NCBI GenBank assembly: GCA_022592445.1
Contig: JABYQR010000258.1
Span: forward strand, 1 to 64,000
Origin: Cytidiella melzeri
Lineage: Eukaryota > Basidiomycota > Agaricomycetes > Polyporales > Irpicaceae
Direction of reading: 5' to 3'
Length of the DNA stretch: 64,000 nt
Numbering within the stretch: the stretch's first letter is position 1; the number at the start of each line of letters is the position of its first letter. Positions 1-64,000 of this stretch are shown piece by piece. The position numbers were made by a program, and so were the translations under genes. The notes under the pieces are model-generated. The model ran no database searches, had not been told where the DNA came from, and saw nothing but the letters and a program-made list of their open reading frames with translations.

Positions 1-91
1 GCACAGCGTGGAGTATACTATGTCGCTTTAGCGACGTCCACAAAGCCTTCCCAGATGTTGGCAAACTTACGGGTCCTGATACCTGGCCGAT

Positions 92-1037
92 GTGAAATTC
101 CGCGTCGATACTGCGATGTTGACCATTGTTGACTTCTACAGCTACAGGGGTGGTCTGACTATCCCTCAAGAGGTCCAACGGGCCGTCTTCAACGTCCTTG
201 CGGGACACATTGCGGACTCCGTGATGGCGAACTATCTCAATGAGACCGCGCCTCACAGACTGATGGAGAAACTCCCGAACGTTTGAGCCAACTTCTACTA
301 TGTCGACGCAACAAATCTTCCAACTTTCTCCCTCCGCCGTCCTGTCCACGAAATGGACAAACTACTCGATGATGCGCATAACTTGTACTCAAAAATTCTT
401 TCCAAAGGGATTGAGTTCCCCCAGCACATCTTCTACTCCGCCCTCGTCGGCATCATCCCCCCGCCTATGCGCATACTCGCGCTAGCTACGAGGCTGGCGT
501 GCGTTCTCGTACTCCTGCGGCGAAAGTACGACTACAACCCCATCTCCCTGAGCGTCAGCTCCGCCGCGACTTCCATAGCTGGCGACTCGCTCATCCACTT
601 GACCGCTCTCGGTCCAAGGGTTCGTCAACCCTTGTCCCTCGCGATAGGCCCGCTGGTGGTTCATCCGCCGCGTCGCCAGCAGTCGACAAACGTGTCGAAC
701 GTCCGGCGAAAGCCACTTCATCCGCTCGTGCGGCGCCGCTCCTTACTCTAAGGAGAAGTCCGTTCGTGACACTTTGAAGATGAAGTGTTACAACTGTAAC
801 GAGACAGGCCACACGACGCCTACTTGCCCTTCGCCCTGGACAGAGAAGTCCAAGGAGGCGATGAAGAGGAAGGGTATCACCCGGAAGTCTGTTGCTGCTG
901 GTGCAAGGGCAAAGCTGCCACTGCCGCCGCTGTTGTCACTACTCCCGCTGTTGCTGGTCCGTCGACAACTACTCCTCGTCGCGACCAGAGCGCATGGGTG
1001 TCGGCTCTCTCTGAGTCCGACGTCACTATGCACGTGA
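92..1037 (+). pseudogene. gag: copia gag with CCHC zinc knuckle, frame-broken
   Basis: Gag coats the retrotransposon RNA in the virus-like particle. A gag-like stretch is open from 92 in frame 2, stops at TGA 284-286, and continues in the same frame through 353 to about 500. The basic serine/proline-rich part then reads best in frame 1 (499-777), and the zinc knuckle CYNCNETGHTTPTC reads in frame 3 from about 780. At least two frame changes and one nonsense codon are therefore needed to read it as one protein. The change from the knuckle frame to the protease frame is -1 and could in principle be programmed; the others look like decay. Confidence 0.7.
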
Positions 1038-2422
1038 GTACTTCGCTTACTACTACTTTTCCTACTCTACTTCCGCTGTATGCGACTTCGTCAACAGACG
1101 AGTCAGTACATATTCTTGATACTGGCGCAACTATACACTGTACGCCGTATCGAGACTTACTTTTCAATGTCCACTCCGTACCAACTATCATACTGACTGT
1201 TGCCAACTCAGAACAACTAGTTTTGAAACTCGCTGGTGACATGGTACTCAAGGTGGAACAGGAACGTGGTAAGCTTACTGAACTCCTGCTAAAGAACGTC
1301 TACTTCAACTCAACCCTACCTTTTACTTTAATCAGCGTTGGAAAATTGGACTCTGATTATCGTTTTACCTTTTATCACAATCTTTGTACTATATACGACT
1401 CAAACTCGACTTGTGTGGCTGTTGTTAGAAAATCAAATGATTTATACACGCTATCATCAACTCGAGTGACTCCTTTAGCAAGCGTGCATAGAACTGGCAT
1501 TACTTTACTTGAACTACATAAAAAACTCGGTCATCTCAGTTACTTCATGATCAAGAAACTACTTCAAACTTCGTCAATCATTACTGATCATATAACTGAC
1601 CATACTGAAACTCCGTGCGAGGATTGTTTACTTAACAATATCCATCGCAATACTGTACCCAAACTTCGTTCTTCATCGTTAGCTGAAGCTTTGGAGATCA
1701 CTTCATATCGACATTTTGGGCCTCTACCCACAGCGTCGATTACTGGTAAACACAAATACTGGTTGACTATCGTCGACGATGCTACTAGATGGTTAGTACT
1801 TGCACCACTAGTTACTAAAGATGACGCCTATACTCAATGGGTCATTTTCTCTACTGAACTTTTGACGCAATATGGTATTCGTGTCAAGATACTTCAAGCC
1901 GATAACGACGGTGTCTTTACCAGTAAAGCTATGACCGCTTACTTAAAAACTCAAGGAACTATACTACGTCTTACTGTACATGATACTCCTCAGCAAAATG
2001 GTGTTGCTGAGCGTGTACATCAAACTATTATGAACTTGATTCGAGTAAACCTGCATACTGCATCCTTACCAAATCGACTATGGTGGTACACTGCATTATA
2101 CGCAATGTATGTGTACAATCGTTCTCCTCGTACTATACTTAACTACAAAACTCCTTACTTTAAGCGATATGGCACAGACGCTAACCTTGATGGACTTCAA
2201 GTCTTTGGTCAGCCGTGCATCGTATACGACGAATATCGCACAAATAAACTAGCATCTAAGGGTAAAAGGGGAGTCTGGATAGGCTTCGCTGAACACTCTA
2301 AAGGTCACTACGTTTACTTCGGACAACATGTCAGAGTTGAACGTAACTTGCAATTTGTTGACTCTACGATACAAGTTGAAGGGGAGAAAGAACCAAATGT
2401 CGAAAAACTTACTACTGAATAA
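824..2422 (+). pseudogene. pol: copia pol, first part: protease and integrase
   Basis: The open frame holds the retroviral-type aspartic protease (DTGATIHCTPY, active-site Asp-Thr-Gly), a GAG-pre-integrase HHCC zinc-binding stretch (HKKLGHLSYF to CEDCLLNN), and the DDE integrase core (Asp in LTIVDDATRW, Asp in LQADNDGVF, Glu in QQNGVAERVHQ). It ends at a single TAA. The same frame then continues without interruption through 12 codons into the reverse-transcriptase ORF, so this is one pol gene cut by a nonsense codon rather than two genes. The apparent start (TTG) is arbitrary; the real product would be a gag-pol polyprotein. Confidence 0.88.
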
Positions 2423-2458
2423 CAACTTGAACTTGAGGACAACCCTCACATAGAACCA

Positions 2459-4195
2459 ATGAAAATCGACGAGCCTGACCCTACTGGTCCAAGGTGTTCC
2501 AACAGAACTCCTCAACTATCGCGTAAAGCTCGTGGACTAAACTACGACGAAGTAGACACTAACATTGCTTTCTACTTAACTGAGTTTAACGCTTACTATG
2601 CTGAGGACGTCGGTGACCCTGTCACTTTCAAAGATGTACTCAATCACCCTCTCAAAGACGATTGGTTTAAGTCTATGAAACTTGAGGTTGATACACTAGA
2701 ACAACTCGGCACTTGGGAATACTGTATCCCACCGCCAAATGCCAATATTACTGGTTCTTGCTTCGTCTACAAGACTAAGTACGAACATGGCAAAGTTACT
2801 AAACTCAAGTCAAGACTTGTTGCGCAAGGATACTCTCAGCGCAATGGTATTGATTACTATGCAAACGACTTGTTCGCTCCAGTCGCGCGCATTAGTTCTA
2901 TGCGACTCATACTTACACTTGCGGCTTCACTACACTTCGAGATTAACCAACTCGATGTTAAGTCCGCTTACTTATACGGTAAAATCAACAATGATGAAGA
3001 TCTTTATCCTCGTCCGCCGCCTGGCAACTTACTGCCCAACTTGCCTAAGGGCTGGGTACTTAAACTACGCAAAACTATCTATGGCCTCAAACAAGCCGGA
3101 CGTCGCTGGTACAAGGTACTATGCGATATACTTTTCCAACTTGGACTCAAGCGTTCAGACTACGATAACGCTGTCTTCTACCTTTACAGGGGAGAAAAAC
3201 TAATACTTATACTCGCTGTTCATGTCGACGATATTACTCTCTGTACTATCACTTCTGTCGTCGCTGAACAATTTGAGATAGCACTTAGACAACATGTCGA
3301 GGTAACAAACGGTGGTACTATCCACTGGATGCTTGGCATGGAGATCAATTACGACAAAGCCTCTGGTGTTATCAAGCTTCGTCAACGCGATTATATCCAA
3401 GCTATACTTAAACGAAACAACTTTGACCACGATCATACACGCTGTACGCCTATGATACACGAGCACAACTTAGCCCCCCGTGACTCGAAAGAACCTCGTC
3501 AGGACGCTGACGCTATTAAACAATACATGTCTTTAGTCGGTGGTTTACGATACGTCGCTGACTGTACTCGACCAGACGTTGCATACTGCACTGGTCAACT
3601 TGCACGATACTTAGCTGACCCTTCTAAGGAACACTTTGCTGCAGCTAAACAGTGTTACCTATACTTGAAGGGAACGTGCGATTACTGGCTTGTCCTAGGA
3701 AACCAGGCAACTACTACTAATACTTCACTTGTCGGATACGCTGATTCTGACGGTATGACTACATACGGCAATAAACCAATAATGGGCTACACCTTCACAT
3801 ACAACGACTCGCTTATCTCTTGGTCAAGTAAGCGCGGTTCACTCGTAACACTATCGGTCACCGAAGCCGAACTATATGCCTTAGCGCATGCGTCAACTGA
3901 GGCTATATATTTAAAAGCTCTCATTGACGAACTACTTAACTTTACTATGGATCCTGTCAAAATGTATACTGACAGTGCATCAACTATTGCCATTGTTAGC
4001 TCACCTGACGAGCAACATTCGCAACGAACTAAACACTTCGAAATTCGTAAGAATTTCATCAGCGATCGTGTACTCAAGAAGTATATAACTATTCATCACA
4101 TATCTTCTAACGATCAACGTGCTGATACACTTACTAAAGCACTACCTCTCGAAAAACTCAAGCACTTCAATGAACTACTTCATATTCGTGCTTGA
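2459..4195 (+). pseudogene. pol: copia pol, second part: reverse transcriptase and RNase H
   Basis: This is the 578-codon continuation of pol in the same frame after the TAA at 2420. It has the copia reverse-transcriptase signatures NQLDVKSAYLYG and TIYGLKQAGRRWYK, and the catalytic box reads VHVDDITL, with His in place of the usual Tyr before VDD. RNase H follows (GYADSDGM, VTEAELYALAHAS, MYTDSASTIA, and the tail ADTLTKALPLEKL). The ORF ends 7 bases before the LTR. This half is fully open, so the damage to pol is limited to the one stop codon upstream. Confidence 0.9.
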
Positions 4196-4202
4196 AGGGG
4201 AG

Positions 4203-4374
4203 TGTTTGACTATAATACTTAGACGCGCAACGTACTAGCGCCGTAGTTACCGTATTTAAGACTTACTCTGATCAATGCAACGACACGCACTTTTGATCCC
4301 CAACTCCCACTGTGTGATCCCTCTCAGTCTTGCTCTCTCAACACTTTCCTCTACTTTCATAGCCTTCTAATACA
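4203..4374 (+). repeat. 3' LTR of the copia element
   Basis: The LTR starts TGTTTGACTATA right after the polypurine tract and ends near CTTCTAATACA, about 172 bp. The boundaries are supported by the second copy at 55343-55512, which is the reverse complement of nearly the same sequence and is flanked by a 5-bp target duplication. Shared blocks include TACTAGCGCCGTAGTTACCG and GATCCCCAACTCCCACTGTG. Confidence 0.88.
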
Positions 4375-4524
4375 TTTCACTCTTCAACTGTTGAAGGGAT
4401 TGTAAATACGAAAGCCTGTTGGGTCCGCAGTTTGTGCATTCGACACTTTTGAATTTGGTTTCTGTGGCGGAGCTTCTACATCTTTTTGATGTTTCCCTCC
4501 TGAGGCACAGTCCAGTAGCCCTGG

Positions 4525-5210
4525 TTAATAACACAGTTCTAATGAGAGATCATCATATTGAGACTGACCGTCACGGTGTTTGTCATTTCCTTGCATTCTA
4601 GGATCCCTCAGGATGGCGTTTTTAAGGTCAACAAGTGATGATATAAATGGCATTTCTGTGCTGCGTGTGCGCAGACCAGAAGCTGGTACGCTGTTGCGGG
4701 CGTATACCATTTCGGATCGACGTGTTTGATGTTGCTGGCCAGCAGCATTTGACTGGTCGTTCACTGGCAGACTGCACCCCAAGAAGAACATTGTTAGAGA
4801 CACCATTCAACCATCATACCATATGAAGCTTGAGTACTCACTGCAGCTCCCCATAGGAGTTGGCTGCCAAGCCTCTTGTAGTAGCGTCTTTGCCTGTGCT
4901 CAACCCAGCTGAGTTGTCAGGGTCACCGAGTGGGATTTCTCTTCCGCTCTGCGGCATGGCAGAAATAGTCACCATATGAAACGAGCCGGTGAGGATGGTG
5001 GTGAACAGAATAAGAGAGCTTGAAATGCGCATGATGAGCAGAAGTGTTCGATGTCGAAGCAACAGCTGTAAAAACATGAGCACAATTACTCCCAAGGTGA
5101 GTGGCATACAGCAGCAGACTTACCGACCAGCGCTGAAAACAATGGGGTCTGAGGAGTACAAGGATGATGACAAGGGGCTTTTGATAGATTTTGCGGTTTG
5201 TGTGCTGTGT
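4525..5210 (-). CDS. C-terminal exons of an unidentified membrane protein
   Basis: I do not recognise this gene. On the minus strand an exon of about 5076-4843 sits between a good acceptor (TTTTTACAG) and donor (GTGAGT). It encodes a basic stretch (LLLRHRTLLLIMRI), a hydrophobic segment (SSLILFTTILTG) and a polar tail with GREIPLGDPDNSAG. A last exon from about 4779 to the stop at 4525 encodes a hydrophilic tail (for example MPFISSLVDLKNAILR). The shape fits a multi-pass membrane protein with a cytosolic C-terminus. Upstream exons are probable, perhaps including a tiny one near 5125-5145, but I could not fix the N-terminus. Confidence 0.35.
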
Positions 5211-5234
5211 TGATGCGACAAACAGCGCACCCAT

Positions 5235-6654
5235 GATAAGGTTAACTCCTAGCGGCCAAGATAAAGGTTACGCTGCGTCTTCCAGTGCCATTTCCTCGCC
5301 AACCGTTGTGATGCATGAGATGCATGACTACGAAACGGCGTGTCAGGAAGGTTTCCAGTGGCGAAGTCGCCGCTGGAGGCCGCACAGCACTGATTTGCTA
5401 GGCGTGCATTGTGAACAGCGGGTAAGTAGTACAGCCCCATAAGCAGCATATGAGACAATAGTTATCTTACAGGAGACGATGCATCGGTTGCAGTTGTTCC
5501 AGCGGTCTCAGATCAAATAAAATGCGCTTAACGGCATGCTAGCTCAACGTGATTTTCCCAATAGCTTTGCGAGCACAAATCTCCTCGCTTCCACAGATTC
5601 GGCCTGGTTATTGTTCTCAACATGAATCACGCCCGAGCAAGTCCTGGAAGGAAGTAGAGTAGAACAGACCCATCACCTGTTCCCACATTTTTGCATCTGC
5701 AGTCAATGCTGCGTAGAATGCCCAGAAGGGGGCATATTTTCATCAGATTAACTTGAACGTACGTACAGGAGCAGTGCGGTCGCCTCCACGAAACGTATCT
5801 AACCGTACATCTGAAAGTATGGGTCAATTCTTCCGCCACAAAAAAAAAGTGTCATGCACTGGCAATCATCGCCTCCGTTGTCGGGATACACGCAGGGTGT
5901 AATCTCCTCCTCCAGAAAAATCAGACATATTCATTGTCGTCAGCGACTGATTACTCACTGGCACTATATGAAAACGGTCAAATAAATAGCCATCCTCCGG
6001 TAGAGAGTTTGGAGAACGGTGCGTCAATCAACTCGGCTGAGACTGGGCACTGGTCAAGGCAGTCGCTTGTGCATCATGTCTCATTATTTTTTTCAGAAAA
6101 CCGGGTTGATCTGACAAATGAAGTGAGATTGGAGGGTCGTAAAGTACGAGCGACAACGTACCATTCGTTCTCCCCGGGCCACGCCGACTCCACGCTGTTC
6201 GGGCAGTCCATAGCCTTGAACCCTGTTTTTGAAGGCGGCAAGTTGAGAGGGTGATCGGCAAACAGACCATCTGCGCCACGTCAAGAGCACAGGTGCAAAC
6301 GATTACATCTCGGAGATTGACTCAGGAGGTTATGACTCACCGTAACGATGTTGAGCCTATCAATTCGCGATATAAACGCGTTGGCAAATGGCGCTGTCCA
6401 CAAATGATAGATTATGCACGAACCTTCCTTGTGGCCTAATTGCAGCGATTCAAACTTAATTGTCACCTCCAATGGTCTACCACTCATACGATACACATAT
6501 CGCGTCTAAGTGGAATGCATTCGTTAGCGCACTCAGGGGTATCATACCTAAACTTGGTAGGTATACGTACCGTTACAATCTACATCGACGGGTGCCTCTC
6601 ACTTCCTCTCCCATGTCCAAACAGTCGAGCAGTCATGCGAGACATTTATAGGCG
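5235..6654 (-). other. unresolved stretch with exon-like frames on the minus strand
   Basis: No complete gene could be assembled. One exon-like frame at about 6490-6350 (including YHLWTAPFANAFISRIDRLN) ends at a good GTGAGT donor. A second at about 6278-6170 includes AMDCPNSVESAWPGENEW in one frame and ends at a GTACGT donor. They may be 5' exons of the minus-strand gene that ends at 4525, but their phases do not join cleanly, so I leave the region open. Confidence 0.3.
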
Positions 6655-7121
6655 TTATGTATAGCGCTGTTCGCATTCCTCGACAAGTACGGTCGTATAT
6701 ACATATTCCCCGTCGTGGCTGACCGAGCAATGTATCTGGCCAATATCGATTTGTGTGCCATGAAACGGAGAAAATACCAAAGACGGCTTGAGTCGAAGGT
6801 GTGGGTTGTGCTTGCGATACGTGAGCTCTTTCCACGTTGGCTGCACCCGCGGAAACATGGCCTTGTAGGCAGCCTCCTTCAAGCTCCATCTGTTGCATGA
6901 TCAGCGAGTATTTCCTCATTAGCCGAGAGCCAGTAGACGGCCTACCTCACAGCCAGAAACAACACTTGTCGCGACGAGTCTTCTTTGCTCACTTGGCGCC
7001 AGTCGTCCATCTCCGTTGAGCTCAGTATGCGTGAAGCCAAACGCTGCGCTGTCCTCCGCTTGACCAAATCGGCTATACGTGGCAGGTGTACCACGTCTAC
7101 ACCTACGCCTAGTATACCCAT
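6655..7121 (-). CDS. holo-[acyl-carrier-protein] synthase / 4'-phosphopantetheinyl transferase (AcpS type)
   Basis: The enzyme moves the 4'-phosphopantetheine arm of CoA to a serine of an acyl carrier protein; fungal AcpS-type members (PPT2-like) usually serve mitochondrial type II fatty acid synthesis. Two exons, 7121-6946 and 6889-6655, join at GTGAG|GTAGGC ... CAACAG to give 136 residues, a normal length for the family. The N-terminus has GVGVDVVHLPRI with the metal-binding Asp at residue 9. The splice junction falls inside the second signature, VRWSLKEAAYKA, with the catalytic Glu at residue 64. The C-terminus has CSVSHDGEYVYTTVLVEE. The start is the ATG at 7121, placed where bacterial and fungal AcpS begin. 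No targeting peptide is visible; a longer upstream exon cannot be excluded. Confidence 0.88.
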
Positions 7122-7276
7122 CTAGCACAGTCAGACGCGTGTTATCGCGGGACTTTCACTTGGGTTTGAATTTGGAATGGTAGATGTGGTGGCAGTGAGT
7201 CGTCGCAAACCAAGTTCAAGCTATGTACAAATACAGCGAGACACCGGGATTTACCGTCAAGATCTAAGATCACTGG
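7122..7276. other. intergenic, left flank of the foldback element
   Basis: This carries no supported gene and should hold the PPTase promoter. It ends in TCACTGG at 7270-7276, the left copy of the direct repeat bounding the palindromic element. Confidence 0.5.
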
Positions 7277-8304
7277 CACCTATCCGTCCCGCTATGAAAG
7301 CCCCATCAGAGGGCATCAAACGACCCTGCGCCGAGCCATATCTGAGTCAGATCTGCGAGTTTTCCTCACCCGTCTATAAACCGTTCAAGAATTAACTCAA
7401 ATATCTTAGATCATCAGTCCCTGCCGAGCCATCGTGCTCCCGCCCTCGCGCTCACCATCATCTCCCATCAATCACGCGCGGATTATCTCCGGCAATGTCC
7501 CCGCTCCCGCGCTCGCTGTCTACAACGATGAGCGCTGTATAGTATAGGTCCATGGCTTCCCCTTTGATTCACTTAGTTCTTTTTTGCTATATAGGGTAAT
7601 CAAGTGTGTAGAATACGATTATGAAGTCCGATTTAATAATTACTTGATAGATCTCTCACTGTAGCCAGATCTGTAGTGGCCACAGGGGTGTCTGGCCCTC
7701 TGTATATGCATGCACTATTCCTAACGTCTGGTGGCTTTGTTTAATTAATTTTGGATACATATGCGAAGAATTGGTGAAGAAACCATGTTATTGGAGACAA
7801 AGGAGAAGGTGCTATGCATTGAACATGGTGGAGAGTAGAGATGGGTGGCCACACATGGGATCATCTTGTACAATAAATCGCACACTGAATTGAAAGTGTT
7901 TTCCCATGTATATAGACGTAAAATAATGTGCCCGATTGGCGCAATAGCGGTTGGGCCAATTGTAGTATACCTGTTCCCCTCCTGCCTCCCAAAAGGTACA
8001 AAGCGCCCTCCCACTGTGTAACCATTGAGCGCGGGCTTGGCGCACCTATCCAGTCGTGTAGAGCACCCTAAAAAGCAATAGTACAAGGTAATACATCCCC
8101 CCGCCGCTAATTCCGACGCTTCTAAGATGCTACAAAGGTGAGAAAAGGCGAAATTGACATGCTCCCAAGCACATATCTGCCTGTGGAGGTCCCTACAGGC
8201 TGGGGGACTGTAGAATTCATTCATAATAATGTTTAACATACATGATTCAGTATGTACAATATTTTATTTGAAGGGGATTGAAGCCCTACAGCCCCAGATA
8301 CATG
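7277..8304 (+). repeat. left arm of the foldback element
   Basis: This 1028-bp arm is the reverse complement of 8385-9413. It ends toward the centre with CCCCAGATACATG. The spacer 8305-8384 is not symmetric. Confidence 0.85.
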
Positions 8305-8384
8305 GAAATGACCCGAGAGCAAAGCTGGGTTCAAGAAGCTTTGTGCCGGGTTCTTGCACATCCTGGTCTTCCTGACTGCTTTTT

Positions 8385-9413
8385 CATGTATCTGGAGCGG
8401 TAGGGCTTCAATCCCCTTCAAATAAAATATTGTACATACTGAATCATGTATGTTAAACAATATCCTGAATGAATTCTACAGTCCCCCAGCCTGTAGGGAC
8501 CTCCACAGGCAGATATGTGCTTGGGAGCATGTCAATTTCGCCTTTTCTCACCTTTGTAGCATCTTAGAAGCGTCGGAATTAGCGGCGGGGGGGATGTATT
8601 ACCTTGTACTATTGCTTTTTAGGGTGCTCTACACGACTGGATAGGTGCGCCAAGCCCGCGCTCAATGGTTACACAGTGGGAGGGCGCTTTGTACCTTTTG
8701 GGAGGCAGGAGGGGAACAGGTATACTACAATTGGCCCAACCGCTATTGCGCCAATCGGGCACATTATTTTACGTCTATATACATGGGAAAACACTTTCAA
8801 TTCAGTGTGCGATTTATTGTACAAGATGATCCCATGTGTGGCCACCCATCTCTACTCTCCACCATGTTCAATGCATAGCACCTTCTCCTTTGTCTCCAAT
8901 AACATGGTTTCTTCACCAATTCTTCGCATATGTATCCAAAATTAATTAAACAAAGCCACCAGACGTTAGGAATAGTGCATGCATATACAGAGGGCCAGAC
9001 ACCCCTGTGGCCACTACAGATCTGGCTACAGTGAGAGATCTATCAAGTAATTATTAAATCGGACTTCATAATCGTATTCTACACACTTGATTACCCTATA
9101 TAGCAAAAAAGAACTAAGTGAATCAAAGGGGAAGCCATGGACCTATACTATACAGCGCTCATCGTTGTAGACAGCGAGCGCGGGAGCGGGGACATTGCCG
9201 GAGATAATCCGCGCGTGATTGATGGGAGATGATGGTGAGCGCGAGGGCGGGAGCACGATGGCTCGGCAGGGACTGATGATCTAAGATATTTGAGTTAATT
9301 CTTGAACGGTTTATAGACGGGTGAGGAAAACTCGCAGATCTGACTCAGATATGGCTCGGCGCAGGGTCGTTTGATGCCCTCTGATGGGGCTTTCATAGCG
9401 GGACGGATAGGTG
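8385..9413 (-). repeat. right arm of the foldback element
   Basis: This 1029-bp arm is the reverse complement of 7277-8304, beginning CATGTATCTGGAG at the centre and ending GGGACGGATAGGTG. The one-base length difference is explained by a homopolymer run. Confidence 0.85.
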
Positions 9414-9487
9414 TCACTGGATCACTAGAGTTGCGCTGAACCACCACGCACCACGACAATAATCAGGCAAACCGACCGCTACCAGGA

Positions 9488-11322
9488 TGCTAAGAGCTCT
9501 GTGCAGTGTAGGATATGTACGTATAATTTCGATTTCTGCACGCGACTCACACACACTAACGACCGTACTAAAGGCCAATTATTCACTCAAAGGGCGTCAT
9601 GCGTAGAGGCCCTGCTGAGCGAGCTCGATCAAGTACGCCCACGGTTTCTATCCAAGGCAGAAGACCATGCCGACTTGAGGCGTTTTGCCGCGACTGCTGT
9701 GAAGACGTTGGAGGAGGTTGAAAAGTTTTTAGGAATGATGCTGAGAATCGGGAAGAACGGAGATGTGAGGGTCAATGTGCTTAGGTATATGGACAGAACA
9801 TCGCGGGCCTCTCTGCACAGCTCGACAAGTTGCAGACGACCTGTTACACTGTACGTAGATCATCTCTACATCAACTCGGTTTTTGACTTACAGATAGTTA
9901 TAGACGGTCGAGTTCTCGAGTGACGAATGCTCCATCGCAATCCGAAGTCCTAGAGGAGGTTGTTACCACGTTACGCAGAGTTGACATCACCGTTTCTGCG
10001 CTCAGCATTCGCACATCTACACCCGCCCGTCGAGTGGTCGTCCCACCCTCTCGGAATCGTCTAAAATGTCTGGAAGGTTGTGTATGGTGCCACGATCCGG
10101 GTTCTTCACAGGTCGTACCAAGCTCGCTCACGGCGTATATCGGCCAAACAAATGTTGGTGGGTGGCCAAAGTGGAGGCGCAAATCACATCACCCTTCAGC
10201 TTGTCTATCCGCACACCGAGACTCGTTGGAGAAGAAGCACCGATTTGGGACTTGATCAAGGACGCAGATATCAATGGAGTACGGGAGCTGCTTTCGTCAG
10301 CAGAAGCATCTGTCTACGACGTCGACAAAGAGGGGCGCACAGTACTTCTGGTATGTTACATACACTTCAAGGTCTGTCAAGACGCAGCCGCTTACTGACA
10401 ATGCAAGTGGGCTCACCACGCTTGGCGTTACAAACGCCAATCCACAGAGTCAGGCCCGGACAGGCTATCGTACGACACGATCAAGTTTTTGGCAGACGCA
10501 GGAGCAGATCTGGAGCTCTGCGTAGGCACAAAGTATGTCTTGTATTTAATGCCTTCATCCATCGCACATTGACTGAGCCTCCCCGGTACTCGTTCACAAT
10601 CAGCTGGCTTTCATATGATTAGAAACATTGATTGAACATTCGGACGTCGTGTTTGCACACCAAGTTAAGCCAAGTTATCTCGCCATCAACATTTGCCACT
10701 CCATCTTCCACAAGGACGCTATCGACCTTGTCGAGGACCTTCTTGAAATGACAGGCATTCAATCAGACTCTGACCCCGTCGCTGCAGCGCTGTTTGGCTA
10801 CTCGAGCAGCACAGCGCTCACGTCTTCAGACATATACCAACGTCTCACTGGATGGATACCCTGGAATACGCAGCTGGGTACCTACCTAACCATGTCGAGA
10901 GCTTGTTGCGGCGAGGAGAAGACGCAACGGTAGGATGTCCACTGGCGATAGCAGCTGATTGGGGCAGTATATCGATCATCAAGCCTCTGGTGGAAGCAGG
11001 AGCAAGAGTCAACGCATATCACACCCGTTTGGGGCTTACAGCGCTACACATTGTCTGCCATAATATGGACAATGTTGCGTTCAAGGCTCTGATTCAGCAC
11101 ACGGGAGAAGATGCCATCGACTGGAATGCTCGTACGTTAGACGTGAAGGGCCCGCTGCAGCTTGCAGATGCTAGCTTTGCAGAGTACGGCTATCGTTCTA
11201 CAGTCGATTTACAAGAGCTCTTTGATATCCTTCGCGCACATGTATTCGAGCGGTGTGAAGAGCTGCACGATGGCGATGAGCCATTTTGGATGCCGGGGGG
11301 CACAGCAACTGCTGCCTCGTAG
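9488..11322 (+). CDS. ankyrin-repeat protein with helical N-terminal domain
   Basis: A multi-exon plus-strand gene; the stop at 11320-11322 is clear but the 5' end is not. The first well-supported exon (about 9590-9780) encodes an amphipathic helical region (ALLSELDQVRPRFLSKAED, FAATAVKTLEEVEKFLG) like the N-terminal helical domains placed before ankyrin or NACHT modules in fungal proteins. A linker rich in Ser, Arg and Val follows (9920-10070). Ankyrin repeats then appear: IWDLIKDADINGVRELLSSA, YDTIKFLADAGADLEL after an intron near 10350-10405, IIKPLVEAGARVNAYHTRLG and LTALHIVCHNMDNVAFKALI. Introns are also evident near 9850-9894 and 10530-10620. The foldback element ends only about 75 bp upstream of the ATG at 9488, so the original promoter may be displaced. 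The partner and function are unknown. Confidence 0.65.
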
Positions 11323-11620
11323 CGTCGTTCAATAAGCTGGTTGTGTGTGCCGCTTTGATAGTGTAGATGTCGTGCAAGGCTTATAGTGGCCTACATCCGA
11401 GTGGCATAAGAGTACAAGGTTTGAAGCATGGTGATATAGGCACCTAATTTTAGTGCAAGTGGGGATGTACATTAGTAAAGGATATGATACGATTATGCTG
11501 GTCTACTGCGAGTACAGTATGCGAATGTCCCAATTGGAGCAAAGTGCCAAAACGATAGCATGAAAGAGGTAATGCCTGTGCGTGTGCACCGAAGTACAAA
11601 CAGGAGGAGACGAGCCACGA
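11323..11620. other. convergent 3' intergenic region
   Basis: This is 298 bp between the ankyrin gene (plus) and the carrier gene (minus), holding both 3' ends. I see no gene and no clear repeat. Confidence 0.6.
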
Positions 11621-12806
11621 TTACCATCGTAGGATAGCTTCGTAGATGAAGAACATAACGGCCGCGTTGGGTATGACACGCATCAAATGCGCGCTGAGGC
11701 CACCATACAAGGATTTTGCGCCTTCTTCGGCGATAACGAGTCGAAGGGTTTGAACAAGGCCCGTGTATTTGAGTTCTCCGTTCACGAGAGGCTGACGAAG
11801 CCGGGTGCGAATGACCTAAGCAGCGTGGTCAGAGACTTACTCACATAGCCTGGAGAGATACTTGCATACCTCGTGCGGATAGGTTATCAACGTCGCGACA
11901 CACTTGGCTGTACCTGCACTCCCAAGTAAACCTGCCCATTCATGAGCTCCACCCTGGCCTGACGTGTCCTTCGTCATTTTCTTCAGCCGCTCGTAAAGCA
12001 CCCACTGGATTGTCCCCTCTGTGACTCCCAGATAACTTGCGCTGAGTCCCTTGTAAAACCCCTTGAAGCCCTCTTCTCGCATGATTTGTTTTATCATATG
12101 CCACGACCCGCCGTACAGGTTCTTTGGCTGGTTGCGTGCTTGCACTGCTGGCCGATCGTGCTCTGCCAACTGCAAGCGTGTTTTCACAACCCATATTGGA
12201 TTCGTTGCCGTCCCAGTCACAATTCCAGCGAAAGCGGCGGCACAGAGATGAACCCATGTCGCTTCCTTCCCGTCGTTGAATTTGTTGGCGATGACCTGCT
12301 TCCCATTCCCGTACGTAAAAAAGTTGATAGATCTAGCAGGTACGACGCCAACTAACGTGGGGCCAAGGCCTTTGAAAAGAGCGCGAGGCGACTCCTTTTG
12401 GTAAATGTCCCTAGTGCAACCCATGCATTAGGCCACATCTCGTCACATCTCCAGCCGTGTCACCTACTCACCGAAGGATATGACCTGTCTCCACAAAGTG
12501 CCATAGTAGGTTTGGCCGTCTTGGAACTACGACCACACCGTTCCCTGCTCCACTGACAGTGAGCGTCGCATGTTTTTCGCGAAACAGGTCAGATTGCAGC
12601 CGTGTTTTGACCACGTCGAACGGGCTCGTCACAATTGCACCGCACATACCACCCACGCTACCGCCATCATAATCAGTATTTATTGCAGTGTGGTTGCTTC
12701 ATACACGTAGGACGTACCCGCCAGCTACAAAGTGCCGCAATGACTTTGCAGGGAGCCAGCTGTTATTGGACGGGCCTGCCACTGGTTGTACCGGTGTATC
12801 TGCCAT
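11621..12806 (-). CDS. RIM2: mitochondrial pyrimidine nucleotide carrier, RIM2 type
   Basis: A SLC25-family inner-membrane carrier; RIM2 exchanges pyrimidine (deoxy)nucleotides and supports mitochondrial DNA and RNA synthesis. Four exons, 12806-12718, 12657-12472, 12410-11870 and 11815-11621, join in frame to 336 residues. The three carrier signatures are present: SPFDVVKTRLQ (about residue 41), NPIWVVKTRLQLAEH and YPHEVIRTRLRQ, the last split by an intron right after the Glu codon. RIM2-type features are LFKGLGPTLVGVVPARSINF, the INFFTYG segment, YKGLSASYLGVTEG and HLMRVIPNAAVMFFIYE. The start ATG at 12806 opens a short polar leader before the first transmembrane segment. It is divergently arranged with SYS1, 304 bp apart. 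A related FAD or NAD carrier is possible but fits less well. Confidence 0.88.
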
Positions 12807-13110
12807 CGTGAAGCAGTCTCTCGGTTGTTACCTGCGCTGTGACGGGAGGTGCGAACGTCAGTCAGCGATCTTGAGGTACGAAAGTCTACGCAGGCAAGGT
12901 GGCAGTCGGCACCAAAAACACGGTCGGCCGGCGATCAAAGAGACTTGGACGCGTTGTTACTAGCGCATCAAAATCTTTGTAGTTGGCTTACTGCGAAATT
13001 GTTACTAGCATTACAAACAGATTGTTACTACCCCCGCGTTAATAGTTGTAAGCTGGGCTGCTGTGTAGTCTGAAGCTGCCTGTCAACTCGAACATGGTCT
13101 ACGATCCCTC
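12807..13110. promoter_or_regulatory. divergent promoter region between RIM2-type carrier and SYS1
   Basis: This 304-bp gap separates the start codons of two divergent genes, so both promoters must lie here. I see no recognisable TATA element or repeated operator. Confidence 0.4.
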
Positions 13111-13936
13111 ATGGCACAACAAACCAGCATTAGTGGATGGGACCCTATCCTGATCATATTTCAGGTATGTCTGAAGTTGAAACCATGCAATACAGTGAGA
13201 TCCTCACCGCTAGAGTCGCAGATTATTTCCTTACAAACGTTGCACTATCTCACACTTGCAGTCCTAACTTCTCCTGTACTGTCCCTCTTTGCCGAGCCGG
13301 GCTCTTTAGAGTATGAGGGAGGAGCTGCCAATGTTGGTGCGCCATATAACTGGACCAATTTCTTTCTCTAGTTTTGACCGCACGTTGAACTCGCACAGGC
13401 ATGCTGATGGATTGGAGGCAAATGGCAGGACGACCAACGACGGGGGCTTCGTTGGCAGACACCTGGAAGAGCCTACACTCCGTCTGGAGTGGTGGGCATC
13501 AGGTTGGGGACTCACATCCAGCCCCATGGAATGGTCAGATAGACCCTAGACGGGGATGGGTCATCGCAGCGTGTTGGATCGCAGCATGCGGTGGAGAGTA
13601 CGTGTCTGCCAAACCTATTCAGCTGTCTTCTTGTCCGTTCTGAACCATGTTTGGACTGACAGCATATTCTATTTGTACTCTCTGATCCGCCGACCACGTC
13701 TCATCCTCGACTTTTCCGTGACGTTGCTGTTCAATCATCTGGTTTTGACGACTTATTACTCGAGCGCAGTACCGACCTCTCTATTCTTCTGGGCGGTCAT
13801 GGCGGCGAGCGCGGTATTGATGATCGTGGTTGCTGAACAATTATGCGTGAAGCGGGAGATGCAGGAAGGCCTGGCAATCGTATCGTCAACCGATGGCGAC
13901 GAAATAGAAATGGGTGGCCTTCTACGAAACGACTGA
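13111..13936 (+). CDS. SYS1: Golgi integral membrane protein SYS1
   Basis: SYS1 is a four-span Golgi protein that recruits the Arf-like GTPase Arl3/ARFRP1 to the trans-Golgi. Exons 13111-13164, 13222-13336, 13399-13597 and 13663-13936 join in frame to 213 residues. Family features are the N-terminal GWDPILIIFQ followed directly by IISLQTLHYLTLAVL (the diagnostic WDPxLIxxQ ... LHYL start), a central loop with DWRQMAGRPTTG, RGWVIAACWIAA, then IFYLYSLIRRPRLILDFSVT, a helix with NHLVLTTYYSSAVPTSLFFW, and the cytosolic segment VVAEQLCVKREMQEG. The C-terminal tail is acidic. The length is near normal, with a longer loop 1-2 typical of basidiomycetes. The start is the first ATG before the WDP motif. 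Confidence 0.92.
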
Positions 13937-15457
13937 TAAGTTATTGCTAGGCAAGTGTATGGCTGTGACCTGCCCACGATCAGAAGCGCTAACTTCAAAC
14001 TCTGCCAGGAACACATTTGTTTATCTCATGAGTATGTAAGGAGCCAACATCTTGCAGGCACTTTCAAGCGCAACTTGGGAAATCAGTCAGCCAAGAAGTC
14101 CGCAGGTGTAAAAAAGATGTTGTTGGAATGCCGTATACTCTGTCTCTGCGTATCGAACCGGAACCTTACTACTCGAGCGAGGACTGTTGAATGCAGACAA
14201 TCTTCCTCTTTTATCCGTCCCTTGGGTAGCGGGTGGCATGCTGTGAGAACTTGCGCATAATCTAAGGACTCATTAGTGGGCGCGGAGAAACCTGACAGCC
14301 TTTCAGTCACTCAGATCCCCACGTCTTGTCAAGGTTGGTATCGACTGTGATTATCGATTGAGGTGGTGAGTAGCACGCAATTATATTTGATGGTGTGCTA
14401 TTCCTCAACCTTGCATTTTGGCAGTATTGACTGAACGTTTGTATGCTGTGGATACCACGTCGCTCCATCGGGGGATTTGGGGCATGACGACCTTATCAGA
14501 CTGTTAAGGCCCGCTGTCAATGCTATCAACTCGGACAGACAGGAGGACGTAGCAGATTAATACCACCACAGCATGCTACATCTCTAAGATTGCCCAGTGG
14601 TTGTTGCTACTTGCGCAGATGGTGGCTGTGACCCAAGTACAGGAACGGAGTTTGTAAGTCAGCAGGAACGCGAAGACGGATGTTAAGATCAAGTTGTTGA
14701 ATAGGTGTTCGGATGTACACCAGGTTCAGTGGGGACGTCCGGCCAAACCCATTTAGATTTACGCACGAGGACCGCGCCCTTCAATGCTCATCACGAAGTG
14801 CACGGAGTAAACAAAAGCGGGTGTGTGGTCTGTTCACAGCTTGCAATAAGCCTTCTCTAATGAACTCGTATGTAGCGTAACACTCTCACCGCATTGCACA
14901 GCATAGCCTCTACGAGCAATTCAGCTGTCTGCCAGCGATTGCACTATTGGGACGTGCCGTATCAAATTGTGGGTCTTACTCGCTTTTGCCTCCGCTGTCA
15001 GCGATGACAAATCCTCATAAAAGGGAGTTCTACCGGACGACCATGGAAACGGTGTCTCTGAGCTGGTGCAGATACTAGCGTCATGCGAGGAACGAGTCTC
15101 TTCGCGCTCTCTAAGCGCACGGGTCAATCTTCGGAGCTTGGAAGCTCGAGTATCGAAGCTTGGAAGCTCGAGCATCGATGCTTGCGCTGGTAGTAGCCAC
15201 CAAGGCTTGTATACTGGATCGAGCCGACAGTGCCCTTCGGCGTCTGCCAGAGACGTCCGAGTTCATGTGTTGCAATTGAACCGAATCACAACGCGTGGAG
15301 ATAACCTTCAATCTAGCCTTGTCAATCTCGGCATTGGATGTTAAGGATGTTATAAGAAGGAGTCTCGACACGGTGTGTATTGCGTTGGGTGTCTCCGTAA
15401 GTCTCGTCATTCTTCCCTTACCCCATTAACTACGCAGCACAAGTCACCATAGCCAGG
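13937..15457. other. 1.5-kb stretch without a supported gene
   Basis: There are only short unrelated open frames. A small tandem duplication of about 22 bp (GCTTGGAAGCTCGAG-type units) sits near 15137-15180. A multi-exon gene with very short exons cannot be ruled out near 14000-14300, but I cannot support one. Confidence 0.4.
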
Positions 15458-17283
15458 ATGTCATTTTATACCACGACAATCTCAGCCAGTGGTATCGACT
15501 TGGCTCCCACTTTGGGGCCGTTGTACTGGGGTACGTGTACAGGCCTATCTGCGTCCACGAGGCCAGTATATCTGACTGTTGTACTCTGCAGGATTTTTGT
15601 GTTCGCTAGTGTATGTCCAACTACGTCAACAATTCCGAATTACCCTTGAATTCCTCCTGAATCGCAGATTGACGGGGATCAACGTCCTTCAGGGCTACCA
15701 CTACTTCCCTTCCAATGACCGCTCAATGATACAAGTGGTTGTAAGTCAGCAATCGTCGTCTGCGTTAGCTATTTATTTGCTCACCCTTACTCAGGCGATG
15801 TCGATGTTGTCAGTGTTTTGCGCATGAGAGTTGTTGCCAATCTGAACTTAGGGTCGTATCCCTGTTTGGAACAGACTTTTGAACATTACGTCCTCCGCCC
15901 TAGTTGCTCAATCAGTTTATTACTACTTGGTACAGTCTCTTCTCGAACCGAGAACAATTCTGAGCTTACCGAATTGTATTAGGTCCCACATTTTGGCTCT
16001 TTAGCTCCATTGAATGCTATTACCGAGTCAGTCTCATGAAACGCCAACGCCATCCATACGACGTGCTCACCCTTCACCAGTGAACTGTCGGCAGAGTGTT
16101 TGGTTTCGACCCTGATAACGTTTATGTAAGCTCTACTTTCAACCTATATGGCCAACCAAGTTCTAACGGTATACCAGTTCTCAAGGTTACTTTGTTGTTC
16201 AACTATACTCCAGTACGTTCGCCATTTGACTTGCATCTCCAAAGGTTCGACCTTTTCCACACAGTTATGAAGGCGCGCAATAGCAGTCATCTCATTCCAG
16301 TCCTGGTGGTGCGTTTTTCCGCCTCATTCCTAAAGGTCCCCAGCCACTTAATGCACTGCAGGGACTTCTGGCCATTGGCGCAGCCGGTTGGTGAACACTC
16401 TCACTCCATAGGCATTCGACTAACTGTTGTGCAAACCTTAGCATTCGGTGTAGGTGGGTAGAACCATGGCATCCATTCGTGACGAATGTCAACTGAACAC
16501 TGAGGAAGGTTGCACAACTACCATGGTCGTTCACAAGCACTCGGTCCTGGCGGCCAGGAGCAATACTTTCTCGGCAAGTTATGCGCCTTGAAGTTCGGCT
16601 TGTAGCGCGTTCTCACTTTAATTCATAGATATTCTTTGGCCTTGCCAAGGGTTTCGGCGCGGTAACGGATATTGTTGCAACGATTGCCATGTGCTTCATG
16701 CTTGCGTCTGCGAGAACTGGGATGTCTAAGTAAGTGAACTTTGCGACGGCCGAGCTCGGTATTGACGTGATCTTCAGCACCAACTCAATTATCCGCACCT
16801 TGATGCAGTTCATCATGCAACGAGGCATCCTGGTGACCCTCATACAGACTCTGCTGCTGATCACGTTCCTTGCAGCTCCTGATCGTCTCTACTGGTGAGT
16901 ATCTTTGTCACCTATTATTCTCAGGCGCCAAATGAACATTTGACTGCAGGCTGGCCTTCCATGTTAATGTCACTAAGCTCTACGCAAACACTTTCTGTAA
17001 GTCTACATCTGCAATCGCGTTACTGGTCGTCCATCTGAGCACCGGTGTCATCGATTCCAAAGTTGCCATGCTGAACGGGCGTGAACGTCTAAATCAACAC
17101 CGTTCCGCCGGAAAGGTATTGAATCACCTTCATTCCAACATCACCTTTGCTAGTCAAGAACAAAGCAAGGCGGAGATGTCGACAACCCATTCAAGGCAGC
17201 ACGATCAGGATATTGAAGTAAGCCGCTCTTTGACAGTTCATTCGAACTCCCTCTCCACCACGACGGGTCTGACCATATGTTGA
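15458..17283 (+). CDS. DUF6534-type seven-span membrane protein
   Basis: DUF6534 proteins are an abundant basidiomycete family of predicted seven-transmembrane proteins with no known function. Exon 1 (ATG at 15458) encodes IDLAPTLGPLYWG, the characteristic family start, followed by an intron with donor GTACGT. The next exons encode GFLCSLVYVQLRQ and, near 15740-15810, a helix with QAMSM. The conserved late part is clear: KGFGAVTDIVATIAMCFMLA (16643-16705), IIRTLMQFIMQRGILVTLIQ (16788-16850), LAFHVNVTKLYANT (16950-16995) and AMLNGRERLNQHRSAGK (17062-17115), then a polar tail with HSRQHDQDIEVSR. At least seven introns are needed and I did not fix all of them, so the outer coordinates are firmer than the inner structure. 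Confidence 0.72.
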
Positions 17284-17848
17284 CAGCTTTCAAAGCATAG
17301 CTTGGCAGAGCACAAGGGTCGTGGTGTTAGACCCGAGATGCCTCTCGTTACCAAAACTGTGCACATTGCGGAGTTTTGATGAGGATTTTGGACCGTACGT
17401 CGCATGCTGACGTTGTATATATTCGTATGTCATACCCCATCCCCTGTGTGAGATTGTTTTCTATCAATCTACTCCATGTACCACCGCTTTACCATGTCTC
17501 ATCACATTGACGTTCTGCTTGCGCGATCGCTTAGTGGCGGACATTGACAACTTACAACGCTTTGTCAATTCCATGCGGTATCTCTGTTAGTGAGAGCAGC
17601 TTAGGCGCATCTTGTACCGAGTAGTTACTGCTTCAAATGTACGTTCTATGCTCGCTTCGTCTGCTATTATTGGACAAGGTCATAGCCCTAGAACGAGGTT
17701 AGAATTGCCCAAATGGGATGCATGTCACTCCTCCGGCGCGAATGCGCGTTGTCGCGGGCTCGGAAAACACGGTGACCTTGAAAGCAACTTGAAGAGCACC
17801 CTCATCGTCGTCGGCAACAGCGAGCAGTCGCTGCGTACATACATCAAG
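17284..17848. other. intergenic, upstream of VPS1
   Basis: This is 565 bp between two plus-strand genes. An open frame from 17612 runs in frame into VPS1, but it lacks dynamin homology before the ATG at 17849, so I treat it as leader sequence. Confidence 0.5.
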
Positions 17849-20722
17849 ATGGACGCCGACTTGATCAAGTTGGTCAACAAACTACAAGACACATTTGCCA
17901 ACCTCGGTGAGCAACCCTTTGTACTCATGCTGGGGTCAGTACTCATAGGTGCGGTGTTCAACACAAGGTGGGGAGTTGGATATGCCTCAACTCGCTGTGG
18001 TATGAGCATAGCTCTTTGGTATGCTTGAATACAGTACTAAGAACGTCTGCAGGTTGGCAGTCAGTCGGCAGGGAAGTCAAGTGTCCTAGAAACGTGTGTG
18101 CTTTATTCGCTGCAAAGCTCTCCTCTCACATTGGCGACCCTCGCAGCATCGTTGGACGCGACTTTCTGCCACGAGGCCAAGGCATTGTAACAAGACGACC
18201 TCTCATACTACAATTGATACACACACCCGTCCCGGATCCATCCTCGAGTAGCTCTCAGCCATATACGGAATGGGGTCAATTCCTTCACATCGACAAACGC
18301 TTCACAGAATTCGACGAGATACGCAAAGAGATTGAGCAGGAGACATTTAGGGTTGCTGGGCAAAACAAAGGCATCAGCAAGTTGCCGATACACCTTAGGA
18401 TATACAGCCCCAATGTGCTCGACCTGACATTGGTGGATCTGCCTGGTTTGACAAAGGTAAGGGCGCATTCAGGTTGCCCACGAATACTAACCTTCGCCGT
18501 GCAGCTCCCTGTTGGCGACCAACCCTCCGATATTGAACGTCAAATTCGCAGTCTCGTAATTGAGTATATAACGAAACCGAATTGGTAGGCTGATGCCCCT
18601 GTTGTTTGTGAGTACTACTCACGCGTCGCAACCCTTGTAGCGTGATTCTTGCGGTCTCAGCTGCGAATGTAGACCTTGCAAACTCGGAATCGCTGAAACT
18701 TGCGCGCTCTGTTGACCCACAAGGACGTCGAACAATCGGCGTACTGACCAAGTTGGACTTGATGGATGCAGGCACGAATGCCTTGGATATCTTGACCGGC
18801 CGCGTTTATCCTCTCAAACTCGGCTTCATTGGGGTAGTAAACCGTAGCCAGCAGGACATCAACTCAAACAAGAGTATGACTGACGCACTTGATCACGAGA
18901 CGGAGTTCTTCAGGACGCATAGTGCTTATCGAAATATTGCACACAAAAACGGTACCAAGTACCTTGCGAGAACTTTGAATCAAGTCCTTATGAATCATAT
19001 ACGCGACAAGTTGCCGGATATGAAGGCGAAGCTGAACACCTTGATGGGCCAAGCGCAGCAAGAGCTCAATTCATTCGGTGACTCTGCGGTTTACGGTGAC
19101 ACCAATCAGGTAAGGTTGTATCTGACATGACTTACAGTTAAGTTGACGGTCTATTGTGCTGACAGCAAGGGGGGCTAATCCTACGACTGATGACCCAGTT
19201 CGCACGCGACTTCGTCTCTTCTATCGAAGGCACGAATGCCGACGTGTCTACCAAGGAGCTATCGGGCGGCGCCCGAATATACTACATTTTCAACGACATC
19301 TTCGGTCATGCTCTGATGTCTCTGGATGCTACGCAGAATCTGGACAACCAGGACATCCGGACGGCTATTCGTAATTCTACGGGACCGAGACCGAGTCTGT
19401 TTGTGCCAGAGATTGCCTTTGACCTCTTGGTAAAACCGCAAATCAAGCTCCTTGAACCCCCCAGTCTTCGGTGCGTCGAAATGGTGTATGAAGAGCTCGT
19501 CAAAATATGCCACAACTGCACGAGTACGGTATGTATTTTTTGCCGATAATTTTGAACATCTGCTGTGGCTGACACTTTTATAGGAGCTACAACGCTTCCC
19601 TAGACTGCATGCGCAGTTGATAGAAGTGGTATCGGAGCTTCTTCGTGAACGACTTGGTCCTACGACTGACTACGCTCAAAGTCTCATCGATATTCAGACT
19701 GCCTATATCAACACCAACCACCCAGCATTCATTTCTGGCTCTGCTGCTGCGACTTCTCAAGCCACGGTCTCTACTCCCCCTAGACATGTTGCTCCGCCAC
19801 AAGTGCGTAAATTCGCGAAACTCTCGCGTTCGAGTTTGTACTGACCTGATACCCTCTAGCGGCCCTCAACAGATCTCGTCAATGGCTCGTCTGATCAGCA
19901 CGACGATGTCGACGAATCTAGTGATGAAACCAATAGTACGACTAGCCCACGCCAACGAGAGACTCGTGCAGTCTCTACCTCGGTACATGATCGAGCTCGA
20001 ACGACTCCGGTAGGGCCATCAGCCGTGGTATCTGCTCGCCGTCCCAGTTCGCCCAAAATACATCACCATCACCATAAACAAATCGCACAACCTCCACCTG
20101 GTTCCAGCGTAGCGAAGGAGACGTTCTTGAATTACTTTTTTGGTCAAAATGGCCCTGGACCGCTTTCGGGTGCTACCATCGAACGCGCAGGCAACCCGAA
20201 CGACACCACGATAATGCCTGTCGGACGGGATGTCTCTGACAGCGACCTTGCCTTAAGGTCAGGGCTGATGGCTGGGAAACGAAACATGGAGGGGAGCAAT
20301 GCGGCGTTCGATATGAAGAGTTTGGGGAAGCATATCGAGGCTGTGAGTTGCCTGTTGGCTGTCGTGCGATTCGGGAATTGACTGGGGGCTTTTTACATCA
20401 GGCTTCGGACGGGCCCCATTTGACGATGCGAGAAGAGATGGAGACGAACCTCATACGCTCTCTCATCGCTTCTTACTTCCATATAGTCCGGCAAACGATA
20501 CAAGACCTCATTCCGAAGTCGATCATGCATTTACTCGTGAATTACACTTCACAACACGTACAGAACCGCTTGGTCGCCTCGCTCTACAAGCCCGACTTGT
20601 TCGGTGAACTGTTGAATGAGGACGAGGCCCTCGTGGCGGAGCGCACGCGGGTAAAGGCACTTCTAGATGCGTACAAGGAGGCGTTTAAAACCCTTTCGGA
20701 GGTCACTCTAAAGTCAACATAG
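17849..20722 (+). CDS. VPS1: dynamin-like GTPase Vps1
   Basis: VPS1 is a dynamin-family GTPase for Golgi-to-vacuole sorting, endocytic scission and peroxisome fission. The start [16 protein letters not shown] at 17849 is the family N-terminus. Introns follow near 17906-17967, 18002-18052 and 18101-18149. The G domain shows GSQSAGKSS (18054), [22 protein letters not shown] and [16 protein letters not shown]. The middle domain runs through [16 protein letters not shown] sequence, [14 protein letters not shown] and [21 protein letters not shown] variable low-complexity insert (about 19740-20110) includes a His run, then [14 protein letters not shown]. The GTPase effector domain is [20 protein letters not shown] to [13 protein letters not shown]. 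There is no PH or proline-rich domain, as expected for Vps1 rather than classical dynamin. It converges with the BCS1-like gene. Confidence 0.93.
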
Positions 20723-21074
20723 AGAGTAATACACGGACACCGTTCCACACCCTTTTGCTACTGTTCTGCTGTTTCAGCTTCGTAATCACGATCTCGTTCG
20801 TTTGGTCGCTTCAGCTCTGCATTGTTTCTGCGTGACTGATAAGAACCCGGGTACTAGGAAGTACAGCCACATGTGATCTCACGACTACTCTATGCATCAC
20901 GTAACGAGTGTAACTATCGTAAAGACGTCTATGGTAGGCTGATGTGCACGAGCGTTCGAGGTCGAGCAGAAGAGCACGGGGCGCGAAGTGGAGTCCGAAG
21001 GCGGCGAGAAACGTGCGTAAAACACCAACTGCCTGTGGAGAAATCACGCATTTCCATGGCCGCTGAGAAAAGGT
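20723..21074. other. convergent 3' intergenic region
   Basis: This is 352 bp between VPS1 (plus) and the BCS1-like gene (minus). No gene is seen; both terminators must lie here. Confidence 0.5.
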
Positions 21075-24000
21075 TCAGCTCGCAGAGTCGGTCTTGTTCT
21101 CGACAGCAATCCATGTCTCGCTGGGACCGTTCGAGGTGCCCGGAGGAGTCGTAAACTGATTGTCGTCTTCCGACGTAACTTCGTCCTCGCACTCGGGAAT
21201 CGCCTCTATCGGTGAACCTTCCGGTGTGTTGCTGTCACTAGTCTGACAACCACGAGTCAGCTAATGGAAAAGCAAGGGAACGACTGGCGGCTCTTGACTC
21301 ACCAATGGAGTAGAGGTCTCTGCCTTCTGAAGACCCTGAGCTTTAGTGCGTGATGCTAAGGGTCTAAGATAGGACTATATTTACCTGCTCACTCTAAAGG
21401 TTACATTAGACGCGCTGAGAGAGATATCTGGTGATGGGGACTGACCTCTTTTTTAGCCTGGGCCTCCTTCGAAAGAAAGGTGTGAGAGTTTGCAGTCGGA
21501 GAGTTCTCAACTGTGATCTCAAATACCTGTTTTTCCTTTGCTTCGCGCTAGAATTGGTGTAAGAAGACGCGCACGACAGATACGGAAGTTCCACTCACCT
21601 CTTCTTTCTCTTTCTTCAAACGAGCACGAGTTTCTCGCTCTTGTGCTACCCTACACGAACGCCCTTAGGGCTTTCTTTACACCATAGCAGCTTGACGTAC
21701 CATGTTGCAGTCTCTTCAGAACATTCTCGTGGCCGAGTCTTGTTTCGGAGGAGATACCCTTGCAACGAGGCAACCTGCGAAGGTGTCAGCATTAGGCTTG
21801 TATAGCCAAATATGTATATCTGACGCTGAATTCATCATCTGGGATGGCTGCCGCGAAGCGTTTAGCAAGTGTGTCAAGTTCGCTCTCTGACAAAGGGGGG
21901 ACAATCGTAGATCGTTTCTTGCGTCTCGAGCCGGGTAAATTCTCTTGAGATAGTGAGTCTGTCAAAGACTCTGAGAGCTCTGTCGAGGATTCACTCTCTG
22001 CTGGGAAGAAACACTTGAATATCCCTTCCGCTTGCCATTTCGTAGCGTTTTTGAAGTTGATCCAAACGTCCATGCGGCCCGGGCGGCTCAGTGCTGGGTC
22101 AAGTCGTTCAATGTGATTAGTAGTCGCGAACAGTAGACTGGTAAGGACGCGGAAAAGTTCAGTGATCAGCTTTTCAAGTTAGGAGCTATGATTGAAGCCA
22201 CTATCAGCCTACTCACCGGCCTTCTGCGGCGGCGACCCCGTCCAGGCTGTTGAGTAGGCCGCTAAGAGTCAACGTTGAAGCATTGTCATCTTTAGTGCTC
22301 TCTTCTTTCTCTTTGGCAGTTGGAGCAGACGTTCTGGTTGGCGCCCCGGTGGACGTTTCGTCACGAGAGATGCCCCGCGTGAACGCGGCGTCAAGGTCCT
22401 CAAGAAGTAAGATACATCTGTCCGGTCATAGTTATCAGCGCTATAGTTTTAGGTACATTGCTCAAAGTCACACACCTAGTTGGAACATTTCCCATGAGTT
22501 TCGACAATGTATCATCACTCATGCTGCGCAACGAAATTCAGCTTCCAGCGATACACGAGGTCGACAAGCACTGACCCTTTGGAAGACAGGCTAACAACGT
22601 AAATGTCCAGCCCGAGCTCTCCGGCTAAGCTGTGTATAAGCGATGTTTTCCCACTATGTCCAAGTTTTCGTGAGAGTCGGACCTCACAAGTGCAGACAGC
22701 ATATGCACACACCTTCCCGGTACACCGTGCAGCAGATAGCCTCGGCGGAAAGGGATACCTGCTGACATCAGAAACTGTACCGACCCTGCAGCTACCGTCC
22801 CTAATACACACCTCTCTCGGCATACCTATCAGCGACGGAGCGCAGTGAGGAAACGAGGCCACCGCGATACGAACTGTAACGTACCAGTCTTCTGATTGAA
22901 GGAAATCTTTGCAGTCAGCAAGTATCATGTCCTTGACGCCTGGCTCAAGGACAATGGAGCTCATGGGTCGTTTCTGGCGAGCGCCGTTCCAACGCCAACA
23001 CGAGTACGCCCTAAAGAGTATTGAGAATCCGTGTATGTCGGGCAGGAGGAAAGAGAACGAACACGTCTGCCATGAAGATATGCACGCGGTGAATTGCATC
23101 TTTCTCGTATTCGCGTTTCGCTTCCAACACCAGCCTTTTCAGGATGTCGTTGTTCCGTGCTACAACACTGCGACAGCCAAGGATCAGGATATGGCATGTC
23201 TGGGCACTGTCAATGTACAACTTGCCTGATTGCCAATTCGCCGCATGAACCAAAGTCCTGGAAGCGCATCTTACGCGTTACCTGGGATTTTCGGTAAGCA
23301 ATGTATGGTTGGCGGCACAAACCAGTGCTTACCCTGAGCCAATGTCCACGATAATAAATTGTATGGGTGGTATCTGAATGTCAAACATCCTCAATAGTAA
23401 GCGACCTGGCGGCTCGTAACTTCCGTAAAACGATGAACGTACCAACGCTCGGAATGATTGCCACTGAAAGGTCTCAGGGTCATTGAAACAAGTAGTCAAT
23501 CGTACATGCGTACCTTTACGCTTCTTCCGGTGGCTATCAGCAGAAAACCCCGTGTCTTCCTCTTCCTCGTCGTCTTCCAAATCGCCAGTTGTTTTCTGCG
23601 TCATGCCATGACGAGAGATGGACCGTGTCGTGATATCAAATTCTCGACTGCGGCCCCATGCGGGTTGCTGTAAATGCAGTGATTAGTTGTCTCAAGTTAC
23701 TCAGCCATCCGGAGCCGTGCACTAGTAACCTTGGACAGCCAGTGCATAAGCCTACCGTGCATGCACTGCGTCAGACACAGCCATTGTGATACTGCGCCAG
23801 GCGTACGCACCAGTCATACGGGTAGTCTTCTTGGCTGAAATGCGCAGTGAGGAAGAATGCTGCAAAGACAAGGCTCAGACTGTGGAAGACTTCGTGAGGC
23901 CGGAGCACCAACGTACAGTCTACAAAACCATTCCAAGCCGACACAGAAGCCCGACGGGCGGTCTCAACAGTGCCACCTATGACCACAAGTTTCTGCGGGA

Positions 24001-24277
24001 AGTCAGTCAGTACACGATCGCCATGGCCGAAGTCGTGGCAGAAACTCACCAATGTGTCATGAATAGGACTAGAATTGGTGGTGAGCGGCGTCAGTAGGTT
24101 CATGAGCGCGTTCATGGTGTCGAATACAGCTTGCGAGCGCTGTTTCACAGTGAGAGTGGGGGTCTTCGGGAGGCCTTGGGGCTTCAGGGCTTTATGCTCT
24201 GGGACGTGGAAGAAATAGGGCCTCGTGTACGCTCGGGTAGTTTGTCCGGTATTGAAAGCACTTGTTGATGAGTACAT
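21075..24277 (-). CDS. BCS1-like AAA ATPase, mitochondrial
   Basis: BCS1 proteins are AAA ATPases of the mitochondrial inner membrane; the founder inserts the Rieske protein into complex III, and basidiomycetes have many paralogs of unknown role. Reading the minus strand from ATG 24277: an N-terminal region with a probable membrane segment, a BCS1_N-like part with an acidic insert (DLEDDEEEEDTGFS near 23580), then YAERAGIPFRRGYLLHGVPG with an intron inside the Walker A motif, followed by SGKTSLIHSLAGELGLDIYV. Walker B is CILLLEDLDAAF (22385-22420). The sensor region is LFATTNHIERLDPALSRPGR (about 22080-22135), then MDVWINFKNATKWQ. The C-terminal tail is long and polar, with a coiled stretch RARLKKEKEE, ending at TGA 21075. 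The tail is much longer than in true BCS1, so I call this a BCS1-like paralog. At least ten introns are needed. Confidence 0.82.
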
Positions 24278-27200
24278 AAAGACGCCACTAGCAATCTGGA
24301 TTTGAACGTTCTCCAGATCCAGATTTCAGTGCGTGCTACGAGCGTGCCGCACGCTGATCAACGACTTCTGGATAAAGCCATTGCATCTGGAAACTGACGA
24401 GAAGGTGTCTCCTTCGACTTTCGACCTAAATCAACAAAGAGATTCGTTTGTCATCAAGTCACCGCATTCCGCGTAGCGCGAGTATACGGCGCACGAGCTT
24501 TGAGATAAACGACGCCACTAGACCAGCACGACTTGTTCAGTACGGAGTTAAGTAAGAGTGGCAGAGGAGAAAGGGCGCAACGAGCTGTGTTTGAGGACGG
24601 ATTTTGCCAAACATGGGCGGTCACATCAAGCCTCGTGTATTCCAAGATCGGCCCCGTGCCCATCTACGAGTAAAGTCGGAGTGGCGGTAGATAAAAATGC
24701 TCTACTTGTCTCACAATTCACATTCGGAAGCGCTGGTGAAGCCGGAGGTTTGAGCAAGGTCCGTTCAACGATATCAGGTACAGGTGCACTCTGCAGTTTG
24801 AGGCGATGAGGGGTCGACAGTTTCAGGTATACGCGTCGAAATTATTAGGACGCACATGCAGAGGAGTGACGCTCTATTTCCGCCTGAACGTGTCCACTTT
24901 TGCATCGTGTGATAATCGTCTATTGACCAACACAGGAGAGAACCCTTAAGCTTGCAAGTACACGATACCAACAGTCGGTTGACGCTATAATGAACAGGGA
25001 CGCGCCAAGATCGCAGTCGCAATGCGGCGTATGGGTTTGTCGAACCTGATGGTGAGAACACATGTTAGCTGCATGTACAGTTTTGCGGGTCGAGAAAAAG
25101 CTTAATCATGCTGGTCTATGACGATAGAGTCGGCATAGTACGTCGATATTCATATTGATGAGGTAGGTCCTGACACAAGCTCGCAGGAAGGAGAATAATC
25201 ATCTCCCGCGACACGTAAGAACGGCGTCATAAGGGAAGAGGTGAGTTGTATACTTTCCGGCAATAAAGAGGACAATACGGCGTCGCGCTATCCAGAGCCA
25301 TGGATGTCGTGGGCATTCGAACCAGCAATGTCCGTACCCTGAATGTAAACTGTTTGAATTAGCGGCAAATGTCTCGTTCCAACGGCGCACGCTGACAAAA
25401 ACACCGAGAGCATAACTGTTCGGGAGAAGACGTTATCACAAACTTTTGCCCAAGGACACATCCCGGTTCTGCAGATTGAAAAGGTCCGGTGTCCTAGTGG
25501 GTTATTGCGTAGAACTTCAGTAGCCCGTCATGTCCTGTATACGGCCTCGTGATGAGTGTGGCCTCCAGGAGACCAAACGAGCACACCGCGAGCCAAACGG
25601 GTGGGTTGCTTAGCCCAAACGGCAGAGGAATATGTGTCGACGACAGATCTGAGCCGCAGCAAGGCCGCTGTGATGGAGAGACACATACGTCCGGATCTTG
25701 CAAACCGAAGACATGCTCGAAATGCCATGCGAGTATCGAGTGATCAGCGCGACCTGACTAACATCCCACATCCTATTTTCCAACAGAGAAACTAAGCTGT
25801 ACGACTGGGAATTGTGATATCGAAACCCTAGACTCACAACTAAGAGTCCCTGAAGACCTACCAGTTCAACATGTTGACGACCAAGAACTGTTGCAACTCC
25901 CGCAAGATCATGCTTCGTTTCTTCTGCTTTGGGAGATGCAAGGAACCAGGGTGATATCGTGGACTAGCTGGGCTTGAATCTACGCCGCCCATAACGGGTT
26001 GCGTCACTTCACATCCCTTGGCGCGGCCAAGTATCCTGAAATGGCTTGATGAGTATTTGGGTTGTGGGAGCTTCGTGCGTTAGGGTAGAACGAAAGTGCC
26101 GCAAGATGTAAATCGGAGTCGAGTGAGGAGTTGAAGACATTGGTTGGAGGACAAGAAGCTATGCCTCCGAGCGTTCACAATCGATCGCAACCTGGAAGTG
26201 ATATGACATCTGATCTGTCAGAGAACAAAGCATTGATAGATCAGCATGGAATCTAAGGATACTCACGCCTCTTACTGGTGGTCCTCCAGTGCTCTGCGGT
26301 CCCGTATGCGTTTGGGACTGTATCCAGTATTCTGGCGCAAGCTAGTGTTAGACCATAAATAGGGCGCATTCATGCATCATCGACAGGGTCTGGCGCCAGC
26401 TGGGTTTTCTGAGTATGTGAGACGATTCCGTCACTCACACCTGTATGGCAGTGGTGAAAACAGCCAGCAAGCAATTGGCGCATTCTGGAGGCAATACTCA
26501 CCCTCGACAGGTGGCAGTTTCCAAATACGACTGCGCTTGTCAAGACGACCGCTCGGAGATTTCATGTAGACACTGCGGCTGCATTCAAGCCACTGGCGAC
26601 AATATGCTTTATGCGACGAACGGGGGTTACTGATTGGAAGCGCGCACTGATGCTCGATACCCGCACTTGGTAAGGGTTTCGCGAATGGGGTCGTTCGATA
26701 GCGCGGTTGCTTTGTGAGTACTCATGTGGCACCCGGATTGGAGAGATGTCGTATACAACCTGAGGGTGCAAGCTGAGACAGGTAGTACCTGCCAATTTCA
26801 ATAGAGGTTGCAGGTGACGAAGCCACTCACCTGAATGTGCATTCACCTCTTGGTTACCATTGTTACTACACCTCATTGTGATGATCGAAGACAGCACCCT
26901 CGAGGTTCAAGCCATTGCGGTATCTACGCCATACACAATCACCTTTGCTATTTGAGTTGCGACTGGACTGACGCCTATTGAACGTGTCTTCGTTCGTCTC
27001 TGTTCAACGCGCAAGCTTTGAGGTCGTCGTACGATACCCATACGGCAGTTACGAAGCACATTCAGCTGAGCCACGAGCTTGTGAGCTGGACACCAGAGAT
27101 GAGATAGCGAGAGTGGTGGGCGGTGCCGAAACATGCCACAAAGCGAGGGCCAGAAGTCATGGATGAGGAGCGGTCGTGTGAGCATGCAAGATGTCAAAGG

Positions 27201-27322
27201 TTCCAAATACCATGCGTTCGCCTGAGTAGGCAAAGGACGCCGTCCATTACATGTTACGAAAAGGATGTACACACCGAAAAGACAGCTGAGCATGAAATGG
27301 GTAAAACGAGGTAGATTTTATG
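24278..27322. other. 3-kb stretch, no gene resolved
   Basis: Many short exon-like frames exist on the minus strand. Examples are 25061-24774 (FSPSGSTNPYAALRLRSWRV), 25703-25494 (PPVWLAVCSFGLLEATLITR) and 26897-26562. None carries a motif I recognise, and I could not join them with consistent splice phases. One or two multi-exon genes may be hidden here. No repeat or transposon signature was seen. Confidence 0.3.
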
Positions 27323-28014
27323 CTATTGGTGCCCATTTGTTCCATTCAGCTGTTGCGTAGCGTGCAGTCGTCCAGGTTCCGATTCCTCCACGGGTGACGG
27401 TTGTGCTGGGACCATTTCAGGCACTATCGGCGCGTTCTGAGCGGTATAGTGTAGGGGGACGGGGTCGTGTTGCAAGTAGTGCATGAGTGTGGGCTGTCCC
27501 GGTACTGCGATGTCAACCGCATCAAGGAGAAGGCTGGCAGGAAGACGGGTTAGGGGATGGGCTTCACTCTATAGACAAGAAATTGGTGACCCACTTGCAT
27601 TCGTTTTGCAGGTTCCGAATTTTCTCGTTTGCCACAGCGAGTTCTTGCTTGTATTGCTCGTGCGTCTGGTCATGGCAAAGGTATGACAATGTGGCAATAC
27701 GAGTGCGACAATACTCACCGTAGTGACTTGCTCATACCTCTCCTTCATGGCAAGGAATCTATCCACCCACTCTATCAGTTTCGGCCGCCGACGCCATCGA
27801 AAGTTTCGCCTACTTGTCCTTGTGTCTGGCTACCCTCTGAGCGGTGGGACCCTACGTTGAAAGAGATGATAGGGAACCTCTTCGTCGAGTAATTGAAGTT
27901 GATCGTGCGTACCGCTTGAGCCGACAACACGGTAATTTTTGCAGGATCTGCCTTGTCTATACGAGGCGTACCTCTTCCAGAGTTAGTGTGTTCATATTGT
28001 TGGCGAGGCTCCAT
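27323..28014 (-). CDS. small coiled-coil protein, unknown function
   Basis: I do not recognise the family. Exon 1 starts at ATG 28014 (MEPRQQYEHTNSGRGT ... LSAQAVRTINFNYSTKRFPI) and probably ends at a GTAGGG donor near 27860. A basic exon follows (NFRWRRRPKLIEWVDRF, about 27815-27722, ending at a GTGAGT donor). The next exon is a heptad-like stretch (THEQYKQELAVANEKIRNLQ, NECKWVTNFL, about 27675-27580). The last exon is LLDAVDIAVPGQPTLMHY to a Pro/Gln-rich tail ending at TAG 27323. A basic patch followed by a short coiled coil would suit a dimeric DNA-binding or adaptor protein, but that is inference. Splice phases were checked only roughly. Confidence 0.5.
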
Positions 28015-28134
28015 CGGTTATCGAGCAGTGCAATAAGCTGGTGGAGGTTGCAAGTTGAGTAAACTCGGCAGTCTGTTTTGTTTGGAACTCTATATATACT
28101 CTGTGATTCGCTTCAGGCTAAGGCGGACTTGGCG

Positions 28135-28216
28135 CATTGCGTAGCTCAGTTGGTAGAGCGCAGGGCTCAACGAGAGTTTCTGAGGGCGCGGGTTCAATTC
28201 CTGCCGCATACGCAGA
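28135..28216 (+). tRNA. tRNA-like sequence, isotype unresolved
   Basis: It has a textbook internal promoter: A box TAGCTCAGTTGGTAGAGC and B box GGGTTCAATTCC with a good T stem (GCGGG/CCTGC). The anticodon stem is poor: the best pairing, CAGGG with TTCTG, leaves a 12-nt loop, and the acceptor stem pairs only partly. The outermost sequence TGCGTA can pair with TACGCA at the end. It may be a tRNA with a very small intron, a pseudo-tRNA, or the head of a tRNA-derived SINE. It lies about 40 bp upstream of a MITE. Confidence 0.45.
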
Positions 28217-28252
28217 CCTAGCGCGCGAGGTGCTGCGTGGCAAGACCGCCTT

Positions 28253-28595
28253 TTAATAGGGTCGCTCAGAGTTGGCCGCAGTCCGCCGCTCCGGCGTCCA
28301 TCACCCCAAAGAGGAAGGTGATGTAAGCAGTCACAGTCTGTCACAAATGTGCTTGCAATTGTTGTGGGATTTTTTTGCTTGTGCTCAAGTAGCTTACATA
28401 GATCAGCCTTCAGAATAAAGAAACATTTCATAGTTATGAACCACATCAAGAAATACGAGGTTTAAGTAATAAGAAAGCTAGACTGTTACATCTTCGTGAC
28501 TACCTAATGCGACAAGCGCCCCTCGGACCGGTTCAATAGCCGGCGCTGCGATCTGCGAGCGGCGGCGCTGCGCCAACTCTGAGCGACCCTATTAA
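28253..28595. mobile_element. 335-bp MITE with TTAA at both ends
   Basis: Terminal inverted repeats begin TAGGGTCGCTCAGAGTTGGC on the left (28257) and end with the complement on the right (28591), continuing with about 15 further bases that align after one gap (GCAG..CCGCCGCTC). TTAA lies immediately outside both ends (28253-28256, 28592-28595). It encodes no protein. A TTAA target duplication points to the piggyBac or Kolobok groups. TA duplication is also formally possible because the junction sequence is symmetric. Confidence 0.7.
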
Positions 28596-29412
28596 ATCCA
28601 TGATCGACAGCATGTCACTTCTGGTGCGCCGTGCGTCTTGTTACTCTCTTGCGTCGTTTACCTCATATTATACCCTAATACTGTCTCTTCTCAGTCAAAG
28701 AAACACCACTAGGAGTACAAACTTCCTGAATTCTGCCAACGGCGGCGAGTCCGTCTCGTAGCCTGTGTCGCTCTTCAAGCTTCAAGCTTCATGCCTCAGG
28801 AGAAAAGAGACGCAATATGTTTTGGGAAAGGCGCGTTCAAGAGTTGCTGCCTCCGCAAACATCCAAAAGACTGACATTGCATCGACTTGAGTGTTGCAGC
28901 ATGCTTCAGTCCCGGCGTGCCTGCCGATATTCGGAGAGCATGGAGTGCGTAGAGTCCCTGTAGGCCGGCATTCGAACGTTTACATACCACCACACAGCTG
29001 AACATGGCGGTACTGCATGTACCTTGAAGGAGGCGACGCTGGAAGAGCATATTCGTTTCTTCTGCTATGGACGGACCGACCTTTGGTACGCGGGGTAAGT
29101 GCCAACCAGTTTTGGCTGGGATTTCACTGATTGCGAACCGCATATAGCCTCTCTGCGAATACAATGGCGGTACGTGCAGCATTCGTCATAAGCATGAACC
29201 GAATCTGACGAACACAAGGATAGATATTTCACGCCAACTGGATTCTCAGGGTCATCGAAGCGAACTTTATGCTGCCTATCGCACCGTTTGTTCTGAACTG
29301 TAAGAGTTGTCATACTTGAGTTGGGATCATCACCTGAGGTGTTTCGTCGCTAGCGGACCGTTTCGCGTCTTTCACAACGCACTGTATCAAGACTACACTT
29401 GACGAATTCAGT
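28596..29412. other. no supported gene
   Basis: Short minus-strand frames at 28796-29313 (for example VRFDDPENPVGVKYL) are exon-like, but I could not assign or join them. No repeats were seen. Confidence 0.3.
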
Positions 29413-30087
29413 GTGCAATCGAACCTTGGCTGCAACTACACCTTGAAAGAAAAAGCATCGCTTTATATACCCACAGAGTCGTCTTACGCAGGCCGGTATT
29501 CTACAACTCCGCCTCGACAAATACTGGGCGTACCCGAGTCGCCTCCCGCCCTTTCGTCAACCCCAGCAAAGCGCATAATCGACTCTTACCTCGAGCGTCA
29601 GAAGTCAATGAAGAAGTCACGTCTCTTGCCGGAACTACAAGAAAATGAAAATTCGGAGCTGTCTATAGAACAGTCGGGTGTTGAAAAGCCATCGCGGGCT
29701 ACAACTAGTCCAGACATCTCTGGTGACACGCTTGTATCAGTGCCGCATATCAACCTACTCGAAGTCGTTCAGAAGAAGCGTAATTCGTTACCTCGTCTCC
29801 GTATCCTTCGTTCGAACGCTGGAAAGCAGAAACTACTTCATCCGTACGTCTCGACAGCATTTTGACCAAACTCTCTTTGTCAACTCACTCGTGCGTTCTT
29901 GGCCAGTATACTGCCACTTGAACCGGGGGAGACTGACAACGATCTCCCGCGCGTCTTCATGTCTGCAGCTCGCGCAGCCCTTCAAGACATTCAGATTCAG
30001 AAATCCGTCGTCATCCGTGCCCGTGAGCCTCATTTAGGCAAGAGCTTTGACTTTTCAAAATCGAGAACAAGGCATCTCCGTATCTAA
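29413..30087 (+). CDS. hypothetical protein, two visible exons
   Basis: An open exon (29413-29843) encodes a hydrophilic stretch with RYSTTPPRQILGVPESPP, STPAKRIIDSYLERQKSMKK and INLLEVVQKKRNSLPRLRIL. A clean intron (29844-29906, GTACGT to CCAG) joins in frame to 29907-30087, which encodes ILPLEPGETDNDLPRVF and AARAALQDIQIQKSVVIRAR and ends with TAA. No known domain is recognised. It is rich in Ser, Pro and Lys and probably disordered. The first in-frame codon shown is GTG, so the true start probably lies in an upstream exon near 29350 or earlier. Confidence 0.5.
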
Positions 30088-30624
30088 GGAAGCCCCATTC
30101 TATAGGGGCAAGCTAGGGGTACCGAATGCTTTGCATCTACCCGCTCAATTTCGGCCGGATTCCAACACTTCGACGTCTTTCGAATCGTTTGAGACTTTAC
30201 TTGCATTTTACAGATCGTCGACATATATCCTGGCCAACATCACCCATCGCATTTTCCACCATCGCCCTATGAGATGAAGTGAACCGCGCAAACAGTATCA
30301 TCATCACGTACCGCATCGAACTCGCAGCATCCATGTACAACATCCCCACCTGTAACTCTATCGCATACTCGCAGATTCAACCAAACGCACACATGTAGCA
30401 CATATCATCCTGTATTTGTAAATTTATGCTATCGTATCCGGCAAGAAATCAATCACGCCTCATTGCATTGCATTTCTCGTGGTTCGCGGTCAATGACCTT
30501 TCGTCGTGAAAAGCCGGAGCACGGCCGGCGTTGTCGCGGTAGCTTCACCGACGAGCGCCTAATACTTTGTACCAACTTCTGTCCACGACCTCGAGCGAGT
30601 TTCGTCTGCTAACGTCCTTCAACA
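30088..30624. other. intergenic, ATP4 promoter side
   Basis: This is 537 bp with no supported gene. It should contain the promoter of the ATP synthase subunit gene. Confidence 0.5.
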
Positions 30625-31631
30625 ATGGCATCGAGGATCGCCGTAAACACTCTTCGAGCAGCAGGTGAGCATCAACTGCATGAAAGTCCATGTCTCGAGG
30701 CTGACGTCGACGCGGTATCGCGACCAGTTCGCCCGCAGGCGGTCGCTGCCATTCCTCGGGTCCTCGCGGCGTACGTGCTCTTCAGTATTATCTCTGCAGC
30801 ATGTCTTTTGCTTACGTTCCGTGTTTTTTGTTTTCGTTTTCTTTGCATCGGAAAATGTCTTGGGTAGTCGCGGAATGTCGAGCTCGTCCACCCCTCCCCC
30901 CAACGAACGTGCCTCCGAGCTCATCAACAAACTCCCATCGTCTCCCAACCTCGTCACCAAGACTGGCGCAGCGATCCTCGGAAGCGGTCTCATCGCCACC
31001 GCTATCTCACAGGAGCTCTATGTCATGAACGAGGAGACCGTCATACTTGCTGGCTTCGTTGTTCTCATTTCTTTCATCGCCAAGGTGCGTTGCAGAACAT
31101 ACCGCGTGTTTGCCGAGTTCTGCTCACGTGTGTCTGTGTTACGCGTAGTCGATGAAGGGACCATACAGTGAGTGGGCCGAGGGCCACATCGGTCGTATGA
31201 CCTCCGTATTGAACGAGGCTCGCGCACGTCACACGCAATCCGTCAAGGACCGCATCACAGGCGTCGAGAAGATGAAGGACGTCGTCTCCCTCACCGAAGG
31301 TCTCTTCTCAATCTCCAAGGAGACTGCCCAACTCGAGAGCGAGATCTTTGTTCAACGCCAAAAGGTCGCTTTGGCCGCGGAGGTCAAGGCGGTGCTGGAT
31401 AGCTGGGTGCGCTACGAGCAGCAGGCAAAGGAGAGCGAGCAGGCGGATCTTGCGAAGAGTGTCATCGCGAACGTGCTCAAGAGCATTCAGGACGACAAGG
31501 CACAGCGTGACATCCTTGCAGGTGCTGTCGCCGAAGTTGAACGTGAGTGTTGGACCCCTTGAAGTTGGTTATATTTTATTTTGAATTGACTCATTGAATG
31601 TACAGAGCTCGTCAAGAGCAAAGCGATCTAG
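30625..31631 (+). CDS. ATP4: F1Fo ATP synthase subunit 4 (subunit b), mitochondrial
   Basis: Subunit b is the peripheral stalk that holds F1 against rotation in the mitochondrial ATP synthase. Exon 1 (30625, MASRIAVNTLRAA) gives an amphipathic basic presequence, and a second short exon (about 30700-30770) completes it. The main exon to 31083 encodes ERASELINKLPSSPNLVTKT, a hydrophobic hairpin (AAILGSGLIATAISQELY, ETVILAGFVVLISFIAK) and ends at GTGCGT. The next exon (31149-31540) encodes SMKGPYSEWAEGHIGRMTSV and the long stalk helix (KMKDVVSLTEGLFSISKETA, VKAVLDSWVRYEQQAKESEQ, LKSIQDDKAQRDILAGAV). A last tiny exon encodes LVKSKAI and ends at TAG 31631. Order and length fit fungal Atp4. The exact first splice junctions were not fixed. 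Confidence 0.9.
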
Positions 31632-32749
31632 ATGGCACCATTTGAGTAGGACTGCTCCGCTATAGATTACCTCTGAGGTGTATCAACTCTGGACTGCCGT
31701 GCCACGGGTTGCTTAATGAAACTCTGACCTTCGTTTGAAGCCTTGCCGCCGCTGTGTATCAATCAACAGAGATCTATCAATTGAGAGAACCATGGACCTG
31801 TGGGGTTTCGCGTTCTTTGTTTTGCAAGTTGCAACGCTCGCTCGGGACGATGATTGATGTCGCTCATACCGTGCAGAGTCCATGGCGCTTCGCCATTCTG
31901 GATTTTTTTTATTTAAATGTTTATTTTATTTTTATTTTTGGCAGTTTCGAACTTCCCTTGTCGTGCAATGCGACATGGTTCAGCCTCACCGGGGTTTTGT
32001 GCCCCACACGCACGCACGAGTGGCAATTGGCATAAAAACGGTGGTGAGCTAGGAGAGGCAAGACCGCTTTCCATTTTTTTTCCAATGTACGCAGGGGCTT
32101 ATGTAAGTTATGTCAACATCTCAACATTGTACTACCGTACTCACAAGGAGCTTGAGAGTTGTATAGGTGGAACACGGGCTTTCAGGTGCAAGCTCAAAAG
32201 CAGGCATGCCCGGTGAATTGAACATACAGAGACAGAAACAAATGGAAAGCGACCGCAAAGTCGGGTGGTGTATTCCAGACACCAAATTTACAAAAACTGC
32301 AACGTTGATTATTGGTTTTCACCACATGTCTGAACCTAGACCTGGAGTCAACACCGTCTCTCTTCACCCCAATCACATATGTATCTTGCATCGCGCAGCG
32401 GGTACTCGCAGCCCTTGTCGGATCGGCCTACCGCACGAACTTGGCGATGGGGATAATTAACCCTTTTAACAAGCTCATTTGGCAAGACTCGGATGTGCAG
32501 CTTCTGTGAGTGATTGCAAGATCCTTGCCAGTGGGCCAAGGGGCCCGTCATTCCCGTGATAGGCTGGCACGCAGTTGGTGGTGATGTTTCTTGATCAGTT
32601 TAGGGGGATGTAGGTGGGTTGACAAACATTGATATCAAGGGTTGACTGGGGTATAACCTAGAGTTCAGGTCTCAAACCGTCAAGCCACTGGGCCACTACA
32701 TACCTAGGTGGATGGCGAGCTGCTCGAGGTACCATGGAAAGAAGAGAAA
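31632..32749. other. intergenic, no gene seen
   Basis: This is 1.1 kb without supported coding. An A/T tract lies at about 31905-31940. The rest looks like unique intergenic DNA leading into the mobile-element island. Confidence 0.5.
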
Positions 32750-33200
32750 CTCAAAACTCGATTATCCTGCTCGCCTCCCACTATTGCTCCCGTCAACAAT
32801 CGGACTTGCCTCTGTGTCCATTCCGCTATGGTTCAAGTCGACTTTGTTGTAGGACAAGATGTCTGTGGTGCCGTTTAGGGGCGTGATCTTGGTGTGGTGG
32901 TAGACTCTTCGGCTGGGGGAGGGAGGGAGGGGAGGGATCCTGATGTGAAGCTTCGCTTGCGGGGGACGGACTTGTATGAGGACGAGGACCAACGGCTGTG
33001 CTTGGGCACGGCGTAGTGGTAGGCCAAGTAAACGTAGCGTGCATTGTGTTTGTCCTGAGGAGTGAGCTGGAATGGTTGGGAGACGTGGAAATGGTGGTAG
33101 GTGTGGTGAAGGCTTATGTAGGGCGTTCTGGTGGAGGTCGGCTTAGGAAGGACCTGTTTGTCGTTATTAAAGAGACGGATATAGGTTGATGGGAGAGGAG
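32750..33200 (-). pseudogene. decayed fragment of the heat shock factor first exon
   Basis: Minus-strand translations match the N-terminal exon of the Hsf gene at 58160-59028 in the same order: HVSQPFQ, then KSVPRKRSFTSG, then PPPAEEST, then the segment matching MDTSPYDEVDMNYSGMDAEA, then EASPI.DGSNSG. The matches need several frame changes, and the upstream part and the DNA-binding domain are missing. It corresponds to roughly 58270-58740 of the intact gene. It is a partial segmental copy, not a separate gene; introns give no test because only exon 1 is represented. Confidence 0.75.
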
Positions 33201-33359
33201 ACTTGGTCTTCATCTCGCGTACGTTACTGTGTCTGCAACTCGTAGAAAGACCGCGTTGGTACATCATGGTGGGTTGAAGCTGCTGGTTGACTCGACTCGG
33301 ACATTGTGTGCGTGCTGATGAGAGACCATTGTGTTGAGGCCCTCGCATGTATTGGACGA

Positions 33360-33603
33360 TGTTGTCTTGCGGAGCTGGCCTATAGATTATCAAGTCAGGT
33401 GACGGGGCGTGCAAAGCTGGCACCAGATGCGAGGCTAGGAGGTGTCCTCATTCAACTTCATCAACTTTTCATGTAACATTCCTAGCTACTAACTTTATAT
33501 GATAGTGTATCCCGTAGTACTCAACTACTTCAATACCTAGCAGGGAACTGACAAATGGATCGAGATAAAAGTATCGATTATGGGGATTATGGGATGTGAG
33601 AGG
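33360..33603 (-). repeat. relic of the 3' flank of the secreted-protein units
   Basis: Blocks such as ATTATCAAGT, TGCAAAGCTGGCACCAGAT and CTAGCAGGGAACTGAC occur in the same order as just downstream of the secreted-protein genes (about 47885-48115 and 53210-53428). It is a diverged third copy of that flank, ended by the Tc1 insertion at 33604. Confidence 0.65.
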
Positions 33604-35209
33604 TACAGTAGCGGCAAAAAGTCTTGCGACACCGCAAGCGCACAACTCTTTGCTCTCCGTTTGAGCTCAACACTGCTTATTTTATTCAATCATTTTTTAC
33701 ACATTGAGTATTTCATGTATAGAATATGTCTACAGTGAAATTAAAAGAGTCTGTCTCGTATATAACACATTGTGCACAATCCGCGCTGTCGCGACGCTAG
33801 GCGCCCGTCGCGCGCACGCCCACTATTTGGGTTTGTTTTGTTTTTTGATCTCTCCACTTCACCACTATCGTGCTTTTTTCGATACCACCCACTCTCCCAA
33901 CTCTGGACCACACATATGGTGCAGTGTACCCCTACTAAAAAGGCCCAAATTTGGACTCTGCATAATGAAGGTGTCAGTGTGCCTGACATTCGCAAGAAAG
34001 TCCCCGTCCACCGGTCCACCATCTATCGCACCATCCAAAAACTATCCCACAATCCTGACTTCTATGCAAACAAGCCCAAGACAGGTCGCCCTCGCGTTCT
34101 ACAAGACCGCAATCTCCGTCACGCCTCTTTACTCCTGGCACGACAAGAGGCCCGCAGCGCTATGGACGTGCAGCGCAAGGCATTCCCACAAGTGGCTGCC
34201 TGAACAACGCGTCACAACCTTGCAGAGATTGGGCTGAAGGGATATGTGCGTCGACAAAAGCCGTTTCTCTCTGTAGCTCATAAGAAGAAGCGCAAGTGGT
34301 GGGCTGGACATGCAACCAGATGGGGGCAGAAAGAGTGGGGGGTAATGGTGTTCTCAGATGAGTCCAAATTTAATTTATTTGGCTCAGATGGGAGGGAATA
34401 CTGCCAAAGAAGACAGGGCGAGGAGTTTTTGGACCGGAATGTGCAGAAGACAGTGAAGCACGGGGGTGGAAGTATCATGGTGTGGGGATGCATCACTTTG
34501 AAGGGAAAAGGAAGGCTACACCGCATTGATGGGAAGATGGATGCAAAGCTTTACTGCTCCATCCTATCAGAGTCTCTTCTGGGCACATTGGCAGACCAAG
34601 ATTTGACCTGCCGACAGATCATTTTCCAACAGGACAATGATCCAAAGCACATGTCAAAGCTTGCTACAGCTTGGTTCAAGGAGAACAAGATCACTGTATT
34701 GCCCTGGCCTCCAAATTCACCAGATATGAATATTCTGGAGAATGTCTGGGACCATCTAGACCGCAAATTACGTGCTCGCAAGCAGCAACCGTCAAATAAG
34801 GAGGAGCTGTGGGAGGCATTGCAGGAGGAGTGGGCAAATTTGGACGATGAGTATATCAAGGGATTGTATGAGTCTCTCCCCACTCGTGCAGCAGAGCTTA
34901 TGCGGGCAAAGGGGTCCTATACTAGGTACTAATTTTACCAGAATTTTTTGACAAATTTTTACATAGAATAGTCGAGATGATGTGCAATAGTAGTAGTACA
35001 ACACGTGGGCACCTAATGCAGTTTTTGCGCGGATTGCACGTAGTTCCTCGCGCACAACGTCGATCAGCCTTATTTTACTAAGGACACAATTTTTACACGA
35101 TAACAAATGTGTGAGAACTGAACCCAAAACTATATGCAAAAAATGAGCTCGAACGATGAGAAGCATCTTGCGCGCTCGCGGTGTCGCAAGACTTTTTGCC
35201 GCTACTGTA
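33604..35209 (+). mobile_element. Tc1/mariner-type DNA transposon
   Basis: The element of about 1602 bp (33606-35207) is bounded by TA on both sides. Its terminal inverted repeats start CAGTAGCGGCAAAAAGTCTT and extend about 40 bp (GCGACACCGC..GCGC). It contains one transposase frame. The termini are still nearly identical, so it moved relatively recently. It interrupts the relic of the secreted-protein flank. Confidence 0.9.
33916..34932 (+). pseudogene. Tc1-family transposase with one in-frame stop
   Basis: The DDE transposase starts at ATG 33916 with an N-terminal helix-turn-helix (KKAQIWTLHNEGVSVPDIRK, STIYRTIQKL, then the GRPR motif). After TGA at 34201-34203 the same frame continues to 34932 with VFSDESKFNLFGSDG (first Asp), IIFQQDNDPKHMSK (second Asp) and PDMNILENVWDHLDRK (Glu, a DD34E-like spacing). 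The length without the stop, about 338 codons, is typical for Tc1. Apart from the one stop, which lies between the DNA-binding and catalytic parts, the frame is complete. An intron covering the stop is not supported by good splice sites. Confidence 0.88.
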
Positions 35210-35327
35210 TGTGAGTTCTCGGTGCGTCCTCGGCGAGATTGGGCTGATAAGCGCGGTTATCGTCGGGAAAGCGGTGAGAAACACAAGAAGTGTCTTCGAG
35301 TGTCGATCAGAGTGAGTGGGAATAATG

Positions 35328-35590
35328 CAGACTCCTACCCAGTCGCCGTCGGTCGGGAGAGTAGAAGATATGCTGGGTCTCGAGGGGAATTTGGTTTTGT
35401 TTTGTCTTATACTAGTTTTGGAAATCCATCAATTTTACACGTGCTGATTCTCAACCTTAATTCTACTTCCCTCCCTCCGACGACTGGCTTCTAACAACTG
35501 TAAACAAAGATAGCCGCCTCGGCCGGCACAGTCGGAATTGTAAGTAAAATGTTGGCGCCAAAAAAAACTATAGCGCTGAGAATATTCACA
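35328..35590 (+). repeat. left terminal inverted repeat
   Basis: This 263-bp repeat is inverted at 42172-42436. It contains GATAGCCGCCTCGGCCGGCA and GTTGGCGCCA followed by an A run, and ends GAGAATATTCACA. Small substitutions and indels separate the copies. It probably includes the helicase promoter, since the ATG is 50 bp downstream. Confidence 0.88.
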
Positions 35591-36648
35591 AACATTTCGT
35601 GACACCTGCCACTTCTTTCTGGTCGACTTACCCAGCAGCATGGAGCAACGGTCCAACTTTACTGGCAATGTCTCCGCGGCCAGTAGGTCAGAAGTGCCAT
35701 CCATCGAAACAATACGCACCGCATGCCAGGCCATCTTTGGGATCCGGGCGTGTCGGTTTCAATGCCTCTTCGCTCAGGCCGTGCTGGGAGGAAACGACGT
35801 ACTTTTCGAGGTAGGAACCGGCAGAGGCAAGACACTGGCATTCTGGCTCCCCCTGCTGTTCCGCCCCCGCGGTCTTCAAATTGTGGTAACGGCTCTCAAT
35901 GTACTCGGTGAACAGAATGTCGCCCAGCTCGCAAAGGCTGGCATCAAGGCTACCGCGATTAATGCCGAGACAGCGACCACGGCAAACATTTAGGTGAGTA
36001 ACATAACCTTGTATTGATCTCAGACTCAACGCTATCTGCAATCAGGCCATCCAGGACGGGGCGTATAGGGCGGTAATCATTAGCCCTGAACAGCTGATGA
36101 AACACGGAGGTGGGTTTCAGAAGCTGTTGAGGAGGCCAGATTTTCTCGCTCGCATCATCAGTGTCGTTTTTGACGAAGCGCACTGCATCAGCACTTGGGG
36201 CTCGTTTCGGCCGGAATACAAATTACTCGAGCAGCTACGACACACTGTTTTGAAGGATATCCCGGTGGCGGCTGCTTCTGCTACCCTTCCGCACGCTGTC
36301 AAACAAGATGTTATGGCCACACTGCATCTTTGGAGCAGTCAACTTGTCCGCATATCTCGCACTATCGATTGGCCGAACGTGCACTTGACAGTGCAAAAAA
36401 TTCAGTACCCGCTCACCAGTTATCTTGACCTCACATTCGTTCTGCCTAAAGAACCTGGCTCTAGCGCGCCCCCGAAATTCATTATTTTTTTTGACAGTGT
36501 TGCTGAGACAGTCGCGGCAGGTAGATTATTGCACAGCCGTCTTCCAGTGGAGGCTGCCAATAAAATTTATTGGTTTAACTGTGATATGTCCGAGACATTT
36601 AAGAGAGCTGCGGTTGAGATGCTGAAAGTCGGAAATGTAACAGTAATG

Positions 36649-37355
36649 CTACACTCACCAGATAAGTTGGTTAACTTGAGGGGGATGTGGTGAGATAGAG
36701 AGTAAGAGTGGTGGTGAGCAAAGTACTGGTGGGTACTGAGTAGTCCTGGTTCAACAGAGTGGATAAGACTGAGGGGATATGCCCTCAGGAGTGCCTCTAT
36801 ATATACATGAAGGGGAGGACCCCAGGTACTACCCTAAGACCCCTAATACCTACATGAGTAAGCGAAGTAATATACCTTACTAAGCATGCCCTATGCCCTA
36901 GTGGTGCCACTTCAATAATCAACCAATAGCAATTGTCCCCATGACCTGACCCCATGACCCAGCTCCAAGGCTAGACTTGTTCTAGCTTGTTCTAAGACAA
37001 GGCTAGACTTTTCCAGAAGGTTCTAAGAACTATGACATCATCTAATGGAATGTTCTATACTATGACATCATAGTTCCAGCATGTTCCACAATGTTCCAGA
37101 GAGTTCTATCATGTGATACACAGATAAGGAAAGGAGCGCATCAGCGCATCAGAGACAGGAGGCGCATCAGCGCATCAATTGATAGGCACTGAGAATAAGC
37201 GCCGGAATAGGCGCCTGATAAGCGCCAGAATAGGCGCCTGATAAGCGCCAGATAAGCGCTTGACAAGCACTTGAATATTCCCAATAATACCGTTGCCTGG
37301 TAAGGCAAGTCTTGTAGAAACATTGAAAATCTGTGACAGGAAAGCTGTGGGGTAT
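36649..37355. mobile_element. insertion inside the helicase gene, gypsy-LTR related
   Basis: The helicase frame breaks after ATG at 36646-36648 and resumes after ATG at 37356-37358, so a 707-bp insert with a 3-bp duplication (ATG) explains it. The insert holds a purine tract and TG (GAGGGGGATGTGGTGAG, 36681) followed by LTR-like sequence (TATATATACATG, GAGGACCCCAGGTAC, GTTCCACAATGTTCCAGAG) also seen near 50810-50930 and, inverted, at 61529-61790. A minisatellite (37141-37262) lies inside. It may be a truncated gypsy 3' end or a non-autonomous element carrying one. Confidence 0.6.
37141..37262. repeat. minisatellite of GCGCATCA and AGCGCC/GGCGCC units
   Basis: GCGCATCA occurs four times, followed by units of the form TAAGCGCC(A/G)GAATAGGCGCC. 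The units contain short palindromes, so the block could form local hairpins. Confidence 0.6.
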
Positions 37356-39410
37356 ATGTGCGACAGACTCGTTCGGATTGGTAAGTCAATTCTGTGCATC
37401 ATCTTTCGCACTATCTTCTAATATGTTTGTTATAGGGTGTTGATATACCAGACTTTGTTCTCGTAGTACAGTGGAGAGCAAGATGTAGCCTATGTACATT
37501 GTGGCAAAGATTCGGCCGCGGCGGCCGTGGACAGGGCACGGAAGCCGTTGCGGTGTTTCTTGTAGAGGCGAAGCACTTCGACGAAGAGAAAGAAAAAATT
37601 GAGGCAAGGAAAGCGGCGAAGAGACAAAAGAATTCAAACAAAAAGCCACTGCCCCGTGTTCAGTTCAGCAAGCCACCCGTCGTTCATCCAGACCTCTTAC
37701 ACGTGTCCTCGCGTCTTGCGCCGTCAACTAGCAATGCCCCTGTCGTAGCTGTTAGTGCCCATGTCAACAATGACGAGGTGGAGGAAGACGACACACTCAA
37801 TGGACACGACGATACGGTCCCCGATAACAAGCAAGGCGAACTCGATGGCGATGGTGCTCCTTCGCGCACTCAGGAGGATCAGCTTGAGACTGACAGCGCC
37901 CGACGCGCACAATATCAACACGGAAAGCCACGCACGACTACAAAGGGTGGAAGGAAGAGAGCCGAGGTGGAGCTTGAAGAAGCCATGGACAACTTGATTA
38001 ACGCAGGTCAGCGCAAAGGACTGGAGTGCAGGCGCAAGCCTATCACATTGTACTTCAGCAGCGGCCCAGCTGGTAAGTTTTCACTCACCTTATAGCCCTG
38101 TAATGACTGACTTACTTCAAGAGTCGGACCACCTACTTTGTGACACAACGAACACACGGGGGTGCGCACGCTGCGCTATCAAAACTCCGAGGATATGTTG
38201 TGATTTGCACGATGGCGCTAAAGCGCTTATCGACGCTCTTTACCCTCCCACCATCGTCGAACGACCTCCCCCTGATCCCAAACGCTCCCACCTCAAGGAC
38301 TACACCGCTGGACCTGCCGACATGGAGCTCAAGCACAGCCTCCACCACTGGAGGGTCAACAAGACCGTCGACCTCCTTGGACCAGGAGGCTTGTCCAACT
38401 TTGGCCCTGGCGTCGTGATGCCGGACGATACGCTGGCCCGTATCGTTGACTGCGCTCACCAAGGGAAGATCGCCGACGAGCAGGATCTCAGCCGCGAGAC
38501 GAAGTGGTGTGGGGCAGAGCGGTACGGAGGTGAGGTCTTGGATATGATCAGGCAAGTGTACCCACCTCTGCGAGCGCAAGCCTTCACCACGGCTGTGCTG
38601 GAAGCTCGACCTCTCACTTCAACATCTACAGCGAAGAACGCACCTGCGTTGAAGAAATCTAGGACGTGCAGTGCGTGTAAACAGGCGGGGCATACACGTA
38701 TGTGACGAGAGGTCATCCGTCGAGCATACTAACTAATTTCATTATAGAGCGCAGCAAGAACTGCCCCTTGTATGCACAAACCGTACAAACAAAGGCGCAG
38801 GCAAAGGAGAACATGCCTCCTCGTTCACTACCTCTCGACACGTTGCTGGCCGTCTCGTCTACATCCTCCATTGCTTCCGTCTCGCACGCGTCGTCTGTCT
38901 CCATGCCTCCTCGTGCACAACCTCTTGACACGCTGAACGATCTGGCCGTCTCGTCTACATCTTCCATTGCTTCCGTCTCGAACGCCTCGTCTGTCTCCAT
39001 GCCCCCTCGTGCGCTACCTCCTAACACGTCGAACGATCTGGCCGTCTCGCCCTCCTCTCTCATTTCTTCCGTCTCGAACACCCCGCCTGTCTCGAACATT
39101 GCAAACCGCTCGAGCATTCCAACTGCCCCATCTAGCGGCAGCTGCACGTATACCAATCCACTCGACTCGCTACTGGAATTGTTCAGAATGTCAACGCCGC
39201 GGCGCGTGATGACGGTCGCTCAGCTACAAGCTGAGCATGCAGCTCAGCTTGCGCCAATCCACCAAGCTCAGCTCATGAGACACAGCACGGTACGTCGTAT
39301 ATCACACTATTCGAACAACATTCACTGGGACCCTTGCCCTCTAGCTTCTGACTCTCGTTCTGCGCCTCAGTCTGTCCACTTGCCAGCAGCTCGCACTCAC
39401 ACTCCAACCT

Positions 39411-42126
39411 CTACAGTGACGTCTTCGAGTGTGACCTCAATTCGTCATCAACCCCTCCATCTTCATCATTCGCCACATCCGAGTTGGGCGCCGCGGCAGT
39501 AGAGAACAGCTGTTGACCTTTGTCTTTCATATCTGCAATTGAATGTGTACTCTCTCGTCCCTTGACAATCTCGTGGGGCTTTGTGTCTTGTAGGTACCGC
39601 AGTAACGCATCGAAGGTCAGGGTCATATCAGGCTCCGCGTGCCTGGTTGTGAGATGACCGAGTGCCAAATTGCGTTGGAATGTAAGATGGAGGTCGCAGA
39701 ACACTTGTATGAGCACGCTCTTGTCAATGATCCGCCTCTCTGTATAGTTCACGCCTACACCGCCATATTTTGTCTTTGATTCTCATCAGAAGTACGTCGC
39801 TCTGCACTCATTGTGACGACTTACCTTTGTATACAGATTATTCAGTTCCAAGCACCAATCGGGCACCCTGAAGCAATCTGGTTTCCCTGACGGATTAATG
39901 AGTATGCTGTACCGAATTGCTTTCCTAATGACAGATTATGATATCAGCTTAAGCCACTCTCTCTTCTAGCCATTAAAATTATGCGTACTTTAAGCCAGGC
40001 GGATATAGGAAGGGTACGTTTGAAAGATACTTCACCCTATGTTTCACATACTTATGCTTTCCAGTTGCTTTGAAGATCCAAATCCAGGGTATAAAGCAAG
40101 ACTCCACACAACCAATATCACCATGGTTCATGGCAAAGGTAATCTCCTCATATAGGCAGAAGTATTCATGAAGGAGGAGGTTGTTCTCGTATTGCCTGTC
40201 GCGGACACTTGAAGCCTGGCTGCGTAAGTTGTGAAGCTTTTCCTTACGGTCCACGCAGTTCATGGCCAGATGGTTTGCAACTGCCTTCAGATAGTCGAGG
40301 GAAGGTTTTGACGCCGCAAACAGCTGTAGTGAAGTATGTGATGGGTCTCGTCTCTGTGCCTCAACCCTCCAGCAATCCAACCGACGGCAAATTCCTGCAT
40401 GCTGAATGATCTGATGCATTCTTCGGAAACCTGGCTTCGATGCAACAGTCCCAGTTTCTCGTGGGCGAAGAATGCTGACGTCCTTCATCAGGCAAGTGCT
40501 ATCTGTTCTTGCAGTCCCTGGCTGTATGAATATCTTCCACAGAGCATCGACACATGCCATCTTCAGGTGAAATAATCCAAGAACAAATACGACGAACTGT
40601 AGACAAAGCCACGGAGTACCTTCGATTGAGCGTCTTTCAAGAGAGGCCTCTATCTTCTCGCCAGTTCCTAGGTCGCCATAGAACAGTACGACGTGCTCAG
40701 AGATGTCGATATCTGCCTGATTTCCACCGGAATCCACATGCACCACTCGAGGATCACCAACACCAACCTGACTCAGAATGTGAGTCAAGGCACTGATGTT
40801 ACCTGCCACTTGTGAGTTATTATCCATCGTTGCCCGTAGTGGAAGAATAGGTGTCTTTGCTAAAGGAATTTTCTCGACAGACTCTGGTTCGCCTATCTTG
40901 GAGGTATATTTCCGAAATTCCTCGGGACCGTAATGGCAGAGATCGTAGAGGAATTTCCACGCATTGAAACGGTCACGGACGGTCATCATGTTTTCGTCGA
41001 CAAGTAGTGTATTGGGATGAATACGCATCAAGTCAAGCCAGGTAGGCTTTGGTGGAATGAGATACCGTGGTGCATGGATATTCAATTGTGATCGTTCCCA
41101 TAGGTATTGCGAGCAGCGAAGATCGTCTGCAGTTGTACCATGCAGAAGGGGAAACACCATTGATGTAGTGAAGTGCTTTGATGTTTCACCTGCTCTCTCG
41201 ATTGTTGGCACTGACGGTTTGAACTCGATGTCCAGGTTATCGTGTGCATACACCACGATGAGAGTTGCCGCCACCTTCTGCGCATCTGCAAGGATGTGTT
41301 TTCCAAGTGAATCTAGTGATCGGTATATGGTGAGTTGCGCGATGGAGATTCCCATATGAGCAAGCGAGTCAACGAGTTTCTGGGGGGCGTGCATGGCATG
41401 TAAAAATATCCCACACATACTCTGTAACCAGTTGGACTTCTGATTGCGCCCTTGCATGATTATACTGCTGACTATGACCTTTTTCTTCCATAGGCCATGA
41501 GATCACGTAGAGATAAAACAAGCTGTATGAAATAAACACGTACACTCAGAGTGGCTGCCTGTTGCCGCTTTACCAAGTTTGTCGTGAAACGTTTCCGCTT
41601 CCTACTACCATTGGTAGCCTGCGCGTCGCCAAGATCATTTCCAGTCAGCTCGAATAGCGCATCGTCTGTCTCCTCATCCTGATCAGACCCTCCTGTGGCC
41701 CCCCCTCAACATCACATCCAACATGGCCCATAGATGTGATCCTGTTACTCGCATCTCTTGAGCCATATCCACAAGATCAAACTCTTGCAGCTGATACAGC
41801 TCGGCATGTCCTGCAATGAAATGCCACCCTCCGTCATGAGATGCAAGGTCATCTATCTCCTCGTCTATCATCTCCGTGGCTTTGCGGTGGATCCAGCGGC
41901 TCGTGTTGTGAGAGGTTTGCAAATTTCGCGCGAGAGCTGATAACAGATCCTCCAATGAAGCAAGTAGATCTTGTACTAATGGGTGGTATGAGGCCTCTAG
42001 AGATAAGGCACTCAGTATCAATTTTGATATACTGAGGTTGTGGGAGGACAGTAGGTGTGTAATCTCTTCGAAGAGTGCGTACATGACGGTGTGTGCGCGG
42101 TACACGATGCTATCGACTCGGTGCAC
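39411..42126 (-). CDS. DUF6589-domain protein of the TIR element
   Basis: DUF6589 is a basidiomycete-expanded domain without known function. The first block (42126-41683) encodes a helical N-terminus with HRKATEMIDEEIDDLASHDG and MRVTGSHLWAMLDVMLRG. After an intron-bearing linker (KRKRFTTNLVKRQQAATLS), the frame 41457-39979 encodes the core: SIAQLTIYRSLDSLGKHI, VVYAHDNLDIEFK, FPLLHGTTADDLRCSQYLWE, PTWLDLMRIHPNTLL, RFNAWKFLYDLCHYGPEEF, LPLRATMDNNSQVAGNISAL, DISEHVVLFYGDLGTGEKIE and CLYEEITFAMNHGDIGCVES. Further exons end at 39411 (YTERRIIDKSVLIQVFCDLH). The start is uncertain: an acceptor (TTTTACAG) stands right before 42120, and the first good ATG is at about 42086. The core is uninterrupted for 492 codons, so this may be the better preserved gene of the element. 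Confidence 0.8.
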
Positions 42127-42171
42127 TGTAAAACTGTACCGCGGTAAGATCAGGATCCCGATATATTCAAC

Positions 42172-42436
42172 TGTGAATATTCTCAGCGCTATAGTTTTTT
42201 TTTGGCGCCAACATTTTACTTATAATTCCGACTGTGCCGGCCGAGGCGGCTATCTTTGTTTACAGTTGTTAGAAGCCAGTCATCGGAGGGAGGGAAGTAG
42301 AATTAAGGTTGGGAGAATAAGCACGTGTTAAATTGATGGATCTCCTAAAATGGTACCACAAAAAACACAACCAAATACCCTCGAGACCCAGCATATCTTC
42401 TACTCTCCCGACTGACGGCGACTGGGTAGGAGTCTG
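42172..42436 (-). repeat. right terminal inverted repeat
   Basis: This 265-bp repeat is the reverse complement of 35328-35590 with scattered mismatches. The DUF6589 gene starts within about 100 bp inside it, so the two TIRs likely act as the promoters of the two convergent genes. Confidence 0.88.
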
Positions 42437-42739
42437 GGTCAAAGGGTGGAATGTCGACAGGAGAAGGGCTTTTTGTTGAAGCTGATATCATCCGAGGGAG
42501 CTAATAATCAAAAGAAAGGTTGAATATTAATGAGAAAGCGGGTCAGAAATAGAAAGATTACTTACCTCAGATCAAAATTGGACAGCCAAACGATGCGGAT
42601 CAGCAGCAAGATTGATGTCTTCATCTTGATCGGACGCAAGCCCATTGTCGTTGCCATTAAGGAATGGATGCTGGCTGTTGTCGTCTTCAGCATCCTCGTC
42701 GTCACCATCATCATCAAGGAGCTGGGCTGCGCTCCTTGA
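42437..42739. other. flank between the TIR element and the Plavaka-side gene
   Basis: Minus-strand acidic coding-like sequence at about 42740-42562 (LLDDDGDDEDAEDDNSQ, LASDQDEDINLAADPH) may be a last exon of the gene at 42740-43355. Otherwise no feature is seen. Confidence 0.4.
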
Positions 42740-43355
42740 TCACGGCAACTGAGTCGTACCCTGGCTTTGCGGGTGCAACGGGGGATTATCGTGTTGGTTG
42801 GCTTGCTTTGCAAAACCAGCAGGTTCGTCAGCGGGTTCGTCAAGTTCTGCCTCAGGCTGTCTGGTCCGCTTCCTTTTGGACGGAGGCCGGATAGCTCCAA
42901 CCGACTCATCAGAGTCAGAAAGGGTAGGCGGAGGGTGGCGGCGATTGCGAGGCCACTCATCAGAGTCTGAAAGAGTAGGCGGAGGGTGGCGGCGATCGCG
43001 AGGCCGCATGACAGCCTTGGGATTTGCCCGACTCTGTGGCGCCGTGGGCACTACCTTGGTTTTTGGCACAGGCCCATGCCCAGTGGGTGCTGCGCCCCTC
43101 CATACTGAAGTAACTAGATGAGGTCCAGTCCTTCATAATAAGTTGCAGACTCACCGGCGTTATCCATGGCTCTTTCTTTTGTAGCTCGTGTGGCTGAAGT
43201 GTTTGAGGGTCAGTTTACAAAAGAGAAGGTTGAAACACTGGCTTACATTTGCCCTCACTCTCCAGAGCGGCAGCATAAGCCTCCGCTTCGCGTTTTTTGC
43301 GCTCTTGGGTGATTTGGGCCTTCTGAGCAGGCGTGAGGTCATAATAGCTAGACAT
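42740..43355 (-). CDS. small charged protein divergent to the Plavaka transposase
   Basis: Family unknown. Exon 1 starts at ATG 43355 (SYYDLTPAQKAQITQERKKR, EAEAYAAALESEGK) and ends at a GTAAGC donor. A short exon follows (about 43188-43150, TRATKERAMDNA, donor GTGAGT). The third exon (about 43108-42740) encodes VVPTAPQSRANPKAVMRPRD and two copies of RHPPPTLSDSDE, then SKRKRTRQPEAELDEPADEP. The 54-bp direct repeat behind the two copies is at about 42900-43008. It is basic, then acidic, and probably nuclear. Its divergent position 230 bp from the transposase start suggests it is the second gene of the Plavaka element, but I cannot confirm this. Confidence 0.5.
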
Positions 43356-43588
43356 GAGGGAATGAAAACGCTTTGTAAGCTATCAAATCGGTAAACAAGG
43401 GAAATGTTTGAGTTATAGGAGTGGATGCGAAGAAGGGCCTTTGGATGACGCTTGTCAAAGGACAGACCTTGGGATGGAGTTGATCTTGACCGAGCCGAAG
43501 CTTGAAAATTGTAAGGTCACGGGATTGCAATTATCTGACGCCGATTTTGAATGTCCAGAACAAACTTGAAAACCTCCTATGCAACAAA

Positions 43589-46500
43589 ATGTCTCGTAAA
43601 TGTCCTGCATGCAAAGAAGTCTTCAGTCGAAGCGGCCTTAAACATCATTATCGTCTTACCGAAGCCAAAGGGTGTTGACATTATCTCGCGGAACATGGCG
43701 CAGCAGAGAACCTCTCCAACACAGAGTCGAGCCGCAATTCCGACAACCTCTCCGATGAGGACAGTGATGATACAAACGATTACCATGCTTTCCCGCAGGT
43801 TATTATAGGGCCAGCAGTGGAGGAACTTGATGAAACCGGCCAGTTCCACCTGGGAATCGATCCTTCAGGTGATGCGCTGGGTGACTATGCCGATTTGGAT
43901 CAGGATGGCGACGTCAAAATGGAATCCAGCGAGGACGAGGGGGGGTTAGGCAATTTAGAGGAGTCGGATTGGGAGACAGAGACAGAAGAAGATGTGGTCA
44001 CTAAGGAACCACTGCGCGCAATTCGAACTGCTGGAGCTGTAACCGACCGTGATCCCGCGCCAAATCTGCAGCGCCACCGCCTACAGCGGGATGAGGCCAA
44101 GCGTCAGCTTCTGCGCACGCTGCATGTTGTACAGTACCCAGGCGGAGCAGGAAAACCAATCGGCACATTGAAAACCTGTAACAATGTATATGCGACGCAA
44201 GTTCCTACCACTCAAAACATTTATGCACCATTCTCGTCGCGAATCAACTGGGAGATTGCGCGTTGGGCAAAGTTACGAGGCCCTGGGTCGACGGCGCTCA
44301 CGGAGCTTCTAAGAATACCAGAGGTTTGTCAGCTAGATCAACTTTGCGAGCACTTGAACCTAATAACCGGTGCGATGCCAGGTCCCCGACTTGCTTGGTC
44401 TGTCGTTTTGCACTACAGATGAGCTTAACGACATCGTTGACAAGCGTCTACCGGGTCGACCTCGGTTCGCGCGCCACAAAGTCCTCATCGGGGATGAAGT
44501 ATGCAAGATATTCTACAGAGACATCATAGAGTGCATCAGATCGTTATTTGGTGACCCTGATTTTGGAGCGTACCTTGTGTTTGTGCCTGAGAAGCATTAC
44601 ACGGATGCAGGGAAGACGAAGCGCATGTTTCATGACGGGCAGACGGGCAGGTGGTGGTGGGCTATGCAGGTAAGATGCACAGCGCAACAATTTGATGTGA
44701 CGATTTATTGATATGTGCATCATAGGAGGAGGTGGAGCGCGATTCCCCTGGCGCAACAATTATTCCCATCATTATATCGACAGACAAAACTCAACTGACC
44801 TTGTTTTGCAATAAAACGGCGTACCCCATCTACCTTACCATTGGCAACATTCCCAAAGAAATCCGTCGAAGACCATCGTCCCGCGCATATGTGCTTCTCA
44901 GTTACCTCCCGACAACAACACTGGAACTCGTCGCTAACAAAGCCGCACGTCGTCGAATGCTTACAAATTTGTATCACGCATGCATGAAGAAAGTGCTTGA
45001 GCCACTGGAAAAGGCTGGCGTGTCAATTTTGACCATGGTAAGCGGAAACGGCGCCACGTACAAGACACATCCCATATTTGCATGCTTTGTCGGTGATTAT
45101 ACAGAAGAGATCTTGGCGTTGCTAGGAACCACAGGAAAATGTGCGTGCTGCCCGATCCCGCACGATTGGCTGGGTGACCATGTCCCGGAGATGGCAAGCA
45201 AGCTTCGAGATCTTTCCGCAATTCTAAATATCTTGGATTCGTTCAAAGACCATCCCGAGAAATTCCTGAAATCCTGCGCAGAAGGAAACGTGAAACTTGT
45301 TATTGAGCCATTCTGGATCAATTCACCGTACACTCACATATTCCGGTCAATTACACCGGACGTTCTTCACCAACTCTACCAGGGCATAGTCAAGCATCTT
45401 GTTGCCTGGCTGATTGAAGCCTTTGGAGCCGCCAAAATCGATGCACGATGTCGTCGGATGCCACCCAATCACCAAATCCGAATATTCGGCAACGGAATTA
45501 GCTCGCTGTTGAAAGTCACCGGGCACGAGCATGACCAGATATGTCGCATTTTGCTGGGACTTGTCCTGGATATGCCGCCCCTGGATGGCACCGTCTTGCC
45601 TGCGCCAGTTGTTAGGTGTGTCCGTGCCATCCTGGATTTCTTGTACTTGGCCCAATATCCTGTGCATACCGACAACACCCTCTCTCTCCTTGATGACGCC
45701 CTGGCTCGCTTCCATGCTGATAAGGACGTTTTCGTCAAGTTGGGGATTCGTGAAAACTTCAACCTACCGAAGCTACATTTCGCCCTCCACTACACGCAGT
45801 CGATCCGCTTGTTTGGCACCACAGACAATTTCAATACAGAGTATACGGAGAGACTTCACATAGATTTCACAAAGGACGCATATCGAGCAACAAAAAAGAA
45901 GGACAAGTTTACGCAGATGACGGTGTGGCTAGAGCGGCACGAGAAAATTTACCGCCATGATCAGTTCGTTAATTGGCGAGTCCGTCAGCATGAGAAGCCC
46001 CAGAAGCCCATCCTGCAGACTTGGTCGCCTCCTGGTTTGGATCTCGACCGCCGCCTGCACCTCGCAAAATGTTCAGCAGTCAGATCGGTTGCGAGTCCGC
46101 AACTAGTCGAGCAGTACGGCGCACAATTCTTTTGAGAGGCGCTTGCGCGCTTCGTTACGCTGACTAATGAGCCAAATATCACCCGCGGCCAACTCGAACA
46201 CGCTATTTGGAACTTCCATCTCCCCTTGCGCAAGCTGTCTGTCTGGCACCACCTCAAGTTCCAGCGCATGGATGTAGTCACCGGCAAACCACCGTCGACT
46301 CAGTTCATGCCTGGCCGGCTCGGATGGATTCGCGACGGAAACCTGTGCCAGGCTGCTTTGACACGGTGCTCGTTAACGACGGATCTGGCGGGCTTACAGG
46401 CATTACAGGTGTGTAGCTGGTTTTATGATTCTAATGTTTTTTTACTCATGTTGGAGGTAGGCTATTGCGTTGGCCGTGTCCGTGCCATATTCTCGCTGCC

Positions 46501-46819
46501 CATTGCGGCGCAAGATGCCCTCTTCAAATCATCCACAGACATAACGCAACATCTCGCGTATATCGAATGGTACACCAAACTTCAGACGCAGCCCGACCTG
46601 AATCATCGGATGTACAATATTTTGCCCCTCATAGACAAACGTGGCGATCATATTTCCAGTATCATTCCAGTCACGGACATTCGTCAGAGCATACATCTCT
46701 TCCCAAAGTTCGGGTCGACTGCTTTTGCCGCTTGGACGTCCGCCACCGTTCTGAACAATTGTCGTACTTTCTACATTAATCCATTTAGCAATAAATTCTT
46801 GTATCGCACAATGTACTGA
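43589..46819 (+). pseudogene. Plavaka-type transposase, decayed
   Basis: Plavaka is a CACTA-related DNA transposon group common in agaricomycetes. ATG 43589 opens a C2H2-type finger (RKCPACKEVFSRSGLKHHYR). An acidic region (about 43800-44000) follows, then APFSSRINWEIARWAKLRGP, the exon with HKVLIGDEVCKIFYRD and RMFHDGQTGRWWW, and the core 44732-46135 (TIIPIIISTDKTQLTLF, YPIYLTIGNIPKEIRR, GKCACCPIPHDWLGDH, SITPDVLHQLYQGIVKHLV, TEYTERLHIDFTKDAY). An in-frame TGA stands at 46133-46135, after which homology continues. A frame change near 46340 is needed to reach FDTVLVNDGSGG, and a last exon encodes VGRVRAIFSLP to the end at 46819. No terminal inverted repeats were found. Confidence 0.85.
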
Positions 46820-46981
46820 TTTACTTATTGTTCACATACTTCACCGTAATCACGTAGGCCTCAATCACCCTAGGGTACTCGGAGCAATTCGATGATATTT
46901 CAGCATATTCTGTGTAATCATGATATTCCTTACCACCTGTGCAGGATTATCTAAGAGTATGGATTGACGGTTTTCCTGATG
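46820..46981. other. junction between Plavaka and the segmental duplication
   Basis: This is 162 bp with no gene. It is not shared with the second duplication copy, so it is the flank in which the Plavaka right end should be sought. Confidence 0.5.
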
Positions 46982-49900
46982 CAACAGACAAATAAAGTTG
47001 TTGGCAGCTATTAGGTCACAGCCCCAGCTCTGTGCTGAGCCATATGATGGTCACCAAGATGGACTTGATGGAAAGCCAAGTCATGCATGTGTCATAGTGA
47101 GAACATACCAGCAGAGTAATCTGACCATATAAAGAGCATCTAAGCTATGTGATAAGGTTGCTTAGTGAACATTTGCAATGGGTTTCACAAAGGGTGTGAT
47201 AGGGGTTGCAGACCTGTAACCTAAAAGTGAGATGCAAAAAAAAAGGGGGGCCAGTCAGAACCATCTAGCACACATGTTTGTGTGTGATAGAGCAATTGAT
47301 TCTATTCTTCTCCTCAATACTTCTGGCTGTGACCCAGTACACCTCATACTGGGATTGGAAACACACTAAGTCACAACCTTGTTTGACCTTGTATTTGTCA
47401 GGCTTGGTGTTGTTGTTGACTGTAAATTGGGCAAGCTCTGGGATACATTCTATTACATTGTAATGAGTGCTGGGCCACCATAATCTATCAACTTATGGTG
47501 CAACCAGTGTTCCATTGAATCTAGCTGCCATATTGGGCACCATGTGCCAATGCTCAGCATGTACACCAACAAAATGGTGCATAGATTGTCATTGACCTGA
47601 TGTTTGCACAAAATTCAGTCATTTGAAAAGAAAATGGGTGAGAGAAATCTGTCTTTCACTGTTTACATTTTTTCCCCTAAATAAACTATGGTAAGTACAG
47701 AAGTCATATCTGGTACAAAAGGATTGAAACCATGAGCCATTGATTGTAAAATCATTGAACCAAACAATAATTGGAGTCAGGTAACTGGAAGGAAAAGATG
47801 ATTGGGCTAAACCTAGATAAACTAATTGTACATGAGAAGCTTGGTTAGTGCTGCTGCTGTGTGCTAGTATCTACTGGGAGCCAGCCTGTAAATTATCAAG
47901 TTGAGGAGTCCTGGGTTTGCAAAGCTGGCACCAGATAAGACAACCCTGACACAATGTATCAGGCCTCAGGCTAATCAAGTTCTCAATAATACAGCATGTC
48001 ATTTCTGCCTATAACATTCTCTACCAACTTGATATAGTACTGGATCTTGTTGTTTTCAATGTAACAAAGTATCTAGCAGGGAACTGACTTGTGGGTATGA
48101 AACAATATTTATGGAGATCATGGTTTAGGCAACACTTCCTTAAACATTTCCCTGTTATCTACTTCATCTTTTAACCCCTTTACTGTCTTTTGTAAATCGT
48201 CACATATTTTCTGAGTGTTCTTTATCAATTTTTTCCAAATTTCAATGTCTGCCTCAGCTTTTTGCCTCTCTGACTTATCCTCAGCAGACTGACTGAGTGA
48301 ATCTGCCTTTTTTTGTGCCTCTGCAAGTGAATCTCTGTAGAAGTCAAGTTCACTATTAGCCTTGTCCATTTTTGCCTTCCAAAATTCATAATCATCAATA
48401 GCCCTCTGTAATTCCTGATCACTGTCTGAACGTGGTGTAAAGCCTTCATACTGCAGGCCTGCAACGTTGACCTGAGATCTGCTGTCATGTGTATGAGGTG
48501 CTGCGGGTACTGCGTAGTTGGACCCTGCAATGCCCAAGGTAGTTCCAAATCTGCTGGGAACAACCCATCTCTTCCCACTGTTAAAGTTGCTAGAACTGAT
48601 TGGGTGGTAAGGTTCTCTTTGGCTGTACCGGGTGGCAGACACAGCGACTGCATTAACTGTGCTGGAGAGGATGGTGGAGAGCAACACAAGGGAGGGTGAA
48701 AGCTGCATGACAGTATTGGTTGTGGGGGAGAATGGTTTTGAGAAGTGTATAGTGAGATGGTTTAGCTGTGAAAGAGATTTCAGTAAAATGCCATGAGCGA
48801 AGTGCAACACAGACATCATTATACTCACTGAACAGGTGCTGGGGCAACAGAGGTGCGTTACAGGAAAACTTTGGGGTGGTACAGTCAGACAGCTAGCTGT
48901 AAGGAAAATCTCAGTACAATTGCTCAAGGCAGGTTCAATAGACACCATTGTACTCACTGACTAGTGCTGAAGTGACCAAAGACTTGACGCAATAGAGGCA
49001 CACTGAGGTACAACAATGAGAAGTGGCTTGGGAGGGATTTGGAAGCAATGTAGAACAGCTAGGTATAAGAACAATGTCAGTGACCCAAGGCAAGGGTACA
49101 GCACTAAAGATGGTGGACTGACCAACCAGCACTGCAAGCAATGTGATGATTTGGAGAAAGTGGGCTGAGTGGTGAGTGCTAACCTGCAGCAGTGTGATGA
49201 TTTGGAAAGAATAATGGAGCTGAGTTGTGAGTGTTGAGAGGGTGGCAAGAAGGGTTTATATATCTTGCAGCTCATGTGCAGTGCTGATGACTCCAAATAG
49301 CATGTGCATGCCAGATATATATTTTCATATTTTGAAACTTCATTAAATGTGGTTAGCAACAATATATCAATGAACCCTTGCAGTGCCAAAAGTCTTGATG
49401 TATCTTTTTATTCATGTGCTGTGCTGATGAGACATAAAGCATGTGCATGGCAAAGGTGCACACTGAGAAGAAATGATGGAAACATGTTTGTGAATGATAT
49501 GTTGACTGTTACTCTGAGGTGACATGGCAACAAGGGCTTGACACATGCCGAAAAAGATAGGGAAACAATGTGGGTCAATGGTAACAATGTAACAGCAGGC
49601 ATGGTGCACAATACTTTCCACTAGCCATGGAAGAACTTGTCCAGAATTCAAGCCTAGTAAAGACCAAGAGGGCTAGGGGTGTATATTCTACATTATGTAT
49701 ATATCAACTTCAGGAGCAGGCTTTCTCAAGAAGATGTACCTGCAAAAGATTAATGACAGTTCCCTAGACTATGCCAAGACCTTTTCAAATCAATCTACCT
49801 AAAAAGAGTACAGCCTTTGTTTGTTGGTCTCAGACTTGTGAGAACGACCTAACCATATAGAGAACTGCAAAACAACAAGAAGTATGGTGATGGTAGCTAA

Positions 49901-50301
49901 GAGGTCACAGCCCTATCTCTGTGCTGAGCCGCATGATGGGGTCCTTGATGGAAAACCAAGCTATGCAGCAGAGTGATCTAACCATATAAAGAGTAGTCTA
50001 GACATTTATGAGGGGTTTGATAGGGGTTTGTGAACCTGTCGGACTAAAAGGTGAAGTGCAAACAAACCAAACAACCAAACCAAAAAGGGGGGATAGTCAG
50101 ATTTATGTACAATACACTTGGATACACAGCATAATTGTGTGTGTACGTGTGTGCATGGGTAAAAAAGGGCACTTACAGAACTCAATTGTTTCTGCTAATC
50201 AATGCAACAAAACCTTACTAGGCCTGTATGGCTTCAGTATAAAGTAAAAAGAAAAACTCACACTTGTTATGATACAGGGTAGCACGTACCAGCAACTTGT
50301 A
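46982..50301. repeat. segmental duplication, copy A
   Basis: This 3.3-kb block is repeated directly at 52295-55719 with high identity by eye. It starts ACAGACAAATAAAGTT and ends GCACGTACCAGCAACTTGTA. It carries the secreted-protein gene at 48118-48708. The only blocks that do not align are the C-terminal coding part of that gene and the region of the solo LTR insertion in copy B. The noncoding parts include an apparent upstream leader with repeated sub-blocks. Confidence 0.9.
48118..48708 (-). CDS. small secreted protein with coiled-coil tail, copy A
   Basis: Family unknown. ATG 48708 gives 196 residues: signal peptide (MQLSPSLVLLSTILSSTVNA, a hydrophobic core after a short start), a conserved module of about 65 residues (REPYHPISSSNFNSGKRWVV, PSRFGTTLGIAGSNYAVPA), then an acidic/basic coiled coil (YEFWKAKMDKANSELDFYRD, SLAEAQKKADSLSQSAEDKS, IKNTQKICDDLQKTVKGLKD). 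No cysteines pair up obviously and no enzyme motif is seen. The signal peptide and module are nearly identical to those of copy B, but the tail is not related. The upstream frame continues to 48957 without family similarity, so I start at the ATG that opens the signal peptide. Secretion and effector-like or wall-associated roles are inference. Confidence 0.7.
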   Translation of the reverse strand: MQLSPSLVLLSTILSSTVNAVAVSATRYSQREPYHPISSSNFNSGKRWVVPSRFGTTLGIAGSNYAVPAAPHTHDSRSQVNVAGLQYEGFTPRSDSDQELQRAIDDYEFWKAKMDKANSELDFYRDSLAEAQKKADSLSQSAEDKSERQKAEADIEIWKKLIKNTQKICDDLQKTVKGLKDEVDNREMFKEVLPKP

Positions 50302-52294
50302 TGTTTAGATGGACATTGGACTGGAAAATCCACCCTGTAGTCCACACCAGAATTCTTACCCCGTTCATAAAAACTCTGGAGTACAGACTGGCATACACCA
50401 AACCACCCCCAGAAATCATCAATGATGAAGAAGTTTACGAAGTTGAGGCAATACTCCATAGCTGCCATAACAGGCAAGGGAAACTTGAATACTTGGTAAA
50501 GTGGACTGGTTATGGAGACTCCTGGACTTGACCTCAAGATATGGAGAACTGTCAGGAACACAACCAAACTCTATGAAGAGCGAGGAAGTGACGACGGGGG
50601 GTGGAGGAACGACGAGCGAACTCGCGTGGACGATGACAACAGGGAAGATGATGATGGTGAGAGAGAGACAACGACGAGGGAGCAGCTAACGATGAGCTAA
50701 AGACCAGGATATATTAGCACAGTGATGAGACTAGTACAAGGTGAACGTCACCTAAAGACCAGGAGGTAGAATCTGAGGTCTTTAGGGAGCTACAGGGTGG
50801 GTTTATATACATCTCAGACAAGGACCCCTGGTACCGGGTCTGTACTCCTAACACTGCCGTGGGAACGTATGGTGTGCTATGGTGCGATGTTCTACAATGT
50901 TCCACAATGTTCCAGCACCTTCTATGATCATGTGACCAGTCTGTCACATGCACTTGATCACATGCAGTAGCCATGTACCATCGATAAGATAAGATAAGGA
51001 AAATAAAAGGAAAAGAAAGGAAAAAGTGTGCATGCTCGTGACAAGAACACAACAGAAGCTATAGCGGAGTTCCATCAGAAATACCCCAGTGCAGTACATA
51101 AGGACCGAGTTTTGCGAAAAACAAAGTGAAAACATCAAGCATGAGCACAGCCGCTGACATCACTGCCCTTGCTATCGCTGCATCTGCCGCTCTCATATTT
51201 TCCATCCTCATCATCTACTACCATGTCACTGTTGTTCTCCCTGTCCAACAGAGAGCACTCGAACACAGTTCTCATCACATAAAAAATTGTTCCAACGCTG
51301 GTTCCCACATCCTGAGTTGGGACCAAACATGTTCTTTTACCGCACCTTTTTTCTCACCATGTTCTCCTTCCTTGTCCCTGCATTCTTCCTTGGCTGACAG
51401 GGCATTCTGGCCCAGCTGCCAATATATTTTGCCTTCGCCATTGTTTTCTCTCTCCCCATCTTAGCCTTCCAATGCACCCGAGTCACAACCAAGTTTTCTC
51501 GTGACACCATAATGTTGTTTGTGGAAAACCGTGATTAGTTGGACCAGATCAATTGGGATCACGAGCAACATTATATATACTCATTCTGGGCCTCCCTTGA
51601 CACCCATCAACAGGATGTCCTGATCAAATACCACTTCCAACAAACTATCAATTGTTGGCCAAAAAACTACACCCTTCCTATACCATCTGATTGATTGATT
51701 ATTCTGTTATGTCTTTCCAAAGTCCATCCCCTTCCTTTCATAATGCTTCCTTCGGTCACGGTGATGCTCTTATTCATTTCATACAAAACTTTGCTTGCAT
51801 CACCGCCACATTCCGTGATACCCCACTACCCACTGGCGAGCCTAGTGACACATTCCACTTTTCCAATTCTTTTGCCAATTCCATTTTTTGTTCATCCAAC
51901 TCCTTATGCACGTCTGTGACGCACACAAAAACAACAAAACCTTCACCATTTGCATCAATCCCCTTGCCCCTTGCAGAACTATACTTACCAAGGCCCCCAC
52001 TGTCCTCGACCACTGTGCCGTATGCAACATTTTGTGTTGGAATGGAGTCATCCTCAACACAATCAAGTCTTCTCCCAACGGTTTGACATACCAACAACGA
52101 TCAATCATCCCAGCATGTTTTCTCCATCGCCAATTGTCAAGTATACCCCTATCCCTGGCAACAGACCTCATTGGGCAAATGTTGGTATCCAAGGAAGTAC
52201 GCAGACCTTTCTCACAGTTCTTTGTCGACAACTTTCTCCACCTTTCCGTAATCAAGAAGAAGAACTCAATATCAAGGGACGACAGCAATGCAGG
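50302..52294. mobile_element. Ty3/gypsy remnant with chromodomain and degraded LTR
   Basis: This spacer between the two duplication copies opens with the end of a gypsy integrase: PVVHTRILTPFIKTLEYRLA, then the chromodomain YEVEAILHSCHNRQGKLEYL, VKWTGYGDSW (50301-50529, plus strand), which stops early. An LTR-like stretch follows (about 50700-50990; TTTATATACATCTC, GGTACCGGGTC, GTTCCACAATGTTCC) resembling that at 36686-37130. 51126-52290 holds broken open frames (for example STAADITALAIAASAALIFS, VLIKYHFQQTINCW) that may be gag-like, but I do not recognise them. Confidence 0.65.
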
Positions 52295-53429
52295 ACAACA
52301 GACAAATAAAGTTATTGGCAGCTATTAGGTCACAGCCCCAGCTCTGTGCTGAGCCATATGATGGTTACCAAGATGGACTTGATGGAAAGCCAAGTCATGC
52401 ATGTGTCATAGTGAGAACATACCAGCAGAGTAATCTGACCATATAAAGAGCATCCAAGCTGTGTGATAAGGTTGCTTAGTGAACATTTGCGAGGGGTTTC
52501 ACAAAGGGTGTGATAGGGGTTGCAGACCTGTAACCTAAAAGTGAGATGCAAAAAAACAAAGGGGGGCCAGTCAGAACCATCTACCACACATGTTTGTGTA
52601 TGATAGAGCAATTGATTCTATTCTACTCCTCAATACTTCTGGCTGTGACCCAGTACACCTCATACTGGGATTGGAAACACACTAAGTCACAACCCTGTTT
52701 GCCCTTGTATTTGTCAGGCTTGGTGTTGTTGTTGACTGTAAATTGGGCAAGCTCTGTGATACATTCTATTACATTGTAATGAGTGCTGGGCCACCATGAT
52801 CTATCAACTTATGGTGCAACCAGTGTTCCATTGAATCTAGCTGCCATATTGGGCACCATGTGCCAATGCTCAGCATGTACACCAACAAAATGGTGCATAG
52901 ATTGTCATTGACCTGATGTTTGCACAAAATTCAGTCATTTGGAAAGAAAATGGGTGAGAGAATTCTGTCTTTCACTGGTTACATTTTCTCCCCTAAATAC
53001 ACTATGGTAGGTACAGAAGTCATATCTGGTACCAAAGGATTGAAACCATGAGACACTTATTGTAAAATTATTAAACCAAACAATAATTGGAGTGAGGTGA
53101 CTGGAAGGGAAAATGATTGGGCCAAACCTAGATAAACTAATTGTACATGAGGAGCTTGGTTAGTGCTGCTGCTGTGTGGGTGTGCTAGTATCTACTGGGA
53201 GCCAGCCTGTAGATTATCAAGTTGAGGAGTCTTGGGTTTGCAAAGCTGGCACCAGATAAGACAACCCTGACACAATGTATCAGGCCTCATGCTAATGAAA
53301 TTCTCCATAATACAGCATGTCATTTCTGCCTATAAAATTCTCTACCAACTTGATATAGTACTGTATCTGGTTGTTTTCAACCTAACAAAGTATCTAGCAG
53401 GTAACTGACTTGTCCGCATGAAACAACAT

Positions 53430-53927
53430 TTATGGGAATGTTTGTTGACGCAATGGCAGCTTCCTTGAGCCTCCATTCTTTTCCTTATAAGTATTTACCA
53501 GCTTCTGTTCTACCTCGTGTAGCTGATGAGCGCTTCCTAGTAATTCGGATTTTGTGTCCTCCCCCAAAGCTTGTTTTTTCAATGCTTCAATGTTTTTCAG
53601 ACTCTTGGCCGCTTCACGTTCCCAATAAGCCTGATCTTGTTCCTCTAAACTTTGCACCAAGACTTCATGATGCAGGCCTGCAACATTGCCTTGAAATCTG
53701 CGGTCATGTGTATGAGGTGCTGCAGGTACTGCATAGTTGGACCCTGCAATGCCCAAGGTAGTTCCAAATCTGCTGGGAACAACCCATCTCTTCCCACTGT
53801 TAAAGTTGCTAGAACTGATTGGGTGGTAGGGTTCTCTTTGGCTGTACTGGGCGGCAGACACAGTCACTGTATTAACTGTGCTGGAGAGGATGGTGGTGAG
53901 CAACACAAGGGAGGGTGAAAGCTGCAT
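53430..53927 (-). CDS. small secreted protein with coiled-coil tail, copy B
   Basis: 165 residues from ATG 53927. The signal peptide (MQLSPSLVLLTTILSSTVNT) and conserved module (QREPYHPISSSNFNSGKRWV, SRFGTTLGIAGSNYAVPAAP) match copy A almost residue for residue up to about residue 85. The tail is different: EEQDQAYWEREAAKSLKNIE, ALKKQALGEDTKSELLG, HQLHEVEQKLVNTYKEKNGG, again a charged coiled coil but not alignable with copy A. DNA similarity to copy A resumes at once past the stop codon. No introns are needed. Confidence 0.7.
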   Translation of the reverse strand: MQLSPSLVLLTTILSSTVNTVTVSAAQYSQREPYHPISSSNFNSGKRWVVPSRFGTTLGIAGSNYAVPAAPHTHDRRFQGNVAGLHHEVLVQSLEEQDQAYWEREAAKSLKNIEALKKQALGEDTKSELLGSAHQLHEVEQKLVNTYKEKNGGSRKLPLRQQTFP

Positions 53928-55276
53928 GACAGTATTGGTTGTTGAGGAGAGTGGTTTTGAGAAGGGTACAATAAGATAGTTTAGCTGTAAAAAGAAGCTT
54001 CAGTACAATGCCATAAGGCAAGTGCAACACAGACAACAATCTACTCACTGGACAGGTCCTGGATCAACAGAGGTGTGTTACAGGAAAACTTTGGGGTGGT
54101 ACAGTCAGACAGCTAGCTGTAAGGACAATCTCAGTACAGTTGCTCAAGGCAGGTTCAATAGACACCATTGTACTCACTGACTAGTGCTGAAGTGACCAAA
54201 GACTTGACACAACAGAGGCACACTGAGGTACAACAATGAGAAGTAGCTTGGGAAGGATTTAGCAGCAATGGAGGATAGCTATGTGTAGAAACAATATCAG
54301 CACAATGACCTATGGCAAGGGTGCAGCACTAAAATTGGTAGACTGACCGACCAGCACTGCAAGCAATGTGATGATTTGGAGAAAGTAGGCTGAGTGATGA
54401 GTGCTGACCTGCAGCAGTGTGATGATTTGGGAAGAAGAATGGGGCTGAGTTGTGAGTGTTGAGAGGGTGACAAGAAGGGTTTATATATCTTGCAGCTCAT
54501 GTGCAGTGCTGATGACTCCAAATAGCAATGTGCATGCCAGATGTATATTTGCATGTTCTGAAACTTCATTAAATGTGGTTGGCAACAATATATCAATGAA
54601 CCCTTGCAGTGCCAAAGGTCTTGATGTATCTTTTGATTTGTGTGCTGTGCTGATGAGACATAAAGCATGTGCATGGCAAAGGTGCACACTGAGAAGAAAT
54701 GATGGAAACATGTTTGTGAATGATATATTGACTGTTACTCTGAGGTGACATGGCAACAAGGGCTTGACACATGCAGAAAAAGATAGGGACACAATGTGAG
54801 TCAGTGACAACAATGTAACAGCAGGCATGGCACACAATACTTTCTGCTATGGAAGAACTTGTTCAGAGTTTAAGCCTGGTAAGGACCAAGAGGGCTAGGT
54901 GTGCATATTCTGCATCATGTATATACCAACCTCAGGGGCAGGCTTTCTCAAGAAGCTGTACCTGCAAAAGATCAATGATGGTTGTCTAGACTATGCCAAG
55001 ATCTTTGACAAATCAACCCTAGCTACAAAGAGCAACAGCCCTTGTATTCTGGTCTCACAACCTAACCATATAGAGAAACACAAAACAACAACAAAAAGTA
55101 TGGTGATGGTAGCTATGAAGTCACAGCCCTATCTCTGTGCTGAGCCACATGATGGGTTCTTGATGGAAAACCAAGCTATGCAGCAGAGTGATCTAACCAT
55201 ATACATCATAGTCTAGACATTTGTGAGGGGTTTGATAGGGGTTTCAAACCTGTTTTGACTAAAAGGTGAAGTGCAA

Positions 55277-55333
55277 ACAAACAAACAAACAAACAAAAAA
55301 ACAAAAAAACAAACAAACAAACAAACAAACAAA
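55277..55333. repeat. (AAAC)n microsatellite next to the solo LTR
   Basis: Repeated AAAC units with two short A runs. In copy A the same place has only a few CCAAA units, so the tract expanded or was copied differently in copy B. Confidence 0.8.
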
Positions 55334-55342
55334 TGAAAAAAG

Positions 55343-55512
55343 TGTTAGAAGGCTATGAAAGTAGAGGAGAGCGTTGAGAGAGCAACACTGAGAGGGATCA
55401 CACAGTGGGAGTTGGGGATCAAAAGTGTGTGTCGTTGCATTGATCAGAGTAAGTCTTATATACGGTAACTACGGCGCTAGTACGTTAAGCGTCTAAGTAA
55501 TATAGTCAAACA
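55343..55512 (-). mobile_element. solo LTR of the copia family, 5-bp target duplication
   Basis: The 170-bp sequence is the reverse complement of the LTR at 4203-4374 (about 90 percent by eye), with ends TGTT..AACA. AAAAG flanks it on both sides (55338-55342 and 55513-55517). Copy A of the duplication (near 50075-50090) lacks the insert, giving the empty site. It formed by LTR-LTR recombination after insertion and after the segmental duplication. Confidence 0.93.
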
Positions 55513-55719
55513 AAAAGGGAGTGCTAGTCAGAACACCATCAGATATGCAGCATAATTGTGTTTGGGTGTATGGTTAAAAAAAGGGGCACCTAGAGAACTC
55601 AATTGTTTCTGCTAATCAATGCAACAAAACCTTACTAGGCTTGTATGGCTTCATTATAAAGTAAAAAGAAAAACTCACACTTGTTATGATACAGGGTAGC
55701 ACGTACCAGCAACTTGTAT

Positions 55720-56512
55720 TCTAAGATAAATATGTATGGTTATGTGAAGGCAAGTGCAGAGTTTACCACAACCACATCCTACCACCCAAAAAACCAAAAT
55801 ATAAAACAGTCATAACCAGTCACCTAGATGTTGAGTGTCCAAGGTCTTTCCTAAGCTGGTAAAACAAGATATCTCACGCTTGGAATGAGTTCAGATAATC
55901 AAATCAAATCAATCAAGCCAAGCAAAGAAAAGAGAAGAGCAAAACAAGGTAACCATTCATTCATTCATTCATTGTTGTCTTATATATGTATGTATGTATG
56001 TATGTATGTGTGCAAACATGCAAATGTGTACAAGAAAGTCTAACAGAAAAGCAAGCAAGCAAGCATGAAGAACTTGGGGAACAGGTAAAAGAAGGGAGAA
56101 GGGGGTCTCCAAGAGAGCAAGAATGTCACAAACAAGTACACAAACAAACAAACAAACAAACAAACAAACAAACAAAAAAAGCAAGGAAGCAAGCTAACAG
56201 GTTCAGAACGTTGAACGAGCACGAGAACAAGAGGGGCGGAGTGATGGCCATGCATGAGAAGAAAAAAACAACGAAAGAAAATTGAAAGAAAAAAAGCAAT
56301 GGAAAGGCGGTGTGGGTATGTGTGTTCCAGATGACGACATCCAAACAAACAAACAAACAAGAACAAGCCAAGAAAAGCACTGAAAACAGAGGGGGGGGAT
56401 ATACAACTGAGACGGAAAGGCAAAAAGAAAAAGAAAAGCATGGTATGATACGGTTGCAAACGCAGAGGGGCGCAAAAAAAACCACACACACAAAGAAAAA
56501 AAAAAAGTCCAA
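55720..56512. other. microsatellite-rich 3' flank of the Hsf gene
   Basis: No gene. It holds (ATTC)n at 55955-55974, (TATG)n at 55985-56010, (AAAC)n at 56141-56180 and again near 56341-56362. Long open frames here are translations of these repeats. Confidence 0.8.
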
Positions 56513-59028
56513 CTAATTCCCATTCCCATTCCCATTCCCCGTCGACTGCTGGTGCTTCCCCCCACCCGGAATAGACAACATCGGCAACACCTGATGCCCA
56601 CCACCACCCCGAGACACAGAAGCAATATTCAAAACAGGCACCTGCTCCTCCCTCCTCCTAACCTGCTGCTGCTGCTGCTGTTGTTGGTGCTGGTGTTGTT
56701 GTTGCAACCCACTCCCACTCCTCGGTCTAGTAGGCCAACCCCCCGCAAGCGGATGATACCCCAACGGCGCAGAATCACTCCTCGCACGACTCCCTGCTCC
56801 TCCTCCTTTTTTCGGTCCTCCTGAAATTGATGAGGAGGAGGAGGACAGGGATAGGGAGAGAGAGGACGGGCCTCCGACGCTGCTGTTGATGATGGCGTCA
56901 TCTCCACTCCCGCCCGTTCGTTGCCGTTTTCGTCCTCCTGCGTCGTCGAACGAGTCTCCAGGACCAGGTGAAGGAGGTAAAGCGTTATTGCTATTGCTAT
57001 TGTTGTTGCTGGTGTTATTGTTATTGTTGGTGTTATGCGAATGGTGGTGGTGTCCATAATCCTGCACATGCTGAAACGAATGTTGCCGCGAAAGAGAGTG
57101 AGGCGTGTGAGCGTGAGCGTGCGTGTGGGCGTTGGTGTTGTGCGAGGACGGAAAATCCGGTGCCGTCGGAGAAGATCCCGGACTCAAAGAATGTAAAGAA
57201 TGCAACGAGGGGTTGTTGCTGAGCGATTGGAGGGGAGTCTGGTATTGAGAGTGTATCACGCTGCTCGCATTCGGGGAGGTCACCAGGATGTTGGGACTCT
57301 CGTGGTTCTCGAGGATGTCGCTAGGGAACGGCACGTTGACTGAAGAAAATAAAAGGTTAGCCAACGTTGATGAAAAACAAAAAAGGGGGAGAAACTGACT
57401 ATGCTGGCCGTACACCTTCGTGACAACGTCATACAACGCCTTTGTCACGTTCGCAAGCCTATCGACCTTGACCTTCTCGCCATTGAGTGCCCGCACGAGA
57501 CGCCGGTTGTCGTCTCTCATCTGGGACAACTGGGCCGCAACCTCTCCAGGAAGTTCGACTCGGTGCTTCACGGACGGGTCTGGTTCTAGCGCTTTGCGCT
57601 TGATCTCCTCGAGCAGGTCAGGTCTCCCCCGGAGGAACTTGAGATGAGAGAATTCCCAGGTTTGGACGTCGGCGGAGGTCCTTTGTGCGCGTGGAGTCTG
57701 GGAGCGGTGTTTTGGTGCTGTCAGCATCCAACAAATCGGATGGGGAGTAAGTGGAGAGAGGGTGCGTACGCGGTTGATCTTGTGGAAGCCGTACATGTTG
57801 AGCTGACGAACAAAGCTCGAGAACTGGAGAGAGAGAGTGTGTGTGTGTGTATGAGATTGGGCTTTCTCGAGGGAGCAAGAAACAGACGAAAGCCTCACGT
57901 TGTTGTGCTTGAAATGAGATCCCAGAATGGTCCGTGAGAACTCGCCTACGTTGGACACGACAAAGCTAAACCAGACAACCATTGGCAAACGGGCACACTA
58001 AGCAAAAAAAAAGGCAGCGGAAAATTACCTCGTTCCGAGTTCAGTCCAAGTAATAAACTGCGCCGACTTTGGATCGTTGATCATTCTTTTACAAACCAAA
58101 AGACGTTTTATTGAGAAGAGAGAGACAGAGAGAGGAGGAACGCAAAGAGGACAACTCACTGGTACAACTTTGTCACAAAGTTGTTTGTCCCGATCGGTTT
58201 TCCTAATACGTTCATCGAAGACGCCCCCGCGTGGCTTGACCCCAAACCCGACCCCACCAACGGTTTCAACTGATCGTCTTGCTCGCCTCCACTATTGCTC
58301 CCATCAATCGGACTAGCTTCTGCGTCCATCCCGCTGTAGTTCATGTCGACTTCGTCGTAAGGCGAGGTATCCATAGCACCGTTGTTGGCTGTGTGGTCGT
58401 AGGTACCAGAGACGGGGGTAGCGGCGGATTCTTCGGGTGGGGGAGGGAGAGATGTGCCTGAAGTGAAGCTTCGCTTGCGGGGGACGGATTTGTCCGAGGA
58501 CGAAGAAGAGCGGCTGCTTGTGAGGCGTCTGCTGTTGGAGTAGTCGTAGGCCGAGTCGTCGTAGCGCACGTTGTGTTGGTCCGGAGGGGCGAATTGGAAG
58601 GGCTGGGAGACGTGGGAGACATGGGAGTGATGGTGAGGGTGGTGTTGGGGGTGGTGATGGTGATGGTGAGCGGAGAGGGCGTTCTGGTGGAGGCCGGCGT
58701 TGGAAGGACTGATTGGCGTTATGGGGGAGACGGAGGGGTGAATCGGAGATAGGTTGGTGGGAGAAGCGACGGTGAGTGAGGAGAGGTTGAGGGAGAGGGA
58801 GGTTGAGGGTCTGTTGTCGACCATGGAAGCGTCGCTGAGTGTGGACTGGGAAGACTGTTGGGAGGAGTGCTGATAGTACGGGGAATAGGGCTGTTGCTCG
58901 CTTATGGAGGACGAGGGCGAGGACGGGGAGGGAAAGGACGAAGATTGGGTGTGGAGAGGAGGGAGGAGATGGGGCTGCTGGGGCCACTGTTGGTGCTGAG
59001 AGGGATAGTGGGTGTCTCCCGACGACAT
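56513..59028 (-). CDS. HSF1: heat shock transcription factor (HSF-type DNA-binding domain)
   Basis: Hsf trimers bind nGAAn arrays and drive chaperone genes in the nucleus. Six exons (59028-58160, 58085-58029, 57965-57899, 57823-57770, 57697-57400, 57339-56513) join in frame to 723 residues. A long disordered N-terminus (Ser/Pro/His-rich, a His run near 58655) leads to the DNA-binding domain at about residues 280-370: NNFVTKLYQMINDPKSAQFI, TWTELGTSFVVSNVGEFSRT, SHFKHNNFSSFVRQLNMYGF, HKINR, WEFSHLKFLRGRPDLLEEIK. A heptad region follows (AAQLSQMRDDNRRLVRALNG, VDRLANVTKALYDVVTKVYG), the HR-A/B trimerisation zone. The tail is rich in Asn, Gln and Gly, with poly-Gln near 56680 and a (GN)n end. The DNA-binding domain is cut by four introns. 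It is the parent of the scrap at 32750-33200. The symbol is by family; it could be a second Hsf paralog. Confidence 0.92.
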
Positions 59029-60502
59029 TTCGAGGAGGAGGAGGTAGCGGAAAGAACTCTTGTGTGGAAAGAGAGCAGCTACGATCTCAACTCGGTTCTG
59101 TAGAAAAAAGATGCAGGATCAGCATGAGGCTACGGCCTGTTTTTGTGATGTTCTTTGTTTTCGTACCCAAACCACTTTCACCACGCGTACTGCAGTGAGG
59201 GAGAGGAGAGGGACAAGTGAGGGAAAAAGAGTGTTTGTTGTGGTGGACGACGAGGAGGAGGGCAAGCTCTGAGTGTGTGATGAGAGTTCGGCGACCCCAG
59301 TTTTCAGCCCATGCCTCTGCGCGCGTCACTCCCCCAAATCTCGATCTCTCCCTCTGTTTCTAACAAACTGTCTACTCTTGTCCTGCTTTCGTCCCATCCC
59401 TTTTGCACTCCTTGTCCTGCGTGTCTCCAAACCATTTCTGCAATCTCATGCCATGGTGTGTGGTTGTGCCAGTTGCGTGATTGCAGAACGCAACTCGGTA
59501 AGCAGGGAAGGAGGGACGGAGCGGGATTGGAACGCTGATAGGGCCGCGTAGGTGGGAAAGGATCTACAGGCGTACGAGCTCACTTTCTTCATGTTCCAAC
59601 GTAGCCTGGGCTATTCACTGCGAAGGAGATTGGAGTCCACGCCTCTGTCGCGCGACGCACCAGTCTATAACCAGCCATGATCATCGCCAGCCTCAACCTT
59701 GATCGGAGGAAGGCTACTGCGCATTTCGTCCGAATGTTGATGTATGAACGGGTACACGACGATCTCGCCCTCACCCGCGACATCCCTACACTCTCCCACA
59801 CAGCCCCGGGTGCCCGCTGGCCATGTTCACCAACGCCGGCGCGTCGCCTGTCCGTTCATCGTGTTGACCCTGACGGTGTTTGATGCGAGCCTGTGATGCC
59901 ATGTTCGCCGGCGGACGTGGGCGTTGCAAGTTGATGGACGCGATAACCTTTGCACAGATCACGAATGTCACTGCAAGTGCAAGAGCAGTGAGCCTATCAA
60001 CCCGTCACAGTCAAAATCGGACACTCCACAGCCCTACATGCGTTGGCATGGTGCAATAACAATCATACATCACCATGTCCCCCCAACAAACCGATCTGTT
60101 AGGAAATTAGACTACAGAGTCTTTTTAATGCTATAATGTCTGCTTGGACGGTTGAGCTTATGCACTCACGCGGTCATCATTGACATCCGATACTTCGTGC
60201 GTACTACTACTGCACACCGATTGGCAAGATGATGCAATGTACGGGTACGCCCTCCTTCCGGCAAACATCGTATCAAGCTCAGCACTTTTCCTGTGCCCAG
60301 CACAGAACCTGAAGACACAACCTGCGTCGTGCCTCGAATCCACAACACATTGGACAATCCGAATGAGACGCTTCAGCAAAAGTACTCCTGGCATATACAG
60401 CGCGAGAATCTTGAGCCAGCGCCACAATTGGCCATGGTCGCCAGACCATATCCTTGGCTATATACCTCAAAAACTCTTGCCTGGCAAACACTATTCTTTC
60501 AT
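59029..60502. other. upstream region of Hsf, no gene resolved
   Basis: The first 250 bp look like leader and promoter of the Hsf gene (purine-rich GGAGAGG runs). Short frames at 59677-59883 and 60180-60776 have no recognisable domain, and the latter runs across a MITE. Confidence 0.45.
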
Positions 60503-60768
60503 TACAGCTAAATCCATATCTTCAGACCTAAAGCCAGAAAAAAACACACACACGCACAGTCGGCTAGCACAAGGGCTGAATAACAATATATTGAATCTAT
60601 GCTATTCTTATAAAAAGATGCAAAAAGTTAGAGTCAATATTTGGCCACTCGAGATACATTCACTAGCAGCCGCTTGTGTACTTTCTTGGATCTCTAAAAC
60701 CATGAGCCAACTGTGTGTGGGTGTGTATTTCTTTAACTCTAGGTCTGAAGATATGGAATTAAGCTGTA
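60503..60768. mobile_element. 262-bp MITE, mariner-like, TA at both ends
   Basis: Inverted repeats of about 65 bp: the left begins CAGCTAAATCCATATCTTC (60505), and the right is its near complement ending at 60766. Both contain a CA-rich block (CACACACACGCACAG on the left). TA flanks both sides. There is no coding capacity. TA duplication and size suggest a non-autonomous Tc1/mariner derivative; its ends differ from those of the Tc1 element at 33606. Confidence 0.72.
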
Positions 60769-61528
60769 ACTGTTGAAGGAAAAATTGCCTATAGTCAGGA
60801 ATCTCAAATACATTTTGCACGCACAGATATTGGAATACTGAAATAAATATCCCTATTGCTACTTTGTCTTGACAGTCTCCTTTGTAGACTGTAGACTAGA
60901 ACACCCTTTGATATAGTATTTGACAGTGCTCCTACATCTGCAGACAGTGTGGTCCATCATACAGGTGCACATGTCCACCTATCAATTCATGTGCCCTCAC
61001 CACCATGGGTACACCTCAGGCTCATACTCTTGATGCACTGATGTGCTTCTCACCTCGAGTCTCAGTCCCATTCAAGCTGTTTGAAGAGCAGAGAACCAAA
61101 AAAAAAAGAACATGGGATGGTACCTGTATGTCTGGTGTGTTTGGCCAATCTGGGTGGAGGTGAAATCATGCACTCACTGACAACACACATGAATTTCTAT
61201 CAGATATTTTTGTCTGTTCCTAAGCTTGATGAACTCAATAGTTTTTGGAGCTGGCAAAGGCATATTGAAAACAAGAGAAACAAGGAGATGATTCAAGCAT
61301 GAAGTATATGCTAGGATCAAGTTAAAGTGCCTGCCGTGGACACTTTGTTGGCACAGATTGAAATTACATTCACCTACGCCCACATAGGCTAAAAATACCA
61401 AAACTCTCAGCTGCTTATCTGTCTTGGATTTTTCATTCTGCACCCCCCAAAACAGGAACACAGCACATACACAGAGGGTCTGGGACACAAAGTATAATCA
61501 CACAATGGAAATCTCTGGAACGTGGTGG
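60769..61528. other. no supported gene
   Basis: Open frames are short and without motifs. An A run lies at about 61100. Confidence 0.4.
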
Positions 61529-61790
61529 GGGAGATGTGAGAATAATGATGTCATTGTCTGGAACAAGTCTAGGTAATGATGTCATAGTTCTCAAAAGAAG
61601 GCTAGAAGGGGTTTTAGCCTTGGAGATTTATCATGCATAGGTTACAAATAGGGCTATTGCTATTGGTAGGCATAGATCATGCTTAGTATAGGTAGATTGC
61701 TATGTATACTGATGTGGGTATTAGGGCTCTCAAGGTGGTATCTGGATCATTTTCTTTCTTTGTATATAGACACTAGAGGCAAACACTGGT
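61529..61790 (-). repeat. relic of the gypsy-type LTR, inverted
   Basis: Read on the minus strand it follows the order of the LTR-like sequence at 36785-37080: TATATA with TGCCTCTAGT, GGTATTAGG-type and GCATGCTTAGTA-like blocks, CTATTGCTATTGGT, GCCTTGG, CTAGACTTGTTC and GATGTCATAGTT. Divergence is high, so it is an old copy. Confidence 0.55.
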
Positions 61791-63426
61791 TTTACACTGC
61801 ATGGAATACTGCATGATAGATTACTTAGATGATAACTATCAGCAGATGATTCCTGAGCAATTTGCACCTCAAAAGAAAAGAATGACATACAAAATCTATG
61901 CCTTTTCGGGTGCAGAAAAGTTTATTTTCTCATTGGAGGTTGGATCAAGGGAAAATCATGTTTGAACAATGAGGAATCTGAAGGAATTGAGCAAGGTGTG
62001 CAAAAAAGCACCTGAGAAAAATGTCTAGAAAATTAAAATCAACAGGGTAGACTGTCTAGTGGCCTACCTTGTTGCATTTATTGTCACAGTTATCGATATA
62101 TTTGCCATTACCCAACCCTACATGGAAAAATCTGATCTTTCTCACAGCTGTGGGCATATCTAGAAATCTTTCTAATCAATTCATGTTTGCCTGCTCGGAG
62201 GTACAGAATTGGCCAAAAAAGCTTGCAGGAATGTGTTTTGATTTGATCTGTTTCTCCTCTAAATCTGAATGAACAGTAAGGACCTGATTGGTGCTGCATC
62301 ATGCAGGCACAATATTCCATAATCCCTGCCAAAAAATAAATCAGCACTTGTTTTAACAGCAACTTGTTTGTTATTGGCAGGGGATCATTGTTCATTTAAT
62401 CATACAATGTGATACCAATCAGAGCCCTGCTTTGTTTGTGCCATTGTTTTACATTTCAGATTTCCTTCCAAAGAAACTTTGGATCATGTGACATTGGGGT
62501 GTGTCTGCAGTGAGAGACTCTCCTAAGCACGTATGCCCTCAGTCTTATCTACTCTGTTGTCAGTACAGGTGAGCGTCAGTGCATCAACTCCAAATCTGAG
62601 CAAGAAATGTGTAGATTGTATCTAAGCAAAGAAAGCAAAATGGGCACATAGTCAATGACCTATTTTTCTGATCAATGTTTTCTATACAATCTCTTTGCAC
62701 ATAGAATTGCTTCCAACTGGAGACAACTTCTGGGACAGGGGCTAGCCCCAGAGCAATGCCTGTTCCCACAAGCAATAGCATGACGTAATAAATTTAAGGG
62801 ACAAGGTTTCATTCTGTGAAAGAGTCTGCAGTAGTTGCAGGAGGCTTAGCTTTCATTTACCATCAAAATTACGATATACAAGCAATACAGTGCCAGAGAC
62901 CTCTTGTCCTCTCGTCATAATATGGACTGTCATATTCAATTCTTGATATCACAGCATGTCAATTTCTTCCTGTACTGTTTCCAACAAACTTTGTCTACTG
63001 TAGCTGGTAGTTGCAAAACTACTGTGAGTACTTGGCAGGAAACTGACTCAACAAATTTGGTATATTGGAACAAGCATGGGCTATGGGGATTGCTGTACTT
63101 TTTATGTTTGCTTTTACTTTAACAGGCACAGGCTGTGACTGTGCCATTGCATGATGGGTTTTTCTTTAACATAGGCAGTGTTCATATGGAATGTGCAACA
63201 TGCCCAAGTTGCAAACCTTTTTAGACTACTCTCTATCCTCCAGGCACAGAACAATTGCTGGAAAACCTTGGATACTTTACATGGAAGACACTTTGTGATT
63301 TGTGACATCAAGAAACTACCACTACAAATGGGGATCATTGGGCCCTTTACAGCTGATAAAGTACATCATGGGTCCAACTACAAGAGGTAATGAGCCACAA
63401 GGAAGTCAACTCTGATTGTTATCTGA
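61791..63426. other. no supported gene; contains a diverged 3' flank of the secreted-protein unit
   Basis: Near 62945-63055, blocks ACAGCATGTCA, TTTCTTCCTGTA and TTGGCAGGAAACTGACTCA align with the downstream flank of the secreted-protein genes of copies A and B. The rest is AT-rich without motifs. Confidence 0.45.
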
Positions 63427-64000
63427 TCACATATTTTTTCTTTCTTCTTCTAGCATCTTTTGCTCCTGCTTTCCTTTTTTTTCTTTTAGGTTTCTGAAAT
63501 ATTCAGCTTCTTTAGGGTCAACCTCTGGGTGTTCTTGCAGGTATGATTCTCTCTGTGAGGTAAAGTGAGTATACCATATCTGAGCATCTTTCCATTTGGC
63601 CCATGCATCGGTTGCCAGTAAATTGTAAGCTGCAGCAGCTTTCTCTGCAGCAGCTTTCTTTGCAGCCTCTGCTGCCTGACCAGAATTCAGCATTGCCTTG
63701 TCTGACATCTCTTTTGCCAATGCAGTGTTTTTGTGATATTCTTCCCCAGTCTTGCACAGCTTATCATACCAGAAGGTTTGGCTATAAACAATATTATCGT
63801 ACCCTGTAAGCAGAGGTAAGTCTTTGTTAACTGTTCTGTCAACTTGGAATGTACCTTTCTGTAAGGCTGGAAGAGTCCATTTGTAAGGAGTGCTTCGTCT
63901 CTGCCAGCCATTGAGATAGTTATCATGAACTGGATATCTAGGCTCTTTACTGCTGTACGGGGCAGCAGACACAGTCACCAGGTGCACTGTGCTGGTGGCA
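63427..64000 (-). CDS. small secreted protein, third family member, N-terminus outside the window
   Basis: The frame is open to the window edge. Visible sequence starts after most of the signal peptide (LVTVSAAPYSSKEPRYPVHD, aligned with VTVSAAQYSQREPYHPISSS of copy B) and keeps a weakened module (NGWQRRSTPYKWTLPAL). Then comes yet another tail: TFWYDKLCKTGEEYHKNTAL, an Ala/Lys helix (AAEAAKKAAAEKAAAAYN), WAKWKDAQIWYTHF, KEAEYFRNLKEKKGKQEQKM. It is charged and helical like the others but not alignable. It is therefore an older relative of the tandem pair in the same orientation. Confidence 0.62.
   Translation of the reverse strand, partial: ATSTVHLVTVSAAPYSSKEPRYPVHDNYLNGWQRRSTPYKWTLPALQKGTFQVDRTVNKDLPLLTGYDNIVYSQTFWYDKLCKTGEEYHKNTALAKEMSDKAMLNSGQAAEAAKKAAAEKAAAAYNLLATDAWAKWKDAQIWYTHFTSQRESYLQEHPEVDPKEAEYFRNLKEKKGKQEQKMLEEERKNM

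What the first reader, a model, noticed from the sequence alone, without database searches (positions are those of the whole stretch)
35328..42436. A TIR-bounded element with a RecQ-like helicase and a DUF6589 protein
Two 263-265-bp inverted repeats enclose exactly two convergent genes, each starting just inside a repeat. One is a RecQ-like helicase with recognisable motifs I, II, III, V and VI and a zinc-knuckle tail; the other is a DUF6589 protein. Known helicase-bearing transposons (Helitrons) lack TIRs, and RecQ telomere-linked helicases are not TIR elements. This may be an undescribed DNA transposon type in basidiomycetes, or a helicase-DUF6589 pair captured between repeats.
Basis: partly seen in the sequence, partly recalled or inferred. 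Interest (0 to 1): 0.85.

Follow-up and report, generated by a model that had tools for sequence, protein, structure and literature searches.

The report
Decayed helicase-carrying AcademH-type DNA transposon
A worn-out copy of a cut-and-paste jumping gene in a basidiomycete fungus: two long mirror-image ends enclose a transposase (so far filed only as "DUF6589, function unknown") and a RecQ-like helicase, which fits an already described transposon lineage called AcademH.

Summary
Two inverted repeats of about 265 bp, 93% identical (35328-35592, 42172-42436), enclose a RecQ-like helicase gene and a convergent DUF6589 gene. It is a real transposon: nine other complete copies in this genome start at the same CAGACTCCTACCC. 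Exact 9-bp target duplications flank 15 of 18 two-ended copies examined, over three terminus types. The window copy is one of the three without one; its helicase gene is broken by a stop and a ~700-bp repeat, its DUF6589 gene by a frame break, and its flanks come from two unrelated repeats.

Helicase, DDE transposase, TIRs and 9-bp duplications match AcademH as described in print (9 or 10 bp); KolobokH fails on its TTAA duplication. What may be new is assigning DUF6589 as the transposase. No reference AcademH protein could be compared directly.

The parts
35328..35592 (+). left terminal inverted repeat, starts CAGACTCCTACCC
   Evidence: 92.9% to the right arm; same outer limit in the other copies
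42172..42436 (-). right terminal inverted repeat
35640..35993 (+). helicase exon 1 (Walker A region), ends in an in-frame stop at 35991-35993
   Evidence: (PF00270)
36046..36639 (+). helicase exon 2 (DEAH box), cut short by an inserted repeat; start read by eye
36640..37338 (.). high-copy repeat inserted in helicase exon 2; strand not determined, borders approximate
   Evidence: (65 of 133 rows match only query residues 163-198, its first codons)
37339..38833 (+). rest of the helicase gene in four further aligned pieces: motif VI, RecQ-like Cys cluster, zinc knuckle
   Evidence: tblastn of the spliced relative
39441..42084 (-). DUF6589 gene = proposed DDE transposase, several exons; change of frame near 41690
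   Evidence: (PF20231 4e-63); fold
35210..35327 (.). left flank: part of repeat R1, continued elsewhere past this point
42437..42636 (.). right flank: part of another repeat R2, with a different sequence before this point elsewhere

Best explanation
A decayed copy of a cut-and-paste DNA transposon of the AcademH kind. The DUF6589 protein is the DDE transposase: it binds the long TIRs, cuts at the CAG.CTCC ends and joins them to staggered target cuts 9 bp apart, leaving 9-bp duplications. The RecQ-like helicase, read convergently from the other end, is a needed partner, probably unwinding or processing transposon ends or the target gap. Shown: TIRs, exact 9-bp duplications, recent movement (two 100% identical 6088-bp copies with different duplications), pairing of the two genes, purifying selection on both, and a predicted DDE transposase fold. 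Inferred: the catalytic triad (D259 or D262, D448, and E702 or E638, P0001 numbering), TIR binding, and the helicase's step.
Confidence: 0.88

Rival explanations
1. KolobokH: the fungal Kolobok lineage with a DDD/E transposase and a RecQ helicase.
For: Same enzyme pair in fungi; one red-algal Kolobok even encodes its RecQ helicase on the complementary strand (PMC9587614 passages).
Against: Kolobok makes TTAA 4-bp duplications and starts 5'-RR; here 9-bp duplications without TTAA specificity, and ends starting CA or TA. No conserved C/DxxH between D448 and E702: at the G-L-F-H site the C/D place is G in 44 of 45 rows, and the best other site has it in 10 of 45.
Confidence: 0.04
2. A separate, unnamed superfamily of TIR transposons (DUF6589 plus RecQ-like helicase) that only resembles AcademH.
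For: No reference AcademH sequence was compared; convergent two-gene layout and 265-bp TIRs could not be checked against published AcademH; 0 held papers mention DUF6589.
Against: Helicase, DDD/E transposase, basidiomycete host and 9-bp duplication all coincide with AcademH.
Confidence: 0.07
3. A helicase-DUF6589 host gene pair captured between repeats of another element.
For: The window copy has no duplication and its flanks are two different repeats.
Against: 43 convergent pairs genome-wide, the same layout with exact duplications at several sites, gene-less derivatives with the same ends, and a transposase fold for DUF6589.
Confidence: 0.01

Closest known systems
AcademH (lineage of Academ DNA transposons; Kojima 2020, Mob DNA 11:15, not held, known here through citing papers)
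   Same: helicase-encoding, DDD/E transposase, reported in Basidiomycota, 9 or 10-bp duplications
   Different: gene layout, TIR length and transposase sequence could not be compared; no tested feature differs
KolobokH (fungal Kolobok lineage)
   Same: DDD/E transposase plus RecQ helicase in fungi
   Different: TTAA 4-bp duplication and 5'-RR ends there; 9-bp duplication and CAG/TAG ends here
AcademX
   Same: same superfamily by name
   Different: 3 or 4-bp duplications and a nuclease rather than a helicase (PMC10045372, passage)
hAT (Hermes)
   Same: closest solved fold
   Different: hAT makes 8-bp duplications and has no helicase gene (both recalled), and has the C/DxxH signature (PMC9587614, passage)
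Helitron
   Same: a transposon with a helicase (recalled)
   Different: rolling-circle, no TIRs, no target duplication (recalled); here TIRs and 9-bp duplications

Membership tests
AcademH | 9 or 10-bp target-site duplication | tested here: met
   15 of 18 two-ended copies have exactly 9 bp; misses are the window copy, C24 and C173
AcademH | encodes a helicase | tested here: met
   DEAD and Helicase_C above cut-offs; RecQ models and structures best
AcademH | DDD/E transposase | tested here: met
   predicted DDE/RNase H transposase fold and conserved acidic residues; catalysis itself not shown
AcademH | transposase sequence groups with reference AcademH proteins | not testable with these tools
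   source paper not held; no named reference sequence found
AcademH | occurs in fungi including Basidiomycota | tested here: met
Kolobok/KolobokH | TTAA 4-bp duplication | tested here: not met
Kolobok/KolobokH | termini 5'-RR ... YY-3' | tested here: not met
   ends start CA or TA
Kolobok/KolobokH | C/DxxH signature between second D and last E | tested here: not met
   scanned D448 to E702 in the 45-row alignment: no site with it in more than 10 of 45 rows
AcademX | 3 or 4-bp duplication | tested here: not met
Helitron | no TIRs and no target duplication (recalled) | tested here: not met
   TIRs and 9-bp duplications present

The most novel reading that the evidence does not exclude
DUF6589, a large unannotated agaricomycete family, is the catalytic DDE transposase of a two-gene, convergent transposon superfamily in which a RecQ-like helicase is an obligate partner that helps set the 9-bp staggered cut. 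The ~220-bp TIRs would be bound along most of their length, since they stay 84-88% identical between families whose synonymous sites are near or beyond saturation. It would be a sister of, rather than part of, published AcademH.
Probability: 0.1. Interest if true: 0.6.

Novelty: new member of a known kind. Interest (0 to 1): 0.36.

Why it matters
It gives a mechanism-level identity to DUF6589, which Pfam lists as unknown and which brought up 762 proteins at E <= 0.001 (only the best 120 were listed, and those named are fungal, called 'hypothetical', 'uncharacterized' or 'DUF6589 domain-containing'). It also provides several related copies, defined termini and duplications for asking why a DNA transposon needs a RecQ-like helicase, which PMC10045372 (passage) suggests is tied to the longer duplication of AcademH compared with AcademX.

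Tried and rejected
Empty site for the window copy: the two 200-bp flanks joined and searched in the own genome gave no locus spanning the join among the 40 candidates scored (146 found at first look). Left flank = repeat R1 (C514, C371, C91), right flank = repeat R2 (C518, C322, C117); each continues differently elsewhere. So the two ends come from two insertions joined by recombination, or one side was lost by deletion, or the assembly is wrong there; which one is unresolved. Empty sites of the other copies were not searched.

DUF6589 profile against PDB sequences: only 7 weak, non-transposase rows, E 0.13 or more; the transposase link rests on fold and on the element's anatomy. Foldseek alone gave nothing at E <= 0.001.

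Termini: of the 36 helicase-DUF6589 pairs outside the window copy's own family I fetched ends for 12. Both termini were found for 8 (C179, C92, C24, C352, C667, C706, C93, C173). They were not found for C53, C212 and C579, and the left one not for C334; these four are not among the 18. C706 had two, C93 three and C92 two candidate right ends; the one with a 9/9 match was counted. Without these three the tally is 12 of 15. C45 of the window copy's family lacks the outermost 38 bases of its right TIR and is not counted; other loci hold a single TIR.

A TIR-specific LINE was considered, because a LINE inserted at the same TIR site in C712 and C468. Of 40 scored copies of its 3' end (114 candidates at first look) only these two run on into the TIR, so rejected.

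Literature: DUF6589, 0 papers. AcademH, 7 papers, at least one unrelated by title. KolobokH, 3 papers. Other searches. Papers seen as passages only: PMC10799480, PMC10045372, PMC9587614, PMC8290104, PMC12210899, PMC9970103, PMC11075540. Kojima 2020 itself was not seen.

Full report
What is there. Inside, a helicase gene runs rightward from 35640 and a DUF6589 gene runs leftward from about 42084. Pfam gives DEAD for the helicase exons and PF20231 (4e-63) for the main DUF6589 exon. The genome is probably Cytidiella melzeri: six contig lengths (52785, 210970, 165805, 142027, 46408, 101430) recur beside proteins of that species.

The window copy is broken. Helicase exon 1 ends in an in-frame stop (35991-35993). 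Exon 2 is interrupted at about 36640-37338 by a high-copy repeat (65 of 133 rows match only that tail; borders). The DUF6589 reading frame changes near 41690. Its ends show no duplication (5 of 9 bases agree). The left flank belongs to a repeat that continues differently at C514, C371 and C91. The right flank belongs to another that is preceded by different sequence at C518, C322 and C117. A rearrangement or one-sided deletion after insertion is inferred; an assembly error is not excluded.

The family in the genome. The left TIR gives 41 matches in the 49.7-Mb assembly, a lower bound. Copies of 6070-6354 bp at C236, C290, C405, C397, C568 and C712, copies of 1969 and 1971 bp at C237 and C20, and one of 12.6 kb at C468 all start at CAGACTCCTACCC and are flanked by exact 9-bp duplications: 9 of 9. 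C405 and C397 are 100% identical over 6088 bp with different duplications, so movement was recent. The 1.97-kb copies align to the large ones only over their terminal parts (up to about 0.5 kb) and a piece of about 0.1 kb, and C20, C237 and C468 are absent from the gene lists, as non-autonomous derivatives would be. C468 has the same ends with a LINE inserted in its TIR.

Divergent relatives. I fetched the ends of 12 of the 36 pairs outside this family and found both termini in 8. C179 and C92 end in CAGGCTCCTA and have 9-bp duplications; C24 has the same ends without one. A more distant group (helicase matches of 23-27% identity) ends in TAGTCTCG. C352 and C667 and C706 and C93 have 9-bp duplications; C173 has none. 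In total 15 of 18 two-ended copies have a duplication, each exactly 9 bp; leaving out C706, C93 and C92, which had more than one candidate right end, 12 of 15. The two terminus types agree at 13 of 17 positions (CAGACTCCTACCCAGTC and TAGTCTCGTACCCAGAC).

The two genes belong together. DUF6589 matches merge to 82 loci and helicase matches to 61. 44 DUF6589 loci have a helicase match within 10 kb, 43 of the 44 convergent; about 2 would be expected at random. 38 DUF6589 and 18 helicase loci have no partner at this sensitivity. Only the best 120 of each list could be seen. Nei-Gojobori dN/dS was computed for 60 segment-by-pair comparisons; dS was undefined (saturated) in 22. In the 26 with dS above 0.6 it is 0.05-0.21 apart from one 65-codon value of 0.02; the 12 comparisons of close copies give 0.03-0.41.

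How it works. Most likely the DUF6589 transposase recognises the TIRs and does the cutting and joining, with target cuts staggered by 9 bp. The helicase is kept by selection and, where paired, lies convergent in 43 of 44 cases, so it is taken as part of the machinery; unwinding ends or processing the target gap is my inference. PMC10045372 (passage) links the difference in duplication length between AcademH and AcademX to helicase versus nuclease.

What it is. PMC10045372 states that AcademH makes 9 or 10-bp and AcademX 3 or 4-bp duplications. PMC10799480 states that AcademH occurs in Basidiomycota. KolobokH, the other fungal transposon with a RecQ helicase, belongs to a superfamily with TTAA duplications and 5'-RR ends, which fails here. 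I file the element as AcademH-like with the reservation that no reference transposase was compared.

Extra observation. The TIRs stay 84-88% identical between the window copy and C290 while synonymous sites in the genes are near or beyond saturation. This suggests constraint along most of the TIR, though exchange between copies is not excluded.

Noticed in passing
33604-35209: A Tc1/mariner-like element (DDE_3 transposase, 34246-34932) between 66-bp inverted repeats (83%) sits beside the left end; its end repeat is high-copy.
   Followed up: partly
44732-46135: Plavaka transposase ORF (Pfam PF18759, E 2.9e-69) to the right of the element.
   Followed up: no
L016:1194-1503 (C712) and C468 (L017 from 1131, L018 to 3799): Two copies of a poly-A-tailed LINE (40 copies of its 3' end scored, a lower bound) inserted at the same site of the AcademH-like TIR, duplicating GACTGGCACTTAACA.
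   Followed up: partly
G000:C236:19733-19867: An isolated extra TIR piece (TIR positions 1-140, 78%) lies a few bases outside a complete copy.
   Followed up: no
window copy against L010 (C290): TIRs are far more conserved between families than synonymous sites of the genes they enclose.
   Followed up: partly
C111, C130, C353, C61, C229, C724: DUF6589 loci with long open frames (750-1019 aa) and no matching helicase within 10 kb; could be another lineage or have a more divergent partner.
   Followed up: no
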